Shown: one piece after another, positions 1-64,000 of the stretch
How the letters are laid out: each line of letters starts with the position of its first letter
How positions within the stretch are numbered: position 1 is the stretch's first letter
From: Nonomuraea montanisoli
GTDB lineage: Bacteria > Actinomycetota > Actinomycetes > Streptosporangiales > Streptosporangiaceae
Length of the DNA stretch: 64,000 bases
Assembly: GCF_013363975.1 (NCBI RefSeq)
Contig: NZ_JABWGN010000003.1
Coordinates: 186,001-250,000 of the forward strand
Reading direction: 5' to 3'
Notes under the pieces: model-generated
Told to the model about the DNA's origin: nothing
The model's database searches: none
What the model saw: only the letters and a program-made list of their open reading frames with translations
Position numbers and translations under genes: made by a program

Positions 1-1
1 G

Positions 2-160
2 ATGGTGGAGGCCGCGGCGGCGGTGGGCGCGCTCGCGGGCGCGGCCAAGCTGGCGATCGTGGCCAGCGTCGAGCGGGGCGACTCGATGGAGGAGGCGCTG
101 GACGCCGCCCTGCGCGCGGCGGAGATCTCGGTGCGGGGCCTCGGCTCGCTGACGACCTGA
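2..160 (+). CDS. C-terminal fragment of an unidentified protein
   Basis: The window opens inside a frame that runs without interruption to the TGA at 158-160, leaving 52 visible residues. The segment is Ala-rich and helix-forming, with an acidic stretch (GDSMEEALDAAL) and a short SVRGLGSL tail; it has no Cys, His or Trp. I do not recognise the family from this piece, and the start lies outside the window. It converges on the glycosyltransferase gene, with about 75 bases between the two stop codons. Confidence 0.55.
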   Translation: MVEAAAAVGALAGAAKLAIVASVERGDSMEEALDAALRAAEISVRGLGSLTT

Positions 161-206
161 GCGGGCGCGCCTTCCGGCGCGCAACCGCTGCTCGCCCTGT
201 CGCTCC

Positions 207-242
207 GGGCTCTTCACCGGGCTCTTCACCGGGCTCTTCACC
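207..242. repeat. 12-bp unit x3 at the glycosyltransferase stop codon
   Basis: Three exact tandem copies of GGGCTCTTCACC begin at 207, 219 and 231. On the minus strand each copy contains a TGA. The copy at 231-242 carries the stop codon actually used by the glycosyltransferase gene (238-240), and the other two lie just downstream of it. Confidence 0.9.
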
Positions 243-2211
243 GGCAGCCGGGGGCGGACCAGCTCGTCCAGCCCTGGCGCTCGCCGCCCAGGCCCGTGGC
301 GGTCCAGCCCTCCGGGGGTGTGCCGGCGTCCGGGGGCACCACGGCCGTGCAGGCTCCGGCGGGCGGCGCCTGGCGGTCGCCGTCGTACCGCTCCAGCCTG
401 GTCCACCACACCCGGAACGTGAGGGGCACCCAGACGTTCCACCGCACCCTGCTGTCCAGGGCCACCCTGCCGGGCGGCGGGGCGGGCAGCCAGTCGGGAC
501 CGGCGGCGGGGGCGGCCTTGGGGGCGAGGTCGGCGGTGAAGGCGACGTTGACGGCGGCCAGCACGGCCACGACCGGCACCAGCCCGCGCGTCCACGGACG
601 GCGCGCGGAGCCGCGGGCGGCGCGGCCGGCGCTCCGGAACGCGGCCAGGCAGGCCGCCAGGGTGAGGCAGGTCAGCAGGACGAGGGCCGCCGCCGTGGTC
701 CGCGCCATGTCGAGGGAGTCGCGCACACCGCTGAGGAACGACACCTCGGGGAAGTCGAACGCGATATACGCATAGCGCCTGAGCCGGTCGCCCGCGTACC
801 AGGCCGCCACTCCCCCGGTCGCCGCCATGAGCACGGCGGCCGCCCCCGCGTACGCCACCATGTTCCGCACGGCCGGGTGGAGGCCGCGCAGGACGCCCGC
901 GCGGCGCGGGGCCGGGTGGAGGCCGCGCGGGACGCCCGCGCGGCGCGGGGCCGGGTGGAGGCCGGGCGGGACGCCCGGGCGGGGCGGGGCCGCCTCCAGG
1001 GCCGCGGTTCCGACGCGGACCGCCCTGATGACGGCGGTGCGGCGGATCGTGGCGGCGCGGACCGCCCTGGACAGGACCGCGAGGCCCACCAGGGTCCACA
1101 CGACGGCCACGCACGCCAGGTACCGGCCGTAGACGTAGTTGCCCACCCGGTGCTCGTCCGGCAGCGCCGCCGACGACGCGTACGCCACTCCCAGGGTGAC
1201 GGCCAGCAGCGTGCCCGCGAGCACGCGGCGGGCGAACGGGCCGTCCCGCCGTACGAGCTGGACGGCCGCCGCCGCCAGGCCGACGCCGGCGAGGCCCCAC
1301 GTGCTCACGATCAGGTACCAGAGCTGGCCGGTGGCGCCCGACAGCGCCCACGCCTGGCCGTCGAGCCCGGTCAGGCGCTCGGCCAGCATCCCGGACAGGT
1401 CACGGGCGCCGCCCGGGTACACCGCCGCCGCCAGCGCGCGGTTGAGCGCCGCGCCCGCCGCCGCGACCGCCCCCGCCACGCCCAGGGCGACGGCCCCGGC
1501 CCGGAGCGGCAGCCGCCGTCCCGCGCCCCGCGCCGGCCGGCGGACGACCAGGAGCGCCACCACCGTCAGCGCGTACGCCGCGAGGATCACCGTCCCGCGC
1601 AGGTGCACCGCCGTGGCGAAGCCCGCCAGGGCGCCCGCCGCCGCGCCCGCCCGCGGCGAGCCGGTGCGCGCCAGGTCGTGCGTGGCGAGGAGCCAGGCGA
1701 GCAGCAGCGTGGGCAGCACCGCGTCCGCCAGCGCCAGCCCCGAGAACAGCAGCAGCGCCGGCGACAGCCCCGCCACGAACGCCAGCGCCACCGCCTCCCG
1801 CCGCCCCACCGCGAGCCGCCGCAGCACCACGTACGCCAGCGGGAACGCCGTGGCGGCCGCCATCGAGCCGATCCCGGCCACCAGCCGGTAGACCATGACC
1901 GGATCGGACGTCACCCAGTACGCGGGCACGAGCAGCAACGCGTAGCCGCCCTGGTAGAACGTCGAGCCCGTGAGGTCCGCCCCCGCTCCCCCGGCCAGCC
2001 AGCGGGCCGCGACCAGGTAGCCGGTCTCGTCCGGGTTGGCGACGGGGCCGGTGTGGTACCGGTACAGCCACAGGCGCAGGAGCACCTGGGCCAGCCAGCC
2101 GCCCGCCAGGGCCCACCCCAGCCACCTGCTCCGTCCCCTGGCCGTCTGCCTGACCGCCCGCCTGACAGGTGGCGAGGTGGGCGCGGTACGGGCCACGGGC
2201 GTGGACAGCAT
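238..2211 (-). CDS. GT-C-type integral membrane glycosyltransferase (family 39/83-like)
   Basis: The 657-residue polytopic protein has about ten hydrophobic segments. A short basic N-terminus precedes the first membrane helix (about 30-50), which is followed by an acidic PDE motif near residues 60-62. An acidic motif in the first extracytoplasmic loop is typical of polyprenyl-phosphate-sugar-dependent GT-C enzymes. The likely role is transfer of a sugar to a cell-envelope acceptor; donor and acceptor cannot be read from sequence. A Pro/Arg-rich linker at about residues 408-446 is made of three 13-residue repeats encoded by a DNA minisatellite and separates the membrane core from a C-terminal globular part with Trp-rich strands. 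It lies downstream of the LysR gene on the same strand, separated by a terminator, so it is probably transcribed separately. Family membership is inferred from topology and the acidic motif; substrate is unknown. Confidence 0.7.
   Translation of the reverse strand: MLSTPVARTAPTSPPVRRAVRQTARGRSRWLGWALAGGWLAQVLLRLWLYRYHTGPVANPDETGYLVAARWLAGGAGADLTGSTFYQGGYALLLVPAYWVTSDPVMVYRLVAGIGSMAAATAFPLAYVVLRRLAVGRREAVALAFVAGLSPALLLFSGLALADAVLPTLLLAWLLATHDLARTGSPRAGAAAGALAGFATAVHLRGTVILAAYALTVVALLVVRRPARGAGRRLPLRAGAVALGVAGAVAAAGAALNRALAAAVYPGGARDLSGMLAERLTGLDGQAWALSGATGQLWYLIVSTWGLAGVGLAAAAVQLVRRDGPFARRVLAGTLLAVTLGVAYASSAALPDEHRVGNYVYGRYLACVAVVWTLVGLAVLSRAVRAATIRRTAVIRAVRVGTAALEAAPPRPGVPPGLHPAPRRAGVPRGLHPAPRRAGVLRGLHPAVRNMVAYAGAAAVLMAATGGVAAWYAGDRLRRYAYIAFDFPEVSFLSGVRDSLDMARTTAAALVLLTCLTLAACLAAFRSAGRAARGSARRPWTRGLVPVVAVLAAVNVAFTADLAPKAAPAAGPDWLPAPPPGRVALDSRVRWNVWVPLTFRVWWTRLERYDGDRQAPPAGACTAVVPPDAGTPPEGWTATGLGGERQGWTSWSAPGCR
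872..988. repeat. 39-bp coding minisatellite, three copies
   Basis: Copies start at 872, 911 and 950, each beginning GCCGGGTGGAGGCCG, with a few substitutions in the third. The unit is a multiple of three, so the array stays in frame in the glycosyltransferase and encodes a repeating R/A-G-V-P-x-G-L-H-P-A-P linker. Confidence 0.9.
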
Positions 2212-2265
2212 GATCTCCCCCTGCTCGGCGTCGGGTGTTTCCCGAGCTCAGAGCAGGGAGTTCAG

Positions 2266-2285
2266 CAAAAGCCCGCTAACCGGGC
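2266..2285 (-). terminator. Rho-independent terminator of the LysR gene
   Basis: Read on the minus strand, GCCCG-GTTAG-CGGGC is followed directly by TTTT. It lies about 27 bases after the LysR stop codon and before the glycosyltransferase start, so it separates the two minus-strand genes. Confidence 0.65.
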
Positions 2286-2311
2286 CGTCACCACATGTGG
2301 TTATCCGGACG

Positions 2312-3232
2312 TTATGCCGGAGCCGAGGTCTGTTCGCGGGCCGTCCGCAGGAAGCGGGCCACCAGCGGGTTCGGGTCCTCGTCCCGGAAGCAGGCGGCGA
2401 CCGTCGTGCGCGCGCCGCCGGGGCTGATCCTCCGGTACGCGACGCCCGCCGACCGGAGGCGCCGCACGCTCGCCGGGGCGAGCGACACGCCGAGGCCCGC
2501 TCCGACGAGCGCGCAGACCGTCTGCCACTCCACCGCCCGCTGCCCGGCGCGCGGTTCGAAGCCGGCCGCCCGGCACAGCCCGGCGATCCGGTCGTGGACC
2601 GTGGGCGCCGCCTCGCGCGGCAGCAGCACGAACGGCTCGCCCGCCAGGGCCGCCACCGGGACGGCGCGCCGGGCGGCCAGCGGATGCCCGGCGGGGAGCA
2701 CCGCGACGAAGCCCTCCGACAGCAGCGGCTCGGCCACCAGGCCGTCCGTCTCGGGCGGCTCCCGCAGCAGCCCCACGTCCAGGGAGCCGTCGCGCAGCGC
2801 CGCCACCTGCGGCGCCGTGGTCATCTCGCGGACCTCCATCTCCACCGCCGGATACCGGTCGTGGTACGCGCCGAGGATCCGCGGCAGCACGGTCAGCGCG
2901 AGCGAGGCCGCGAAGCCGATCCGGATGCGGCCCGCCTCTCCCCGTCCGGCGCGGCGGGCCGCGTCGAGGCCGCCGGCGATCTCGCCGAGGGCGCGCCGCG
3001 CGGCGGGCAGCAGCTCGTGCCCGGCGGGCGTCAGCGTGACCCCGCCGGGGCCGCGGTCGAACAGCGGATGACCGACCTTGCGCTCCAGCCGCCGGATCTG
3101 CTGGCTGAGCGGCGGCTGCGCGATGCCGAGCCGTTCGGCGGCCCGGCCGAAGTGCAGCTCCTCGGCGAGCACGGCGAAGGCGTGAAGCTGGTGCAGCGCG
3201 AGCTCCGGCCGCTGTCCCCCGGGGCGGTCCAT
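2312..3232 (-). CDS. LysR family transcriptional regulator
   Basis: The 306-residue protein has the standard LTTR layout: a winged HTH at about residues 5-65 (LHQLHAFAVLAEELHFGRAA, then PPLSQQIRRLE), a linker helix, and a periplasmic-binding-protein-like effector domain from about 90 to the end. The open frame extends further upstream to 3409, but that part overlaps the divergent RidA gene and precedes the conserved HTH. I therefore place the start at the ATG at 3232, seven codons before the first HTH helix. It is divergent from the RidA gene with 73 bases between starts, the usual LysR arrangement, so RidA is the likely target. The effector is unknown; since RidA removes reactive enamines, an amino-acid-derived ligand is conceivable (inference). 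Confidence 0.88.
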   Translation of the reverse strand: MDRPGGQRPELALHQLHAFAVLAEELHFGRAAERLGIAQPPLSQQIRRLERKVGHPLFDRGPGGVTLTPAGHELLPAARRALGEIAGGLDAARRAGRGEAGRIRIGFAASLALTVLPRILGAYHDRYPAVEMEVREMTTAPQVAALRDGSLDVGLLREPPETDGLVAEPLLSEGFVAVLPAGHPLAARRAVPVAALAGEPFVLLPREAAPTVHDRIAGLCRAAGFEPRAGQRAVEWQTVCALVGAGLGVSLAPASVRRLRSAGVAYRRISPGGARTTVAACFRDEDPNPLVARFLRTAREQTSAPA

Positions 3233-3267
3233 ACGCGCAGGGATATCACACCATGTCCGCGGTCGTC

Positions 3268-3297
3268 TTGGACGTATCGTCGCTGCTCCCCTAGCGT
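3268..3297 (+). promoter_or_regulatory. Promoter of the RidA gene
   Basis: TTGGAC at 3268-3273 and TAGCGT at 3292-3297 are separated by 18 bases. The predicted transcript starts within a few bases of the ATG at 3306. The element sits in the LysR-RidA intergenic region, where LysR would be expected to bind. Confidence 0.5.
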
Positions 3298-3305
3298 TCG
3301 GGGGC

Positions 3306-3692
3306 ATGACAGAGCGACGCGCGATCATGAGTGGGTCCGTCTTCGAGGAGCAGATCGGGTACGCCAGGGCCGTGGTGGACGGCGACCGGGTGCACGTGTC
3401 CGGCACCACCGGCTTCGACTACGCGACCATGACCATCTCCGACGACGTGGTGGAGCAGGCCCGGCAGTGCCTGCGCAACATCGCGGCGGCCCTGGCCGAG
3501 GCGGGATGCTCGTTCGCCGACGTGGTGCGGGTGCGCTACATGCTGCCGGACCGCGAGGACTTCGAGCCGTGCTGGCCGGTGCTGCGCGAGTGCTTCGGCG
3601 GGGTGCGCCCGGCCGCGACCATGCTCGTGTGCGGGTTGTCCGACCCGCGGATGAGGATCGAGATCGAGGTGGACGCCCGCCGGCCCGCCTAG
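3306..3692 (+). CDS. RidA/YjgF/UK114 family protein
   Basis: The 128-residue protein is the usual length for one chorismate-mutase-fold RidA domain. Members form trimers that hydrolyse reactive enamine/imine intermediates such as 2-aminoacrylate to 2-keto acids plus ammonia, or act on related imines. Visible hallmarks are the strand VDGDRVHVSGTTGFD, the helix DVVEQARQCLRNIAAALAEAG, and the PAATMLVCGLSDPRMRIEIEV end. The classical catalytic Arg of PARxxxxV proteins is not obvious: the segment reads RPAATMLVCGL, so this may be a non-canonical subgroup (Rid4-7) with a different substrate. An alternative start is the ATG at 3327. Divergent to LysR. Confidence 0.85.
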   Translation: MTERRAIMSGSVFEEQIGYARAVVDGDRVHVSGTTGFDYATMTISDDVVEQARQCLRNIAAALAEAGCSFADVVRVRYMLPDREDFEPCWPVLRECFGGVRPAATMLVCGLSDPRMRIEIEVDARRPA

Positions 3693-3711
3693 CCGGAACC
3701 CCGCCGCCGAG

Positions 3712-3968
3712 GGCGGCAACCCCATGGGGGACGGCCCGTACGGCGAGGGCAACTCGCGCAAGCACCTGCCGGCCACGCTGGACCACATGGTGCGCACCGG
3801 CCGCGCCCCGTACGCGGGCGTGTCCGACTTCTCCCCCGAGCGCACCGCCGGGACCGCCGCGCTGATGCGGTGTACTCGCCGCTGGCGCAGGGTCTGCCGA
3901 CCGACCGCTACCTCGACGGCATCCCGGAGGACTCCCGGGCGGCCGAGGAGGCGGGCGTCGAGGCGTAG
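3712..3968 (+). pseudogene. Remnant of an aldo/keto reductase (YghZ-like), with internal deletions
   Basis: Three separate pieces of one aldo/keto reductase survive. In frame from 3712, GPYGEGNSRKHLPATLD matches the substrate-loop region of YghZ-type enzymes and is fused straight to GRAPYAGVSDFSPERTAGTAALM, the later phosphate-binding segment; about 30 residues that should lie between are missing. At about 3867 the frame changes, and SPLAQGL..TDRYLDGIPEDSR, normally some 40 residues further on, follows and runs to the TAG at 3968. The N-terminal barrel with the catalytic Asp/Tyr/Lys/His and the C-terminal NADP site are gone. This is decayed DNA, not a short gene. A second AKR pseudogene lies at 50942-51653. 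Confidence 0.75.
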
Positions 3969-3972
3969 GGAC

Positions 3973-4005
3973 CGCGGGGAGGTGGAGGAGACCACCGTCC
4001 CCGCG
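3973..4005. terminator. GC-rich hairpin between the AKR remnant and the L,D-transpeptidase gene
   Basis: The arms CGCGGGGA/GGTGG and CCACC/GTCCCCGCG pair with a single bulged base. The hairpin lies 37 bases beyond the minus-strand transpeptidase stop codon and could end that transcript. There is no clear U-tract. Confidence 0.45.
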
Positions 4006-4041
4006 CCCCGAGCGGACAGGCGCGAGTCTCCGGCGCGCCCG

Positions 4042-4860
4042 TCAGGCGCGGTGGAAGGCGCCCCGGACGTGCACCGGCACGCCCGTGCCGAGCATCCCGG
4101 GCAGCACCTCGGCCACGTTCATCGGCATCCGCACGCACCCGTGCGAGGCCGGGTACAGCGGCACCGACAGCGCGCCGTGGAAGGCGATGCCGCCGTTGAA
4201 GAAGATCGGGTTGTACAGCCGGCCCAGGTACGAGGTGTGCCAGCCCGACTTGCGCCAGGTGGTCTTGTAGTCGCCCGTGGGCGTGCGGGCCGAGCCGCAG
4301 AAGCGCTGCTTCTTGCCCTGCCACACCGCGGTCTCGCAGTACGCCACGCCGCTGCCCGACGAGATGTGCGTGATCAGCTTGGGCTGCCCGTCCACGTACA
4401 GGACCATGATCTGCTTGGCGAGGTTCACCTCGGCGCGGGTCGGCCGTCCGGTGGGGACGAGGATCTTCGGCGCCCTGGGGCTCTCCAGAGCCCTCCAGGT
4501 CCGCGCGGCGACTGTGCTGGTCGGCGCGATGCCGTTGACCTTCTGGAAGGCCCACACGGCCGTCAGCGTCGTCCCGCCGTACCGGCCGTCCGCCCGGCCC
4601 GGCTGGTAGCCGAGCTCGGCCAGGCGGCGCTGGAGCCAGACGACGGCCTCGCCCTTGGCGCCCAGCCGCAGCGTCTTGCGCGGCGCCTCGGCCGTGACGG
4701 CCGCGGGAGTCGTCGTGGGGATGGTCGTCGCGGCCTGGAGCACCGGCGTCCGGGTGGGAGCGGCGGCCGCGGGCCCCGTCCCGAACCCGGTCAGGACGAC
4801 CACGCCGGCCGTGACGAGAGCCGCCATTCCCGGCAGACGTCGTGCCCTCACCCGAATCAC
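4042..4860 (-). CDS. Exported L,D-transpeptidase with peptidoglycan-binding domain
   Basis: The 272-residue protein has, in order, a signal peptide (basic MIRVRARRLPG, hydrophobic core, cleavage near GPAAAA-AP at about 35), a short linker, a PG_binding_1 domain at about 62-125 (LRLGAKGEAVVWLQRRLAELGY), and a YkuD catalytic domain to the end with the signature SHGCVRM; the nucleophile is Cys242. It should form 3-3 meso-DAP cross-links in peptidoglycan outside the membrane. It is monocistronic, and divergent from ybaK with an 86-base gap. It lacks the Ig-like domains of mycobacterial LdtMt2 and resembles the smaller streptomycete type. The family call is firm; its share of wall synthesis is not known. 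Confidence 0.93.
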   Translation of the reverse strand: MIRVRARRLPGMAALVTAGVVVLTGFGTGPAAAAPTRTPVLQAATTIPTTTPAAVTAEAPRKTLRLGAKGEAVVWLQRRLAELGYQPGRADGRYGGTTLTAVWAFQKVNGIAPTSTVAARTWRALESPRAPKILVPTGRPTRAEVNLAKQIMVLYVDGQPKLITHISSGSGVAYCETAVWQGKKQRFCGSARTPTGDYKTTWRKSGWHTSYLGRLYNPIFFNGGIAFHGALSVPLYPASHGCVRMPMNVAEVLPGMLGTGVPVHVRGAFHRA

Positions 4861-4934
4861 CTCTTCAGCTCAACAATCGAATCAAAGGACCTTACACCAC
4901 CACCATGACCAGGTAAGGGCAAGGTCAATCCCCG

Positions 4935-4940
4935 TAGAGT
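4935..4940 (+). promoter_or_regulatory. -10 element TAGAGT for a leaderless ybaK-type transcript
   Basis: TAGAGT ends seven bases before the ATG at 4947, which puts the expected transcription start at or next to the A of the start codon. No Shine-Dalgarno sequence is visible. Confidence 0.45.
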
Positions 4941-4946
4941 GGCCCC

Positions 4947-5495
4947 ATGTCCGAGAAGTCGCCTGACGCACAGCACACGGAACCGTCCGCGCCTCCCACC
5001 GCGGCCGAGCTGGCGGCCCGCTCCACCGGGCTGCCCGCCAACGCCGTCATCGTCCAGGCCGCCCTGCGCGAGCTCGGCGCCACCGGCGAGATCGTCGTCC
5101 TGCCGGAGAAGGCCCCGACCGCCGCGACCGCCGCCGCCCAGCTCGGCTGCGAGGTCGGCGCGATCGCCAACAGCCTCGTCTTCGACGCCGACGGCGCGCC
5201 CCTGCTCGTGATGACGAGCGGCGCCCACCGCGTGGACGTCGAGCTGGTCGCCCGCACGGCCGGCGTCCGGTCGGTGCGGCGGGCCACGCCGGAGTTCGTC
5301 CGGCAGGCGACCGGCCAGCCGATCGGCGGCGTCGCGCCCGTGGGCCATCCCTCGCCGATCCGCACCCTGATCGACACCTGGCTGAGCAAGTACGACGTGG
5401 TGTGGGCGGCCGGCGGCCACCCGCACACGGTGTTCCCGACGACCTTCGACGAGCTGGTGCGCATCACCGGGGGCACGCCGGTCGACGTCGAGTAA
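4947..5495 (+). CDS. YbaK/EbsC family aminoacyl-tRNA deacylase
   Basis: The 182-residue protein has the YbaK domain from about residue 40: IVVLPEKAPTAATAAAQLGCEVGAIANSL, then the GAHRVDVELVA segment and the pocket region RRATPEFVRQATGQPIGGVAPVGHP. These trans-editing enzymes hydrolyse mischarged aminoacyl-tRNAs (for example Cys-tRNAPro or Ala-tRNAPro); the exact tRNA cannot be assigned. The catalytic Lys of this family is usually within the first strand block, and the K at PEKAPT (about 55) fits. Its TAA is followed by one base and then the GTG of the GNAT gene, so the two are almost certainly cotranscribed and coupled. Confidence 0.88.
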   Translation: MSEKSPDAQHTEPSAPPTAAELAARSTGLPANAVIVQAALRELGATGEIVVLPEKAPTAATAAAQLGCEVGAIANSLVFDADGAPLLVMTSGAHRVDVELVARTAGVRSVRRATPEFVRQATGQPIGGVAPVGHPSPIRTLIDTWLSKYDVVWAAGGHPHTVFPTTFDELVRITGGTPVDVE

Positions 5496-5496
5496 T

Positions 5497-6159
5497 GTGC
5501 GCAGCGTGATCGAGTTTCGCGGGGCGGGGCCGGCCGAGTTCGACGAGCGGCTGGACACGGTGATCGACATCTACACCGCCGCCATGCGCCCGCCCGCGGA
5601 CCAGATCACGGGACGGCGCAGCATCATGCGCAACCACGGCATGTACCCGCGCTTCCAGTGCTACTTCGCCGAGCTGCGCGGCGAACCGGCCGTGCCCGTC
5701 ACCGTCCCGTGGCCGGACACAGCGCCGGGCACGGGGCCGTACACAGTGCCGGGCACAGCGCCGGGCACGGGGCCGGGGCGCCGGGGGGCGGCCAAGGTCG
5801 TCGGGTTCGCGTACGGTTTCCACGGCGCGCCGGGCCAGTGGTGGCACGACGTGGTCTACCGGGCGCTGGAGGACCGTTCCGGGCCCCGGGTGGCCGACGC
5901 CTGGCTCGGTGACGCGTTCGAGCTGGCCGAGATCCACGTCCATCCCGACCACCAGGGCAAGGGCATCGGCCGGGCCATGATCACGACGCTGTGCGCGGGA
6001 CGGGCGGAGCGCTCGGCCGTGCTGTCCACCCACGACCGGCCCACGGCCGCCCGCCACCTCTACCGCAGCATGGGCTTCACGGACCTGCTCTCCCGGTTCG
6101 TCTTCCCCGGCGGCCACGAAGAGTACGCGATCGCCGGCCGGCCGCTGCCGCTGAGCTGA
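5497..6159 (+). CDS. GNAT family N-acetyltransferase
   Basis: The 220-residue protein has a clear acetyl-CoA site in its C-terminal half: LAEIHVHPDHQGKGIGRAMITTL (motif A, Q/RxxGxG/A with QGKGIG) and the closing strand RHLYRSMGFTDL. A GTG at 5497 and another GTG at 5506 are both possible starts; the first abuts the ybaK stop. Residues about 70-92 are an odd low-complexity insert of repeated P-G-T-A/G-P units, from a short DNA repeat at 5715-5775, lying between the N-terminal helices and the central sheet. The substrate is unknown. Coupling to YbaK hints at an amino-acid- or tRNA-related target, but that is only context. Confidence 0.83.
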   Translation: MRSVIEFRGAGPAEFDERLDTVIDIYTAAMRPPADQITGRRSIMRNHGMYPRFQCYFAELRGEPAVPVTVPWPDTAPGTGPYTVPGTAPGTGPGRRGAAKVVGFAYGFHGAPGQWWHDVVYRALEDRSGPRVADAWLGDAFELAEIHVHPDHQGKGIGRAMITTLCAGRAERSAVLSTHDRPTAARHLYRSMGFTDLLSRFVFPGGHEEYAIAGRPLPLS

Positions 6160-6268
6160 GCCGGCCTCCTGGTAAAGCCTTGACCAGCGGGTTTGGCGGG
6201 CGTGACGGTCGGGGATGAATGGCTACGCAAAGTAATGGACGCTCTACCGCGCGTCTGTCCCACCCCTA

Positions 6269-6307
6269 CCCGCCACCCGCCGGGTCCCCCTGCGGGCGGG
6301 TGGCGGG
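6269..6307 (+). terminator. Strong hairpin downstream of the ybaK-GNAT pair
   Basis: A perfect 13-bp inverted repeat (6269-6281 with 6295-6307) encloses a 13-base loop. A second, weaker hairpin with a TTTTT in its loop follows at about 6340-6365. It lies in the 417-base gene-free stretch 6160-6576, where I see no coding region; the rest of that stretch holds no other feature I can support. Confidence 0.55.
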
Positions 6308-6519
6308 CCCCGCCGGCACCCGCGGGCACGGTTCTTCCGGCGACGGGCGGGTTTTTCCGCCGCCCGGGAATGTTCGGGGGCGGCGGCCGGTTCTATGACA
6401 CGTGGCCGGTGTGCCCAGTGTCCCCGGGCCTCACCTATCGCCTTCGCGGAATACCGTTCGGCTGGAGCCGCGTTGTGCACCTCGCCGAGAGGCGACACGC
6501 ACACCGGTACGCACACGTC

Positions 6520-6553
6520 GAAGCGCCCGTCCCCGTCAGGGGGCGGGCGCTTC
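6520..6553 (-). terminator. Terminator of metF
   Basis: The 15-bp stem (6520-6534 with 6539-6553) has one mismatch and a four-base loop, and lies 23 bases after the metF stop codon. It has no U-run, which is common for actinobacterial terminators. Confidence 0.65.
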
Positions 6554-6576
6554 GCGCTGTCGCGGCGGGAAGGTCC

Positions 6577-7500
6577 TCAGACCGCGACCGGCTCCGGATG
6601 CGACAGGAGCTGGAAGACCTCGCGCGAGGCGCTCGACCGGTTGAAGGTGATGAAGTGGATGCCCGGCGCGCCCTCGTCGAGCAGCCGCTGGCACAGCTCG
6701 GCGCCGTGCTCGATGCCGAGCTGCCGCACCGCCGCCGGGTCGTCGGCGACGGCCTCGAAGCGGGCCGCCAGAGCCGGCGGGAACGGCGCCCCCGACAGCT
6801 GCTCGGAGCGGGCGATCGTGCTCATCTGGGTGACCGGCATGATGCACGGGATGATCGGCGTGTCGCAGCCGCGGGCCGCGACCCGGTCGCGCAGCCGCAG
6901 GTAGTCGTCGGCCTGGAAGAACATCTGCGTGATCGCGTAGTCGGCGCCCGCCCGGCACTTGCGCACGAAGAACTCGGTGTCGGACTCGATGGACGGCGAG
7001 CGCGGATGCTTGTAGGGGAAGGCCGCCACGCCCACGCAGAAGTCGCCGGCCTGGCGGATGAGCCGCACCAGCTCCTCGGCGTACAGGACGCCCTCGGGGT
7101 GGCGGACCCAGTCGCCGGTCGGGTCGCCGGGCGGGTCGCCGCGCACGGCCAGGATGTTGCGCACCCCGGCGTCGGCGAAGCGGCCGACGAGGTGGCGCAG
7201 CTCGCGGGTCGAGTGGTTGACGGCGGTGAAGTGGGCCACCGGCGTGAGCGTCGTGTCGTGGGCGACCCGCTCGACGATGTCGACCGTGCGGTCGCGGGTG
7301 GAGCCGCCCGCACCGTACGTCACCGAGACGAAGGTCGGCCGCAGCGACTCCAGCTCCCGGATCGCGCGCCAGAGCTGCCGCTCGCCCTCGTCGGTCTTCG
7401 GCGGGAAGAACTCGAAGGAGAACGACCGGCCACCCGAGGCGAGAAGCTCGCGGACGGTGGGGACACGATCGGGCAGGACGGATGGTCGACCAAGGGCCAT
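6577..7500 (-). CDS. metF: 5,10-methylenetetrahydrofolate reductase
   Basis: The 307-residue protein has the full MetF TIM-barrel signature: [13 protein letters not shown] near residue 30 (catalytic Glu), [14 protein letters not shown], the FAD-binding [12 protein letters not shown], and [14 protein letters not shown] followed by [10 protein letters not shown]. It reduces methylene-THF to methyl-THF for methionine synthesis, using FAD and NAD(P)H. Length is normal for the bacterial single-domain enzyme. It is divergent from the prenyl synthase gene with 90 bases between starts. The metF/idsA neighbour pair matches the Rv2172c/Rv2173 order I recall in M. tuberculosis; here, unlike the mycobacterial Rv2172c, the canonical MetF motifs are intact. 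Confidence 0.95.
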
Positions 7501-7578
7501 GGTCCAAGGTTACCGTGGCGGGGCCCGAACCAGCGGTCACACGGGTGGCCTGGAGATCCGGCGTCGCCCTCCGGCCAC

Positions 7579-7584
7579 TAGTCT
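7579..7584 (+). promoter_or_regulatory. -10 element TAGTCT upstream of the prenyl synthase
   Basis: TAGTCT ends seven bases before the ATG at 7591, with no ribosome-binding site between, so the mRNA is predicted to be leaderless. Confidence 0.45.
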
Positions 7585-7590
7585 CAAGGC

Positions 7591-8658
7591 ATGAACACTG
7601 AGGCCGCGAGCATGGACACCCTGCGCGAACAGGTGGACCGTTGCCTGAGGGAGTTCGTCGACCGGCAGCTTCCCCTCACGGGCGCGCCGGAGCTGGAGCC
7701 GCTCCGCCTGGCCGCCAAGGAGCTGCTGGCGGGCGGCAAGCGGCTGCGTCCCGCGTTCTGCTACTGGGGATGGCGCGGCGCGGGCGGGGCGGACCTGCCG
7801 GGCGTCTACCAGGCGGCGGCGTCGCTGGAGCTGCTGCAGGCGAGCGCGCTGGTCCACGACGACGTGATGGACAAGAGCGACCTGCGGCGCGGCATGCCCT
7901 CGGCCCACCGCCGCTTCGAGGCGATGCACGCCGGCGCCGGCTGGCACGGCTCGGCCGAGCAGTTCGGGATGGGCGCGGCGATCCTGCTGGGCAACCTGCT
8001 GCTGATCTGGTCGGGCGAGATGTGGCGCGGCAGCGGCCTGCCGCCCGAGTCGCTCGCCGGGGCGCAGCCGGTCCACGACCACATGCGCACCGAGCTGATG
8101 TGCGGCCAGTACCTCGACCTGCTGGAGCAGGCCCACGGGGAGAACACGTTCGAGTCGGCGCTGCGGGTCGCGCTCTACAAGAGCGGCAAGTACTCCGTGG
8201 AGCAGCCGCTCCGGCTGGGCCTGGCGCTGGCGGCGGGCGGGCTCACCCCGTGGATGGACGAGCTGTGCACCACGTACGGCACGCGGGTGGGGATCGCGTT
8301 CCAGATGCGCGACGACATCCTCGGCGTGTTCGGCGACCCGGCGGCCACCGGCAAGCCGGCCGGCGACGACCTGCGCGAGGGCAAGCGGACGATGCTCGTG
8401 GCGCGCACGCTGGCCGCCGCGACGCCCGAGCAGGCGGCGCTGGTGCGCAGCCTGCTGGGCGACCCGGGGCTCGACGACCGGGGCGTGGCGGCGCTGCGCG
8501 AGGTCATCGAGGACACGGGGGCGCTGAAGGAGTGCGAGGACCTGATCGGGGCGTACCTGACCGAGGCGCTGGCCTGCCTCGAACAGGCGCCGATCACGGC
8601 GGAGGCGCGCGCCGCGCTCGCCGACCTGGCGGTCGCGGCCACCTCACGCCAGGCCTGA
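7591..8658 (+). CDS. Polyprenyl diphosphate synthase (GGPP/FPP synthase type)
   Basis: The 355-residue all-alpha prenyltransferase has both metal-binding motifs: DDVMD at residues 90-94 (first Asp-rich motif) and DDILGVFGD from 241. GGKRLRP at about 48-54 is the IPP-binding segment. The residues just before the first motif are small (ASALVH), with no bulky aromatic stop, which favours C20 or longer products over FPP; this is inference. It elongates allylic diphosphates with IPP for carotenoids, quinone tails or lipid carriers. The gene ends in a triplicated 34-bp repeat (stop codon 8656-8658). It matches idsA2 (Rv2173) by position. Confidence 0.92.
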   Translation: MNTEAASMDTLREQVDRCLREFVDRQLPLTGAPELEPLRLAAKELLAGGKRLRPAFCYWGWRGAGGADLPGVYQAAASLELLQASALVHDDVMDKSDLRRGMPSAHRRFEAMHAGAGWHGSAEQFGMGAAILLGNLLLIWSGEMWRGSGLPPESLAGAQPVHDHMRTELMCGQYLDLLEQAHGENTFESALRVALYKSGKYSVEQPLRLGLALAAGGLTPWMDELCTTYGTRVGIAFQMRDDILGVFGDPAATGKPAGDDLREGKRTMLVARTLAAATPEQAALVRSLLGDPGLDDRGVAALREVIEDTGALKECEDLIGAYLTEALACLEQAPITAEARAALADLAVAATSRQA

Positions 8659-8749
8659 GCCGTCAGCCACCGCCCGAGGACGCCAGGCCTGAGCCGTCAG
8701 CCACCGCCCGAGGACGCCAGGCCTGAGCCGTCAGCCACCGCCTGAGGAG
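8648..8749. repeat. 34-bp unit x3 spanning two convergent stop codons
   Basis: Copies start at 8648, 8682 and 8716; the third diverges in its last bases. Every copy contains a TGA on the plus strand and a TCA (stop of the minus-strand gene). The first copy supplies the stop of the prenyl synthase, the third the stop of the small membrane protein, and the middle one is spacer. Confidence 0.9.
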
Positions 8750-8940
8750 CCGTCGCCGCCCGAGGAGCCGCCGCAGTCGGCGCCCGTGCCGGGCATCGTC
8801 ACGCCGTGCGGGGGGAGGCCCGGGTTGCCGGATCCTCTCCGCACGGAGGGACGTCCGCTGACCAGCGACCACACCGTCCAGACGAGGACGCCGGCGAACG
8901 CGATCACCAACCCGGCCGCCACCACCGTGGACACCGTCAT
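8731..8940 (-). CDS. Small single-span membrane protein with Gly/Ser tail
   Basis: The 69-residue protein has one membrane helix at about residues 6-27 (VVAAGLVIAFAGVLVWTVWSLV), a short basic cytoplasmic-side segment RPSVRRGS, and a tail with a lone Cys followed by GGSSGGDGSSGGG. The ATG overlaps the thiE stop (ATGA at 8938-8942), so it is translationally coupled to thiE and likely real in spite of its size. Function unknown; Cys-Gly-Gly-rich C-termini recur in small actinobacterial membrane proteins, but I know of no assigned role. Confidence 0.7.
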   Translation of the reverse strand: MTVSTVVAAGLVIAFAGVLVWTVWSLVSGRPSVRRGSGNPGLPPHGVTMPGTGADCGGSSGGDGSSGGG

Positions 8941-9578
8941 CAGGTCGCTCCCAGGCGCTTGGCGAACTCGGCGGCCGCGGCGCCCGGGTCGTCGGCCTCG
9001 GTGATCGCCCGCACCACGACCACGCGGGTCGCCCCGTACGCCATGACCTCGTCGAGGTTGCCGAGGTCGATGCCGCCGATCGCGAACCACGGCCGGTCGG
9101 CGCCGAGCCCGGCCGCGTGCCGCAGCAGCGGCGGCCCGGGCGCCGGACGCCCCGGCTTGGTCGGGGTGGGCCAGGTCGGCCCGCAGCAGAAGTAGTCGAC
9201 GCCCTCCTCCACCGCCGCGGCGGACGCCTCGGCGACGGAGTGGGTGGACCTGCCGATGAGGACGTCGTCGCCGAGTATCTCTCGTGCGACCCTCACCGGA
9301 AGATCGTCCTGCCCCAGGTGGAGCACGTCGGGCCGGGCGGCGTAGGCCACGTCCGCCCGGTCGTTGACCGCGAGGAGCCTGCCGTGCCGGTCGCAGGCGT
9401 CGCGGAAGACCTCCAGCAGCGCGAGCTCCTCGCGCGCCTCCAGGCCCTTCTCGCGGAGCTGGACGATGTCGACGCCGCCGGCCAGGACCGCGTCGAGGAA
9501 GTCGGCCAGATCGCCGCGTCCGCGGCGGCCGTCGGTGCAGAGGTAGAGCCGGGCGTCAGAAACCGAGGGCCTGGGCAC
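8940..9578 (-). CDS. thiE: Thiamine-phosphate synthase
   Basis: The 212-residue TIM barrel joins HMP-pyrophosphate with the thiazole phosphate to give thiamine monophosphate. Visible motifs are [16 protein letters not shown] (pyrophosphate-binding QxREK), [52 protein letters not shown] and [11 protein letters not shown]. It overlaps the upstream Rv2175c-type gene by 23 bases and the downstream small membrane gene by an ATGA junction, forming a three-gene minus-strand unit. The thiazole genes thiO-S-G are 1.7 kb away on the other strand under a TPP riboswitch; I see no such element upstream of thiE, so it probably follows its own regulation. Confidence 0.95.
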
Positions 9579-9930
9579 GTCGCTTGACCTCGGTGTGGCG
9601 GCCCGCGCGGATCGCCTGGATGGGCGAGCCCGGCAGCGAGTCGTCCGGGGTGAACAGCCAGCGCAGTGCCTCGACGTCGTCGTAGCCGGCGTCCAGCAGC
9701 ACGGTGAGCGTGCCGGGCAGGCCCTTCGTCACGTCGTTGCCGTCGAGGAACACGGCGGGCACGTGTGGCCCGCCACTCCCTCGCCGCACGCCGAGCAGCT
9801 TGTGGTCCTTGAGGAGTTGCTTGGTGCGCCCGAGCGACAGCTGCATGCGCTGGGCCACTTCGGGAAGGGTGAGCCACTCGTCGACGAGCTGCTCGGTCTC
9901 CCGGTCGATCTGTGCAACAGAAAGCGTCAC
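9556..9930 (-). CDS. Rv2175c family DNA-binding protein
   Basis: The 124-residue protein matches the Rv2175c family: an N-terminal winged HTH (about residues 15-65, [33 protein letters not shown]) and a C-terminal domain with [41 protein letters not shown]. In M. tuberculosis Rv2175c is a substrate of the kinase PknL, encoded next door; here the PknL-like gene is 3.8 kb away with the thiazole block in between. The N-terminal Thr (residue 2) resembles the phosphosite region of Rv2175c, which lies in its disordered N-terminus. GTG start; a TAGTTG at 9940-9945 (minus strand) suggests a leaderless message. Targets unknown. Confidence 0.88.
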
Positions 9931-9960
9931 GAAACCACAACTACCACATGGCGCGCTTGC

Positions 9961-11136
9961 TCAAACAACACAATCCCGTAGAGGGACATCGGGATCTACC
10001 AGGCGTTCTGGGTCCATCCGCTGGCCCGCGCCGATGATGCGGCGGCCCTGGACGAGGTCGCGCGGGCGGTCCACGGCGAGGACCGCGGCGAGGGTGTCGT
10101 CCTCGGCCAGCCAGCAGGCCGACCACTTGCCCTCCGGCTCGCCCCGGTGCAGGAGGCGGGCGCCGGCCGGGTGGTGGCCCGCGTACTGGACCATGTGGCC
10201 GAACTGCTCGGACCAGAAGTACGGCACCGGGTCGTAGACCGCGTCCTCGCCGAGCAGCGTGGCCGCGGCGACCTCGGGCGCGCCGAGCGCGGTGTCCCAG
10301 TGCTCGACCCGCAGGCGGGTGCCGTAGCGGCGCGACCACCAGGCGGCGCAGTCGCCCACCGCGACCACGCCCGGCAGCGAGGCGCGCAGGTGCTCGTCCA
10401 CGACGACGCCGTTGTGCAGGTCGATGTCGGCGCCGGCCAGCCACTCGACGGCCGGGCGGACGCCGACGCCGGTGACGACCACGTGCGCCTCGATGAACTC
10501 GCCGCCCACCAGCCGCACGCCGCCCTCGTCGACCGAGGCGACCATGGTGTCGAGCCGCAGGTCGATCCCGTCGTACCAGGCGAGGGTGCGGGCGCCGAGC
10601 TCGGCGCCGACGGCGTGGGACAGCTGCGCGGGCCCGGCCTCGATCACCGTCACCTCGCAGCCGGCGCGGCGCGCGGCCGTGGCCACCTCGGCGCCGATCC
10701 AGCCGGCTCCGATCACGACGACACGGGCGCCGCGGACGAGCCTGGCGCGCAGCTCCAGCGCGTCGTCGAGGGTGCGCAGCACGTGCTGCTGCCCGTCGCC
10801 GGGCAGCGTGATCGGGTCGGCGCCGGTCGCGATGACCAGGCCGTCGTACGGCAGGTCGCCCTCGCTCGTCTCGACCACGCCGGCGCGCAGGCCGACGGCG
10901 CTGACGCCGGGGCGGAAATCCACCTCCATCGACGCGAGGTCGGAGTCGACGAAGCTGGAGTCGCTGGTGCCCAGCAGCACCGCCTTGGACAGGGGCGGGC
11001 GGTCGTACGGGCGGTGCCGCTCCTGCCCCAGCAGGACGATCTCGCCGCCGAACCCCCGCGCCCGCAGGGCCTCGACGCTCCGCACTCCGGCCAGGCCCGC
11101 TCCGGCCACCACGACACGGTTCACGTTCAAGACCAT
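9961..11136 (-). CDS. FAD/NAD(P)-dependent oxidoreductase, ferredoxin-reductase type
   Basis: The 391-residue protein has two Rossmann GxGxxG sites: VVVAGAGLAGVRSVEALRARG at about 8 (FAD) and VVIGAGWIGAEVATAARRAG at about 148 (NAD(P)H). Between them are the family marks RPYDRPPLSK and GLVIATGAD, and later VVAVGDCAAWW (FAD ribityl contact). A C-terminal Reductase_C-like part contains YFWSEQFGHMVQYAG. These enzymes pass electrons from NAD(P)H to ferredoxins or Rieske proteins serving P450s or dioxygenases; no such partner is in the window. The frame stays open far upstream, but the ATG at 11136 directly precedes the first beta strand and excludes the riboswitch. Divergent to thiO, so a thiamine link is only positional. 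Confidence 0.88.
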   Translation of the reverse strand: MVLNVNRVVVAGAGLAGVRSVEALRARGFGGEIVLLGQERHRPYDRPPLSKAVLLGTSDSSFVDSDLASMEVDFRPGVSAVGLRAGVVETSEGDLPYDGLVIATGADPITLPGDGQQHVLRTLDDALELRARLVRGARVVVIGAGWIGAEVATAARRAGCEVTVIEAGPAQLSHAVGAELGARTLAWYDGIDLRLDTMVASVDEGGVRLVGGEFIEAHVVVTGVGVRPAVEWLAGADIDLHNGVVVDEHLRASLPGVVAVGDCAAWWSRRYGTRLRVEHWDTALGAPEVAAATLLGEDAVYDPVPYFWSEQFGHMVQYAGHHPAGARLLHRGEPEGKWSACWLAEDDTLAAVLAVDRPRDLVQGRRIIGAGQRMDPERLVDPDVPLRDCVV

Positions 11137-11190
11137 AACGGGGCCGCCGCCGGGGTTTCGCACCGAGGCCGTAGGCTGGGTGTCGTACGA

Positions 11191-11289
11191 CGCGCGGGAG
11201 TCCGGCCGTGACCGGGCTGAGAGGAAGGCTTGACCGGGCCTTCGACCGCAATCCACCTGATCCGGATCATGCCGGCGAAGGGAGCGCGC
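11191..11289 (+). promoter_or_regulatory. TPP riboswitch (THI element) controlling thiO-thiS-thiG
   Basis: The conserved core is present in order: GGGCTGAGA at 11214-11222 (P2/P4 T-loop), ACCTGATC at 11255-11262, and ATGCCGGCGAAGGGAG at 11269-11284. The outer P1 stem pairs GCGCG near 11192 with CGCGC ending at 11289. The 3' end of the element contains GGGAG five bases before the thiO ATG, so TPP binding would hide the ribosome-binding site: translational control is the likely mode. No intrinsic terminator follows. Confidence 0.93.
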
Positions 11290-12497
11290 ATGGAGCTGAT
11301 CGTGGGCGGCGGGATCGTCGGGCTGTCGATCGCCTGGCGGCTGTCGCGGGCGGGGCGTCCCGTCACCGTGGTGGACCCCGCTCCGGCCTCCGGTGCCTCG
11401 CACGCGGCGGCGGGCATGCTGGCGCCCGTGAGCGAGGTCACCTACACCGAGGAGCCGCTGCTGCGGCTGGGGGTGGCGTCGCTGCGCCGCTGGCCGTCGT
11501 TCGCCGCCGAGCTGGCCGCCGACGCGGGACTGCCGCCCGGCGGGCCCTCGTACGGGCTGGACTTCCGCGCCGACGGCACCCTGGACGTGGCGTTCGGGAC
11601 GGACGACCTCGCCGCGCTGGACGAGCTGGCCGCGTTCATGGGCAAGCTGGGGCTGCCGGTGGAGCGGCTGACGGGCCGGGAGTGCCGGCGTCTGGAGCCG
11701 ATGCTGGCCCCCTCGGTACGGGGCGGCCTGCTGGCGCCGGGCGACGCCTGGGTGGACCCGCGCCGCGTCACCTCGGCCCTGCTCGCCGCCCTGGAGCGGC
11801 GGGGCGTCCCCGTGGTGCGGGCCCGGGTGTCGAGGCTGCTGCGGGCCTCCCAGGGCTCCGGTGAGGGCGCGGTCGTGGGCGTGGAGCTGGACGATGCGGC
11901 CGCGGGCGGGACGGTGCCCGCGGAGATCCAGGCCGACGGGGTCGTCCTGGCGGCCGGGGTGTGGAGCGCGGAGCTGGCCGGCGTCCCCGTCCGGCCGGTC
12001 AAGGGGCAGATCATGCGGCTGCGCTCCGCCGAGCCGCGGCTGAGCAGGTGCGTACGCGGCACGGTCCACGGCACCCCCGTCTACCTGGTGCCGCGCGGCG
12101 ACGGCGAGCTCGTGGTGGGCGCCACGCAGGAGGAGATGGGCTTCGACACGCGGGTGACCGCAGGCGGCGTGTACGAGCTGCTGCGCGACGCCCGGGAGCT
12201 GGTGCCCGGGGTGACGGAGCTGGAGGTGGCCGAGGTGGTCGCCGGCCTGCGTCCCGGCACTCCGGACAACCTTCCGCTCATCGGCCCGAGCGGCACGCCG
12301 GGCCTGACGCTGGCCACCGGGCACCACCGTGGCGGGGTGCTGCTGGCGCCGCTCACGGCGGCCCTCCTCCAGGGGGAGGAGCCCGAGCTGGCGGCCCTGT
12401 GCTCACCGGCCCGCCACCGTCCGGCCGCCGGGAGCGCCGCCTCCCGCGGCCCGGCCGTTCCCCTGTACGAGAAGACCTCCGGTTCCGAGGAGTTGGG

Positions 12498-12501
<4 letters not shown>
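11290..12501 (+). CDS. thiO: Glycine oxidase ThiO
   Basis: The 403-residue DAO-family flavoenzyme starts straight at the FAD fold (MELIVGGGIVGLSIAWRLSRAG). Other landmarks are SHAAAGMLAP near residue 40, the FAD-contact loop GVWSAELAGVPVRPVKGQIMRL, and the C-terminal VVAGLRPGTPDNLPLIGPS and TGHHRGGVLLAP. It oxidises glycine to iminoglycine, the dehydroglycine source for thiazole synthesis in aerobes. The ATG is set by the riboswitch-embedded GGGAG. Its TGA overlaps the thiS ATG (ATGA at 12498), giving coupled translation of thiO-thiS-thiG. Confidence 0.95.
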
Positions 12502-13446
<945 letters not shown>

Positions 13447-13733
13447 TCCCGGGTACTCCCGGATCGGGCACGCGGGCGCGTATCGGATGTCCGCAAAGGG
13501 GTCGCCGTCAAGCCCTCAAGGGCCGCTACGGCGGGTGGCGGCCCTCGGGCGGGCGGGTCCGAGGCCCGCGGGCCGGCCCGGCCGGGCGTGGCCTCAGGGG
13601 CGCCGGGGAGCGGACGGCGCCCTGGTCCCGGTGGGATTCCCGAGGCGGGACCGGGCGTGGCGGGGGCCACGGGTCCGCATCGTTTCGGATGGTCGCGCCC
13701 TGCGGGCCGCGAAACGCCCGTAAACTCGGCGAC
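13447..13733 (+). other. Gene-free stretch with the pknL promoter
   Basis: The 287 bases contain a small hairpin right after thiG (TCCCGGG...CCCGGA at 13448-13463) that may end the thi operon, and TAAACT at 13721-13726, a -10 element eight bases before the kinase GTG at 13734, predicting a leaderless or nearly leaderless transcript. The remainder is GC-rich without a frame I can support. Confidence 0.5.
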
Positions 13734-15932
13734 GTGGACACGACGACTGCGGACCCCCTGGTCGGGCGGACCCTGGACGGGCGCTACCGCATCGAGTCCC
13801 GGATCGCGCGGGGCGGCATGGCGACCGTCTACCTCGCGCTGGACGTCCGGCTCGACCGCACGGTCGCGCTGAAGGTCATGCATCGCTCGCTCGCCGAGGA
13901 CCCGGCGTTCGTGCGGCGCTTCATCGGCGAGGCCAAGTCCGTGGCCAGCCTCTCCCACCCCAACGTGGTCCACGTCTTCGACCAGGGCACCGACGGCGAC
14001 GTCGTCTACCTGTCCATGGAGTACGTCCCCGGCAGGACGCTGCGCGACATCCTCAACGAGCGCGGCAGGCTGCCGGCCCGCGAGGCGCTGGAGATCCTCA
14101 TCCCGGTGCTCGCTGCGCTGGGCGCGGCCCATCAGGCCGGCATGGTCCACCGCGACGTCAAGCCGGAGAACGTGCTGATGACGGCCGACGGCCGGGTCAA
14201 GGTCGTGGACTTCGGCCTGGCCCGGGCGATCGAGGCGACCAACCAGACCCGCACCGGCATGATGATCGGCACGATCGGCTACATGTCGCCCGAGCAGGTG
14301 ACCACCGGCCGGGCCGACGTGCGCACCGACGTCTACGCGGCCGGGATCATGCTGTTCGAGCTGCTGACGGGCCAGCCGCCGTACGAGGGCGAGACGCCCA
14401 TGTCCGTGGCCTACCGTCACGTCCACGACACCGTGCCGGCGCCGTCGTCGCTGAATCCCGAGGTGCCGCCGGTGGTCGACGCGCTGGTGGCGCACGCCAC
14501 GGCACGCGAGCCGGACGCGCGGCCCGGCGACGCGACCGCGATGCTGGTGGAGGCGGTCGAGGCGCACCGCCAGCTTCCCCGGCTCACCGGCCCCGGCGTC
14601 CCGCACACGGGCGCCCGGTACTCGATGCCGGGCACCGGCCCGCACGCGTCCTCCGTCCCGCACGCCCCCTCGGGCGCCCACGCGCCCTCGGGCCCGCTCC
14701 CGGCGCCCACCGCGCAGCTTCCCTCCGGCGCGCACACGTCGCCCGCCGCGGGGCACCTGCCGGGGCCCCGGACGGGCCCCCACTCCGGGGCGCAGCCCAC
14801 CGGCCCGGCTCACGGCGGCTACGGCCCGCAGCCGGCCTCCCAGCCCGGCGGTTACGGCCCGCAGCCCGCCTCCCAGCCCGGTGTTCCGGGCTCGCCGGGG
14901 ATGACGGTCGCCATGCCGCAGGTCCCGCACGGCGGCGCGGCGGCCCCCAACCCGACCATGATCCAGCCGCGCGCCGAGACGCCGGCGGAGCATCCCTCCG
15001 GGCGGCGGCGCGGGTTCCGGCCGAGCTGGATCATCGTGGCGCTCGCCGTCGTGATGGTGGCCGCGATCGGCCTGACCGGCTGGTACGTCTCCCGTCCCCG
15101 GTACGTGACCGTGCCCGCCGACCTGGTGGGCCGGCCGGTGTCCCTGGTCGAGTCGAAGCTGACCGCCGGGGGCCTGAAGGTGAAGGTGGCGCAGGGCCGC
15201 CACGACGACAAGACCGAGGAGGGCATGGTGCTCAGCCTCGATCCGGTGGGCGGGCAGGAGGTGGAGGCGGGCACGACCGTGACGCTCGTCCCCTCGCTCG
15301 GCGCCAAGCTCGTGGTGGTGCCCAAGGTGGCGGGCATGTCGGCCGACGACGCCCGCGCCGCCGTCGCCAAGGCGGGCCTGACGGTCGGCACCGTCCGGCG
15401 GCTGGCCAACCCCGACGTGCCCCGCAACACGGTCATCCGCACCTCCCCGCTCGTGGGCGAGAAGCTCAAGGAGGGCACCAAGGTCTCGATCTACGTCAGC
15501 GCCGGGCTCACCATGCCCGACGTCGCGAAGATGCCCAAGGACCAGGCCGCCGCGTTCCTTCAGGAGCAGGGCTTCCAGGTGCAGGTCAACGAGGTGGACG
15601 ACGACGCCGAGCCGTGCACGGTCATCGCCCAGTCGCCCAAGGCCAACGCCGAGGTCGACCGGGGCGCCGCGGCGATGATCACGGTGGCGCGCTGCCAGAG
15701 CGACTTCTGGGACTGGTGGAAGGGCGACAACGAGGCCCGCGAAGACCAGGAGCACCAGCTCGTGCCCGCGGTCATGGGCAAGAACGTCAACGACGCCCGG
15801 CAGGAGCTCCAGCAGCTCGGCTGGAAGGTGCGCGTCGTCAAGCTGGGCCGGGGCAGCGGGGTCGTCCGCTTCCAGCGCCCCCTGCCCAACAGCGAGCGTC
15901 CACCGGGTTCGGAGGTCATCCTCTGGCACTGA
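13734..15932 (+). CDS. PknL/PknB-like Ser/Thr protein kinase with four PASTA domains
   Basis: The 732-residue membrane receptor kinase has its kinase domain at about 15-275, with the Gly loop RIARGGMATVY, Lys47 (VALKV), catalytic HRD at 139-141, DFG at 159-161 and a Thr-rich activation loop before IGYMSPEQ. A Pro/Ser/Gly/His-rich cytoplasmic linker (about 283-428) leads to one membrane helix (about 429-452). The outside part has four PASTA repeats starting near VTVPADLVGRPV, VVVPKVAGMSADDA, TMPDVAKMPKDQA and LVPAVMGKNVNDA. PASTA domains sense peptidoglycan fragments or lipid II; the kinase would signal envelope state. The likely substrate is the Rv2175c-type protein encoded nearby (inference from mycobacteria). 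The GTG at 13734 immediately precedes the kinase fold. Confidence 0.93.
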   Translation: MDTTTADPLVGRTLDGRYRIESRIARGGMATVYLALDVRLDRTVALKVMHRSLAEDPAFVRRFIGEAKSVASLSHPNVVHVFDQGTDGDVVYLSMEYVPGRTLRDILNERGRLPAREALEILIPVLAALGAAHQAGMVHRDVKPENVLMTADGRVKVVDFGLARAIEATNQTRTGMMIGTIGYMSPEQVTTGRADVRTDVYAAGIMLFELLTGQPPYEGETPMSVAYRHVHDTVPAPSSLNPEVPPVVDALVAHATAREPDARPGDATAMLVEAVEAHRQLPRLTGPGVPHTGARYSMPGTGPHASSVPHAPSGAHAPSGPLPAPTAQLPSGAHTSPAAGHLPGPRTGPHSGAQPTGPAHGGYGPQPASQPGGYGPQPASQPGVPGSPGMTVAMPQVPHGGAAAPNPTMIQPRAETPAEHPSGRRRGFRPSWIIVALAVVMVAAIGLTGWYVSRPRYVTVPADLVGRPVSLVESKLTAGGLKVKVAQGRHDDKTEEGMVLSLDPVGGQEVEAGTTVTLVPSLGAKLVVVPKVAGMSADDARAAVAKAGLTVGTVRRLANPDVPRNTVIRTSPLVGEKLKEGTKVSIYVSAGLTMPDVAKMPKDQAAAFLQEQGFQVQVNEVDDDAEPCTVIAQSPKANAEVDRGAAAMITVARCQSDFWDWWKGDNEAREDQEHQLVPAVMGKNVNDARQELQQLGWKVRVVKLGRGSGVVRFQRPLPNSERPPGSEVILWH

Positions 15933-15993
15933 CCCCCGCGCCCGGCACCGGCCCGCGAGCTCGGCGCTGAGGCCCCGCGCCGGGCGGGGTCAG
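15929..15993. terminator. Bidirectional terminator shared by pknL and alc
   Basis: The arms at 15929-15946 and 15979-15993 pair (CTGACCCC/GGGGTCAG and GCCCGGC/GCCGGGC, three-base bulge). The TGA of the kinase and the TGA of the allantoicase are themselves inside the two arms, so one hairpin ends both convergent transcripts. Confidence 0.6.
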
Positions 15994-16955
15994 CCCGTGA
16001 GGTGGCCGTGCAGCCGCACGCGGGCCAGGCCCCCGTCGGGGTGGATGTCGACCCGTACGTGCGTGACGGGGCCGGCGTGGGCGAGACGGAAGCGGTGCGG
16101 CGTGTCCGGCTGGAGCCGCGTCCGGGGCAGCAGCTCGACCTCGCGCTCGCCGTCCAGGCCGGTGAGGGTCACGGCGGCGGGGGCGTTGAAGACGAGGTTC
16201 GTGGTGTCGATCTCGGCGAGCCGGATGACGCCCCGCCCGGCCAGCCGGATGACCAGCCACTCGTTGCCCTCCTCGCGGCGGCGGGCGGTCTCCCAGCCCT
16301 CCGCCTGGTGGCGGGCCAGGCCGGGGGCGATGACGTTGTTGGGCGAGGAGTAGAAGGCGTTGGAGCAGGCGGTGACCAGGCCGCCGTTGTGCAGCGCGGC
16401 CAGGTCGAGGCTCAGGCCGTCGTACACCGACAGGTCGGGCCGCGCCTCGCCGTGGACCCGCAGCCGGGCGATGCCGCCGTCGGGGAACATGGACAGCCGT
16501 ACGTGCGTGTAGCGGGCGTCGTCGGCGACCTCCACGGGGTGCTCGGCGTCGCCGCGCAGGGGGATCCTGGGCACGATCTCGCTCCAGCGGGCGTCGAGCA
16601 GTTCGGCGGGCGACGGGTGACCGTCGAGGGCCGCCGCCTCGACCGAGGCGTGAGTGGGGTGGTTGCCGGTGAACCAGGCCGTGTCGATCACCACGCCGCG
16701 CACGGCGCCGGGCAGGCCGAGCCGGACGATCGCCCAGTCGTGCCCCGGCTCGCGCCGCCGCCGCGTCTCCCAGCCGTCGTACACCTGGCCCTTGTGGCCG
16801 AAGGTCTCGGGCCGGAACGCGGGCCGGCCGGGCCTGATGAGGCTCTCCTTCTCGGCGAACGACTCGTCGCTGGCGGCGATGACGGAGCCGCCCAGGGTGC
16901 GCAGCGCCAGGTCGGGCAGCGTGGTGAAGCCGGCGGTCGGCCGTTCGGGCGCCAT
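15990..16955 (-). CDS. alc: Allantoicase
   Basis: The 321-residue protein has two tandem allantoicase (jelly-roll) domains. The first carries ASDESFAEKESLIRPGRPAF, VYDGWETRRRREPGHDWAIVRLGLPG and VIDTAWFTGNHP; the second mirrors it with ACSNAFYSSPNNVI, GWETARRREEGNEWLVIRLAG and EIDTTNLVFNAP. It hydrolyses allantoate to ureidoglycolate and urea. The start codon follows the allantoinase stop with no spacer, so it is the translationally coupled last gene of the purine operon. Length is normal. Confidence 0.95.
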   Translation of the reverse strand: MAPERPTAGFTTLPDLALRTLGGSVIAASDESFAEKESLIRPGRPAFRPETFGHKGQVYDGWETRRRREPGHDWAIVRLGLPGAVRGVVIDTAWFTGNHPTHASVEAAALDGHPSPAELLDARWSEIVPRIPLRGDAEHPVEVADDARYTHVRLSMFPDGGIARLRVHGEARPDLSVYDGLSLDLAALHNGGLVTACSNAFYSSPNNVIAPGLARHQAEGWETARRREEGNEWLVIRLAGRGVIRLAEIDTTNLVFNAPAAVTLTGLDGEREVELLPRTRLQPDTPHRFRLAHAGPVTHVRVDIHPDGGLARVRLHGHLTG

Positions 16956-18260
16956 CTACGTATCTCCCAGCAGGAAGGTGCCGTGCGGCTCGCCGTCGAC
17001 GGGCCGGCCGCGCAGCCACGTGGTGAGCACCGCGCCCCGCAGGGTGCGGCCGTGGTACGGGGTGACGGGGTTGCGGTGGTGGAGGGCGCGGGCGTCCACG
17101 GGGTTGGCCGCGTCCGGGTCGAAGGCCACCAGGTCGGCGTCGTTCCCGGGCTCGACGGCGCCCTTGCGCGGGATGCCGGCGATCGCGGCGGGGCGGGTGG
17201 ACATCCAGCGGGCCACGTCCGCCGGCCCGTACCCCCTGCGTGACGCCTCCGTCCACACGGCGGGCAGCCCGAGCTGGAGCGAGGCGACGCCGCCCCAGGC
17301 GGCGGCGAAATCGGGCACCTTGAGGTCGGCGGTGGACGGCGAGTGGTCGGAGACGACGCAGTCGAGGACGCCGCGCGCCAGGCCGTCCCAGAGCAGGTCG
17401 CGGTTGGCCCCGTCGCGGATCGGCGGGCAGCACTTGAAGCTCGTGTCGCCCTCCGGCACCTGCTCGGCCGCCAGCGTGAGGTAGTGGGGGCACGTCTCGG
17501 CCGTGACCGGCACGCCCCGGGCGCGGGCCTCCTCCAGCGGTTCGAGGCAGGCGGCGCTGGAGACGTGCAGGACGTGGACCCTGGCCCCGGTCTCCTCGGC
17601 CAGCCGGATCACCAGCTCGACGGCGCTGCGCTCGGCCGCGCCGGGCCGCGACTCCAGGAACTCCCGGTAGCTGGGCCCGGCCGGCTCGGCCAGCAGCGCC
17701 GGGTCCTCGGCGTGCACCACCAGGAGCCCGCCGAACCCGGCGATCTCCGCCATCGCCCGCCGCGCCTCCTCCGGCCGCAGCGGCGGGAACTCCTCCACCC
17801 CCGAGGGCGACAGGAAGCACTTGAAGCCGCGCACGCCGCGCTCGTGCAGCGGCCGCAGGTGCTCCACGTTGCCGGGCACGGCGCCGCCCCAGAACGCGGT
17901 GTCCACGTGGCAGCGGCCCTGCGCGGCGCGCAGCTTGGCGTCCAGGGCGTCGGGCGTGACGGTGGGCGGGACTGAGTTGAGCGGCATGTCCACGATCGTG
18001 GTGACGCCCCCGGCCGCCGCCGCCCGGGTCGCCGACGCGAACCCCTCCCAGTGGGCGCGGCCGGGCTCGTTCACGTGGACGTGGGTGTCGACCAGGCCGG
18101 GCAGGAGGGGCAGGGCGCGCAGGTCGACGTCCTCGGCGGTCTCCAGGGGCGCCTCGTAGGGGTGCAGGGCCGCGATCCGCCCGTCGCGCACGGCCACGGC
18201 GGCGGGCCGCTCGCCCTCGGGCGTGACCACCCGCCGCGACCGCACGACCAGATCGAACAT
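16956..18260 (-). CDS. allB: Allantoinase
   Basis: The 434-residue amidohydrolase opens the hydantoin ring of allantoin to allantoate. Metal ligands are readable: HVH in [13 protein letters not shown], the carboxylated Lys in [11 protein letters not shown], His in VLHVSSA and VVHAEDP, and Asp in VVSDHSPS. The frame extends seven codons upstream of the ATG at 18260, but GGGAGC sits right before that ATG, so I choose it. It lies between glycerate kinase and allantoicase in one minus-strand operon. Confidence 0.95.
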
Positions 18261-18331
18261 GCCCGCTCCCTTCGTCTCCACGGGTGTGCGCCGACCCTGA
18301 CGCCGCGTCTCAGCCCTGTCTCAGCCGTGTC

Positions 18332-19507
18332 TCAGAGGCGGTCGGCGGCCAGGCGGGCCGCCAACCGCTCCAGGAGGGCGGCGGCGTCGGCCATGCAGCG
18401 CTCCGGGTCGGGCTCCAGGTCGGTCAGCGCGTACGCGGCCTCGATGCCCGCCGCCCGGAGCTCGTCGTCGGAGAGCGTGCGCCGGCCGCACACGGCGACC
18501 ACCGGGACGCCCGCCTTGGCCGCCGCCTGGGCGACCCCGATCGGGGCCTTGCCCCGCAGCGACTGCTCGTCCAGCGACCCCTCCCCCGTGATCACCAGCC
18601 GCGCGCCCCGCACCAGCTCGTTGAAGCCGAGCAGGTCGAGCAGGTAGTCGATCCCCGGGCGGATCTCCGCGCCGAGGAAGGCCAGTGCGGCGAAGCCGGC
18701 CCCGCCCGCCGCGCCGGCGCCGGGCGCGCCCGCGACGCCCATGGGGCGCGGCGTGCCGTCGTGCTCGACCGCGCCGACGAGCCCGTGCGTGCGGGTGGCC
18801 ACGGCGGCCAGCCTGGTCAGGGCCGCCTCCAGCAGCTTGACCTCGGCCGGGTTGGCGCCCTTCTGCGGCCCGTAGACGGCGGCGGCGCCGTGGGGGCCGA
18901 GGAGGGGGTTGTCCACGTCACTGGCCACCACGAACTCGATGCCCGAGACGTCGGCGAAGCCGCTGATGTCGATGCGGTCGAGGGCGGTGAGCGCCGCCCC
19001 GCCGGGCTCCAGCTCCTTGCCGTCCGCGTCGAGGAACCGCGCGCCGAGGGCCCGCGCCAGGCCCGCTCCCCCGTCGGTGGAGGCGCTGCCGCCCAGGCCG
19101 AGCACGATCCGCCGGGCGCCGCGGGCGACGGCGTCGGCGATCAGCTCGCCGGTGCCGTGGCTGGTGGCGGTGAGCGGCTCGTGCCCGCCGGGCAGGCGGC
19201 GCAGCCCGGACGCCTCGGACAGCTCGACCACGGCGGTCGGGCGGCCCTCGTCCGGCGGGCCGGAGGGGGTGCCGGTGGGGTGCCAGGCGTAGGAGGCCCG
19301 CACGGGCAGGCCGGTGGGTCCGCTCACCTCCAGCGTGACCCGGGTGAAGCCGCAGGCCACCACCGCGTCGACCGTGCCGTCGCCGCCGTCGGCCACCGGC
19401 AGCTCCACCGCCGGTACGCCCAGCCCCGCCGCCACCCTGGCGGCCACCTCCGCGGCCGTCAGCGACCCCTTGAACTTGTCCGGGGCGACAAGCACGTGCT
19501 CAACCAC
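18332..19507 (-). CDS. glxK: Glycerate kinase (GlxK/GarK type)
   Basis: The 391-residue class of glycerate kinase begins with VLVAPDKFKGSLTAAEVA and contains PVADGGDGTVDA, the VLGLGGSASTDGGAGLARALGA phosphate/substrate site and ITGEGSLDEQSLRGKAPIGVA. It phosphorylates D-glycerate to 2- or 3-phosphoglycerate. In an allantoin operon it completes the glyoxylate-to-glycerate branch, yet the two preceding enzymes (glyoxylate carboligase and tartronate semialdehyde reductase) are not in the window. GTG start at 19507. It sits between the 8-oxoguanine deaminase and allantoinase genes, 71 bases before allB. Confidence 0.93.
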   Translation of the reverse strand: MVEHVLVAPDKFKGSLTAAEVAARVAAGLGVPAVELPVADGGDGTVDAVVACGFTRVTLEVSGPTGLPVRASYAWHPTGTPSGPPDEGRPTAVVELSEASGLRRLPGGHEPLTATSHGTGELIADAVARGARRIVLGLGGSASTDGGAGLARALGARFLDADGKELEPGGAALTALDRIDISGFADVSGIEFVVASDVDNPLLGPHGAAAVYGPQKGANPAEVKLLEAALTRLAAVATRTHGLVGAVEHDGTPRPMGVAGAPGAGAAGGAGFAALAFLGAEIRPGIDYLLDLLGFNELVRGARLVITGEGSLDEQSLRGKAPIGVAQAAAKAGVPVVAVCGRRTLSDDELRAAGIEAAYALTDLEPDPERCMADAAALLERLAARLAADRL

Positions 19508-19641
19508 TGCGAACTCCCACGCGACGACGAACGTTGCCCGGCCACCCCGCCGCGTCCCGCGGGCGGGCGCGGCGTGCCGGCGTGGGACTCATCATCACAT
19601 CTCCCATGTCGGCGCCCCACGTCTCCCACCATGTCAGGGCG

Positions 19642-21018
19642 CTACGCGAGGTCCGCCCCGCGTTCCCGCGCCAGCCGCCTCAGGCGCCGCCCCGCCCGCA
19701 CCCCCGCCTCCCCGGCCACGTCCTGGGGGACGGTCCTCAGCTCGTCGTCCGCCACGACGGTCTCCCCGCCCACGAGCAGGAGGGCCAGCGGCGGCTGCGC
19801 GGAGGCCAGCACCAGGGCGCACACCGGGTCGTTCACCGCCGCGGCGAACGGCCCGTCCACCCGCCACAGCGCGATGTCGGCCAGCTTGCCCGGCTCCAGC
19901 GTGCCGAGCTCGCGTTCGCGGCCGAGGTTGCGGGCCCCGCCGAGCGTGGCGAGCTCCAGCGCCTGGCGGGCGGTGAGCGCCGTGGGCCCGTTCACCGCCC
20001 GCTGGAACAGCAGGGCCTGCCGCATCTCCCCGGCCAGCCCGGTCAGCTCGGCGGAGGCGCTGCCGTCCACGCCGAGACCGACGTTGGCGCCGCGCCGCAG
20101 CATCTCGGACACCCGGGCGACGCCCGCGCCGAGCCGCCCGTTGGACGACGGGCAGTGCGCGGTGCCGGTGCCGGTCGCGGCGAACCGGCCGATGTCGGCG
20201 TCGTTCAGATGCACGGCGTGCGCCACCCACACGTCGTCGCCGAGCCAGCCGAGCTCCTCCATGTACTCGACCGGCCGCACGCCCGTCTGCTTCAGGCAGA
20301 GCTCCTCCTCGTCCAGCGTCTCGGCCAGGTGGGTGTGCAGGCGCACGCCCTTGGACCTGGCCAGCTCCGCCGCGCCGGTCATGAGGTCGGAGCTGACGGA
20401 GAACGGCGAGCACGGCGCGACCGCGACGCGCAGCTTCGAGGAGAACGACGGGTCGTGGTAGGCGTCGACGGCCTCCGCGGTGGCGTCGAGGATGGCCTCC
20501 AGCGGCTCGACCACCTCGTCGGGCGGCAGCCCGCCCCTCGACCGGCCGCGGTCCATGGAGCCGCGCGACGGGTGGAAGCGCAGCCCGACCGCGCGGGCTG
20601 CCTCGATCTCGGCGGCCAGCAGGTCGCCCCGGCCCCGGGGGAAGAGGTAGTGGTGGTCGCTGGAGGTCGTGCAGCCCGACAGGGCGAGGTGCCCGAGTCC
20701 GGCCGTGGCGGCGCCGTGGACGACCTCGGCGTCCATGGCCGCCCACACGGGGTAGAGCGCCACCAGCCACTCGAACAGCGTCGCGTCCTGGGCCAGCCCC
20801 TGCGAGGCCCACTGGTACAGGTGGTGGTGCGTGTTGACGAGCCCGGGTGTGGCCAGGCAGCCGGAGCCGTCGACGCGGGTCGCGCCGGGCGCGTCGGGGA
20901 CCTCGCTCATGGGGCCGACGGCGGCGATCCGGTCGCCGTCCACCAGGACGTACCCGGAGCTGACCTCGGGCCCGGCGACGGGGGCGACGCAGGCGTTCTC
21001 GATGAGCAGCCCGCTCAC
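19642..21018 (-). CDS. 8-oxoguanine deaminase-type amidohydrolase
   Basis: The 458-residue protein has the cytosine/guanine deaminase subset of the amidohydrolase barrel: GLVNTHHHLYQWASQG (HxH metal site), RLHTHLAETLDEEE, WVAHAVHLNDADI, GTGTAHCPSSNGRLG and VGLGVDGSASAEL (catalytic Asp). It most resembles 8-oxoguanine deaminase, which yields urate plus ammonia, and so feeds directly into the urate oxidase encoded two genes upstream. Guanine deaminase or a triazine hydrolase are alternatives, but the neighbourhood favours 8-oxoguanine. GTG start overlaps the stop of the iron-sulfur subunit (GTGA), so the genes are coupled. Confidence 0.88.
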   Translation of the reverse strand: MSGLLIENACVAPVAGPEVSSGYVLVDGDRIAAVGPMSEVPDAPGATRVDGSGCLATPGLVNTHHHLYQWASQGLAQDATLFEWLVALYPVWAAMDAEVVHGAATAGLGHLALSGCTTSSDHHYLFPRGRGDLLAAEIEAARAVGLRFHPSRGSMDRGRSRGGLPPDEVVEPLEAILDATAEAVDAYHDPSFSSKLRVAVAPCSPFSVSSDLMTGAAELARSKGVRLHTHLAETLDEEELCLKQTGVRPVEYMEELGWLGDDVWVAHAVHLNDADIGRFAATGTGTAHCPSSNGRLGAGVARVSEMLRRGANVGLGVDGSASAELTGLAGEMRQALLFQRAVNGPTALTARQALELATLGGARNLGRERELGTLEPGKLADIALWRVDGPFAAAVNDPVCALVLASAQPPLALLLVGGETVVADDELRTVPQDVAGEAGVRAGRRLRRLARERGADLA

Positions 21019-21512
21019 GCGCCCGCCTCTCCCCGCGCCCGCGCCGGGTCCGCCTTGCGTTCCGCCGCGAGGCGGACGGCGTCGAGGATCTTCTCGTAGC
21101 CGGTGCAGCGGCACAGGTTGCCCGCCAGGGCCTCGCGGATCTCCGCGTCGGAGGGCCGCGCGACACGGCTCAGCAGGTCGTGCGCCTGCACGAGCAGCCC
21201 GGGCGTGCAGAAGCCGCACTGGACGGCCCCGCACTCCATGAACGCCTCCTGGACCGGGTCCAGCCGCCCGCCCTCGGCCAGCCCCTCGACGGTGCGCACG
21301 CGGCGGCCCTGGGCCTGTCCGGCGGCGACCAGGCAGGCGCAGACCGGCGTGCCGTCGAGGTAGACCGTGCAGGAGCCGCACTCGCCCTGCTCGCAGGCGT
21401 TCTTGGAGCCGGGCAGGCCCAGCCGCTCGCGCAGCACGTACAGCAGGCTCTCGCCCTCCCAGACGTCGTCGGCGCTCTCCTCGCGGCCGTTGACGGTGAA
21501 CGTGACGCGCAT
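21015..21512 (-). CDS. Xanthine dehydrogenase-type [2Fe-2S] subunit
   Basis: The 165-residue small subunit of the molybdenum hydroxylase family. The N-terminal plant-type ferredoxin cluster is bound by CEQGECGSC plus the Cys pair in TPVCACL; the C-terminal helical domain binds the second cluster with CGAVQCGFC and CRCTGYE. It carries electrons from the molybdenum centre to FAD. It is translationally coupled both ways (ATGA with the FAD subunit, GTGA with the deaminase). The large molybdopterin subunit that should complete the enzyme is not adjacent. Confidence 0.92.
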   Translation of the reverse strand: MRVTFTVNGREESADDVWEGESLLYVLRERLGLPGSKNACEQGECGSCTVYLDGTPVCACLVAAGQAQGRRVRTVEGLAEGGRLDPVQEAFMECGAVQCGFCTPGLLVQAHDLLSRVARPSDAEIREALAGNLCRCTGYEKILDAVRLAAERKADPARARGEAGA

Positions 21513-22396
21513 CAGGCGGCCCTCCTTCCCCGGTGGTCGTCCCAGGCCCAGGTCAGCGTGCGGCGGGCCATCACGGCGACGGCGTGCCTGCGGTAGGCGG
21601 CGGTGCCGCGCACGTCGTCGATCGGCGCGGCGGCGGCCGCGCACAGCTCGCCGAACCGCCGCAGGAGCCCGGCGTCGAGGGCGGCGTCCCAGTCGAGGTC
21701 GAGGGCGGCGTCCCAGTCGAGCTCGCGGCTCAGGAAGTCCTCGGCCTCCAGCGCCCGCAGCGGCGTGGGCGCGGCCGAGCCGATGCCGGTGCCCACCCGC
21801 CGCTCCTCCGGGTGCAGCGCCAGCGCGAACGAGCAGACCGCGATGACCATGGCGTTGCGGGTGCCGACCTTGGAGAAGTACTGCGGCCCGGCGGCCACCG
21901 GGATCCGCACGGCCCGGATCAGCTCGTCCGGCTCGAGCGCGGGCCGTTTGACGCCCAGGTAGAAGGCGTGCGCCGGGATCGTCCTGAGGCCCCGCTCGCG
22001 CGACTCGACCTCGACGGCGGCGCCGGCGGCCAGCAGCGGCGGGTGGCTGTCGCCCGCGGGCGAGGCCGCGCCCAGGTTGCCGCCGACCGTGCCGCGGTTG
22101 CGGATCTGCGGCGAGCCGACGGTCCGCGACGCCTGCGCCAGTCCCGGCAGCGCGCCGCCCAGCTCGTCGATCACGGTCGCGTACGTCACGCCCGCGCCGA
22201 GCCGGCACACGCCGCCGGTCACGGACCACTCCCGCAGCTCCGCCACCCCGGTCAGGTCCAGCAGCGCCTCGGGCCTGCGCACGTCGAAGTTGATCTCGAC
22301 CATCACGTCGGTGCCGCCCTGCAGGGGCAGGGCGCCGGGCCGCTCGGCCCGGGCGGCCAGCGCCTCCTGCCACGTCGTCGGGCGCAAGAAGTCCAT
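21512..22396 (-). CDS. Xanthine dehydrogenase-type FAD-binding subunit
   Basis: The 294-residue medium subunit begins MDFLRPTTWQEAL and has the two FAD loops LPLQGGTDVMVEI and QIRNRGTVGGNLGAASPAGDS, then the CO-dehydrogenase-flavoprotein C-terminal domain. A 24-base duplication gives the repeated segment LDWDAALDLDWDAALD near residue 228. The ATG lies two bases after the urate oxidase stop. Together with the [2Fe-2S] subunit it forms two thirds of a xanthine (or hypoxanthine) dehydrogenase. Confidence 0.92.
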   Translation of the reverse strand: MDFLRPTTWQEALAARAERPGALPLQGGTDVMVEINFDVRRPEALLDLTGVAELREWSVTGGVCRLGAGVTYATVIDELGGALPGLAQASRTVGSPQIRNRGTVGGNLGAASPAGDSHPPLLAAGAAVEVESRERGLRTIPAHAFYLGVKRPALEPDELIRAVRIPVAAGPQYFSKVGTRNAMVIAVCSFALALHPEERRVGTGIGSAAPTPLRALEAEDFLSRELDWDAALDLDWDAALDAGLLRRFGELCAAAAAPIDDVRGTAAYRRHAVAVMARRTLTWAWDDHRGRRAA

Positions 22397-22398
22397 CG

Positions 22399-23265
22399 CT
22401 ACTCCCAGGCGAATCCGGGGCCGGGCGCGTCGTCCCGCAGCACGGCGCCCTCGATGAGGCCGTAGGGGCGGTCGGCGGCGTTGAAGACCTCGTTGTCGTT
22501 GTCGAGGCCGAACGGCGACAGGTCCACGGCGACGTGGTGCCGGTTCGGCAGCACCAGCCTGACCTCGCAGATCTCGGGGCAGTCCGCCAGGGCGCGCTCG
22601 CCCATCGCGTACAGGGTCTGCTGGAGCGAGAGGCTGTGCGTCCCGGCGAACGCCTCCACCAGGCGCTCGCGCACGCGGGCGTAGGAGTCGCCGTAGGAGG
22701 GGGTGTCGCCGGCGTGCCGCCACCGGGCGTGGACGGCGGTGGCCAGCACGCGGTCGGTGGCGGGCGGCAGCGTGGTGTACTCGTCCACCGCGTAGCCGTG
22801 GAACTCCGAGCCCGTCGTGTTGAGCAGGACGAGGTCCTTCAGCCCCGACACGACGCTGACGCGGCCGTCGCGGTCGTGGTGGACGACGCAGGTGCGCACC
22901 TCGCCGCCCCGGCGCGTGAACGAGTGGCCGGTGACGGGGACCCGGTCCCAGGCGTACTCCTCGATCTCCACCCGGGCGTGGTGGACGGCCGGCTGGGAGG
23001 TGGTGAAGTGGCGGGCCAGCAGCAGCGCGAAGTCCTCGATCTGGTCCACCCCGTGCTTCCTGGCGAAGGCGTACACGGTGTTCTTCTGCGTGTCGGTGGG
23101 CAGCACGGCGGTGTTGTCGCCGGTCAGGTGGACGGCCTCCATGGCGCCCGACAGGGAGGTGCTGACGTTGAGGTCCTTGAGGTGGTGGGTCTCGCCGTCC
23201 CTGGTGACGCGGACGAGCCTGGTCTCCGCCTTGCCGTAGCGGTTGGGCCCCAGGATGATCGCCAT
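22399..23265 (-). CDS. pucL: Urate oxidase (uricase)
   Basis: The 288-residue, cofactor-free enzyme oxidises urate to 5-hydroxyisourate. Both T-fold halves are present: NRYGKAETRLVRV with the catalytic Lys, VLPTDTQKNTVYAFARKHG with the catalytic Thr, then SGLKDLVLLNTTGSEFHGY, SLQQTLYAMGERAL and VRLVLPNRHHVAVDLSPFGL. The length is typical for an actinobacterial uricase. It lacks the C-terminal peroxisomal signal and the decarboxylase fusion of Bacillus PucL. The ATG follows the hiuH TAG with no gap. Confidence 0.96.
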   Translation of the reverse strand: MAIILGPNRYGKAETRLVRVTRDGETHHLKDLNVSTSLSGAMEAVHLTGDNTAVLPTDTQKNTVYAFARKHGVDQIEDFALLLARHFTTSQPAVHHARVEIEEYAWDRVPVTGHSFTRRGGEVRTCVVHHDRDGRVSVVSGLKDLVLLNTTGSEFHGYAVDEYTTLPPATDRVLATAVHARWRHAGDTPSYGDSYARVRERLVEAFAGTHSLSLQQTLYAMGERALADCPEICEVRLVLPNRHHVAVDLSPFGLDNDNEVFNAADRPYGLIEGAVLRDDAPGPGFAWE

Positions 23266-23565
23266 CTAGCTCCCTCGGTAGGTGGAGTACGCGTACGGGC
23301 TGAGCAGCAGCGGCACGTGGTGGTGCGCCGAGGGGTCGGTGACGGTGAAGGCGACGACGACCTCCGGGTAGAAGGTGTCGGCCAGGTAGCCGCCGGTGTC
23401 GAAGACGACGCGGTTGACGCCGGCCCCGGGGGTCCAGCCCTTGAGGCGGCCGTCCTCGTCGGTGCGGCCCTCGCCCAGCACCCGGCCGTCGTGCTCCAGC
23501 CGGACGAGCAGCCCGGCGGCGGGCCGGCCGGTGACCGCGTCGAGGACGTGGGTGGAGAAGCTCAT
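23266..23565 (-). CDS. hiuH: 5-Hydroxyisourate hydrolase (transthyretin-like)
   Basis: The 99-residue transthyretin-related protein opens with STHVLDAVTGRPAAGL and ends in the diagnostic YRGS tetrapeptide, with a central Arg in the strand GVNRVVFDTG. As a tetramer it converts 5-hydroxyisourate to OHCU. It stands between uraD (25 bases upstream) and uricase (zero spacing), matching the order of the three urate-to-allantoin steps. Confidence 0.96.
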   Translation of the reverse strand: MSFSTHVLDAVTGRPAAGLLVRLEHDGRVLGEGRTDEDGRLKGWTPGAGVNRVVFDTGGYLADTFYPEVVVAFTVTDPSAHHHVPLLLSPYAYSTYRGS

Positions 23566-23590
23566 CGGGTCGTCCCTCCCGTCAGGAGAC

Positions 23591-24100
23591 TCATGGCGTC
23601 TCCCCCAGCAGCTTGCGGATCCGCAGGCGGGTGATCTTCGCCAGCTCGCCGCGGACGACGGCCCGCTCGTCCTCCGGGTCGTTGCCCAGGCGTCCGCGCA
23701 GCCGGGCCAGCAGCTCGGCGCCGCTCAGGCCGGCGGCGCAGACCAGGTAGACGTGGCCGAAACGGTCCTCGTAGGCGCGGTTGCCCTCGGCGAGCTCCCG
23801 CCGCGTCCCCTCCTCGACCCCGGCCTGCTCCTGGCGCGACCAGGCGGCCTCCCGGCCCGCGCCCTCCGGGCGCTCGCCGATGCGCGGGTGGGCCGCCAGC
23901 GCCTCCAGCACGTCCGGCCAGTCCAGCCCGCGCACGGCGGCCCCGGCCGCCTCCAGGAGCCGTTCCGGGTCCTCGTACGGGCGGCCGGCGGCGACGGCCG
24001 CGGCGAACGCGCGGGACGCGCAGCAGGTCAGCAGCAGCCGCCGCGCCTCGGCGTCCGGCGCCGCGTCGAACCGGGCCAGCGCGGTGAGCGTCTCGGGCAT
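23591..24100 (-). CDS. uraD: OHCU decarboxylase
   Basis: The 169-residue all-alpha protein decarboxylates 2-oxo-4-hydroxy-4-carboxy-5-ureidoimidazoline to S-allantoin. Conserved pieces: CCASRAFAAAVAAGRPYEDPERLL, ALAAHPRIGERP (catalytic His) and WSRQEQAGVEEG, ending with ITRLRIRKLLGETP. The open frame continues 52 codons upstream, but that part is not conserved-looking and would run into the nfo promoter; the ATG at 24100 fits the family start. First gene of the nine-gene purine catabolic operon that ends at allantoicase. Confidence 0.93.
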   Translation of the reverse strand: MPETLTALARFDAAPDAEARRLLLTCCASRAFAAAVAAGRPYEDPERLLEAAGAAVRGLDWPDVLEALAAHPRIGERPEGAGREAAWSRQEQAGVEEGTRRELAEGNRAYEDRFGHVYLVCAAGLSGAELLARLRGRLGNDPEDERAVVRGELAKITRLRIRKLLGETP

Positions 24101-24231
24101 GCCAGCAGTACACACATGCCCCTCATTCCCGGTCCATCCCCGAGAACTCCGAACCGCGCCACCCGTTGGCCAGCTCTTTTCGTGGCATGCTCCAAGGCGT
24201 GTGCGCGGCGGGAACGGTCGGCCGTCCCGCC

Positions 24232-24237
24232 TAAACT
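24232..24237 (+). promoter_or_regulatory. -10 element TAAACT of nfo
   Basis: TAAACT ends ten bases before the nfo ATG, so the 5' leader is a few bases at most; GGGGGC could still act as a weak ribosome-binding site. The 146-base gap is shared with the divergent purine operon, whose own promoter I cannot pick out. Confidence 0.4.
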
Positions 24238-24246
24238 GGGGGCACC

Positions 24247-25089
24247 ATGACCTCACGCTCTCTCATCGGCGGGCACGTCTCCGTCACCGGCGGCCTGGCC
24301 AAGGGCGGCCTCGCCTACATGGCCGACATCGGCGCCGAGATGATCCAGGTGTTCGTCACCAACCCCCGCGGCTGGGCGCTGGCCGAGGGCAGGCCCGACC
24401 AGGACGCCAAGCTGGCCGAGTCGGGCGTCGACACCTTCGTGCACGTGCCGTACCTCGTGAACTTCGGCTCGCCCAACCCCGAGACGCTGGCCAACTCGAT
24501 CGCGGTCCTGCGCCACACGCTGCGGCGCGGCGCGGCGATCGGCGCCAAGGGGGTCGTGGTCCACACCGGCTCGGCGGTGTCGCAGCCGCGCGACGACGCC
24601 ATGAGCCAGCTCCACGAGCACCTGCTGCCGCTGCTGGACGAGATCCCCGACGGCGGGCCCGACGTGCTGCTGGAGCCGATGGCCGGGCAGGGCGCGATGC
24701 TGTGCGCCACGGTCCAGGACATCGAGCCGTACCTCGCGGCGCTCGACTGGCACCCGCGGGCCGGGATCTGCCTCGACACCTGCCACGCCTTCGCCGCCGG
24801 CCACGACCTCACCGGCGAGGAGGAGCTGCGGGAGACGTTCGACCTGCTGCACAAGCTGGCCGAGGGGCGGCTCAAGCTGATCCACGCCAACGACTCCAAG
24901 GACGCGTGCGGCTCCAAGAAGGACCGCCACGAGAACATCGGGGCCGGGCTGATCGGCAGCGCGCCGTTCGCCGCGCTGATGCGCCATCCGGCGGTGGCCG
25001 GCGTGCCGATCTGCATCGAGACCCCGGGCAAGGCCGACAAGCACCGGGCCGACATCGAGCTGCTGAAGAGCCTGCGCGACGGCGGCTGA
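24247..25089 (+). CDS. nfo: Deoxyribonuclease IV (AP endonuclease)
   Basis: The 280-residue AP endonuclease 2 barrel has the metal-site signatures: IGGHVSVTGGLAKG at the N-terminus, VVHTGSAV, VLLEPMAGQG, GICLDTCHAFAAGHDL and the HANDSKDACGSKKDRHENIGAGLIG block, with the final Glu in ICIETPGK. It cleaves abasic sites and oxidised bases in DNA. Its neighbour on the other strand handles 8-oxoguanine and urate, a loose oxidative-damage association. The stop codon is followed after 20 bases by a strongly folded element. Confidence 0.95.
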   Translation: MTSRSLIGGHVSVTGGLAKGGLAYMADIGAEMIQVFVTNPRGWALAEGRPDQDAKLAESGVDTFVHVPYLVNFGSPNPETLANSIAVLRHTLRRGAAIGAKGVVVHTGSAVSQPRDDAMSQLHEHLLPLLDEIPDGGPDVLLEPMAGQGAMLCATVQDIEPYLAALDWHPRAGICLDTCHAFAAGHDLTGEEELRETFDLLHKLAEGRLKLIHANDSKDACGSKKDRHENIGAGLIGSAPFAALMRHPAVAGVPICIETPGKADKHRADIELLKSLRDGG

Positions 25090-25109
25090 TCCTCCTGGGG
25101 CCGAGGGCT

Positions 25110-25199
25110 CGTGTGGGGCGCCCGCTAGCGCGATCCAGCGCCCCCGATTGGCGGATCGCGGCCAGAGGCTCGCGGCCCCCTGGCGGGCGCCCCTACACG
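25110..25199 (+). ncRNA. Three-way-junction-like structured element after nfo
   Basis: A 16-bp closing stem (25110-25125 with 25183-25199, one bulged T) encloses two further hairpins: 25129-25136 with 25153-25160 (perfect 8 bp) and CCAG/CTGG near 25162-25183. It could be the nfo 3' end or terminator, or an independent RNA; no U-tract follows. Direction is assumed from nfo. Confidence 0.4.
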
Positions 25200-25200
25200 T

Positions 25201-25323
25201 GGCCGGCGGACGGGCCCTACCCCCCGGCAAGGGCCCGGCGGCCGTGGTGACCTCGACGGTCACCGGTGGATCCGGCGCATCAGGCGTGCGGTGAGCCCCC
25301 CGGCTCGTCCCCCGATGCGCCGG
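25201..25323 (+). ncRNA. Candidate 6C RNA (two C6-loop hairpins)
   Basis: 6C RNAs of actinobacteria are defined by two stem-loops that each expose six or more cytosines. Here hairpin 1 pairs CGGGCCC (25211-25217) with GGGCCCG (25231-25237) and its loop holds CCCCCC at 25220-25225. Hairpin 3 pairs CCGGCGCATC (25272-25281) with GATGCGCCGG (25314-25323), a perfect 10 bp, and its interior holds CCCCCC at 25296-25301. Between them is a perfect 7-bp hairpin (25246-25252 with 25258-25264). The C-runs fix the strand as plus. I had no covariance model to test it, so the exact ends are uncertain. Confidence 0.55.
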
Positions 25324-25812
25324 GATGTTGTCCGATGGCGAAACACTACGGTCGCGATCTTCCGCCCGACACCCGCTTTCCGCATGCCTCGATGAACGGT
25401 CCGTAGTCATCGCCATACGGAGCGTGTCCGACGGACGAGCGGTCGTCCTGGCGCGACGAGCGGTCATCCAAGGGGCTCGCGCTCCGGCGCCAGGGGCGTG
25501 AACGGCGCACGGGCGGAGCGGCGACGCGCGGGCACGGCCGATCGCCGGCGGACGACCGGGTCTTGACCAGGCACAATCACGGCGTGACGGCACGCGCGGG
25601 CAGGCAGCGGGGGGCGCAGGCGCGGGCGCGGCGGCCATGCCTTTCACACCCGCCGGCCCCGTACGCGAGCACGCCGCACACACCCCCACACGCCCGCGTC
25701 GAACGCCTCGCCGGCGCCGAAGACGCGGCCCGGGACGCCCGGGGGTCCGGACGCGCCGTTCGCGCCCCGGCGACCCGCGCGGCCGGGCCAGGACGCCGCC
25801 GGAGGGGGGCGG
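25324..25812. other. Gene-free stretch between the 6C-like RNA and the LytTR gene
   Basis: Frames here are Arg/Pro/Ser-rich with no start signal, and I accept none of them. The only feature is a GGGGCGGCTAGCCGCCCC palindrome at 25807-25824 that contains the stop codon of the LytTR gene and may act as its terminator. GC skew and dinucleotides look like the rest of the chromosome. Confidence 0.5.
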
Positions 25813-26547
25813 CTAGCCGCCCCGGTGCTGGTGGACGAGCTGCTCCCGCACCTGGCGGCTGTGGCGGCGGCTGACCTTCAGGGTCTCGGTGCCGACGGTC
25901 AGCGTCACCCGGCCGCCCTCGAAGCGCATCTCGCTCACGTGCCGCGACGACACGAGCGTGCTGCGGTGGACCCGGATGAAGCCCGCCTCGGCCCAGCGCC
26001 GCTCCAGCGCGGCCAGCGACATGCGGACGAGGTAGCTGCCGTCCACCGTGTGCAGCCGCACGTAGTCGCCCTTGGCTTCGGCGAACCAGATCGCCTGCTG
26101 GGGCACGAACCGGGTGATGCCGCCCAGCTCGACCGGGATCACGTCGTCGTGGCCGGGGTCGACCACGGGGACGGCGGCGGCCTGGAGCCGGCGGACGGCC
26201 TCCGACAGGCGCTCGGCGCGCACCGGTTTGAGGAGGTAGTCGACGGCCTCCAGCTCGAACGCCTGCACCGCGCACCGCTCGTGGGCGGTGACGAAGACGA
26301 GCTTGGGCGGGCTCGGGAAGCCGCCGACCAGGCGGGCCAGGTCGAGCCCGCTCAGCCCGGGCATCTCGATGTCGAGGAACACCCCGTCGAGCCGGTCGCC
26401 CGCCCCGATCATCTGGACCATGTCCTGGAGGGCGGCGACGCCGTCGGACGCGGTCAGCACCTGCTCGACACGGACGTCCTGGCGGAGCAGGTATGCCAGC
26501 TCCTCCAGTGCGGGCGGTTCGTCGTCGACGGCCAGGAGACGCAGCAT
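25813..26547 (-). CDS. LytTR family response regulator
   Basis: The 244-residue protein has a receiver domain at residues 1-120 (acidic pair in AVDDEPPALEE, phospho-acceptor Asp59 in GVFLDIEMPG, Thr/Lys in VFVTAH and YLLKPV) and a LytTR DNA-binding domain from about 138 (IPVELGGITRFVPQQAIWFAEAKGDYVRLHT ... FIRVHRSTLVSSRHVSE). The partner is normally a LytS/5TM-type histidine kinase; none is adjacent, so it is an orphan regulator in this window. The promoter region upstream (26548-26640) is unusually AT-rich for this DNA. Confidence 0.92.
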   Translation of the reverse strand: MLRLLAVDDEPPALEELAYLLRQDVRVEQVLTASDGVAALQDMVQMIGAGDRLDGVFLDIEMPGLSGLDLARLVGGFPSPPKLVFVTAHERCAVQAFELEAVDYLLKPVRAERLSEAVRRLQAAAVPVVDPGHDDVIPVELGGITRFVPQQAIWFAEAKGDYVRLHTVDGSYLVRMSLAALERRWAEAGFIRVHRSTLVSSRHVSEMRFEGGRVTLTVGTETLKVSRRHSRQVREQLVHQHRGG

Positions 26548-26640
26548 GACATCTACGCTGACGCAAGAACGCCAAGGTCACAAGCGATACGCAAACCCAG
26601 AGTAAAGATCTGGCCACAATCAGCCATATCGCGGCCCGGG

Positions 26641-27243
26641 TTACGGGGGCCCTTCGCCCGGCTCCTCCTGATAGGAGTAGCGCTGCTCCCGCCAGGGGTC
26701 GGCCACGTTGTGGTAGCCGCGCTCCTCCCAGAAGCCGCGCCGATCCTCTAACAGGTACTCCACCGCCCGGACCCACTTCACGCTCTTCCACGCGTACAGG
26801 TGGGGCACGACCAGGCGCACCGGGAAGCCGCGCTCGGCGCTGAGCGGGCTGCCGTCGAGCTCCATCGCGAACAGCGTGCCGTCGGCGGTGAAGTCGGACA
26901 TCCGGATGTTGGCGCCGTAGCCGTACTCGGCCCAGATCATCACGTGCCGCACGCCGGGGTCGGGCGGCGCGGCCGCGATGATGGCGGCCGGGCTCACGCC
27001 GCACCACTCGTTGCCCATGATCGACCACTTGGTGACGCAGTGGAAGTCGGCGAGCACGGTGGTGCGGGGCAGCCGCTCGAACTCGGGCCAGGTGACGCAG
27101 TGCTCCTCGCCGGAGGCGGTGGCGCCGAAGACGCGGAAGTCCCAGCTCTCCGGCTTGAAGGCGGGCACCCTGCCGTAGTGGATCACGGGCCGGCCGCGCG
27201 GGACGTACTGGCCTGGCGGCAGGCGCGACTGCTCCACGGGCAC
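26641..27243 (-). CDS. Sulfite-oxidase-fold molybdopterin oxidoreductase
   Basis: The 200-residue protein matches the oxidoreductase molybdopterin-binding domain. The molybdenum-ligating Cys69 sits in ADFHCVTKWS, followed by EWCGVSPAAII, the strand VMIWAEYGYGANI and the PVRLVVPHLYAWKSVKWV end. It has no Tat signal, so it is cytoplasmic, unlike MsrP (YedY). Actinobacteria carry several such small proteins whose substrates are unknown; methionine sulfoxide or sulfite are only guesses. It is not the missing xanthine dehydrogenase large subunit, which is of a different fold and about 750 residues. Monocistronic. Confidence 0.88.
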   Translation of the reverse strand: MPVEQSRLPPGQYVPRGRPVIHYGRVPAFKPESWDFRVFGATASGEEHCVTWPEFERLPRTTVLADFHCVTKWSIMGNEWCGVSPAAIIAAAPPDPGVRHVMIWAEYGYGANIRMSDFTADGTLFAMELDGSPLSAERGFPVRLVVPHLYAWKSVKWVRAVEYLLEDRRGFWEERGYHNVADPWREQRYSYQEEPGEGPP

Positions 27244-27336
27244 TCCCCTCGCACGGTCTCGTGGTCCGGAGCCATCCTCCCACCGGCCCGCGGGTGACCC
27301 GCGCCCGGGTGCGGTCCCTCTTCCCCAGCGGTGCGC

Positions 27337-27342
27337 TAGTAT
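27337..27342 (+). promoter_or_regulatory. -10 element TAGTAT of the aro leader transcript
   Basis: TAGTAT ends eight bases before the leader-peptide ATG at 27351, so transcription should begin at or beside that ATG. The leader would be translated from a leaderless end, which fits an attenuator that has to load a ribosome at once. Confidence 0.55.
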
Positions 27343-27350
27343 TGCGGCCT

Positions 27351-27419
27351 ATGCGCACCGCGTTCCTGTTTTGGTATGGCGACGGACCCGAGTCCGTTCG
27401 CCATCTGACGCTGCGCTAG
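27351..27419 (+). CDS. Aromatic amino acid leader peptide of the DAHP synthase gene
   Basis: The 22-residue frame begins MRTAFLFWYG and ends with TAG at 27417-27419. Within six codons it has Phe, Phe, Trp and Tyr: all three aromatic amino acids in one run. It stands 12 bases before a perfect terminator and 112 bases before the gene for the first enzyme of aromatic synthesis. This is the layout of ribosome-mediated attenuation, where scarcity of any charged aromatic tRNA stalls the ribosome. CGTTCGCC (27395-27402), just after the control codons, can pair with GGCGAACG (27426-27433), which reaches into the base of the terminator; GGACCCG (27384-27390) can pair with CGGGTCC (27442-27448) in its left arm. 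Either could be the antiterminator. Confidence 0.8.
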   Translation: MRTAFLFWYGDGPESVRHLTLR

Positions 27420-27431
27420 CAGACAGGCGAA

Positions 27432-27476
27432 CGAAAGGCCCCGGGTCCTCACAGGACCCGGGGCCTTTCGTGTTTT
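27432..27476 (+). terminator. Attenuator terminator upstream of the DAHP synthase gene
   Basis: A perfect 18-bp stem (27432-27449 with 27453-27470) with a three-base loop is followed by TGTTTT. It is the only hairpin in the window with both a long perfect stem and a clear U-tract, and it lies between the leader peptide and the structural gene rather than after a gene. Confidence 0.88.
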
Positions 27477-27531
27477 CCGGAAGTTTTCCCAGTTCCCCGA
27501 CAAGAGCACTTCTCTGACAAGGAGCGAGCAG

Positions 27532-28563
27532 ATGGTCATCGTGATGGGCCCGGAGGCCACGCGGGAGGACGTCGAGTCGATCGTGACGGTCGTTCAGGCG
27601 GCCGGGGTCGAGGCGTTCGTGAGCCGGGGCGTGCGGCGCACGATCGTCGGCCTGGTCGGCGACGTCACCCAGCTCGACGCCGCGGGCCTGCGCGGCATGA
27701 GCGGCGTACGGGACGTGATGCGCGTGTCGACCCCGTACAAGCTGGTCAGCAGGGAGAACCACCCGCAGCGCTCGACCGTCCACGTGGGCGGCGTGCCGAT
27801 CGGGCCCGAGACCGTGACGCTGATCGCGGGCCCGTGCGCGGTGGAGACGCCCGAGCAGACGCTGGGCGCGGCCCGGATGGCGCAGGCGGCGGGAGCGACG
27901 CTGCTGCGCGGCGGCGCCTACAAGCCGCGCACGTCGCCGTACGCCTTCCAGGGGCTCGGCGAGCGGGGCCTGCAGATCCTGGCCGACGTGCGGGAGGAGA
28001 CGGGCCTGCCGATCGTGACCGAGGTGGTCGACGCCCACGACGTGGCGCTCGTCGCCTCCTACGCCGACATGCTCCAGGTCGGCACGCGCAACGCGCAGAA
28101 CTTCGGGCTGCTCCAGGCCGTGGGCGAGGCCGGCAAGCCGGTGATGCTCAAGCGCGGCATGAGCGCCACGATCGAGGAGTGGCTCATGGCCGCCGAGTAC
28201 ATCGCGCAGCGCGGCAACCTCGACATCGTGCTGTGCGAGCGGGGCATCCGCACCTTCGAGACCGCCACCCGCAACACGCTGGACGTCTCGGCCGTGCCGG
28301 TCGCGCAGCGCCTGTCGCACCTGCCGGTGCTCGTGGACCCGTCGCACTCGGGCGGGCGGCGCGACCTGGTGCTGCCGCTCACGCGCGCGGCCGTGGCCGT
28401 GGGCGCCGACGGCGTGATCATCGACGTGCACCCGCAGCCGGAGCTCGCGCTGTGCGACGGCCCACAGGCGCTGGTGGACGGTGACCTGGACGAGCTGGCC
28501 GCGGTCATGCGGGACCTGCCGCCGCTGCTCGGCAAGTCGGCCGCGGCGCCGCTGACCGTCTGA
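27532..28563 (+). CDS. aroF: DAHP synthase, type I-beta
   Basis: The 343-residue enzyme condenses PEP and erythrose 4-phosphate, the entry step of the shikimate pathway. Residues 1-75 form the ferredoxin-like domain of the I-beta-regulated class (MVIVMGPEATREDVES), which carries tyrosine feedback in Thermotoga; the barrel follows with LIAGPCAVETPEQT, GGAYKPRTSPYAFQGLGERGL, MLQVGTRNAQNFGLLQ, KPVMLKRGMS and PVLVDPSHSGGRRD. RBS AAGGAG is ten bases before the ATG. Expression is predicted to depend on the leader-peptide attenuator. The gene is at the aroG (Rv2178c) position of the mycobacterial order, but that one is a class II enzyme, so the same slot holds a non-homologous class here. The gene symbol is by function only. 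Confidence 0.93.
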   Translation: MVIVMGPEATREDVESIVTVVQAAGVEAFVSRGVRRTIVGLVGDVTQLDAAGLRGMSGVRDVMRVSTPYKLVSRENHPQRSTVHVGGVPIGPETVTLIAGPCAVETPEQTLGAARMAQAAGATLLRGGAYKPRTSPYAFQGLGERGLQILADVREETGLPIVTEVVDAHDVALVASYADMLQVGTRNAQNFGLLQAVGEAGKPVMLKRGMSATIEEWLMAAEYIAQRGNLDIVLCERGIRTFETATRNTLDVSAVPVAQRLSHLPVLVDPSHSGGRRDLVLPLTRAAVAVGADGVIIDVHPQPELALCDGPQALVDGDLDELAAVMRDLPPLLGKSAAAPLTV

Positions 28564-28645
28564 CCATCCCCCTCCGCCCCCCTCCGGCGCCTCACCGGCG
28601 CCGCACCGCTCCGCCGCCTCACCACTCGCCACGAGCGATCCTCTC

Positions 28646-28689
28646 CCGGTACGGCAGGCCCCGCCACCAGCGGGCACGCGCCGTACCGG
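28646..28689. terminator. Bidirectional terminator between aroF and thiI
   Basis: CCGGTACGGC at 28646-28655 and GCCGTACCGG at 28680-28689 pair perfectly over 10 bp, with CCCGC/GCGGG pairing inside. It lies between convergent genes, 20 bases from the thiI stop. Confidence 0.6.
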
Positions 28690-28708
28690 CCCCCGGGACA
28701 CGGCCCGG

Positions 28709-29905
28709 CTAGAGGGTGTACTCCTGGATGGAGTCGGCGAGCTGGACGATCAGCTCCTCGGCGTCGAGGCGCTTCTCGATCTGCTTGAGGTCCTCGATCT
28801 TGGCCCGGGTCTCGGCCCGCTTGGGGGCGAGGAGGCTGCAGCAGTCCTCGTCGGGCAGCTCGGAGATCTCCAGCGTGCCGATGCGCCGCGCCTCGGCCAT
28901 GATCTCCGTCTTGTCCCAGCCGACCAGCGGGCGCAGGATCGGCAGCTCGACGGCGTGGTCCTGGGCGGTGATGTTGGCCAGCGTCTGCGAGGAGACCTGG
29001 CCCAGCGCGTCGCCCGTGATCAGCGCCGCGGCGCGGATGCGGTGGGCGACCTCCTCGGCCGTCTTGAGCATGAGCCGCCGCTGGGCGATGACCGCGAGCC
29101 GGTCCTGGCCGGAGGTGCGGATCGACTGCTGCGCCTTGCCGAACGGCACCACCCACAGCCGCGACTGGCTCTGGAACCGGTCGAGCTTGCGCACCAGCGC
29201 GTACGCCTTGTAGATCGACTCGGAGGTGGTGAACGGGATGCCGGAGAAGTGCAGGAAGTCCACGTGCAGGCCGCGCCGCATCATGCGGTAGGCCGCCACG
29301 GGCGAGTCGATGCCGCCCGACATGAGCACGAGCGCCCGGCCGCTGCTGCCGACCGGCAGGCCGCCCTGCCCCGGCAGCCCGCCGGTGAAGACGAACACCT
29401 CGTCGCGGTCGACCTCGATGTGCACCGTCAGCTCGGGCCGCTTGAGGTCGACCGGCAGGCCGTACTCGTCGTTGATGGCGCCGCCGACGAGCCGGTCGAG
29501 CTCGTTGGAGCGCAGCGGGAAGCGCTTGTCGCGGCGGCGGGAGCGCACGGCGAACGGCGCGCGGCGCCGCACCTCGTCGGTGTCGCGCACCAGCTCCAGG
29601 CCGGCCTTGAGCACGGTGTCGGGGTCCTTGGCCACGCGCCAGGCCGGGTGGATCCACACCAGCCCGGGGACGTCGGCGACGCGCCGGGCGACGGCCTCGG
29701 CCTGCTCGGGGGTGGACCCCGTGGGCAGGAAGATCGCGATGACGCCGTGCCGCTTGCGCACGTCGAGCTCCAGGCCGAGCTCCTTCAGGGCGTGGCGGAT
29801 GTTGGCGATCAGGCGCCGCTCGAACAGCTCGCGGTTCTTGCCCTTGAGGACGATCTCGCCCAGCTTGAGCAGAACGCAGGGCTCGCCCAGGGCGGACATC
29901 GTCAT
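28709..29905 (-). CDS. thiI: tRNA 4-thiouridine synthase ThiI (no rhodanese domain)
   Basis: The 398-residue protein has an N-terminal ferredoxin-like/THUMP region (LLKLGEIVLKGKNRELFE at the start) and a PP-loop ATPase domain with LVLMSGGIDSPVAAYRMMRRG near 188-200 and the VSSQTLANITAQD block. It ends at EELIVQLADSIQEYTL with no rhodanese domain, so sulfur must come from another carrier, as in Bacillus-type ThiI. It makes s4U8 in tRNA and perhaps also serves thiazole synthesis. I place the start at the ATG at 29905 because GGAGG sits ten bases before it; an upstream in-frame codon at 29950 lacks one. Confidence 0.92.
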   Translation of the reverse strand: MTMSALGEPCVLLKLGEIVLKGKNRELFERRLIANIRHALKELGLELDVRKRHGVIAIFLPTGSTPEQAEAVARRVADVPGLVWIHPAWRVAKDPDTVLKAGLELVRDTDEVRRRAPFAVRSRRRDKRFPLRSNELDRLVGGAINDEYGLPVDLKRPELTVHIEVDRDEVFVFTGGLPGQGGLPVGSSGRALVLMSGGIDSPVAAYRMMRRGLHVDFLHFSGIPFTTSESIYKAYALVRKLDRFQSQSRLWVVPFGKAQQSIRTSGQDRLAVIAQRRLMLKTAEEVAHRIRAAALITGDALGQVSSQTLANITAQDHAVELPILRPLVGWDKTEIMAEARRIGTLEISELPDEDCCSLLAPKRAETRAKIEDLKQIEKRLDAEELIVQLADSIQEYTL

Positions 29906-30123
29906 GGTGGAACCTCCGGGGAAGACAGGGACGCGCACCGCGGTCACCACCGCGACCCATCGAGTTTAGTCCGCCGCCGGCCCCGTCACTTCGGCCGACG
30001 GCAGGTGTGAGGGGTTCTCATGTTCTCCGACACGCCCGGTTGACAGATAGTCGGGGTATCCATGCGAATAGGACAGGACAACTGGCACAATCCGGTGACC
30101 CCTAATGCAAGGAACCTCACCGA

Positions 30124-31242
30124 ATGTCTTCCGCTGTTAACCACTTCACCCATGGGCTCATCACGCCGGTCCTGGCCTACGTGATGTCGTGCATGGGCTC
30201 GATGCTCGGACTGCGGCTGACCGCCCAGGCCCGCGCCTCGCGCGGGGCCTCGCGGATGCGCTGGCTGCTCGGGGCGGCCGTCTCCATCGGAGGCACGGGC
30301 ATCTGGGTCATGCACTTCATCGCCATGATGGGCTTCCAGGTCGAGGGCACCCAGATCAGGTTCGACGTGCCCCTCACCGCCGCCTCGGCCGCGGTCGCCA
30401 TCGTGGTCGTCGGCACCGGCCTGTTCCTCGTCTCGTACGGCCGCGGCCGGGTGCTCGCGCTGCTCGGCGGCGGCCTGCTGACCGGTCTCGGCGTGGCGAG
30501 CATGCACTACCTCGGCATGTACGCCATGAACATGTCCGCGCACGTCTCCTACGACCGCACCACCGTGATCGCCTCCGTGGTCATCGCCGTGGTGGCCGCC
30601 ACCGCCGCCCTGTGGTTCACCGTGCGGGTCACCCGCCCGGTCTGGATCGCCGGCGCCGCGCTGATCATGGGTGTGGCCGTCTCCGGCATGCACTACACCG
30701 GCATGTACGCGCTGCAGGTCACGGTCGACCCCGAGCCGGGTGTCGTGGCCGGCGCCGACGCGCTGGACTTCCTGGTGCCCCTCATGACCGTGATCAGCCT
30801 GATCACGCTGACCATGCTGCTCATGGTCATCCTGTCGCCCTCCGAGCAGGAGATGAGCGAGGACGCCGAGCTCACGCGCAAGCTGGAGATGCAGCGGCGC
30901 ACCCGGCAGCAGCTCACCGAGACCTCGCTCGCCGAGGCCACGCCCCTCGCCACCGGCCGGCGCGCGCAGCGGGGGCCGGTGTTCGCCGCCCCCGTCCCCG
31001 ACCAGCCCTCCCCCTCCGACGCCTACGGCCCCGGCCCCTCCGCGCCCGGCGCCTTCACCCCGGGGACGCAGCGGACGCCGTACTCCGGCCAGCCGTATCC
31101 CGACGGCCAGGCGGCGCCCGGCCAGAACGCCCCCGTCATCCCCTTCCCCGGCCAGCCCGGCACGCAGCACCAGCAGGGCGGCCAGGGTCCGGCCCCTCAG
31201 CAGCAGCAATCCGGAAAGAGATCACGATCTCGCCGTAGGTAG
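30124..31242 (+). CDS. MHYT-domain integral membrane sensor protein
   Basis: The 372-residue protein has seven predicted membrane helices in its first 250 residues, carrying the repeated MHYT-type motifs: WVMHFIAMMGF near 60, SMHYLGMYAM near 130 and GMHYTGMYAL near 192. The pattern is proposed to bind copper and sense O2, CO or NO. The C-terminal 110 residues are a Pro/Gly/Gln-rich cytoplasmic tail ending in a basic SGKRSRSRRR; there is no GGDEF, EAL or kinase output domain, unlike most MHYT proteins. RBS AAGGAAC is near the ATG, and a TTGACA lies at 30040-30045. A paralogue follows 52 bases downstream. Confidence 0.9.
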   Translation: MSSAVNHFTHGLITPVLAYVMSCMGSMLGLRLTAQARASRGASRMRWLLGAAVSIGGTGIWVMHFIAMMGFQVEGTQIRFDVPLTAASAAVAIVVVGTGLFLVSYGRGRVLALLGGGLLTGLGVASMHYLGMYAMNMSAHVSYDRTTVIASVVIAVVAATAALWFTVRVTRPVWIAGAALIMGVAVSGMHYTGMYALQVTVDPEPGVVAGADALDFLVPLMTVISLITLTMLLMVILSPSEQEMSEDAELTRKLEMQRRTRQQLTETSLAEATPLATGRRAQRGPVFAAPVPDQPSPSDAYGPGPSAPGAFTPGTQRTPYSGQPYPDGQAAPGQNAPVIPFPGQPGTQHQQGGQGPAPQQQQSGKRSRSRRR

Positions 31243-31294
31243 TTGATTTCGGTCGGTCCGAGCCCCGATACTCCAGGAATTGCCGAGGGGGCTC

Positions 31295-32110
31295 ATGTCG
31301 CCGATCGACCAGTTCTCGTACGGGTTGCTCACGCCCGTCCTGGCCTACGCCATGTCCAGCGTCGGCTCCCTGCTCGGCCTGCTGCTCACCGCCCGGGCCC
31401 GCCTGATCGGCGGCAAGGAGGGCCGGTACTGGCTGGTGGGGGCCGCGCTGGCCATCGGCGGCACCGGCATCTGGACCATGCACTTCATCGCGATGATGGG
31501 CTTCGCCGTGGACGGCACGGACATCCACTACGACCTGCCGCTGACCGCCGCCTCCGCCCTGCTCGCCGTCGTGGTGGTGGGCATGGGGCTGTTCCTCGTC
31601 TTCCACGGCGGCGAACGCGTCTCGTCCCTCGTCGGCGGCGGCGTGCTCACCGGGCTCGGCGTGGCCGGCATGCACTACCTGGGCATGGCGGGGATGCGCA
31701 TGGCCGGTCACGTCTCCTACGACCCGGTGGTCGTGGGGCTGTCGGTGGTGATCGCGGTCGCGGCGGCGACGGCCGCGCTGTGGTTCGCGCTGCGCGTCCG
31801 GGGCGCCCTGCGCACGACCGGCGCGGCCCTGGTCATGGGCGTGGCCGTGTCCGGGATGCACTACACCGGCATGTACGCCATGGCCGTGCAAGTGCACTCC
31901 GACGAGACGCCCGTCGGGGGCGCCGCGGCGGGCGACTTCCTGCTGCCGCTCGTCGTGGGCCTGAGCGTGGTGACCGTGGGACTGCTGCTGGCCGTGCTGC
32001 TGTCGCCGTCGGAGCGGGAGGTGCTCGCCGAGATGAAGTTCCGGGAGCGCATGCTGAGAAGTGAAGGGGGCGCGCCGGAACAGGATTCGTTCGGCACGCC
32101 CCGTGGATGA
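31295..32110 (+). CDS. MHYT-domain integral membrane protein, paralogue
   Basis: The 271-residue protein repeats the seven-helix MHYT domain of the previous gene with the same motif spacing (WTMHFIAMMGF, GMHYLGMAGM, GMHYTGMYAM), but stops after a short cytoplasmic helix (SPSEREVLAEMKFRERML) and lacks the Pro-rich tail. GAGGGGG precedes the ATG at 31295, which I prefer over the TTG at 31280. The two genes are a local duplication and are likely cotranscribed; a heteromeric sensor is possible. Output is unknown. Confidence 0.9.
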   Translation: MSPIDQFSYGLLTPVLAYAMSSVGSLLGLLLTARARLIGGKEGRYWLVGAALAIGGTGIWTMHFIAMMGFAVDGTDIHYDLPLTAASALLAVVVVGMGLFLVFHGGERVSSLVGGGVLTGLGVAGMHYLGMAGMRMAGHVSYDPVVVGLSVVIAVAAATAALWFALRVRGALRTTGAALVMGVAVSGMHYTGMYAMAVQVHSDETPVGGAAAGDFLLPLVVGLSVVTVGLLLAVLLSPSEREVLAEMKFRERMLRSEGGAPEQDSFGTPRG

Positions 32111-32272
32111 CGCCACCCCCGTGGGACGTCCCCTGGGTACGGCTCGCGTCACGTAGTGGGCCGCCAACTCGCCGCGGCGCAAGCCGTACCCGGAGGGGGT
32201 CGTCGATGACCCCCTGGCAGCGAAGGTACGGCCCGCCGCTTGCAGGCGGCTTACAGGCCGCCGAAGGAGCCG
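32111..32272. terminator. Hairpin-rich region between MHYT and pfkA genes
   Basis: Three nested elements are visible in the convergent gap: GTACGGCT (32138-32145) pairing with AGCCGTAC (32182-32189); a perfect AGGGGGTC/GACCCCCT hairpin (32194-32201 with 32208-32215, six-base loop); and a GCCGC-rich hairpin at about 32229-32262. The central one is the likely bidirectional terminator. No gene fits here. Confidence 0.55.
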
Positions 32273-33298
32273 CTAGCCGAAGAACACCTCCGCCTCGGCG
32301 TACCGCTGCACCGGGACGGTCTTGAGCTCGGAGGTGGCCTCGTCGAGGCTGACGCGCACGATGTCGGTGCCGCGCAGCGCGACCATGGTGCCGAAGTCGC
32401 CCTCGTGGGCGGCGTCGATGGCCTGGAGCCCGAACCTGGTGGCCAGCACCCGGTCGAACGCGGTGGGCGTGCCGCCGCGCTGGATGTGGCCGAGCACGGT
32501 CGTGCGCGCCTCCTTGCCGGTGCGCTTCTCGATCTCCTTGGCCAGCACCTCGCCGATGCCGCCCAGCCGTACGTGGCCGAACGCGTCGAGCTCGCCGGCC
32601 TGCAGCGCCATCTGCCCCTCGAGGGGATGCGCGCCCTCGGCGACCACGAGGATCGGCGAGTAGCGGGTGCGGAAGCGCGACTCGACGTACTCGCAGACCC
32701 GGTCGATGTCGAACGGTTTCTCCGGGATGAGGATGACGTTCGCGCCGCCCGCCATGCCGGCGTGCAGCGCGATCCACCCGGCGTGGCGGCCCATGACCTC
32801 GCAGATCAGCGCCCGGTGGTGGGACTCGGCGGTCGTGTGGAGCCGGTCGATGGCCTCGGTGGCGATGTTGACGGCCGTGTCGAAGCCGAAGGTGTAGTCG
32901 GTGCCGGACAGGTCGTTGTCGATCGTCTTGGGCACGCCCACGACCTTGACGCCGCGCTCGAACAACTGGCGGGCGACGCCCAGCGTGTCCTCGCCGCCGA
33001 TGGCGATGAGCGCGTCGACGCCGCCCGAGGCGAGATTGTCCTTGATGCGGTCGACGCCGCCCTCGATCTTGATGGGGTTGGTGCGCGAGGATCCGAGGAT
33101 CGTGCCGCCGCGCGGCAGGATGCCCCGTACGGCCTGGATGTCCAGCGGCATGGTGTCGCCCTCGAGCGGCCCGCGCCAGCCGTCGCGGAATCCGACGAAT
33201 TCGTGTCCGTAGACGCTCACGCCCTTGCGGACGACGGCCCTGATGACGGCGTTGAGACCGGGGCAGTCGCCCCCTCCGGTGAGCACTCCAATACGCAT
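32273..33298 (-). CDS. pfkA: 6-Phosphofructokinase, predicted pyrophosphate-dependent
   Basis: The 341-residue group III PFK has GVLTGGGDCPGLNAVIR at the N-terminus, IAIGGEDTLG at 99-106 and VPKTIDNDL at 122-130, then MGRHAGWIA and GHIQRGGTPTAFDR. In this family ATP enzymes keep Gly104 and Gly124, whereas PPi enzymes (for example Amycolatopsis methanolica) have Asp104 and Lys124. Counting from the chosen ATG gives exactly Asp104 and Lys124, so PPi is the expected phosphoryl donor and the reaction would be reversible. RBS GGGAGG precedes the ATG. A DasR-like operator overlaps its -35 region. Activity is inferred, not shown. Confidence 0.92.
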   Translation of the reverse strand: MRIGVLTGGGDCPGLNAVIRAVVRKGVSVYGHEFVGFRDGWRGPLEGDTMPLDIQAVRGILPRGGTILGSSRTNPIKIEGGVDRIKDNLASGGVDALIAIGGEDTLGVARQLFERGVKVVGVPKTIDNDLSGTDYTFGFDTAVNIATEAIDRLHTTAESHHRALICEVMGRHAGWIALHAGMAGGANVILIPEKPFDIDRVCEYVESRFRTRYSPILVVAEGAHPLEGQMALQAGELDAFGHVRLGGIGEVLAKEIEKRTGKEARTTVLGHIQRGGTPTAFDRVLATRFGLQAIDAAHEGDFGTMVALRGTDIVRVSLDEATSELKTVPVQRYAEAEVFFG

Positions 33299-33338
33299 GG
33301 CGGGTTCCTCCCGATGGGCTTCACACGACCAGGATCGC

Positions 33339-33375
33339 ATTGTGCCCACATCCGCGGGCACTGGTCTAGACCAAA
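33339..33375 (-). promoter_or_regulatory. pfkA promoter with DasR (dre)-like operator
   Basis: ACTGGTCTAGACCAAA at 33360-33375 contains the perfect 12-bp palindrome TGGTCTAGACCA, the core of the dre site bound by the GntR regulator DasR in streptomycetes. On the minus strand a CACAAT -10 element (33344-33339) lies 17 bases downstream of the operator half, so the operator covers the -35 region. The rest of the 324-base gap 33299-33622 shows no gene. Confidence 0.65.
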
Positions 33376-33622
33376 CGGGAGCGTACTGATCGGCGACCGG
33401 CGCGGCGCGGAATTCCACGAGCGTGTCGGCCCTTCCGGCGAGCCGGAGGGGGCTTCGCGCCCATACCTGCCACCCCAGGTCATGCCCGTGCCGGGCGCTG
33501 ACCGAAACCCCGCACCGGACGGCATCATGCGCACGATGAGGATCAGGCATTCGTCATGAGACGACGGTGGACGGCCACGGCGCGTTGGTGGCGGTGTGCG
33601 TGAAGGCCATGGGTGCGCGCGG

Positions 33623-34921
33623 CTAGAGCGGTGGCAGGCGTTCGCTGTAGAGCCAGGACATGAAGAAGGCGTCCAGCGGCTCGGCCGTGTAGCGGGCGGC
33701 GAGCTCGGTGAAGCGACCGGTCGTGACGACGCCGTGGCGATAGACCTCGGTCCATTCGCGCAACACCGACCGGAACGCGGGATCGCCGAGCACGCGGCGC
33801 AGGGCGTGCAGGGTGAGCGCGCCCCGCTTGTAGACGCGGTCGTCGAACAGCCGCTTCACCCCGGGGTCCGCCAGCGTGAAATCGAGCGGTCCGGCCGCGA
33901 GCCTGGCATGCCAGCGCCTGGCGTGGGCTTCGGCGCTCTCCCCGCCGGACTCCTCCGACCAGAGCCATTCCGCGTAGGCCGCGAAGCCCTCGTGCAGCCA
34001 GATGTCACGCCAGTGGGCCAGCGTGAGGCTGTTGCCGAACCACTGGTGCGCCAGCTCGTGCGCGACCAGCCGCTCCTCCCCCAGGAGGTTGGCGCCGAAG
34101 ATCGACATGCCCTGCGCCTCGACGGGGATCTCCAGGTCGTCCTCGGTCACGACCACGACGTACTCCTCGAACGGGTAGCGCCCGAACCAGTCGGTGAACA
34201 CCCGCATCATGAGATCCTGGCGGCCCAGGGCGAGCCGGGCGCGGGTCAGCGACTCGGCAGGCGCCGCCACCCGCTGCGGCACCTCTCCCGGCAGGTCGGC
34301 GACCTGGTAGCGGCCGATCTGCGCGCTCGCGAGGTACGAGGCCATCGGCGCGCGCTCACGGAACTCCCACGTCGTGCGGGAGCCCGCCCGGCGGGTGGAC
34401 ACCAGCCTCCCGTTGCACACGACCGTGTACGGCGACGGCGTCGTCACCGCGATCCGGTAGGTCGCCTTGGCGGACGGCCGGTCGTTGCACGGGAACCACG
34501 ACGGGGCGCCGATCGGCTGACCGGCCACGATCGCGCCGTCCTCCAGCTGGTCCCAGCCGAGCCCGCCCCAAGGGCTGGGCACGGGCCGCGGATTGCCCGA
34601 GTAGCGGACCTCCAGCGTGAACTCCCGGCCCTCCGCCAGCCAGCGGCCCGGGATGACGCGCAGCTTCTGACCGCGGAGCGTGTGCCTGGCCCGTTCCCCG
34701 TTCACGAGCACCTGCCCGACGTTGAACGGCCCGAAGTCCAGCAGCACCTGGTTCAGCGGCTCGGCCGCCACCGCGACGAGCCGGGCGGTGCCGGCCAGCC
34801 GGTTGGGGCCCGGCCGGTAGTCCAGTTCGAGGTCGTAGTGCTTGACGTCGTATCCGTCATCGCCGTGGTCGGGGAAGTAGCGGGTGCCCGGTGCCACTGT
34901 CCTCCCATCGACGCCGCTCAT
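33623..34921 (-). CDS. M1 family zinc metallopeptidase, coupled to the Pls-like synthetase
   Basis: The 432-residue protein has the zinc site HELAH at 288-292 and the third ligand Glu311 in LHEGFAAY, the exact M1 spacing, after an N-terminal beta-sandwich that begins YDVKHYDLELDYRPGPNRL. The exopeptidase GAMEN motif is not intact: its place reads EAQGMSIFG. It is shorter than aminopeptidase N because the C-terminal helical domain is missing. It has no signal peptide, so it acts inside the cell or leaves by another route. The ATG overlaps the stop of the Pls-like gene (ATGA). Aminopeptidase-type enzymes are known to degrade epsilon-poly-L-lysine in producers, so a trimming or self-protection role is plausible. 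Confidence 0.88.
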   Translation of the reverse strand: MSGVDGRTVAPGTRYFPDHGDDGYDVKHYDLELDYRPGPNRLAGTARLVAVAAEPLNQVLLDFGPFNVGQVLVNGERARHTLRGQKLRVIPGRWLAEGREFTLEVRYSGNPRPVPSPWGGLGWDQLEDGAIVAGQPIGAPSWFPCNDRPSAKATYRIAVTTPSPYTVVCNGRLVSTRRAGSRTTWEFRERAPMASYLASAQIGRYQVADLPGEVPQRVAAPAESLTRARLALGRQDLMMRVFTDWFGRYPFEEYVVVVTEDDLEIPVEAQGMSIFGANLLGEERLVAHELAHQWFGNSLTLAHWRDIWLHEGFAAYAEWLWSEESGGESAEAHARRWHARLAAGPLDFTLADPGVKRLFDDRVYKRGALTLHALRRVLGDPAFRSVLREWTEVYRHGVVTTGRFTELAARYTAEPLDAFFMSWLYSERLPPL

Positions 34922-37900
34922 GCGGCCTTGTGCCAGACGGCCACCGGGTTGCCGTACCACCGGGTCCGCGCGGGCAGCGACTCACCCCGCATCACCAGGG
35001 ACGCGGGGCCGATCGTGGTGTTGCTCCCGACCGTGGCCGCGGGCAGCACCACCCCGTGCGGGCCGAGCGTGGATCCCTCAGCCAGCTCGACTGTATCGAT
35101 GCTCATGACGCGATCATGGAACAGGTGGGTCTGAAGCACGCAGCCCCGGTTGACCGAGGTACCGTCACCCAGGCTGACCAGGTCGATCTCCGGCAGCCAG
35201 TACGTCTCGCACCACACGCCGCGGCCGACCTCGGCGCCGAGCGCGCGCAGCCAGGCGTTGAGCGCCGCCGTACCGAGCCACGGGGTGGCGAACCAGGGCG
35301 CGGCGAGCACCTCGATGAAGTTGTCCGCCAGCTCGTTGCGCCACACGAACGAGCTCCACAGCGGCCGGTCGCCCGCCCGGATCCTGCCCATGAGCGCCCA
35401 TTTGGCGGCCACCGCCACCGCGGCCGCGACGAACCCGGCACCGGCCAGCACGACGCCGCCGAGCAGCGCGGCGACGCCGAATCCCGCCACGCCCGCGATC
35501 CACATGAGCGTCATGACCACGAGCGTGGCCAGCCCGGCCGTCGCAATCGCGGGGACCACCCGGCACGCCTCGACCAGGGCGCGAGCCACCTTGAGGCGGC
35601 GCGGCGGGTCGTAGGTGCGGCTGGTGTCGCCGCTCTGGGCGGTCCTGCGCAGCTTCACCGGCGGCATCCCCAGGTAGGACGATCCGGCCTTGGCCTTCTT
35701 CGGGGCCGCCGACAGCACGCCGACCAGCCCGTCCTTGGGCACCTTGCGGCCGGGCGCGGTCATGCCCGAGTTGCCGACGAACGCCCGCTTGCCGATCCGC
35801 ACATGGTCGATGCGCATCCAGCCGCCCGCCAGCTCGTACGGCGCGACCTTGGTGTCGTCGGCCAGGAACGCGCCGTCGCCCACGACGGTCATCGACGGCA
35901 GCGCGAGCACCGTGGACAGCTCGACGTCGCGCCCCACCGTCATGCCCAGCGCCCGCAGCCACAGCGGCGTGATCGCGCTGGCGTACAGCGGGAACAGCCA
36001 CACCCGGGCCATCGCCATCAGCCGCTCGGTCGCCCACGCCTGCCATGCCGTACGGCTGTGCACGGGGTAGGTGCCGGAGCGGAGTCCGATCGCCAGCGAC
36101 CGCACGGACACCAGCAGCAGCAACGCCATCGACACCATCGACGCCACGGTGGCCGGCGGCACGCCGGCCGGCCCCATCGAGACCACGATGGCCAGTCCGG
36201 GGAGCGCCGCGATCGCCGGGATCATGCTCAGCACCAGCGCCGACAGGCCGTAGAACACGCTCCAGCGGCGGTGGCGGGCCGGCCGCTCGGCCGAGCGTGC
36301 CGTCGCCTTGCCCCTGCGCACGGCCGGCGCGCCCGCCCAGCGCTGCCCGCCGGGGACGGGACCGTTCACCGAGGAGCCGGGAGCGATCTGGGCGTTCTTC
36401 CCGATGCGGGCGCCGGGCAGCAGGGTCGAGCGGGCGCCCACGGTGGCCCCGGCCCCCACCCTGATCTCGCCGATCCTGAGCAGATCGCCGTCCAGCCAGT
36501 AGCCCGACAGGTCGACCTCCGGCTCGACGGCCGCGGCCTTGCCCAGCCTGAGCATGCCGGTGATCGGCGGCAGCGTGTGCAGGTCGGCGTCCTGCCCGAC
36601 CTGCGCGCCGAGCGCCCTGGCGTAGTAGGTGATCCACGGCGCGGCGGCCAGGCCGCCGACGCCGAGCCCCGCCGCCAGCTGCTCGGCGAACCACAGGCGC
36701 AGATGCGTGGCGCCCCCGCGCGGATATGTGCCGGGCCGCAGGCCGCGCAGCAGCAGCCGGGCCGCGCCGGCCGCCAGTGCGAGCCGCCCGAACGGCATCA
36801 GGAACAGCAGCACGCCCGCGACGACCCACCACCACGAGACGGCGGTGACCCCGGCGAGGTTGCCCAGCGCGGCCGCCCCGGTGACCCAGGGCATGGCGCG
36901 CACCGTCAGCAGCGGCACCATCAGCGCCGTCTGGAGCAGCGCGGCCCGGCGCGGCATCGGGGTCACCTTGCGGTCGGTCGCCGTGGGCGCCTCGAGCGCT
37001 TCCAGCCGTGTCGTCAGGCCCCTGAGCGTCGGGTGATCGTACAGATCGGTGACCGCGACGGCCGGATACCGCGTGCGCAGCAGCGACACCAGCCTGGCCG
37101 CCGCGAGACTGGTGCCGCCGGAGGTGAAGAAGTCCGCCTCCGGCCCGCTGACCTGGTCGCCGAGCACCTCCTGCCACTGCTCGGCGAGCCAGCGTTGCGT
37201 GCCGTCGAGCTCTGTGCCGTCGGGGCGCGTCGGGGTGTCGCCGGCGATCGGCCAGGGCAGCGCGTCCCTGTCGATCTTCCCCGACGTGCGGGTGGGCAGG
37301 TGGTCCACGATCGCCAGGCGCGGCACGAGCGCGGCCGGAAGCACGGCGCCGAGCTGCTCCCGCGCCCGCGCGAGATCGAACTCGTCCGTCACCACGAGAT
37401 AGCCCACCAGAAGCTGGTGGCCCGACCTGGTCGTCCTGACCGCGGCCGCCCCGCCTCCGACTCCGGGCAGAGCCTGCAGCGCCGCGTCGACCTCGCCCAG
37501 CTCGATGCGGCGCCCGCCGAGCTTGATCTGCTCGTCGGCCCGTCCCACGAAGACGAGGCCCTCGGGGTCGGCCACGACCAGGTCACCGGTGCGGTAGGCG
37601 CGCCCCCAACCGAGCGATGCGAGCGGCGCGTACTTCTCCCTGTCCTTGTCGGCATCGAGGTATCGGGCCAGTCCGACGCCCCCGATGACCAGCTCGCCGG
37701 TCTCCCCCATCGCCACGGGCCGGCCATCGGCGCCCACGACGGCGAGGTCCCAGCCGGTCAACGGCAGACCGATCCTGACGGGTTCGTCCTTGCGGAGCGG
37801 CGCGGCGCAGGCCACCACGGTGGCCTCGGTCGGCCCGTAGGTGTTCCACACCTCGCGGCCCTCGACACTGAGGCGCTCGGCCAGCTCGGGCGGGCAGGCC

Positions 37901-38697
37901 TCGCCGCCGAAGATCAGCAGCCGGACGTCCGCGAGCGTCTCGACCGGCCACAGAGCCGCCAGCGTCGGTACGGTCGACACCACCGTGATCTCGCGCTCGA
38001 CCAGCCAGGGCCCCAGGTCCATCCCGGTACGCACGAGCGCTCGCGGAGCGGGCACGAGGCAGGCGCCATGGCGCCAGGCCAGCCACATCTCCTCGCACGA
38101 GGCGTCGAAGGCGACCGACAATCCGGCCAGGACGCGGTCACCCGGCCCGATCGGATCGCTCCGGAGGAAGAGCCCCGCCTCGGCGTCCACGAACGCGGCG
38201 GCGCTGCGATGGCTGACCGCGACGCCCTTGGGCTTGCCCGTCGACCCGGACGTGAAGATGATCCAGGCGTCGTCGTCCGGCAGCGGCGGCCGGGCTCGGG
38301 AGTCGGTCGGCCGGCGCACGGTCAGCGAGCGGTGCGCGCCGACGACCGCGCAGACGCCGGCCTCGTCGAACACGAGCTCGGCCCGCTCGTCCGGGTCGTC
38401 CGCGTCCACGGGGACATAGGCGGCCCCGGCCGCCAGGATCCCTAAGACGGCGACATAAAGATCCACCGTGCCGGACGGCACGCGGACGCCGACCCGCTCC
38501 CCCGGCCCGATCCCCGCCTCACCGAGCGTGTCGGCGAGGTACGCCACCTCTTTGCTCAGCTGCGCGTAGTCGAGAGCGGTCACACCGTCATCGAGCGCGG
38601 GCGCGTCAGGGTGCGTCCCGGCCGTCTGTTTCAGGATGTCCACCAGTGTTCTGGCGGGCGGTGTCGCGGCTTCGGACAGGAAGACGGCGTTCGCCAC
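34918..38697 (-). CDS. Pls/PosA-type membrane NRPS (poly-amino-acid synthetase-like)
   Basis: The 1259-residue protein has an adenylation domain at about 10-505 (core IIFTSGSTGKPKGVAVSH, NTYGPTEAT, TSGKIDRDALP), a carrier domain at about 520-595 (4'-phosphopantetheine Ser in DFFTSGGTSLAA), then six membrane helices alternating with three left-handed beta-helix, acyltransferase-like domains. This is the layout of epsilon-poly-L-lysine synthetase Pls, with no ordinary condensation or thioesterase domain. Aligning the binding pocket by eye to GrsA gives DAESIGTVVK, close to lysine codes such as BacB module 1. The N-terminus offers TTG (38700) or GTG (38697); AGGTGA favours the GTG. Lysine is inferred; ornithine or a diamino acid is possible. 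Confidence 0.9.
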   Translation of the reverse strand: MANAVFLSEAATPPARTLVDILKQTAGTHPDAPALDDGVTALDYAQLSKEVAYLADTLGEAGIGPGERVGVRVPSGTVDLYVAVLGILAAGAAYVPVDADDPDERAELVFDEAGVCAVVGAHRSLTVRRPTDSRARPPLPDDDAWIIFTSGSTGKPKGVAVSHRSAAAFVDAEAGLFLRSDPIGPGDRVLAGLSVAFDASCEEMWLAWRHGACLVPAPRALVRTGMDLGPWLVEREITVVSTVPTLAALWPVETLADVRLLIFGGEACPPELAERLSVEGREVWNTYGPTEATVVACAAPLRKDEPVRIGLPLTGWDLAVVGADGRPVAMGETGELVIGGVGLARYLDADKDREKYAPLASLGWGRAYRTGDLVVADPEGLVFVGRADEQIKLGGRRIELGEVDAALQALPGVGGGAAAVRTTRSGHQLLVGYLVVTDEFDLARAREQLGAVLPAALVPRLAIVDHLPTRTSGKIDRDALPWPIAGDTPTRPDGTELDGTQRWLAEQWQEVLGDQVSGPEADFFTSGGTSLAAARLVSLLRTRYPAVAVTDLYDHPTLRGLTTRLEALEAPTATDRKVTPMPRRAALLQTALMVPLLTVRAMPWVTGAAALGNLAGVTAVSWWWVVAGVLLFLMPFGRLALAAGAARLLLRGLRPGTYPRGGATHLRLWFAEQLAAGLGVGGLAAAPWITYYARALGAQVGQDADLHTLPPITGMLRLGKAAAVEPEVDLSGYWLDGDLLRIGEIRVGAGATVGARSTLLPGARIGKNAQIAPGSSVNGPVPGGQRWAGAPAVRRGKATARSAERPARHRRWSVFYGLSALVLSMIPAIAALPGLAIVVSMGPAGVPPATVASMVSMALLLLVSVRSLAIGLRSGTYPVHSRTAWQAWATERLMAMARVWLFPLYASAITPLWLRALGMTVGRDVELSTVLALPSMTVVGDGAFLADDTKVAPYELAGGWMRIDHVRIGKRAFVGNSGMTAPGRKVPKDGLVGVLSAAPKKAKAGSSYLGMPPVKLRRTAQSGDTSRTYDPPRRLKVARALVEACRVVPAIATAGLATLVVMTLMWIAGVAGFGVAALLGGVVLAGAGFVAAAVAVAAKWALMGRIRAGDRPLWSSFVWRNELADNFIEVLAAPWFATPWLGTAALNAWLRALGAEVGRGVWCETYWLPEIDLVSLGDGTSVNRGCVLQTHLFHDRVMSIDTVELAEGSTLGPHGVVLPAATVGSNTTIGPASLVMRGESLPARTRWYGNPVAVWHKAA

Positions 38698-38862
38698 CAA
38701 GGCTCACCTCACACGTCGACGATGCGGGCCCTGGTCGACGACTCGTACGCGTCGCAGCCCCTCGCGGCGCTCCCCACGCCGCCGAGCCTTCAACGATCGC
38801 AAAGAACGCGGATATTTCCCAATCCGCGGCCACGTCGGCAAGGTCACACTCGCCGCCAAAAC

Positions 38863-38908
38863 GTCAACCAGCGGTTGACGCCATAAACATCGTCAACCTA
38901 TGGTTGAC
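38863..38908 (+). promoter_or_regulatory. Twin palindromic operators over the Clp_N gene promoter
   Basis: GTCAACC-N3-GGTTGAC occurs twice, perfectly, at 38863-38879 and 38892-38908, centres 29 bases apart. The first contains TTGACG (38875-38880), a -35 element; the second contains TATGGT (38899-38904), a -10 element; the spacer is 18. The transcript would start at the ATG at 38911. A protein bound to both sites would block the promoter completely. Confidence 0.7.
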
Positions 38909-38910
38909 GC

Positions 38911-39687
38911 ATGGATCAGATCGTTCGTCTAGGCGAACTCATCAATGCGATCAAGAGCCGTCACCCCGACGGCGACCCGCTGGAGCAGCTCACCGACGCC
39001 GTCGTGCTCGGCGAGCAGCTCGGCGAAGTGGCCGACCACCTGATCGGCCATTTCGTCGACCGGGCCCGGCACGCCGGCGCCTCCTGGACCGACATCGGGC
39101 GCAGCATGGGCGTGACCAAGCAGGCCGCGCAGAAGCGCTTCGTGCCCAAGGAGACCTCGCTCGCCGAGGACCTGCGCTCGTACGGGCGCTTCACCGACCG
39201 CACCCGGGCCGTCATCGTGGCGGCGCAGGGCCTCGCCCAGAGCAGCGGGGCGGGCCACATCGAGCCGGAGCACCTCGTGCTCGGGCTGCTGAGCGTGCCG
39301 GAGTGCCTGGCCGTGCGCGTGATGGAGGCGCTCGGCGCTCCGCCCGACACGGTGCGCCAGGCGATGGGGGCCTTCACGCCCGCCGGTGAGGCGTCGGGGG
39401 ACGCCTCCGCGACCGCGCCCGGCGCGGGCCCGGAAGGCGGGGCCGCCGAGGGGCCGCCGTTCTCCGCGCAGTCCAGGAAGGCGCTGGAGCTGACGCTGCG
39501 CGAGGCGCTGCACCTCGGGCACAACTACGTCGGCACCGAGCACGTGCTGCTGGGCGTGCTCTCGCTCGGCGAGGGCCCGGCGGCGCATCCCGTCGCGACG
39601 GTGCTCGAAGGGCTCGGCGTGCGGAAGGAAGCGGCGGAGCGCGAGATCAAGGAACGCCTGGCCCGCATCCTCCGCGACCGCACCTGA
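38911..39687 (+). CDS. Clp N-terminal-domain protein with HTH
   Basis: The 258-residue protein has an HTH-like segment near residues 50-70 (ASWTDIGRSMGVTKQAAQKRF) followed by two Clp_N repeats (from about 92, FTDRTRAVIVAAQGLAQSSG...HIEPEHLVLGLL; and from about 183, FSAQSRKALELTLREALHLGHNYVGTEHVLLGVL). No AAA+ module follows, so it is not a ClpC unfoldase. The Clp_N repeats may bind adaptors or unfolded ends, with the HTH reading DNA. The two operators over its own promoter suggest autoregulation. Divergent from the Pls-like gene, so it may also influence that promoter. Confidence 0.85.
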   Translation: MDQIVRLGELINAIKSRHPDGDPLEQLTDAVVLGEQLGEVADHLIGHFVDRARHAGASWTDIGRSMGVTKQAAQKRFVPKETSLAEDLRSYGRFTDRTRAVIVAAQGLAQSSGAGHIEPEHLVLGLLSVPECLAVRVMEALGAPPDTVRQAMGAFTPAGEASGDASATAPGAGPEGGAAEGPPFSAQSRKALELTLREALHLGHNYVGTEHVLLGVLSLGEGPAAHPVATVLEGLGVRKEAAEREIKERLARILRDRT

Positions 39688-39744
39688 CCGGGCGCCAGGG
39701 CGCTCTCCTCCTCCGGATCCTTGCGAGAACTCTCGGAGTGCGGC

Positions 39745-40971
39745 CTACGCGGGCGCCAGGGGGGTCGAGGCCGGGGCCGGGAGGAGGCGGGGGCTCGGGG
39801 CCGGGCTCCGGGTGATCCGGCGCAGCAGGGCGTGCAGGCCGAGGGAGGTGCGGGGCGGCCCCGGGGTCTCCCAGCGGGGGCACGGGCCCTCGCAGCGGAT
39901 CAGCCGCCCGTACAGGCCGATGCGGGTCCGGCCGGGGCCGGGGTGGAGGAAGGCCAGGTCCGCGCCGTCCTGTCCCGCCCGCGTCAGGGCGGCGCGCATC
40001 TCCGGCGACCAGTACGCGTCCCACCCGGGCGACACCACCGCCAGCGCGCCGCGCAACGCGCCGGGGGTGAGGTCCACGCTGGTCAGGTACGCCAGAGGCG
40101 CGCCGCTCCGCTCGGCCATGGCGACGGCGCGCCGCTCGTAGGCGGTGAAGAAGTCCGCGCCCGTCCCGTCGTAGGGCCGGTCGAACGTCACCTTCGGCGC
40201 CTGCGTCCCGCCCTCCGCGAGGTCCCGTCCTCCCCACCGGTTGTGGGCCTGCCAGGTGGTGACCGCGTTGACGAGCACCACGCGGCCACGCGCCGACGAG
40301 GAGCGCACGGTGATCGGCACGTACCGGCCGCCGCCCGTGGACGCATCCAGCCGGACCAGGTAGGCGCCCTCCCGCCAGCCGGTGGTGTCCACGGTCAGCG
40401 ACGGCTTCCAGTGGGCGGCCGTCACCATGCCCCCGACCGTGAGCGGCTCGGCCTGCCGCGCCCCCGGGACGTTCCCCGACCGCCACACCAGCTCGGGCCG
40501 GACGCCCATCCGGAAGGCCCGCGCGGTGAAGGCGGGCGCGGTCGTGGACACCAGCAGCCGGAACCGCTCGCCCGGCAGCACGCTGACCCGGTCGGCGTAC
40601 CCTTCGATCTCGTGCTCGCCGCCCTGGGCGCCGACGCGCCACGCGGCCCGCCGGACCTGCCGGCGCCCCGGAACCGGGCCGGCGGCCCCGGCGCCCGTCC
40701 CCGGGTCCGCGCCCTTGTCCGCCATCGCCCCCTCGCCTGGTCCAGGGCCGGATGCCGCCGCGCCCGGAGGCGCGGTCCCGGCGGCGGTCGGGGGCGGGGC
40801 GGCGGCGGGCGTGGGACGCGAGCCGGGCGGCACGGCAGCGGCGCCGCAGCCGGCGACCGGCGCCAAGGCCAGCGCCAGGGCGAGCCCGGCCGCCGGGAGC
40901 CTGAGTGCCCGCGAAGGGCGCGGCGGGACGCGGCGGGACGAGGGCGCCGACGCGCCCGGGGAGGTACGCAC
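39745..40971 (-). CDS. Putative lipoprotein of the N,N-dimethylformamidase large-subunit type
   Basis: The 408-residue protein has an N-terminal signal with lipobox APVAGC (Cys42), a Pro/Ala/Gly-rich spacer to about 105, then two domains: a beta-sandwich (EGYADRVSVLPGERFRLLVSTTA) and an alpha/beta domain with VVLVNAVTTWQAHNRWGG, VTFDRPYDGTG, FFTAYERRAVAMAERSG and LAVVSPGWDAYWSPEMRAAL. This last block resembles the C-terminal domain of the N,N-dimethylformamidase beta subunit, found in many actinobacterial exported proteins of unknown role. The final 70 residues are Pro/Arg-rich and match that domain poorly, so the end may be eroded. Amidase activity should not be assumed. Confidence 0.65.
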   Translation of the reverse strand: MRTSPGASAPSSRRVPPRPSRALRLPAAGLALALALAPVAGCGAAAVPPGSRPTPAAAPPPTAAGTAPPGAAASGPGPGEGAMADKGADPGTGAGAAGPVPGRRQVRRAAWRVGAQGGEHEIEGYADRVSVLPGERFRLLVSTTAPAFTARAFRMGVRPELVWRSGNVPGARQAEPLTVGGMVTAAHWKPSLTVDTTGWREGAYLVRLDASTGGGRYVPITVRSSSARGRVVLVNAVTTWQAHNRWGGRDLAEGGTQAPKVTFDRPYDGTGADFFTAYERRAVAMAERSGAPLAYLTSVDLTPGALRGALAVVSPGWDAYWSPEMRAALTRAGQDGADLAFLHPGPGRTRIGLYGRLIRCEGPCPRWETPGPPRTSLGLHALLRRITRSPAPSPRLLPAPASTPLAPA

Positions 40972-41052
40972 GGAATCCCATCGTCACGACCCCGCCCCCG
41001 CGAGCCGGCCACTTGACCGACTCCTTACGGCCCCACGGCCCACCCAGGACCG

Positions 41053-41955
41053 TCACACCGGCAGGACGCAGCCCGGGCTCTCCACCTCGTACGCCTCCCC
41101 CGTCGGCACCGGCACCCCGTCCTCCAGCGCGAACACCGTCACCACGTTCGCGTTCTGGTTGGCCACGTACATCCGGTCGCCGTCGATGGCGAAGTGGCGC
41201 GGCCAGGCGCCGCCGGACGGCACCTCCGCCACCGTCGTCAGGTCGCCGGCCCGCAGCACGGAGATCGTGTCCGGCCCCCGGTTGGCCACGTAGACGTGGT
41301 CGCCGTGCACCTCCAGGTGGGACGGCTGGTTGCCGGAGCCCGCCGCCGAGGCCGGTCCGGTGAACCGCGTGTCGCCGTCGATGGCCGTGACGACCCCGTC
41401 CAGCTCCCCCACCACGTACAGCCGCGACCCGGCGAAGGCCATGTGGCGCGGGCCGGTGCCGGGCGGCAGGCGCAGCGGCTCCAGGGGCTCGCCGTCGAGC
41501 GTGTAGCGGCGGATCTCGTCGGTGCCGAGATCGCTGATGTGCAGGACGTCCTCGTGGAAGACCGCCTGGTGGGCGTGCGGGCCCTCCTGGCGGTCGGCGA
41601 CGGGGCCGGAGCCCTCGTGGCGCAGGGCGGTCGCCGGGCCGGTGAAGGCGCCCCGCTCGTCCAGGCGGTGGATGCTCGCGGTGCCGTCGCCGTAGTTGGC
41701 GACGGCGAGCAGCGTGCCGGACGGGTGGACGGCCACGTGGCACGGCGTGTGCCCCTCGCTGGGGCGTTCGGCCAGCGGCGACAGGCCGCCCTCGGCCCGG
41801 AACGCGGTGATCCACCCCTGCGCCAGCTCGCCCACCGCGTACAGCACCGGAAGGGCGGGATGGGCGGCCAGGAAGGAGGGCGAGGCGATGCGGGTCAGCT
41901 CCCCGTCACCCGTGACGATGCCCGGGCCGTATCCGCCGATGTACAGGTGCTTCAC
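41053..41955 (-). CDS. Lactonase-type seven-bladed beta-propeller protein
   Basis: The 300-residue protein has the YVTN/6-phosphogluconolactonase (Pgl-type) propeller: VKHLYIGGYGPGI at the start, CHVAVHPSGTLLAVANYGDGTAS, GPHAHQAVFHEDVLHISDLGTDEIRRY, RHMAFAGSRLYVVGELDG, PSHLEVHGDHVYVANRGPDTISV and RHFAIDGDRMYVANQNANVVTVF as successive blades. His/Glu/Arg at the central cavity (HAH, RH) fit a lactonase, but many relatives have other substrates. The GTG at 41955 begins at the first strand; the frame upstream overlaps the divergent MarR-GNAT gene. Confidence 0.82.
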   Translation of the reverse strand: MKHLYIGGYGPGIVTGDGELTRIASPSFLAAHPALPVLYAVGELAQGWITAFRAEGGLSPLAERPSEGHTPCHVAVHPSGTLLAVANYGDGTASIHRLDERGAFTGPATALRHEGSGPVADRQEGPHAHQAVFHEDVLHISDLGTDEIRRYTLDGEPLEPLRLPPGTGPRHMAFAGSRLYVVGELDGVVTAIDGDTRFTGPASAAGSGNQPSHLEVHGDHVYVANRGPDTISVLRAGDLTTVAEVPSGGAWPRHFAIDGDRMYVANQNANVVTVFALEDGVPVPTGEAYEVESPGCVLPV

Positions 41956-41986
41956 GAAAAGCGTCCTCTCATGGTTGACTGGAGCA

Positions 41987-42904
41987 ATGAATTCGTTGAC
42001 CCAAGCAAGGGTTTCTGAGATCAGAGCCTTCAACCGGTTCTATACGAAGATGATCGGGGTTCTCCAGGCGGGGATGCTCGACTCGGCGTACTCCCTCACC
42101 GAGGTCAGGGTGCTGTACGAGCTGGCGCACCACGCCGAGCCGATGGAGACCGGCGACCTGCGGGGGCTGCTCGGGCTCGACGCGGGCTATCTCAGCCGGA
42201 TCCTGTCGCGGCTGGAGGGCGACGGGCTGCTGTCGCGGGAGCGCTCGCCCGGCGACGCGCGCAAGCAGGTCGTCCGGCTGAGCGAGGCCGGCGTGGCCAC
42301 GTTCCGGCGCCTGGACGCCCGGTCGGCCGAGGAGATCGAGCAGCTCCTGGCCGGCCTGCCCGAAACCGGGCAGGAGCGGCTGGTGACCTCGATGGCGGCG
42401 ATCCGGAAGCTGATCAGCCGGGACAGGGAGCGCGAGCCGTTCGTCATCAGGCCGCCGCGCATCGGCGACCTCGGCTGGGTCGTCCAGCGGCACGGCGACC
42501 TCTACAGCCGCGAGTACGGCTGGGGCCTCGCGTTCGAGCAGCTCGTGGCCCGGCTCCTGGGCGGGCTGGACCTCGCGGGCCGCGACGCGGGCTGGATCGC
42601 CGAGGCCGGCGGCGAGCGGCTCGGATGCGTGTTCTTCGAGCACGTGGACGACGGCACCGCCAAGCTGCGGATGCTGCTGGTCGAGCCGTCCGCCCGGGGG
42701 CTCGGCCTCGGGCGGCGGCTGGTCGAGGAGTGCGTGCGCCACGCCCGCGAGGGCGGCTACCAGCGGATCACGCTGTGGACCCGCGACTGCCTGGAGGGCG
42801 CCCGGCGCATCTACGCGCGGACGGGATTCGTGCACGAGTCCAGCGAGAGGGGCGTCGAGAACGGCGTCGAGGTGGTCGACGAGGTCTGGACGCTCACCTT
42901 CTGA
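41987..42904 (+). CDS. MarR-GNAT fusion protein
   Basis: In this 305-residue protein a MarR winged-HTH domain (about 1-145; TEVRVLYELAHH, LDAGYLSRILSRLEGDGLLSRERSPGDARKQVVRLSEAG) is joined to a GNAT acetyltransferase (about 155-305; LRMLLVEPSARGLGLGRRLVEECVRHAR and ARRIYARTGF). Fusions of this type are known in actinobacteria and may acetylate a small molecule that also serves as inducer. The ATG at 41987 has GGAG only two bases before it, so an upstream TTG may be used instead. It is divergent from the lactonase, and its last 11 bases overlap the convergent MMPL gene. Confidence 0.88.
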   Translation: MNSLTQARVSEIRAFNRFYTKMIGVLQAGMLDSAYSLTEVRVLYELAHHAEPMETGDLRGLLGLDAGYLSRILSRLEGDGLLSRERSPGDARKQVVRLSEAGVATFRRLDARSAEEIEQLLAGLPETGQERLVTSMAAIRKLISRDREREPFVIRPPRIGDLGWVVQRHGDLYSREYGWGLAFEQLVARLLGGLDLAGRDAGWIAEAGGERLGCVFFEHVDDGTAKLRMLLVEPSARGLGLGRRLVEECVRHAREGGYQRITLWTRDCLEGARRIYARTGFVHESSERGVENGVEVVDEVWTLTF

Positions 42905-45137
42905 GCAGCGCGCGCCGGCCCGGCCACCAGTTGAGCGGCCCGGCCAGGCGCATGAGGCTGGGCACGAGCACCGCCCTGATCACCGTCGCGTCCACCAGCA
43001 CGGCCACGGCCATGCCGACGCCCAGCATCTGCACGAACGTCACCTCCGCCGTGGCGTACGCCGCGAAGGACAGCGCCAGGATGCCGCCCGCCGCGGTGAT
43101 CAGCGGGGCGCCCCGCTGTAGCCCGGCCGCCACGGCCCGGCCGGTGTCGCCCGTCCTCGCGTACTCCTCCTCGATCCGGGACAGCAGGAACACCTCGTAG
43201 TCCATGGACAGGCCGTAGGCCACGCACAGCATGAGGATGGGGATGCTCGGGTCGAGGCTGCCGGTGGGCGTGAAGCCCAGCAGGCCCGCCAGGTGCCCGT
43301 CCTGGTAGACCCAGACGAGCGCGCCGAACATGACGCCGAGGCTGAGCAGGTTCAGCACGCTCGCCTTGACGGGGATGAGCAGGCTGCGGGTCATGGCGAA
43401 CAGCAGGACGAAGCTCACGCCCAGCATCAGCCCGAGGACCAGCGGCAGCCGTCCCACCACCGAGGCCCGGTAGTCGGCCAGCTCCGCCGGATAGCCGCCC
43501 ACCAGCACCGGGAACGGAGGCCGCACCGCCCGCACGGCCGCGACCAGCCGCACCGGGTCGCCGGCCAGCGCCTCCGCGGAGGGCACCACCGACAGCCAGG
43601 TGCCGCCCCGCCCGGCGAACCGGGCCGGCTCGCCCGCGCCGACGCGCCGCCCGGCCGCGTACGAGCCCGCCGCAGAGTCGACCTGGGCCACGCCGGGCAG
43701 CCGCGACAGAGCCGCCGCGTAGGCGCCCACCGGCCCGGCGCCACCTCGGGCGGCCCCCTGAGAGGCCGCGCCGGCGTCGGCCGGCCCGCCGGTCGTCCGG
43801 GAGACGACCTGGATGGCGTCGGTCTCCTCGGCGGGGAAGCCCTGCCGGATGACCTCCTGCGTCTGCCGGGCCGGGGCGGAGGCCGGGAGGATCCGGTCGT
43901 CGGCCACGCCGAAGCGCAGCCCGAGGAACGGCGAGGCGAGCAGGAGCAGCAGCCCGGCCGCCAGGCCCCCGAAGACCAGCGGCCGGCGCATCACCCGCGT
44001 CGCGAGCCCGTGCCAGAACCCACCCTCCCGCTCCGGCACGGGCCTCCTCGGCAGCAGCGCCCCGCCGGCGGAGGCGAGGAGGGCCGGCAGCACGACCACG
44101 GCGGCGACCGTCCCGCCCAGGACCACCGCGATGCCCGCGTACGCGAACGAGCGCAGGAACCCGAACGGCAGCACGAACAGCACCGCCAGGGAGGCGGCCA
44201 CGGTGAACCCGCTGAAGAGCACGGTGCGCCCCGCGTGCTCGACGGCCGCGGCCACGGCCTCCACCCGGTCGAGCCCGCGCCGCGTCTCCTCGCGGAAGCG
44301 CGCGATCATGAACAGGCAGTAGTCGACGCCGAGCCCGAGACCCATCGCCAGCGTCAGGTTCAGGGCGAAGGTGGAGATCTCGGCGAACGCCAGCACCCCG
44401 CGCAGCAGGGCCAGCCCGACGACCATGGCGTACACCCCGGCCAGGATCGGCACCAGGGCGGCCGCGACCCGCCGCTGGTAGAGCCAGAGCAGGACGAACA
44501 CCAGCTGGAAGACGACCAGCTCGGCGCGGACGAAGTCCTGGCGGGCCAGCGGCACGGTCTGGCGGAACACCTCCTCGCCCCCTCCGGCCCGCACCTGGAG
44601 GAGCGCGTCGCCCCGGGTGATGTCGGGGACCAGGCGGGGCAGCACGACCTGCCGGACGTGGCCGGCGTCCCCGGGGACGCGCGCGACGATCAGCGCGTGC
44701 CGCCGGTCCTCGCTGCGCAGGGTGGCGGAGCCGCCGCGGGTCCAGTACGAGGCGGCCTCGGCGACGCCGTCCGCGGCGCCGACGCGGGCGGTCAGCCGCC
44801 GGCCCGCCTCGGCGACGGCGGCGTCGTCCACGGTGCCCGTCCTCGGAGTGACGAGGAAGACCAGGTCGGGGCTCCCGGTGCCGAACCGGGCGGCCAGCTC
44901 GGCCTGGGCCCGGTCGGACTCGGATCCGGGCGCCTCGAACCGGGCCAGCGACAGGCGAGGCACCGCGCCCGCCGCGAGCGCCGCGGCGGCCACGAACAGG
45001 GCCAGGGCCAGGGCGAGCACCGCGCGGCGCCGCCGGGCGAGGAGGCGGCCGAGCCGGCGCAGGGGCGGCCCGCCCTCGGGCGCGGCCGGCGCGGGTCCGG
45101 CGGCGTCCGGGACCACGGGCGCGGACGGGTTGGTCAT
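42894..45137 (-). CDS. MMPL family RND-type exporter
   Basis: The 747-residue protein has the MmpL/RND plan: one N-terminal helix (about 38-58), a periplasmic domain, five helices (about 205-360) including NLTLAMGLGLGVDYCLFMIARFREE, a second helix and periplasmic domain, then five more (about 545-735) with CVAYGLSMDYEVFLLSRIEEEY. The two Asp-Tyr pairs (GVDY and SMDY) are the proton-relay residues of MmpL transporters. It probably exports lipids, siderophores or hydrophobic drugs. Divergent from a TetR gene, its likely repressor. Confidence 0.93.
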   Translation of the reverse strand: MTNPSAPVVPDAAGPAPAAPEGGPPLRRLGRLLARRRRAVLALALALFVAAAALAAGAVPRLSLARFEAPGSESDRAQAELAARFGTGSPDLVFLVTPRTGTVDDAAVAEAGRRLTARVGAADGVAEAASYWTRGGSATLRSEDRRHALIVARVPGDAGHVRQVVLPRLVPDITRGDALLQVRAGGGEEVFRQTVPLARQDFVRAELVVFQLVFVLLWLYQRRVAAALVPILAGVYAMVVGLALLRGVLAFAEISTFALNLTLAMGLGLGVDYCLFMIARFREETRRGLDRVEAVAAAVEHAGRTVLFSGFTVAASLAVLFVLPFGFLRSFAYAGIAVVLGGTVAAVVVLPALLASAGGALLPRRPVPEREGGFWHGLATRVMRRPLVFGGLAAGLLLLLASPFLGLRFGVADDRILPASAPARQTQEVIRQGFPAEETDAIQVVSRTTGGPADAGAASQGAARGGAGPVGAYAAALSRLPGVAQVDSAAGSYAAGRRVGAGEPARFAGRGGTWLSVVPSAEALAGDPVRLVAAVRAVRPPFPVLVGGYPAELADYRASVVGRLPLVLGLMLGVSFVLLFAMTRSLLIPVKASVLNLLSLGVMFGALVWVYQDGHLAGLLGFTPTGSLDPSIPILMLCVAYGLSMDYEVFLLSRIEEEYARTGDTGRAVAAGLQRGAPLITAAGGILALSFAAYATAEVTFVQMLGVGMAVAVLVDATVIRAVLVPSLMRLAGPLNWWPGRRALLRR

Positions 45138-45157
45138 GCGGACTCCCCGGAAAAGTC

Positions 45158-45220
45158 GGTAATGTACTCGTGTTTCACCCTTCGAGGCTCAGGAATACAA
45201 GTAAATGCTCGCATTTGTCA
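45158..45220. promoter_or_regulatory. Candidate TetR operators between MMPL and tetR genes
   Basis: AAATGC-TC-GCATTT at 45203-45216 is a perfect palindrome. A related, imperfect copy (TAATGTACTCGTGTTT) lies at 45160-45175 and overlaps a TACATT -10 element facing the MMPL gene (minus strand, 45166-45161). The 114-base region is markedly AT-richer than its surroundings. Confidence 0.5.
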
Positions 45221-45251
45221 ACGCGGGATGCCGTCGTGACCGGAGGTCGTC

Positions 45252-45845
45252 GTGACCGAGCGCGTGGTGCGCAGGCAGGCGCGGGGGCTCCGGCGCATGG
45301 CGGACATCCTCGACGCGGCCGAGCTGGTGATCGCCGACGTCGGCTACCCGGAGATGACGACCAACCAGGTCGCGGCCCGCGCCGGGATGTCGCCGGGCTC
45401 GCTGTACCAGTTCTTCCGCAACAAGGAGGAGATCCTCGACGGGCTGGTGACCCGCTACACCGACGAGCGGGAGGAGTTCTGGGCGGCCCGGTTGGCCGAG
45501 GTCACACCGGAGGTGCCGCTGGAGGCGCTGGTCGGGCGGCTCGTGGACGAGAGCGTGGCGTTCAAGACGCGCTCGCCCGCCTACTGGGCGCTGCTGTACG
45601 GCTCGGCGACCGGCGACCGGCTGGCCGCCGCGGCGGGGCGGCTGCACGAGGCGATCGCCGGCCAGGTGGCGGAGCTGCTGCGGCGGCGCTCCCCCGGCCT
45701 GGAGCCGGAGCGGGCGCTGACGCTCGGCACGATGGCGGTGGCCGCCGTGAAGGCCGTCATGCCGCTCGTCTCCACGGCCGCGCCGGAGCGGGCGGACGCC
45801 CTCGTGGCGGAGCTGAAGGTGATGCTGGTGCGCTACCTGGACTGA
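45252..45845 (+). CDS. TetR family transcriptional regulator
   Basis: The 197-residue protein has the TetR_N HTH at about 16-62 (RMADILDAAELVIADVGYPEMTTNQVAARAGMSPGSLYQFFRNKEEIL) and an all-helical ligand domain. GTG start. It is divergent from the MMPL exporter and so a likely local repressor responding to an exported compound. It converges with the PhoX-like gene, with 13 bases between the stops. Confidence 0.9.
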   Translation: MTERVVRRQARGLRRMADILDAAELVIADVGYPEMTTNQVAARAGMSPGSLYQFFRNKEEILDGLVTRYTDEREEFWAARLAEVTPEVPLEALVGRLVDESVAFKTRSPAYWALLYGSATGDRLAAAAGRLHEAIAGQVAELLRRRSPGLEPERALTLGTMAVAAVKAVMPLVSTAAPERADALVAELKVMLVRYLD

Positions 45846-45858
45846 GCGGCCTCGAAGG

Positions 45859-46893
45859 TCAGTGGCGGAAGGGGCCGGTCACCTCGAAGGTGTGGCCGTC
45901 GCCCGGCTCGCCGGCCGGGCCGCGCCGGGAGGAGAAGTACAGACGCGAGCCGTCGGGCGAGAACGCCGGCCCGGTCAGCTCCGCGCCGGCGTGCCCCTCC
46001 AGGCGCAGGAACGGGGCGATCGCCCGGTCGGGGGTGATGACGTCGACGCCCATCGTGTCCCTGGTCACGTACAGGTCGCCGGAGGGCGCGGCGGTGACGG
46101 CCCGCACGCCTCCGCACAGCCGCTCCAGCGTGGACGTCTGCGCGTCGTAGGCCCACAGGCCGTGATCGCCCTTGGTGGTGAAGTAGCACACGCCGCCGGC
46201 GTAGTGGCAGCCCTCGGCGCCGTCGAAGCGGCGCGCCTCGTCGACCTGGTGGCGCGTGGCCTTGAGCAGCGCGGCCGGCGAGGGCACGGGCCGCCAGTCG
46301 CCGGAGACGCACAGCACCTCCAGCCGCCCCTCGGTCAGGTCGCCCCAGTCGCCCGGCACGAACCGGTAGAAGCACCCGTCGGGCTCGCCCTCGGTGAGGT
46401 AGACGACCTGGCGGTCGGGGTCGCAGGCGGCGGCCTCGTGACGGAAGCGCCCCATGGCCAGGCGGGGCCGGGCGGCGCGGGCGCCGTACGGGTCGCACTC
46501 GAAGACCCGGCCGCGGTGGCCCAGCTCGCACGACAGCCACGTGTGCCAGGGGGTGGCGCCGCCGGCGCAGTTGAGGTCGGTGCCGGACAGGATCCGGTAG
46601 GCGTCGGCGACCGTGCCGTCCGGGGCGAAGCGGAGGGCCGCGGCGCCGCCGAGCAGGGGCAGCTCGGAGTTGGAGACGTAGATCCAGCCGGCGCCGTCGG
46701 GGAAGCAGGCGCCGCCGTCGGGCGCCGCGTGCCAGGTCAGCCCGGCCACCTTGCGGCCCGAGCGGGCCACGACCCGGCCGCTGAACCCGGCGGGCAGGAC
46801 CAGCCCGTCGCCGCCGTACGGGGCGAGCGGGCCGTACGGGCCGGCCGCCTCCCGGCGGAGCGGGCCCGTGCGGAGGAGAGTCTTGCGGGACAT
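45859..46893 (-). CDS. PhoX-like (DUF839) beta-propeller protein
   Basis: The 344-residue protein matches the PhoX/DUF839 family: the conserved block LNCAGGATPWHTWLSCELGH (around 105-125), RHEAAACDPDRQVVYLTEGEPDGCFYRFVP, and the C-terminal GPAFSPDGSRLYFSSRRG. PhoX proteins are calcium/iron-dependent phosphatases exported by Tat; this one has no twin-Arg signal or membrane segment and is much shorter, so it is a truncated-type homologue that may have another function. Typical PhoX metal ligands (Glu in LSCE, His in RHEA, Glu in TEGE) are in place. Confidence 0.75.
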   Translation of the reverse strand: MSRKTLLRTGPLRREAAGPYGPLAPYGGDGLVLPAGFSGRVVARSGRKVAGLTWHAAPDGGACFPDGAGWIYVSNSELPLLGGAAALRFAPDGTVADAYRILSGTDLNCAGGATPWHTWLSCELGHRGRVFECDPYGARAARPRLAMGRFRHEAAACDPDRQVVYLTEGEPDGCFYRFVPGDWGDLTEGRLEVLCVSGDWRPVPSPAALLKATRHQVDEARRFDGAEGCHYAGGVCYFTTKGDHGLWAYDAQTSTLERLCGGVRAVTAAPSGDLYVTRDTMGVDVITPDRAIAPFLRLEGHAGAELTGPAFSPDGSRLYFSSRRGPAGEPGDGHTFEVTGPFRH

Positions 46894-47052
46894 GGGTCAG
46901 GCCTCCCTCTGGGTCCACGCTAGTCGACAGCACGGACATGAATGGCGGGATCCCGCCCGCCGAACAGCACGCGAACCCCGGCCCACCGGCCCGTCGCATC
47001 CGCGCATATCGCTCACGGCTTCCACCCGCGCCCGCCCCCTCCTCCGGCACGG

Positions 47053-47086
47053 AAAAGCCCGGGGCCGCGCGGGGCTCCGGGCTTCA
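47053..47086 (-). terminator. Terminator of the Dps gene
   Basis: AAGCCCGG-GGCC pairs with GGCT-CCGGGCTT around a short loop; read on the minus strand the stem is followed by CTTTTCC. It lies nine bases after the Dps stop codon. Confidence 0.65.
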
Positions 47087-47095
47087 CCGGCAGGG

Positions 47096-47563
47096 TCAGC
47101 GCTGGGCCTGGAACATCCAGCGCTCCTTGTCGATGTCCTGGGCGATCGCGATCAGGATGTCCTGGGTGGCGGGGTCGGGCTCGTCGGTCGCCTCGATCCG
47201 CTCGCGCAGCCGCCGGCCGATCCCGTCGAGGATGTCCGCGACCGTGGCCACGACCTTGCCGTCCTCGATCCAGCCGTTCTCCGGCTGCGCCAGCTTGGTG
47301 TTCTTGGCCAGGGTGGAGGAGCGGCCGTCGGGGTTGATGCCCAGCGCCGACGCGCGTTCGGCCACGGTGTCGGCGTGCTCGCGCGCCAGCGCGACCAGCT
47401 CGTCGAGTTGCAGGTGCACCGAGCGGAAGTTCGTACCGACGATGTTCCAGTGCATCTGCTTGGCGACGAGCGACAGGTCGATGAGGTCGACGAGGGTGCC
47501 CTGCAGGCACTCGGCGACCGTGCTCTTCGCCTCGCCCGAGAGGGGTCCGGTGATCGGAGCCAT
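47096..47563 (-). CDS. dps: Dps family DNA-protection ferritin
   Basis: The 155-residue protein forms dodecameric shells that oxidise and store iron and shield DNA. The ferroxidase ligands sit in LSLVAKQMHWNIVGTNFRSVHLQLDELVALAREHADTVAERA (His in QMHWN, Asp in LDELV, and Glu/Asp beyond). The frame begins nine codons earlier at 47590, but GGGGAGG lies just before the ATG at 47563, so I take that start. Divergent to the MerR gene with about 105 bases between, where a MerR-type operator lies. Confidence 0.92.
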   Translation of the reverse strand: MAPITGPLSGEAKSTVAECLQGTLVDLIDLSLVAKQMHWNIVGTNFRSVHLQLDELVALAREHADTVAERASALGINPDGRSSTLAKNTKLAQPENGWIEDGKVVATVADILDGIGRRLRERIEATDEPDPATQDILIAIAQDIDKERWMFQAQR

Positions 47564-47633
47564 GATGTTTTCCTCCCCGTTGTACGACATCTCCGCTCTT
47601 TCTGCACCAAATCCGGCGCTTTAATCCTCCGCA

Positions 47634-47664
47634 TTGACACTGCAACAGTGACAGTGTCATTGTG
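47634..47664 (+). promoter_or_regulatory. MerR-type promoter/operator of the MerR-VWA operon
   Basis: TTGACA at 47634-47639 is the -35. The dyad TGACACTG-N9-CAGTGTCA (47635-47642 with 47652-47659) fills the spacer, and a weak ATTGTG (47659-47664) stands 19 bases on, the over-long spacing MerR proteins correct by twisting DNA. Confidence 0.6.
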
Positions 47665-47669
47665 AGGGC

Positions 47670-48392
47670 ATGGAGGAGACCTGGACCATCGGCGAGCTGG
47701 CGGAGCGGGCGGCCGGCCTGCTGCGCGCCGGCGGGCCGAACGGCAACGGCCGGGTGCGCGAGGTGCCGGGCGAGCGGTTGATCAGGTGGTACACGACGAT
47801 CGGCCTGGTCGACCCGCCGCTGTCCCGGCGCGGCCGGGTCGCCCGGTACGGGCGGCGCCACCTGCTCCAGCTCGTGGCGGTCAAGCGCCTCCAGGCGGCC
47901 GGGCTGTCGATCGCCGACATCCAGATGGCCCTGGCGGGCGCGACGGACGCCATGCTGGAGGGAGCCGCCCACCCGGAGACCGATCTGGAGGCGCCAGGAG
48001 CGGCCGGCTCCGCGTCCCGCCCCGACGGCGAGACGGACGCCTCGCGCGAGGCCGCGCCAGGGCCCGACCGCTTCTGGGCGCGCGCTCCGCGAGGCCGCGC
48101 CCCCTCCCCCGCCCCGGCACCCTCGCTCACCCCCGCCCCCTCGCCCGCCTCGCACCGGCCCGCGCCCCGCGGCCCCGGGACCGATGGCCATGACGAACCG
48201 CGCCACCGCGATCCCGCCGTCGCTCCCGAGCCGGCGCCGCCCGGCGGCCTGGTGCGCGGGATCAGGCTGGCGCCCGGCGTGACGCTGGTGCTCGACGGCT
48301 CCGGCCGCACCCCCTCCACCGACGACGTCCAGGCCGTGCTCGGCGCGGCCGCCCCGCTGCTGGCGGTGCTCGAAGAGAGGAAGCTCGCATGA
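47670..48392 (+). CDS. MerR family regulator
   Basis: The 240-residue protein has a MerR winged HTH (about 5-85) carrying an insert: WTIGELAERAAGLLRAGG..., then RLIRWYTTIGLVDPPLSRRGRVARYGRRHLLQLVAVKRLQAAGLSIADIQMAL. The usual dimer coiled coil is followed by a long Pro/Ala-rich, disordered linker (about 105-190) and a short C-terminal domain (IRLAPGVTLVLDGSGRTPSTDDVQAVL) that may be the sensor. It has no Cys metal site. Its stop overlaps the ATG of the VIT/VWA gene (ATGA), so both are one operon, likely autoregulated through the dyad in its promoter. Confidence 0.85.
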   Translation: MEETWTIGELAERAAGLLRAGGPNGNGRVREVPGERLIRWYTTIGLVDPPLSRRGRVARYGRRHLLQLVAVKRLQAAGLSIADIQMALAGATDAMLEGAAHPETDLEAPGAAGSASRPDGETDASREAAPGPDRFWARAPRGRAPSPAPAPSLTPAPSPASHRPAPRGPGTDGHDEPRHRDPAVAPEPAPPGGLVRGIRLAPGVTLVLDGSGRTPSTDDVQAVLGAAAPLLAVLEERKLA

Positions 48393-50884
48393 AGATCGTT
48401 CCACTCGAGCCCGGACGGTGCCGGCCGGTGCCGGACTCCGGGTTCGGCGCGCTGCGCACGGACCGGGGCAACCTGCCACTGGAGGGCGTGGACGTCACGG
48501 CCGCCGTCTCCGGTCTCGTCGCCGGCGTCGAGGTGGCCCAGGAGTTCCGGAACCCGTTCGACGTCACGCTGGAGGCCACGTACGTCTTCCCGCTCCCCGA
48601 CCGGGCGGCCGTGACCGCGTTCCGGATGGAGGCCGACGACCGGGTCATCGACGGCGTGCTCAAGGAGCGCGGCCAGGCGCGGGCCGACTACGACCGGGCG
48701 CTGCGCGAGGGCCGGCGCGCGGCGATCGCCGAGGAGGAGCGGCCGGACGTGTTCACGATCCGGGTGGGCAACATCCTGCCCGGCGAGCGGGTCACGGTCC
48801 GGATGTCGCTCAGCCAGCCGCTGCCGTACGAGGACGGCGCGGCCACGTTCCGCTTCCCGCTGGTGGTGGCGCCCCGCTACATCCCGGGCGCCCCGCTCGA
48901 CGGCTCCCCCGCCGGGGACGGCGCCGCGCCCGACACCGAGGCCGTGCCCGACGCCTCGCGGATCACCCCGCCGGTGCTCCTGCCCGGCTTCCCCGCGCCG
49001 GTGCGGCTGTCGCTGGCGGTGACCCTCGACCCCGCAGGTCTGGACCTGCGGGACGTCTCCTCCAGCCTGCACGTGGTCGAGGAGGACGGCCACACCGTAC
49101 GCCTGCGCCCCGGCGAGCGGCTGGATCGCGACTTCATCCTCAGGCTGGCCTTCGACGCCTCGACCGCCCTCCAGATCGACACGAGCGGGACGGACGGCGA
49201 GACGGGCGGCCAGACGGACCGCGAGACGGACGGCGGCGGGACGCGCGGCGGCGGGACGTTCGCGCTGACCGTCGTGCCGCCCGCCCTGGAGGCGCCGCGC
49301 GCGCCGCGCGACCTGGTGCTGCTGCTGGACCGCTCGGGCAGCATGAGCGGCTGGAAGATGGTCGCCGCCCGGCGGGCCGCCGCGCGCATCGTCGACACGC
49401 TCACCTCCAACGACCGGTTCGCGGTGCTGACCTTCGACTCGGTGGTGGAGCAGCCGTTCGAGGGGCTCGTGGAGGCGTCCGACCGCGACCGGTACCGCGC
49501 CGTCGAGCATCTCGCGCGCGTGGACGCCCGGGGCGGCACCGAGCTGCTGGAGCCGCTGCGCGAGGCCGTGCGGCTGCTGCCGCCCGCCGAGGGCCGCGAG
49601 CGCGTGCTCGTCCTCGTCACCGACGGCCAGGTCGGCAACGAGGACCAGATCCTGGAGCAGGCGGGCGGCGCGCTGTCGGCCATGCGCGTGCACGCCGTCG
49701 GCATCGACCGCGCCGTGAACGCCGGCTTCCTCGGCAGGCTCGCCGGGCTCGGCGCGGGCCGGTGCGAGCTGGTCGAGTCGGAGGACCGGCTCGACGCCGC
49801 CATGGAGCAGATCCACCGGCGCATCGGCGCGCCCCTGGTCACGGACCTGGCCCTCAAGGGCCTCGACACGGAGCCGGGCACGGTCACGCACCTGGGCTCG
49901 ATCTTCCCGGGTGTGCCGCTGCGGGCCTACGGGCGCCTGCGGCGCGTCGAGCCGGGCGGCGCGACCGTGACCGTGCGGGGGCTCGCCGCGGGAGAGCCGT
50001 GGGAGCGGCAGGTCACCGCGACGGCCGTGGACAACCCGGCGCTGCGCGCCGTGTGGGCCCGAGCGCACCTGCGCGCGCTGGAGGACCGCTACGCGATGGG
50101 CGAGCACGAGCTGGAGGACGAGATCGTCCGGGTCTCGCTGGAGTACGGCGTCCTGTGCAGGTTCACGGCCTACGTCGCGGTGGACAGCAGGACGGTGGCC
50201 GAGGGCGGCCCCGAGCACCGGGTCATCCAGCCGGTCGAGCCCCCGAGCGGCTGGGAGATGCCGTCGGCGCCGTCGATGCCCGGGTTCATGGCGCAGGCCG
50301 CCGTGATGGCGGCGCCGGGCCCGTTCCGCGCGTCGTCGCCGACGTTCGAGGCGGCGCTGGACCAGGGCGTCCCGATGAGCCCGCCGGCCGCCCCCGCGCC
50401 GCCGAGGGCTCCGGGGGCAGGAGCCGCCGGCTCCGCGCCGGGGGACGCCGGCGGGTTCGGCGCCTCGTCGGGCGGGTCGGCGGGACCGCGCGGGCCGGTG
50501 TTCGGCCGGCCGGGCGCGGTGCCGCGTCCCGCCCGCCGGGCCGCGGGCGGGCTGGAGCCGGTACGGGGACAGCTCGTGGCCGAGCTCGACCGGCTCAAGG
50601 CGCTGCCCACGGCCGACGCGCTGTACCTCGCCGACCTCGGCTCCCGGCTGGCGGCCCTGTCCTCGTACCTGGGGGATCACGCGGAGCTGTCGGCCCTGGC
50701 ACGTGAGCTGGAGGCGGCCGAGCGGCCGGGCACGGACCTGGCGGGGCTGCGGCGGCACGCCGTCGAGGTGCTCACGTCGCTGACGGGCGGCCCCGCCCCG
50801 GACGCGGGGGGCGGCGGCTCGCCGGAGGCGGGCGGCGGCTCGCCGGCCGGGCCGCGGCGCGCGCCCTTCTGGAAGCGCGGCTGA
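48389..50884 (+). CDS. VIT and von Willebrand factor A domain protein
   Basis: The 831-residue protein of inter-alpha-trypsin-inhibitor type has an N-terminal VIT domain (about 30-155; LEGVDVTAAVSGLVAGVEVAQEFRNPF, YVFPLPDRAAVTAFRME, GNILPGERVTVRM) and a VWA domain (about 305-470) with an intact MIDAS: DRSGSMSG, Thr in GGTELLEPL, Asp in LVTDGQVGN. A Pro/Gly/Ala linker (about 640-720) and a helical end follow. There is no signal peptide or transmembrane helix, so it is cytosolic. It pairs with the upstream MerR. Function unknown; MIDAS binding to protein partners is the family expectation. Confidence 0.88.
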   Translation: MKIVPLEPGRCRPVPDSGFGALRTDRGNLPLEGVDVTAAVSGLVAGVEVAQEFRNPFDVTLEATYVFPLPDRAAVTAFRMEADDRVIDGVLKERGQARADYDRALREGRRAAIAEEERPDVFTIRVGNILPGERVTVRMSLSQPLPYEDGAATFRFPLVVAPRYIPGAPLDGSPAGDGAAPDTEAVPDASRITPPVLLPGFPAPVRLSLAVTLDPAGLDLRDVSSSLHVVEEDGHTVRLRPGERLDRDFILRLAFDASTALQIDTSGTDGETGGQTDRETDGGGTRGGGTFALTVVPPALEAPRAPRDLVLLLDRSGSMSGWKMVAARRAAARIVDTLTSNDRFAVLTFDSVVEQPFEGLVEASDRDRYRAVEHLARVDARGGTELLEPLREAVRLLPPAEGRERVLVLVTDGQVGNEDQILEQAGGALSAMRVHAVGIDRAVNAGFLGRLAGLGAGRCELVESEDRLDAAMEQIHRRIGAPLVTDLALKGLDTEPGTVTHLGSIFPGVPLRAYGRLRRVEPGGATVTVRGLAAGEPWERQVTATAVDNPALRAVWARAHLRALEDRYAMGEHELEDEIVRVSLEYGVLCRFTAYVAVDSRTVAEGGPEHRVIQPVEPPSGWEMPSAPSMPGFMAQAAVMAAPGPFRASSPTFEAALDQGVPMSPPAAPAPPRAPGAGAAGSAPGDAGGFGASSGGSAGPRGPVFGRPGAVPRPARRAAGGLEPVRGQLVAELDRLKALPTADALYLADLGSRLAALSSYLGDHAELSALARELEAAERPGTDLAGLRRHAVEVLTSLTGGPAPDAGGGGSPEAGGGSPAGPRRAPFWKRG

Positions 50885-50903
50885 CTTCTGGAAGCGCGGC
50901 TGA
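50866..50903. repeat. 19-bp tandem duplication of the VWA gene end
   Basis: CTTCTGGAAGCGCGGCTGA occurs twice head to tail (50866-50884, 50885-50903). The first copy ends in the stop codon in use; the second places another TGA 19 bases downstream, out of frame. Confidence 0.9.
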
Positions 50904-52710
<1,807 letters not shown>

Positions 52711-53314
52711 GAGAGCCTTCCGTCATCGTGGGGCGTCCGTCGTCGGACCTACCCCCGGCCGGTCGAGGCCGGGTGACCGGCACGCCTGCCCCGGGCCGCT
52801 CACAGGTAGATCTGCGGCGCGGCGGCGGCTCAGCGGCCGCGCGGACCGGTCACCCTCCATCAAACGCGCGCGCCCGGACTCCAGGCAGGCTCTGCCGTTA
52901 CGGGTAACGGCAGAGCCCCCCAGCGCGGGCTCACCGCCCGCCGGCCGGACATAATTCTTTGCTGGCAGAATGCCGTGAATTTCGGGAGAAGGCCGTATAC
53001 GATCCGCCGCCGTCGCGGCACTCTGCGAAACCACTCCAAAACGGCCCGGCCCGCGGCGGTCAACCCCGCGGGAGACAGCCCGGCGGCATCCGGCGGCCAC
53101 GACCGTGTCCGCGTTCCTGCCAGGTGACCTGCGGAGAGGCGCCGCCCCGGCCGCATCAGCGCCGGGCACACACCGCACCCATAATCTCGGATATTTACTG
53201 ATAGAGAGGGGAGGTCGCCTTTCCTGGTTGTCACGGAAATCCCGCCCCCACCGGCATCCCGGAAAATCCGCGCACCGTCCGGTCCGGTACGCCACGGCCC
53301 ATAGGCTGGAGCGT
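52711..53314. other. 604-base intergenic stretch with a 30-base palindrome and the mmuM promoter
   Basis: The stretch is richer in A+T than its surroundings (notably 52946-53010 and 53170-53200) and has no coding frame I accept. It contains a perfect inverted repeat, GGCTCTGCCGTTAC (52888-52901) and its complement (52904-52917), separated by two bases, and TAGGCT at 53302-53307, a -10 element eight bases before the methyltransferase GTG. Confidence 0.6.
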
Positions 53315-54181
53315 GTGAGCACTCTTGTCCTGGACGGCGGTCTGGCCACCCACCTCGAAACGCTCGGCGCGGACCTGAGCGACGAGCTGTGGTCGGCCCG
53401 GCTGCTGATGGAAGACCCGGACCTGATCCGGCGCGTCCACGCCGACTACTTCGCGGCGGGCGCGAACGTGGCGACCACCGCCAGCTACCAGGCGTCGATC
53501 CCGGGGTTCCTCCGCCGGGGCGCGAGCGTGGCGCAGGCCGAGCGCCTCATCAGGCTCTCGGTCGAGCTGGCCGCGCAGGCCCGCGACGAGGCGGGCGGCG
53601 GGCTGGTCGCCGCCAGCGTCGGCCCGTACGGGGCCTGCCTCGCCAACGGCGCCGAGTACACCGGCGACTACGACCTCGGCGAGGAGGGTCTGCTCGCCTG
53701 GCACCGGCCCCGCTGGGAGATCCTCGCCTCGGCCGGCGCCGACCTGCTCGCCTGCGAGACCATCCCGTCGTACGCGGAGGCGCGGGCGCTGGCCCGGCTG
53801 CTGAAGGAGACGCCGGGGCTCAAGGCGTGGGTGAGCTTCTCGTGCCGCGACGGCGAGCACATCAGCGACGGCACGCCCATCCGCGAGGCGGCCGCCCTGT
53901 TCACGGGCGACCCGCAGGTCGTGGCCGTGGGCGCGAACTGCACGGCGCCGCGCCACGTGCCCGGCGTGATCGCCTCCCTGTCGGGCGGCCTGCCGGTGGT
54001 CGTCTACCCCAACTCCGGCGAGACGTGGGACGCGGCGAACCGCCGCTGGCTCGGGCTCACCGATCCGGTGGAGTACGGCCAGGCGGCCAAGGAGTGGGAG
54101 CGCGCGGGCGCGTCCCTGATCGGCGGCTGCTGCCGCACCACCCCCGACCACATCAGGCAGATCCGCACCCACCTGTCCTGA
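53315..54181 (+). CDS. mmuM: Homocysteine S-methyltransferase
   Basis: The 288-residue barrel starts VSTLVLDGGLATHLETLGADL and has the zinc-binding Cys in VVAVGANCTAP and the Cys pair in SLIGGCCRTTPDHI. It transfers the methyl group of S-methylmethionine (or SAM) to homocysteine, giving methionine without folate or cobalamin. Other conserved blocks: VHADYFAAGANVATTASYQAS and ASVGPYGACLANGAEYTGDY. The frame is open upstream to 53105, but the GTG at 53315 is where the family begins and follows a good -10 element. No permease gene (mmuP) is adjacent. Confidence 0.93.
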   Translation: MSTLVLDGGLATHLETLGADLSDELWSARLLMEDPDLIRRVHADYFAAGANVATTASYQASIPGFLRRGASVAQAERLIRLSVELAAQARDEAGGGLVAASVGPYGACLANGAEYTGDYDLGEEGLLAWHRPRWEILASAGADLLACETIPSYAEARALARLLKETPGLKAWVSFSCRDGEHISDGTPIREAAALFTGDPQVVAVGANCTAPRHVPGVIASLSGGLPVVVYPNSGETWDAANRRWLGLTDPVEYGQAAKEWERAGASLIGGCCRTTPDHIRQIRTHLS

Positions 54182-54432
54182 CCCCCGGGCCCGCCCTGAC
54201 TCCTGGGCCGGCGGAGCAACGGGCACGACCACCCCCGAGGTTCGGGCGAGCGGAGTCGCTCCCGTGACGACCCCGGACGCGTCGCTTCCAGAGATGGCCT
54301 CGCCGCTCTCACGGCGCCGCCCAGCGCCGCGCGGCCTCACGCGCGCGCTCCACACGTCCGAAGCGAGCCGCACATCCGAAGCGGGCCGCGCCCCCTCCTG
54401 GTCGCGGCCCGTTCCGGTGGGACGGCCGCGCG

Positions 54433-54858
54433 TCAGACGGCCGCGCCGGCCGGGGTGCGGCGGCGCAGCAGCGTGTCGACGGCCAGCGCGCCGCCCCCGG
54501 TGAAGCCGACCGCCAGCGCCCCCGCCGCGAGCGACAGCACGAACTCGTAACCGCCCTTGTCCGCGCCGAACCCGTTGGCCCCGTGGACGAACACGATCGC
54601 CCCGATCATGTCGAGCGCCAGCAGCGTGCCCGCGATCGGCAGGGCCGCGCCGAGGATCAGCGCCAGGCCGCCCGCCACCTCCAGCACCGCGATGGCCGGA
54701 GCCGCCACACCGGCCAGCGGGACGCCGATCGACTCGAAGAACTTCGTGGCCCCCGCGATGCCCATGACGGCGAACTTCTGGTAGCCGTGCACGAGGAAGA
54801 TGACGCCGAGCGCCACCCGGGCGAGCAGCAGGGCGACGGGGCGCGCCTGGTCGATCAT
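54433..54858 (-). CDS. DoxX family membrane protein
   Basis: The 141-residue four-helix membrane protein has ALLLARVALGVIFLVHGYQKF, FFESIGVPLAGVAAPAIAVLEVAGGLALILG, LLALDMIGAIVFVHGANGFG and EFVLSLAAGALAVGFTGGG. DoxX-like proteins occur in quinone/thiol redox complexes (in mycobacteria with SodA and SseA). It is divergent from a MarR gene across a region with two matching operators, a common redox- or phenol-responsive pair. GGAGGAG precedes the ATG. The 251 bases between mmuM and this gene hold nothing I can name. Confidence 0.88.
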   Translation of the reverse strand: MIDQARPVALLLARVALGVIFLVHGYQKFAVMGIAGATKFFESIGVPLAGVAAPAIAVLEVAGGLALILGAALPIAGTLLALDMIGAIVFVHGANGFGADKGGYEFVLSLAAGALAVGFTGGGALAVDTLLRRRTPAGAAV

Positions 54859-54881
54859 GCGGTCTCCTCCGATGTCGGTTC

Positions 54882-54936
54882 GTTCAGTTTTGAACGACCC
54901 TACCAGGATGGTTCAAATCTGAACAACAAGTACACT
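54882..54936. promoter_or_regulatory. Twin GTTCA-N4-TGAAC operators between doxX and marR
   Basis: Perfect palindromes GTTCAGTTTTGAAC (54882-54895) and GTTCAAATCTGAAC (54911-54924) have centres 29 bases apart. Minus-strand TAGGGT (54902-54897) is a -10 for doxX between them; plus-strand TACACT (54931-54936) is the -10 for marR, seven bases before its GTG. MarR bound to both would silence both directions. Confidence 0.72.
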
Positions 54937-54942
54937 TGGGCC

Positions 54943-55398
54943 GTGACGGACACCCGGTGGCTAGACGACACGGAAATGGCGGCGTGGCGCGCCTTCCTGT
55001 CCACCTCTCACCTGTTGGAGAGGCGCATCGAGGAGCAGCTCAAGGCCGCGGCCGGGCTGACGCATCCGCAGTACGAGATCCTGGTCCGGCTGGCGGACGC
55101 CCCCGACCGGCAGATGCGCATGACGGAGCTGGCCCGGGGCGTCGTCGTGTCGAAGAGCGCGCTGACGTACCAGATCACCCGCCTGGAGAAGGCGGGGCTG
55201 GTGGAGCGCACGACCTGCCCGTCGGACGACCGGGGCGTGCTGGCGGTGCTCACCGAGGCCGGCCTGCGCTGCCTCGAACGCGTGGCGCCGGGCCATCTCG
55301 CGGTCGTGCGCGCCTACCTCGTCGACCGGCTCACCCGCGACGAGCTGGAGGTCATGACCACGGCCATGCGCAGGACGGAGCGGGCCCTGCGCGAGTAG
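54943..55398 (+). CDS. MarR family transcriptional regulator
   Basis: The 151-residue winged-HTH regulator has HPQYEILVRLADAPDRQMRMTELARGVVVSKSALTYQITRLEKAGLVER, followed by the wing CPSDDRGVLAVLTEAG. It has no conspicuous redox Cys pair: the Cys in TCPSDD and RCLER are the only two, both of which could still sense oxidants. Leaderless GTG start. Adjacent operators predict autorepression plus control of doxX. Confidence 0.9.
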   Translation: MTDTRWLDDTEMAAWRAFLSTSHLLERRIEEQLKAAAGLTHPQYEILVRLADAPDRQMRMTELARGVVVSKSALTYQITRLEKAGLVERTTCPSDDRGVLAVLTEAGLRCLERVAPGHLAVVRAYLVDRLTRDELEVMTTAMRRTERALRE

Positions 55399-55437
55399 CC
55401 GGCCCCGGAGAGGAGCCGGCCGTTTCCGGGAAGAGGG

Positions 55438-56166
55438 TCAGTGCTTGGCGGCGCGGGCCGCGCGCTCCATCTCGACCTTGGCGCTGGCCGCGTACTTGTC
55501 GACGTACTCCTGGCCCGACAGCTCCATGAGCGCGTACATGATCTCGTCGGTCACCGCGCGCAGGACCAGCCGGTCGTCCTCCATGCCGTAGTAGCGGGAG
55601 AAGTCGAGCGGCTTGCCGAACCGGACACCCGGCCGGATGCCCAGCTTGGGCAGCGGCCGGCCCGGGGGCATCATCTCGAAGGTGTTGACCATGGCCCACG
55701 GGATGACCGGGACCCGCGACTCCAGCGCCAGCCGGGCGACGCCGGTCTTGCCCTTGTACAGGCGGCCGTCGGGCGAGCGGGTGCCCTCGGGGTAGATGCC
55801 GAGGATGTGGCCCTCGCGCAGCACCCGCAGGCCGGTGCGCAGCGCCGCCTCGCTGGCCTTGCCGCCGGAGCGGTCGATCGGCACGGTGCCGACGCCGCTG
55901 AAGAACAGCCGGGTGAAGAAGCCCTTGACGCCCCGGCCGGTGAAGTAGTCCGACTTGCCGAGCGAGATGACCTTACGGCGCAGGTGCAGCGGGCCGAAGA
56001 AGTGGTCGGCGAACGACAGGTGGTTGCCGGCGAGGATCACCGGCCCCTGCCGGGGCACGTTGTCCGCACCCTCCGTCCAGGGACGGAAGATGAGATGGAG
56101 GAACGGCCCCAAGATGGCCTTGACCACCCAGTAGAACACCCGGCCACCTCTTCCTCTGCGCTTCAT
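55438..56166 (-). CDS. plsC: 1-Acylglycerol-3-phosphate acyltransferase (PlsC family)
   Basis: The 242-residue protein has the acyltransferase motifs in order: GNHLSFADHFFG (NHxxxxD catalytic), GTVPIDRSGG, GIYPEGTRSPDG (EGTRS substrate-binding) and VPVIPWAMVNT. A single N-terminal membrane helix (about 8-28) anchors it. It makes phosphatidic acid from lysophosphatidic acid. Its position corresponds to Rv2182c in the mycobacterial order. Divergent from the esterase gene. Confidence 0.93.
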   Translation of the reverse strand: MKRRGRGGRVFYWVVKAILGPFLHLIFRPWTEGADNVPRQGPVILAGNHLSFADHFFGPLHLRRKVISLGKSDYFTGRGVKGFFTRLFFSGVGTVPIDRSGGKASEAALRTGLRVLREGHILGIYPEGTRSPDGRLYKGKTGVARLALESRVPVIPWAMVNTFEMMPPGRPLPKLGIRPGVRFGKPLDFSRYYGMEDDRLVLRAVTDEIMYALMELSGQEYVDKYAASAKVEMERAARAAKH

Positions 56167-56286
56167 GTGTGAGCAACGTCATCTTCGCATCTCAGACTCG
56201 ATGCTCCTACACCACCTCTCGCACAAAGCCCCGGGATCGTGCGACGATCGGGCAGTTCCGGGATGAAATCCCTTCGAGGAGCTGTT

Positions 56287-57045
56287 ATGCCGCTCATGCC
56301 AGGCGCGGAGCCGTACCATCACGAAGCAGGCCAGATCGGTGTGCTGCTCTGCCATGGATTCACCGGCACGCCGCAGTCGCTGCGGCCGTGGGCGGAGTTC
56401 CTGGCCGGGCACGGCCTGAGCGTCTCCCTGCCCCGCCAGCCCGGTCACGGCACCACCTGGCAGGAGATGAACCATACTCGCTGGGAGGACTGGTACGCCG
56501 AGGTCGAGAAGGCGTTCGAGGACCTCCAGGGGCGCTGCGCCGAGGTGTTCGTGGCCGGCCTGTCGCTGGGCGGCTGCCTGGCGCTGCGGCTGGCCGAGGT
56601 GCACGGCGAGGCGATCAAGGGAGTGGTGGTGGTCAACCCGTCGATCGCCAACGACGTGCCGCTGCTGAAGCTGGCGCCGCTGCTCAAGTGGTTCCTGCCG
56701 TCGGTGCCCGGCGTGGCGAACGACGTGAAGAAGCCGGGCGTGACCGAGCTCGCGTACACGCGCACCCCCGTGAAGGCGGCCGCCTCGCTGCCGGGCCTGT
56801 GGTCGCTGGTGCAGGCCGACCTCGCCCGGGTGACGCAGCCGCTGCTGGTGTTCCACAGCATCGACGACCACGTGGTGAAACCCACCAGCGTGGCCGTCAT
56901 CCGTCAGAAGGTCCCGCAGGCCACGATCGAGGAGCTTACGGATAGCTACCATGTTGCGACGCTCGACAACGATGCCGACAGGATCTTTGCCGGTAGCCTC
57001 GGCTTCATCAGGACGCATGCCTCGGTACCCTTGCAGAGGGACTGA
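56287..57045 (+). CDS. Alpha/beta-hydrolase carboxylesterase/lipase
   Basis: The 252-residue serine hydrolase has oxyanion strand VLLCHGFTGTPQSLRPWAEFL, nucleophile elbow GLSLGG, Asp in FHSIDDHVV and His in SYHVATLD. It resembles the Est30/monoacylglycerol-lipase carboxylesterase group, and in this place next to plsC a role in acylglycerol turnover is plausible. GAGGAG precedes the ATG at 56287; the 16 upstream codons in frame are not conserved-looking. Confidence 0.9.
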   Translation: MPLMPGAEPYHHEAGQIGVLLCHGFTGTPQSLRPWAEFLAGHGLSVSLPRQPGHGTTWQEMNHTRWEDWYAEVEKAFEDLQGRCAEVFVAGLSLGGCLALRLAEVHGEAIKGVVVVNPSIANDVPLLKLAPLLKWFLPSVPGVANDVKKPGVTELAYTRTPVKAAASLPGLWSLVQADLARVTQPLLVFHSIDDHVVKPTSVAVIRQKVPQATIEELTDSYHVATLDNDADRIFAGSLGFIRTHASVPLQRD

Positions 57046-57091
57046 TCGCGCCCAGGGGGAAGCCGCGATCGCTGCGGAGAGGGCCGGCTAG

Positions 57092-57556
57092 GTGACGCCC
57101 CAGAGTGACGAGGACGAGGTCTGGCGGCAGATCGTCGCGTCCTTCAACGACACCGCCGAGCGCGACTCGGCCGATCAGCCATGGCCGGACAGCGAGAACG
57201 TCCCCCTCGAGCAGCCGCGCCGGGTGATCCAGCCCGCCGAGCCCGTCCTGCGCGAGAGCGACGCCGAGCGTCCCGAGCCGCACCACGACGAGCACGACGA
57301 GGACGACGAGGGCCACTACGAGCCGCCGCCGCCACCCCCGCTGCCCAAGCTCGACCTGACCACCAAACTGGCCTGGACGGCGCTGTTCGGCGGCCCGGCC
57401 TATCTGCTGCTGGCCGCGATGGCCGACTGGCGGATGGAGGGCTGGGCGCTGTTCACGGCGGTCGCGGCGTTCATCGGCGGCTTCGTGGCGCTGGTGGTCC
57501 GCATGGGCGACGGCCCGCCCAACGACTCCGGCTGGGACGACGGGGCCGTGCTGTAG
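57092..57556 (+). CDS. Conserved actinobacterial membrane protein of unknown function
   Basis: The 154-residue protein has an acidic, disordered N-terminal half with a His/Asp/Glu-rich run near residues 72-82 and a Pro run, then two membrane helices (about 97-112 and 120-138; KLAWTALFGGPAYLLLAAMADW, WALFTAVAAFIGGFVALVV). Start GTG 46 bases after the esterase, likely cotranscribed. I do not recognise a named family; proteins of this build commonly sit beside plsC/arsA clusters in high-GC actinobacteria. A GGCTCC-GGAGCC hairpin at 57587-57604 follows. Confidence 0.7.
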   Translation: MTPQSDEDEVWRQIVASFNDTAERDSADQPWPDSENVPLEQPRRVIQPAEPVLRESDAERPEPHHDEHDEDDEGHYEPPPPPPLPKLDLTTKLAWTALFGGPAYLLLAAMADWRMEGWALFTAVAAFIGGFVALVVRMGDGPPNDSGWDDGAVL

Positions 57557-57610
57557 ACGGCTTCGCTCCCTGAACGGCTCAGGACGGCTCCGAGGAGGAG
57601 CCGGCCTGGG

Positions 57611-58756
57611 TCAGGAGTCCTTCGGCGGCGGGCCGCCCGGACCGAAGGTCTCCACCACGTCGCTGTAGCGGTCGGCCAGGTCGACGGCGTGGCCCACGGC
57701 CCACACCGCCCCCTTGCCCGGCAGGTAGGTGACGGCCTGCAGCCGCACGCTGCTGCGGCCCTGCGCGGCGGCGCCGCGGATGATCTCGCAGTCGCCCTTC
57801 TCGCAGCGCAGCATGAACGGCTCGGTCTCGCGGGTGGGGTCGTAGCCGGAGATCCAGTAGCGGCCCTTGCCGTCGCCGGTCACCCCGTACAGGCGGGCGT
57901 CGGTGCCGGGCAGCGGCACCCGCCGCCAGTGCTTGCCGTCCCAGGACAGCACGAGCGGCTCGACGTCGCTCGGCCCGTGGTAGACGCCGCCGACGGCCAT
58001 GGCCCGCTTGCCGCCGTCGACCTGCACGTCGCGCAGGTAACCGCCGGGCACGTCGGGGACCGGCATGGCCTTCCACGTGTCGCCCGACTGGTGCATGACC
58101 AGCGGCTGGCTGCCGGTGTCGCCGACCGCGACGCCTCCGGACACCGCGTAGAGGGCGCCCTGGACCTCGGTCTCCTGGACGGTCCACCTGCTGTTCTGCC
58201 CGGTGACGATGAGCCCGACCGTCCAGTTGCGCTTCTCCGGGTCGGGGTCGCGGGTCTTGCCGCGGCCGACGGCCACCACCCGGCCGGGGCGGGCGTCGAC
58301 GCCGCCGAGCCAGTCGCCGGTCCACAGGCCCTCGGCGCGGACGCGGTCGAAGCCGTTGACGTCGCCGTGGGCGAGGTAGGGCACGCCGTCGTGGCCGTCG
58401 CCCACGGCCCACACGTCGGACGGCGCGGCCGCGGCGACGCCGCGCAGGTTGCCCGCGCCGCTCGCGTCCCGGATCGCGACCTCCGACCACCGGGAGCCGT
58501 CCCAGTGGCGGATCGTGCCGCGGCTCTTCCAGACGTCCCAGATCTCCTGCTGCCCCACGGCCCACACGTCGTCGGCGGACAGGGCGGCCACGTCGGACAG
58601 GGAACCGTCGGCGACCAGGCGCGCGCTCGACGAGCGCTGCCACGCCTCGACCGAGGCGGGCCGGGGCTCGGCTAGCGCGGCATGCGTGACCTGGGACCAG
58701 GCCACGGACGTCGCCATGATCAAGGAGAGCGCACGCCGCCGGAAGCGACGGGTCAT
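57611..58756 (-). CDS. Exported beta-propeller-like protein with DVWAVG repeats
   Basis: The 381-residue protein has a signal peptide (basic MTRRFRRRALSLIMATSVAWSQ, cleavage near THAALAEP) and about six repeats with the pattern L-(S/A)-D-V-x-A-V-G/W-x-V-G, clearest in LSADDVWAVGQQEIWD, APSDVWAVGDGHDG and KGAVWAVGHAVD. The repeats suggest a secreted propeller with a binding role; no catalytic residues stand out. I choose the ATG at 58756 over the TTG at 58762. Confidence 0.75.
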   Translation of the reverse strand: MTRRFRRRALSLIMATSVAWSQVTHAALAEPRPASVEAWQRSSSARLVADGSLSDVAALSADDVWAVGQQEIWDVWKSRGTIRHWDGSRWSEVAIRDASGAGNLRGVAAAAPSDVWAVGDGHDGVPYLAHGDVNGFDRVRAEGLWTGDWLGGVDARPGRVVAVGRGKTRDPDPEKRNWTVGLIVTGQNSRWTVQETEVQGALYAVSGGVAVGDTGSQPLVMHQSGDTWKAMPVPDVPGGYLRDVQVDGGKRAMAVGGVYHGPSDVEPLVLSWDGKHWRRVPLPGTDARLYGVTGDGKGRYWISGYDPTRETEPFMLRCEKGDCEIIRGAAAQGRSSVRLQAVTYLPGKGAVWAVGHAVDLADRYSDVVETFGPGGPPPKDS

Positions 58757-58765
58757 GAACAAATG

Positions 58766-59488
58766 CTAAGGGTTCACGACAGGTCCCCGGAGCCCAGCCC
58801 CCGATTCCACCTCCGCGACCACCGGCAGGTGGTCCGAAGCCGCGGCCAGGTCGGCGGGATCGGCCGGCGCCCCGCCGCAGTCGCGAACCCGCAGGCCGGG
58901 CCCGGTGAAGATCGCGTCGATGCGCGCCTGGGGCGACCTGGCGGGGAAGGTCAGGCCGTCGCCCCTCGGGGCCGCCGGGTAGCAGTCGGCCAGCCGGGCG
59001 GCGACGTAGCGCCAGGCCGGCTGGTGGTCCCGCTCGTTGAAGTCGCCGCACAGGACGGGTTCCGCGCCGAAGCGGGCCGCCGTCGCCTCCAGCAGCGTCA
59101 TCGCCTCGGTCACGTGGTGCAGCCGGGCCGCGCCGTTCAGGTCCAGGTGGGTGGAGCCGACGGCCAGCCGCGCGCCCTCGACCTCGGCGACGGCGACCGC
59201 CAGGCCGCGTACCTCCAGGCCGACGAAGACGCGCAGCACGTGGTTCTCGGCGTGCAGCAGCCGCACCCGGGGGGCGGCGAAGACGGCCACGCCGCCGAGC
59301 CGCCGTCCGGCCACGACGCGCAGCCCGCACGAGCCGGCCAGTTCCTCACGCCGTGCCTGCCAGCCGAGCAGCCGGGGCGCCTCCTGGACGCAGAGCAGAT
59401 CGGCGCGCAGCGCGCCGATCACGCGGGTGAGCGCGGGGACGCTGTCCTTCATCCCCCGCACGTTGTAGGTGGCGAGCCTGACCGTCAC
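58766..59488 (-). CDS. Endonuclease/exonuclease/phosphatase family protein
   Basis: The 240-residue protein has the EEP fold: LATYNVRGMKDS (Asn), LLCVQEAPRL (metal Glu), GSTHLDLNG (catalytic His), VLCGDFNERDHQPAW (Asp-Asn) and AASDHLPVVAEVE (Asp-His). Substrates range from DNA to phosphoinositides, and none can be chosen here. GTG start 18 bases from the glucokinase stop, so it is part of the SRPBCC-to-EEP minus-strand operon. Confidence 0.88.
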   Translation of the reverse strand: MTVRLATYNVRGMKDSVPALTRVIGALRADLLCVQEAPRLLGWQARREELAGSCGLRVVAGRRLGGVAVFAAPRVRLLHAENHVLRVFVGLEVRGLAVAVAEVEGARLAVGSTHLDLNGAARLHHVTEAMTLLEATAARFGAEPVLCGDFNERDHQPAWRYVAARLADCYPAAPRGDGLTFPARSPQARIDAIFTGPGLRVRDCGGAPADPADLAAASDHLPVVAEVESGAGLRGPVVNP

Positions 59489-59506
59489 GGACGGACTGTA
59501 ATCCCG

Positions 59507-60439
59507 TCAGCGATGCCTGGCCAGGTCGGCGGCGCCCACCATCCCGGCGTTGGCGCCCAGCTCGGCCAGCCGGATCTCGGGCAGCGGCCGGTGCCCGCGG
59601 CCGGTCAGCCGCTGGGCGAACGCCTCGCGCGCCCGGTCGAGGAACAGGTCGGAGGCGCGGCTCACGCCGCCGCCCACGATGAAGCAGCCGGGGTCGAGGA
59701 CGGCGGCCAGGTCGGCCATGCCCTGGCCGAGCCAGTCGGCCAGGCTCGCGAACGCCGCGAGCGACGCCTCGTCGCCCTGCCGGGCCGCCTCGGTGACCTC
59801 CTCGCCCTCGATCTTGCCGCCGGCCAGGCCGAGCAGGATCCCGGCGCGCTCGGGCTGCTCCTCGGCGATGCGCCTGGCCTCCATGACCAGCGCGTTGCCG
59901 CTGGCGTACTGCTCCCAGCAGCCGCGCTGCCCGCAGCCGCACGGCCGCCCGTCGGGGACGACCTGCATGTGGCCGAGCTCGGCCGCCATGCCCCAGTGGC
60001 CGCGGAACAGGGCGCCGTCGAACACCAGGCCGCCGCCGATGCCGGTGCCGACCGTGAGGCACACGATGTGGGACTGCCCGCGGCCGGCGCCGAACCGGGT
60101 CTCGCCCCAGGCCATGGCGTTGGCGTCGTTCTCGATCACGACGGGCAGGCCGACCATGCCGCTGATCTTCTTCTGCAGCGGCTCCTCGCGCCAGGCGAGG
60201 TTGGGCGCGAAGCGGACGACGGACCGCGACTCGTCCACGAACCCGGCGGCGCCGACGCCGACGGCCTCGACGTCGCGGCCCTCGGCCAGCTCGCGGACCA
60301 CGTCGGCCACGGTCTCGGCGATGAGGTCGGGCCGGTCGGCCGGTGTCTTCCGCAGCGCCTGCTCGACGATCGCGCCGTTCTCGTCGACCACACCCGCGCT
60401 GACCTTCGTGCCGCCGATGTCCACGCCGATCGTGAGCAT
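59507..60439 (-). CDS. glkA: ROK family glucokinase
   Basis: The 310-residue ROK protein has the ATP site IGVDIGGTKVSAGVVD, catalytic Asp in IENDANAMAWGE, VGTGIGGGLVFDG, GHMQVVPDG and the zinc motif CGCGQRGCWEQYASG. It has no N-terminal HTH, so it is an enzyme, not a ROK repressor. In streptomycetes the equivalent GlkA also mediates carbon catabolite repression, and there too it follows the same ArsA/SRPBCC neighbours as I recall. 13 bases downstream of the preceding gene. Confidence 0.93.
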   Translation of the reverse strand: MLTIGVDIGGTKVSAGVVDENGAIVEQALRKTPADRPDLIAETVADVVRELAEGRDVEAVGVGAAGFVDESRSVVRFAPNLAWREEPLQKKISGMVGLPVVIENDANAMAWGETRFGAGRGQSHIVCLTVGTGIGGGLVFDGALFRGHWGMAAELGHMQVVPDGRPCGCGQRGCWEQYASGNALVMEARRIAEEQPERAGILLGLAGGKIEGEEVTEAARQGDEASLAAFASLADWLGQGMADLAAVLDPGCFIVGGGVSRASDLFLDRAREAFAQRLTGRGHRPLPEIRLAELGANAGMVGAADLARHR

Positions 60440-60452
60440 TGCCGTAGCCCCC

Positions 60453-61034
60453 TTATCCCAGGTCGATGTGCTGCACGGTATCGCGCCCGCGCTCCCGGTC
60501 GTCGCGCGGCCCGCGGGGGGCGGCCGGCTTGCTGAGCGCGTCGAGCGTCTGCCGGAACGCGGCGAACAGCTCGCCGCCCGCCGCGACCAGATGCCCGGTC
60601 ACGTCCTTGCCCGACTCGCGCTGCGCCGCGATCGCCCGGCAGACCGGGCAGGCGCGGCAGATGTACTCCTCGTGGGGCTCGGAGACGGCCTCGCTCCACA
60701 CGTCCTGCTGCTCCCTGCGTCCGCCGCCGCCGAGGGAACCGGTGAACGAGCTGAGCACCGTGCGGCCGACGTGGCGGGTGGCCTGGCCCTGGATCGCGTC
60801 GAACAGCTTGCGCGCCTCGTCGGCCACCGTGCCGATCGGGTCACGGCCGCTCTGACCGCTCTGACCGGTCTGGCCGCTCTGGCCGGTGCGGCTGCTCTGA
60901 CCGGTCTGACCGCTCTGGCCGCTCTGACCGGTCTGGCCGCTCTGGCCCGGCCGGGTGCTTCGGGTCTCGTCCGCGCGGGGGTCGGCGGCGCGGGCGTCGG
61001 TGTCGCGGGGGTTGCTGTCGTTGGTCTCGGTCAT
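60453..61034 (-). CDS. Hypothetical protein with QSGQTG repeats and a CxxC-type pair (DUF5304-like)
   Basis: The 193-residue protein has a disordered N-terminal third built of repeated (G-Q-S/T)n units at about residues 30-63, then a helical domain (DPIGTVADEARKLFDAIQGQATRHVGR) and a CRACPVCRAIAAQ motif that could bind zinc. Start ATG at 61034 with AGGGAGG upstream; the longer frame to 61166 would overlap the ArsA gene. The same small gene between an ArsA ATPase and glucokinase is, as I recall, usual in streptomycetes; function unknown. Confidence 0.72.
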   Translation of the reverse strand: MTETNDSNPRDTDARAADPRADETRSTRPGQSGQTGQSGQSGQTGQSSRTGQSGQTGQSGQSGRDPIGTVADEARKLFDAIQGQATRHVGRTVLSSFTGSLGGGGRREQQDVWSEAVSEPHEEYICRACPVCRAIAAQRESGKDVTGHLVAAGGELFAAFRQTLDALSKPAAPRGPRDDRERGRDTVQHIDLG

Positions 61035-61071
61035 CTGGCCCTCCCTGGCTCCGGAGCGCCCGCCGTCTCGC

Positions 61072-62292
61072 TCACGTGGCGGCCGGCCTGTCGTCGTGGC
61101 CGGAGGCTCCGCTCGTCGCGCCGGATCGGGCTCCCGAGCTGAACCGTACCCGCAGGACGCCGTCACGGAGCACCGCGCCGCCGATCTCCCTGCGGGCCAG
61201 CGCCACCGGCAGCGCCAGGATCCTCCGGTACGGCCCGGCGGTGACGATCAGCTCCTCGCCCTTGCGGGCCAGATCGACGTCGCCGCGGTCGGCGCCGGGC
61301 AGGTCGAGCTCCAGCTCGTCGGCGGACAGCCGCAGCGGCGGCCGCACGCCGGGCGGCCCGAACGGGTCGGCCTCGCCGTACAGCCGCTCGCCGACCGCCG
61401 CGAGCGCGTCGGCGCCGACCGGTTCGGCCGGCAGGTACGGCACGACGTGCAGAGGCAGCGGCGCGAACGACTCCTCGGCCTCGGCCAGCAGCCGCGACTG
61501 GGCGTTCACCCACTGGGCGCGCCACTCGTCGGCCCCGCCCGCCGGGAAGACCCGGTTGGCGATGACCGCGTCGACGCGGTAGCCGTACAGGTTGAGCGAG
61601 GTGAGCGTGCGGCGGGCCTCGGCGAGCACCACGGCCTCCGGCGTGAGCACGAGCCGCACGGACGCGCCGTCACCGGTGAGCAGCTCGCGCACCTCCAGCA
61701 GGGCGCGGTGCAGGCGCTCGCCCGCGCCGACGACCTCGTCGCCCGGGGTGCTGACGCGCGCGACGCCGCGCACGAACGGCGCGGCGAGCTTCATGATCCG
61801 GCGGCCCACGGGGAGCAGCCTGTTCACGTGCCAGTCGAGCGCCTCGGGCAGCGCGAGCAGCCGCAGCGTCTCGGCGGTGGGCGCGCAGTCGACGACGATG
61901 ACGTCCCAGGCGCCGGACTGCGCGTGCTCGCGCAGCTCCAGCAGGGCGATGATCTCCTCGGCCCCGGGCAGGACGGTGATCTCCTCGGAGGTGATCTCGT
62001 CCAGGCCCAGCTCGGTGAGCAGGCCGCGGGCGTAGTCGCGCAGCTCGCCCCAGTGGCGTTCGAGGGACTTCTGCGTGTCGACCTGGTGCAGGTGCAGGCC
62101 GGGGGCGACCTCGCCGGGCTCGACGGCCAGGGCGTCGGCCAGCGAGTGCGCGGTGTCGGTGGAGACGACCAGCGTCTTGAGGCCGCGCCGGGCGGCGAGA
62201 GTCGCGGTCGCGGCGGCGGCCGTGGTCTTGCCCACCCCGCCCTTCCCGGTGAACAGCAGGACCCGGGGCCTCACCTCAGCGGCCTTCGACAC
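61072..62292 (-). CDS. ArsA/GET3-family ATPase
   Basis: The 406-residue protein has the deviant P-loop GKGGVGKTT at 16-24, switch I STDTAHSLADAL, IVVDCAPTAETLRLL and the A-loop region VIANRVFP. The C-terminal domain (about 330-385) is an alpha-crystallin-like (HSP20-type) beta-sandwich as in actinobacterial and chloroplast ArsA homologues. No arsenical-binding Cys triad is present, so arsenite pumping is unlikely; a protein-targeting or lipid role is more probable. Matches the Rv2184c slot. GTG at 62292 overlaps the SRPBCC gene by 17 bases; GTG at 62274 is an alternative start. Confidence 0.88.
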   Translation of the reverse strand: MSKAAEVRPRVLLFTGKGGVGKTTAAAATATLAARRGLKTLVVSTDTAHSLADALAVEPGEVAPGLHLHQVDTQKSLERHWGELRDYARGLLTELGLDEITSEEITVLPGAEEIIALLELREHAQSGAWDVIVVDCAPTAETLRLLALPEALDWHVNRLLPVGRRIMKLAAPFVRGVARVSTPGDEVVGAGERLHRALLEVRELLTGDGASVRLVLTPEAVVLAEARRTLTSLNLYGYRVDAVIANRVFPAGGADEWRAQWVNAQSRLLAEAEESFAPLPLHVVPYLPAEPVGADALAAVGERLYGEADPFGPPGVRPPLRLSADELELDLPGADRGDVDLARKGEELIVTAGPYRRILALPVALARREIGGAVLRDGVLRVRFSSGARSGATSGASGHDDRPAAT

Positions 62293-62713
62293 GCTTCTTC
62301 AGGCCCTTGAGGGCGGTGTCCACGATGACCTTCTCGGCCTTGCGCCGCAGCATGCCGATCATCGGCACCTTCAGCTCGACCGCCAGTTCGTACGTCACCT
62401 CGGTGCCCGTGCCCACCTCGGACAGGAGGTAACTTCCCGCCAGCTCGGCGACCATCTTGCCGGGCTCGGCGACCTGCCAGGAGACGCTCTCGTCGTCGTG
62501 CCAGGTGTAGCCGAGGGTGTAGGTGTCGCTGATCACTCCGGCGTCGAGCACGAACCGCACGGTCTCGGCCCGGCCGTCGGCGCCGGTGGTCAGGACCTCG
62601 GCGCTCTTCACCTGGCCCGCCCATGCGGGGTAGGAGGGGAAGTCAGCGATGACGGCCATCACGCCGGGCCGGTCGGCGTCGATGACGATGCTCGAAGTCG
62701 TGCGATCAGCCAT
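62276..62713 (-). CDS. SRPBCC/polyketide-cyclase-like protein
   Basis: The 145-residue START-like helix-grip protein begins MADRTTSSIVIDADRPGVMAVIADFPSYPAW and ends PMIGMLRRKAEKVIVDTALKGLKKRVEGR. It corresponds to Rv2185c (TB16.3), a conserved cytosolic protein thought to bind a hydrophobic ligand. It is the first gene of the operon SRPBCC-ArsA-DUF-glkA-EEP and is preceded by three 48-bp tandem repeats. Confidence 0.9.
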   Translation of the reverse strand: MADRTTSSIVIDADRPGVMAVIADFPSYPAWAGQVKSAEVLTTGADGRAETVRFVLDAGVISDTYTLGYTWHDDESVSWQVAEPGKMVAELAGSYLLSEVGTGTEVTYELAVELKVPMIGMLRRKAEKVIVDTALKGLKKRVEGR

Positions 62714-62717
62714 GCGA

Positions 62718-62849
62718 CCACCGTAGTGCAGAATCCGCTACTTGCGGCGGACCGCTGAACGCGGCCCACCGTAGTGCAGAAACCGCTACTTGCGGCGGAC
62801 CGCTGAACGCGGCCCACCGTAGTGCAGAAACCGCTACTTGCGGCGGACC
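62718..62849. repeat. 48-bp unit, 2.75 tandem copies, in the promoter region of the SRPBCC gene
   Basis: Copies start at 62718, 62766 and 62814 with one substitution between the first and second (T for A). Each contains GTAG...CTAC inverted elements and, on the minus strand, TACGGT 30 or more bases from the next copy, so a promoter or operator may have been triplicated. The array ends four bases before the start codon. Confidence 0.9.
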
Positions 62850-62870
62850 CACTGATCAGGTGTGGACGCT

Positions 62871-63638
62871 TCACCATTCAAGGACGAACGGAACGCCTCG
62901 TCCCCGGAAATGCCCCACGTTGACGCACTCGGTGCGGCCGATGCGGACGCGCCGGTGCAGCGGCTGGTGGACGTGGCCGAACAGCGCGTACCGGGGCTGC
63001 GTGCGGCGGATCAGCTCCAGCGTGGCCTCGCTGCCCCGCTCGAAGCGCCGGGCCACCACGTCGTAGAGCAGCTCGGGCACCGCGGGCGGGATGTGGCAGC
63101 ACAGCACGTCGACCTCGCCGACCGCCTCCACCTTCGCCGCGTACTCCTCGTCGCTGATCTCGTACGGCGTGCGGTACGCGGTGCGCAGGCCCCCGCCCAC
63201 GAACCCGAACCGCAGCCCGCCGATCTCCACGCTCTCGCCGTCGAGCACCCGGTGCCCGTCCCGCGCGTAGTCGGCCCACAGGCCCGGCAGGTCGACGTTG
63301 CCGTAGGTGAGGTAGGCGGGCGCCGGCATCGCGGCGAACAGGCGCTCGTACTGGGCGCGCACCTGGCGCTCGATGTGCTCGCGCGGGTCGCCGTCGAGGG
63401 TCGCCCACAGGCGGGCGGACATGGCGCGGGCCTCGTCGAAACGCCCCGCCGTGCGCAGCCCGATGAACTCCGCGGCCCGCTCGGCGCCGAACAGGTCGGC
63501 GAAGATGCCCTGCCCGTGGTCGGCGTAGTCGATGAACAGGATGAGGTCGCCCAGGCAGACCAGCGCGTCGGCGCCCTCCCCGGCGGCGGCCAGCGCGTCG
63601 GCCCTGCCGTGCACATCGCTGATGACATGGACCCGCAT
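62871..63638 (-). CDS. Calcineurin-like metallophosphoesterase
   Basis: The 255-residue protein has the metal-site blocks VHVISDVHGRADAL (Asp-x-His), LVCLGDLILFIDYAD (Gly-Asp), YGNVDLPG (Gly-Asn), LCCHIPP (His) and ALFGHVHQPLHR (GHxH). It is cytosolic and of the size of YfcE-type phosphodiesterases; no substrate can be assigned. The ATG at 63638 begins the first strand. Divergent to the acyl-CoA ligase gene. Corresponds in position to a gene of unknown role in the mycobacterial arrangement. Confidence 0.88.
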   Translation of the reverse strand: MRVHVISDVHGRADALAAAGEGADALVCLGDLILFIDYADHGQGIFADLFGAERAAEFIGLRTAGRFDEARAMSARLWATLDGDPREHIERQVRAQYERLFAAMPAPAYLTYGNVDLPGLWADYARDGHRVLDGESVEIGGLRFGFVGGGLRTAYRTPYEISDEEYAAKVEAVGEVDVLCCHIPPAVPELLYDVVARRFERGSEATLELIRRTQPRYALFGHVHQPLHRRVRIGRTECVNVGHFRGRGVPFVLEW

Positions 63639-63810
63639 GCGGGCAATCCTAGGCATGGCGGGTCGCCGATGCGGCGGGCGTCCCAACTGATCTGTGGCTG
63701 CTAGCGTGAGGAATGGGTTCATAACGCCTGGATGACAAAGCTACCGACGCGTAACTTATCGCGGTAACGTCCAGGCAATCCCCGAAGCGTCCGCCTGGAG
63801 GAGTTTGTCC

Positions 63811-64000
63811 GTGCGCGAGTACAGCGTTCCCGTACTGGTGGATGTGCCGCCCACCGCGAGCCTGCCCGACACGGTGTTCGACAGGGCCGAGCGGGAACCC
63901 GGCCGGGTCGTCGTGCGGCGCCAGGTGGACGGCGCCTGGGCGGCCGTCACGGCCGCCGAGCTGCGGGACCAGGTCGTCGCGCTGGCCAGGGGACTCATCG
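63811..64000 (+). CDS. Long-chain acyl-CoA synthetase, N-terminal part (FadD15-like)
   Basis: The window ends 63 codons into this frame. It begins with GTG after a good GGAGGAG, and the sequence VREYSVPVLVDVPPTASLPDTVFDRAERE, then WAAVTAAELRDQVVALARGLI is the standard opening of AMP-forming long-chain acyl-CoA ligases (entry strand, then the TAAEL/VTW helix). Position next to the SRPBCC/ArsA genes matches fadD15 (Rv2187). The catalytic core lies beyond the window. Confidence 0.75.
   Translation, partial: MREYSVPVLVDVPPTASLPDTVFDRAEREPGRVVVRRQVDGAWAAVTAAELRDQVVALARGLI

Follow-up and report, generated by a model that had tools for sequence, protein, structure and literature searches.

Epsilon-polylysine is a commercial antimicrobial, and the closest described system for making and degrading it is the pls-pldII arrangement of the industrial producer Streptomyces albulus. 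According to PMC9223678, translation of S. albulus PldII is coupled to that of pls. The enzyme is reported there to be located outside the membrane and to be the major degrading enzyme, and its repression to lower tolerance to the polymer. The peak chain length given there is 44 in the repressed strain S1 and near 32 in the other strains and the wild type, and earlier work cited in the same paper suggests no role for the degrading enzymes in setting chain length (PMC9223678).

A lysine-type pocket and an operon with a peptidase gene have also been described for Corynebacterium variabile. Its Pls was shown by the authors to synthesize epsilon-polylysine in S. coelicolor, and C. variabile itself gave no detectable polymer in culture (PMC8117764). 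Because of this last result, the presence of pls genes does not show production. PosA, the delta-poly-L-ornithine synthetase of Acinetobacter baumannii, is of the same family as the Pls described here, and its published model has the same C-terminal fold, with three left-handed beta-helices on a helical bundle. However, PosA has the pocket DMEHNGTVSK and is encoded in a single-gene operon (PMC10522769).

Here, a locus of Nonomuraea montanisoli was analyzed within a stretch of 64,000 nucleotides (the window). It is very probably a member of the known pls-pldII unit, which would make and hydrolyze epsilon-poly-L-lysine. The locus resembles S. albulus pls-pldII in Pls architecture, in pocket code, in having a peptidase gene directly downstream and in the stop-start overlap. 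It differs in that S. albulus-like loci encode a peptidase with a twin-arginine-like signal, whereas the window peptidase has none that was recognized. Its likeness to the C. variabile operon, taken from the published description, lies in the lysine-type pocket and the peptidase gene. The original prediction was of a two-gene system that makes and trims or detoxifies a cationic isopeptide polymer. By analogy, this matches the S. albulus arrangement as set out in two papers (PMC9223678, PMC8117764); the make-and-degrade idea is right but already known, since that arrangement has been published. As an operon, it is one more ordinary example of a described kind, and its modest new angle is an apparently cytoplasmic peptidase subtype.

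The synthetase and peptidase genes

The features of the two genes are as follows, with Pls residues counted from TTG 38700.

33623..34921, minus strand: pldII-like gene, two-domain M1 zinc peptidase; 432 aa from ATG 34921; no recognizable signal peptide
33989..34060, minus strand: zinc-binding motif HELAH-18-E (His288, Glu289, His292, Glu311)
34918..38697, minus strand: pls-like gene (Pls/PosA-family poly-amino-acid synthetase); 1259 aa from GTG 38697, 1260 from TTG 38700
37246..38661, minus strand: adenylation (A) domain, approximately residues 14-485; Pfam AMP-binding; pocket DAESIGTVVK
37006..37194, minus strand: carrier (T) domain, residues 503-565; Pfam PP-binding
37108-37110, minus strand: phosphopantetheine Ser531 of the carrier domain
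36751..36951, minus strand: helix pair 1, probably membrane, residues 584-650; AlphaFold2 helices 7-39, 46-57 and 59-73; hydropathy peaks 617-644
36307..36609, minus strand: C1 beta-helix unit, residues ~698-798; Pfam Hexapep 746-780; from the model
36091..36270, minus strand: helix pair 2, probably membrane, residues 811-870; AlphaFold2 helices 234-293; hydropathy peaks 822-873
35650..35946, minus strand: C2 beta-helix unit, residues ~919-1017; from the model
35389..35601, minus strand: helix pair 3, probably membrane, residues 1034-1104; AlphaFold2 helices 457-527; hydropathy peak 1079-1097
34936..35238, minus strand: C3 beta-helix unit, residues ~1155-1255; from the model; Gln1190, His1192 and Asp1196 invariant in 65/65 rows

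The synthetase open frame covers 34918-38700 on the minus strand. GAGGTGAG stands just upstream of both candidate start codons, GTG 38697 and TTG 38700, of which GTG 38697 is the more likely. Pfam domains AMP-binding, PP-binding and Hexapep were found in the protein, and residues 589-1253 matched the Pls/PosA model TIGR02353 with 717 bits against a curated cut-off of 423. Homology to Pls spans the whole protein (57% identity over 1242 columns to the Pls of L031, a locus of Streptomyces sp. MspMP-M5), in agreement with the Pls-like NRPS originally proposed. Neither of two losses that were checked for was seen: Ser531 is in place in the carrier domain that accompanies the A domain, and the tandem C-like units were found both by the TIGR02353 match and in an AlphaFold2 model. 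This gene is the single TIGR02353 match in the host genome (9.76 Mb, 82 contigs), and among Pls from named genomes the one of Nonomuraea endophytica is nearest, with 82% identity over 1247 columns.

The closest solved relative of the synthetase is 7WEW, an epsilon-poly-L-lysine synthetase A domain (phmmer E 1.3e-192), to which the window A domain is 67% identical. The pocket was read by alignment as DAESIGTVVK at residues 199, 200, 203, 242, 263, 265, 287, 295, 296 and 475, the ten pocket positions as placed by motif anchors. 7WEW has the same ten letters at the aligned positions. The lysine-like code that had been read by eye is thereby borne out, and a check for a non-diamino-acid pocket returned the polylysine pocket. 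Because the pocket is identical to that of the solved enzyme, the A domain is predicted to activate L-lysine, which would then be loaded onto the carrier Ser.

The C-terminal half of Pls was modeled with AlphaFold2 from 65 sequences chosen from a larger set (mean pLDDT 92, pTM 0.91). The model has three repeats, each consisting of long helices followed by a left-handed beta-helix-like ladder of short strands. Its top Foldseek matches were hexapeptide acyltransferases (best E 9e-5), with TM-scores that are low because each match spans a small part of the model. Of the A-T-six-helix-three-C-like layout put forward originally, the A domain, the T domain and the three C-like units stood. The count of six helices comes from the model and the published S. 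albulus layout; a simple hydropathy scan of the synthetase gave merged peaks, which did not resolve six separate helices by themselves. By analogy, the helix pairs are probably membrane helices. The 65 rows in which the three residues of the C3 unit are invariant reach down to homologues at 23-26% identity, and no His other than His1192 is among the polar residues that 97% or more of them share. This conservation suggests that the third beta-helix unit is catalytic, with Gln1190, His1192 and Asp1196 as candidate catalytic residues. The membrane-embedded three-unit domain would join lysines via their epsilon-amino groups to give epsilon-poly-L-lysine, as expected from the family.

The M1 open frame runs from 33623 to 34960 on the minus strand. 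Its start is most likely ATG 34921, which overlaps the synthetase stop codon (34918-34920) as ATGA at 34918-34921, in line with the overlap of the synthetase stop with the start of an M1-type peptidase that the original prediction had described. The alternative GTG 34960 was judged less likely and rejected as the main start; this codon stands within the synthetase gene, 39 bases before ATG 34921, and the ATG sits exactly on the stop. The M1 gene is thus directly downstream of pls, and the ATGA overlap suggests that its translation may be coupled to that of pls. All 53 rows of the M1 alignment made for structure work, which were taken from a larger set, share the HEXXH-18-E motif, the GXMEN-position Glu and a Tyr. 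The nearest solved relative is the M1 of Deinococcus radiodurans (6a8z, 6koy), a two-domain zinc peptidase like that of the window, which is not known to be tied to a polymer synthetase. Because its PldII counterpart degrades the polymer, the M1 peptidase encoded with pls is predicted to hydrolyze epsilon-polylysine.

A larger conserved operon was looked for by tblastn of five window neighbors (PFK, Clp_N, the MHYT protein, the lactonase-like protein and the DMFA2_C protein) in 113 loci, 83 of them with long flanks (more than 2 kb on both sides in 78/83), and was rejected; the sole match was PFK in L001, which is the window's own locus. Other features of the neighborhood were observed. Two terminator-like hairpins, by pattern match only, lie at 38807-38909 on the minus strand between the Clp_N protein gene and pls. 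The protein encoded at 39748-40971 ends in an N,N-dimethylformamidase beta-subunit-like domain, and its N-terminus looks by eye like that of a lipoprotein. Two tandem MHYT-type membrane signaling proteins are encoded at 30124-32110, the first recognized by Pfam and the second by sequence likeness.

Linkage across genomes and synthetase subfamilies

Among 150 genomes of the same family, 40 had a TIGR02353 match above the cut-off. The 29 same-family loci analyzed besides the window are the best-scoring of the TIGR02353 matches, and they contain little flanking sequence. An M1 gene lies beside pls in 24 of the 29, with Pls 69-79% identical to the window's. In the five without M1, Pls is 27-38% identical to the window's. 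A different code is seen in four of these; the exception is L018, with the lysine code and just 434 bases after the pls stop.

From named genomes, 80 loci were taken, the best-ranked among 577 or more relatives, picked by the peptide patterns DDAWIIF and ASCEEMW from the lysine-type A-domain alignment; four ended before 1300 bases downstream. In the 76 with at least 1300 bases downstream, M1 is beside pls in 67 and absent in nine. DAESIGTVVK was read in 107 of 113 aligned rows (the window and 112 loci), with DAESIGTVIK in one, DFECLSVV(T/S)K in four and one row without an A domain in frame; the uniform code in the named-genome set is partly due to selection, because that set was drawn with two lysine-type peptide patterns.

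In a FastTree tree of Pls (L001, the window again, and L065, L084 and L100 (partial) left out; root for drawing only), the lysine-code rows fall into a 21-row S. albulus-type set (support 97) and a 92-row window-type set (support 98) that contains the window. The 21-row set has ten rows with a signal-bearing M1, nine without M1 and two undecided. In the 92-row set, 91 rows have an adjacent M1 of the signal-less kind, counting L019 with its M1 in two pieces, and one, L117, has no M1. Neither set includes the divergent lysine-code L018 or the four other-code rows, with which it lies.

All nine M1-less named-genome loci are within the S. albulus-type set. They represent eight genomes, L040 and L060 coming from one and the same. 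Six of the eight, from Kitasatospora and Streptomyces, also contain a second pls that is of the window type and has an M1 beside it. No pls was found beside the best M1 of S. rimosus (L036) or of Kocuria (L097). In the S. diastatochromogenes genome (L032), a piece of a window-type pls adjoins an M1, and a signal-bearing M1 is found on another short contig. Both subfamily types were found in seven of the 12 genomes searched, regions having been fetched from nine of the 12. No twin-arginine-like signal was seen by eye in the M1 next to any of the seven second pls copies.

Peptidase N-termini were assessed by pattern search and by eye. A twin-arginine motif with a hydrophobic stretch was recognized in 10 of the 95 pls-linked M1s (L031, L033, L034, L035, L037, L038, L039, L048, L085 and L111) and in none of the other 85, the window's included; L026 was rejected by eye (hydropathy 0.56) and L048 added by eye, in the pattern search nine rows had fewer than 14 residues to score and 11 were without the end motif, and in the reading by eye five rows had no start shown. 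In an M1 tree built by a quick method (SH-aLRT only; L019 left out; root for drawing only), 86 signal-less rows, comprising 84 pls-linked M1s with the window among them and two plasmid copies without pls, lie on one side of a branch with SH-aLRT 98. A single change of state suffices for the presence or absence of the signal. The 96 rows made up of 94 pls-linked M1s, including the window's, and the two plasmid copies are separated from four unlinked M1s with SH-aLRT 100. The window peptidase is thus on the same branch as the other pls-linked M1s, with L031 standing in for S. albulus PldII.

As judged from these sequences, lysine-code Pls form two subfamilies, and the predicted export signal of the peptidase tracks the synthetase subfamily. 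No description of two peptidase types, or of a split by signal, was found among the matches listed from searches of open-licence papers. No twin-arginine-like or hydrophobic N-terminus was recognized by pattern or by eye in the window M1, and because of this lack of a recognizable export signal it most likely acts in the cytoplasm and is not exported. There, it would clear polymer that arises within the cell or gets back into it. Export by a route without a classical signal, which would make the cytoplasmic reading wrong and leave the pls-pldII assignment standing, seems rather unlikely to us. It would agree with the location of S. albulus PldII outside the membrane, as reported in PMC9223678, where protection from external polymer makes sense, but the window M1 is one of the 85 in 95 without such an N-terminus.

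Several loci had unusual arrangements. In L117, on a Mycobacterium intracellulare plasmid, no M1 was found in 11.8 kb by annotation or tblastn; its Pls has lysine-type pocket motifs and adjoins an NRPS gene and a PLP-dependent cysteine-synthase-like gene. In L019 (~3561-4818), from the same-genus genome G141, the M1 gene beside an intact-looking pls is split in two frames, as if broken or misassembled. The plasmid loci L121 (Tsukamurella) and L122 (Rhodococcus koreensis) have window-type M1 genes without pls annotated beside them, and these orphans may confer tolerance to polylysine that other organisms produce. On a plasmid of Streptomyces sp. NBC_00557 (L118), an M1 gene of the unlinked type overlaps a phosphopantetheinyl transferase gene beside NRPS genes.

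Substrates of the synthetase and the peptidase

In the comparisons above, L031 stands in for S. albulus, its A domain being 93% identical to 7WEW; its M1 is 45% identical to the window's. The product of the window Pls is extrapolated, because the full-length identity of this Pls to the S. albulus-type Pls of L031 and L111, the two compared in this way, is only 56-57% and because C. variabile Pls lay outside the tree set.

The M1 enzyme might instead be a general aminopeptidase that lies beside pls by chance, since M1 enzymes are common, the nearest solved relative is that of D. radiodurans, and the L121 and L122 copies of the window type have no adjoining pls. However, the linkage of M1 to pls holds across many actinobacterial families and includes a stop-start overlap, and it is not part of a common neighborhood, the flanking PFK and Clp_N genes having no match in other loci. 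These M1s are also separated by a branch from the four that are unlinked, one of which is L115, a lipoprotein-like paralog in the window's own genome. A chance neighbor is therefore very improbable, although the peptidase substrate could be other than epsilon-polylysine.

It is equally improbable that the same synthetase polymerizes ornithine, diaminobutyrate, diaminopropionate or beta-lysine: several such polymers are made by the family (PMC10522769) and pocket codes may be degenerate, but the ten letters of the window are those of 7WEW, the size-gating residue is Ala, which has been reported for lysine enzymes, the codes of PosA (DMEHNGTVSK) and of the beta-lysine enzyme (DGESISVVNK) differ, and the four divergent same-family homologues with DFECLSVV(T/S)K have no M1 in the fetched flank (~1.4 kb). 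A pls-pldII unit directed at epsilon-poly-L-lysine remains the preferred reading.

Handling of the polymer

A lysine-type synthetase occurs with an adjacent peptidase across many actinobacterial families, and the peptidase signal tracks the subfamily. Together, these two results make it a testable question where the polymer is handled and what polylysine does for bacteria that are not known as producers. We give about even chances to a second polylysine subfamily, present in many actinobacterial families, in which the coupled peptidase would be cytoplasmic and the polymer would be policed inside the membrane, unlike in S. albulus. If this is true, policing inside the membrane would mean intracellular clearance, chain-length setting or lysine recovery, and a genome with both subfamilies would have two polylysine pools, each policed on its own.
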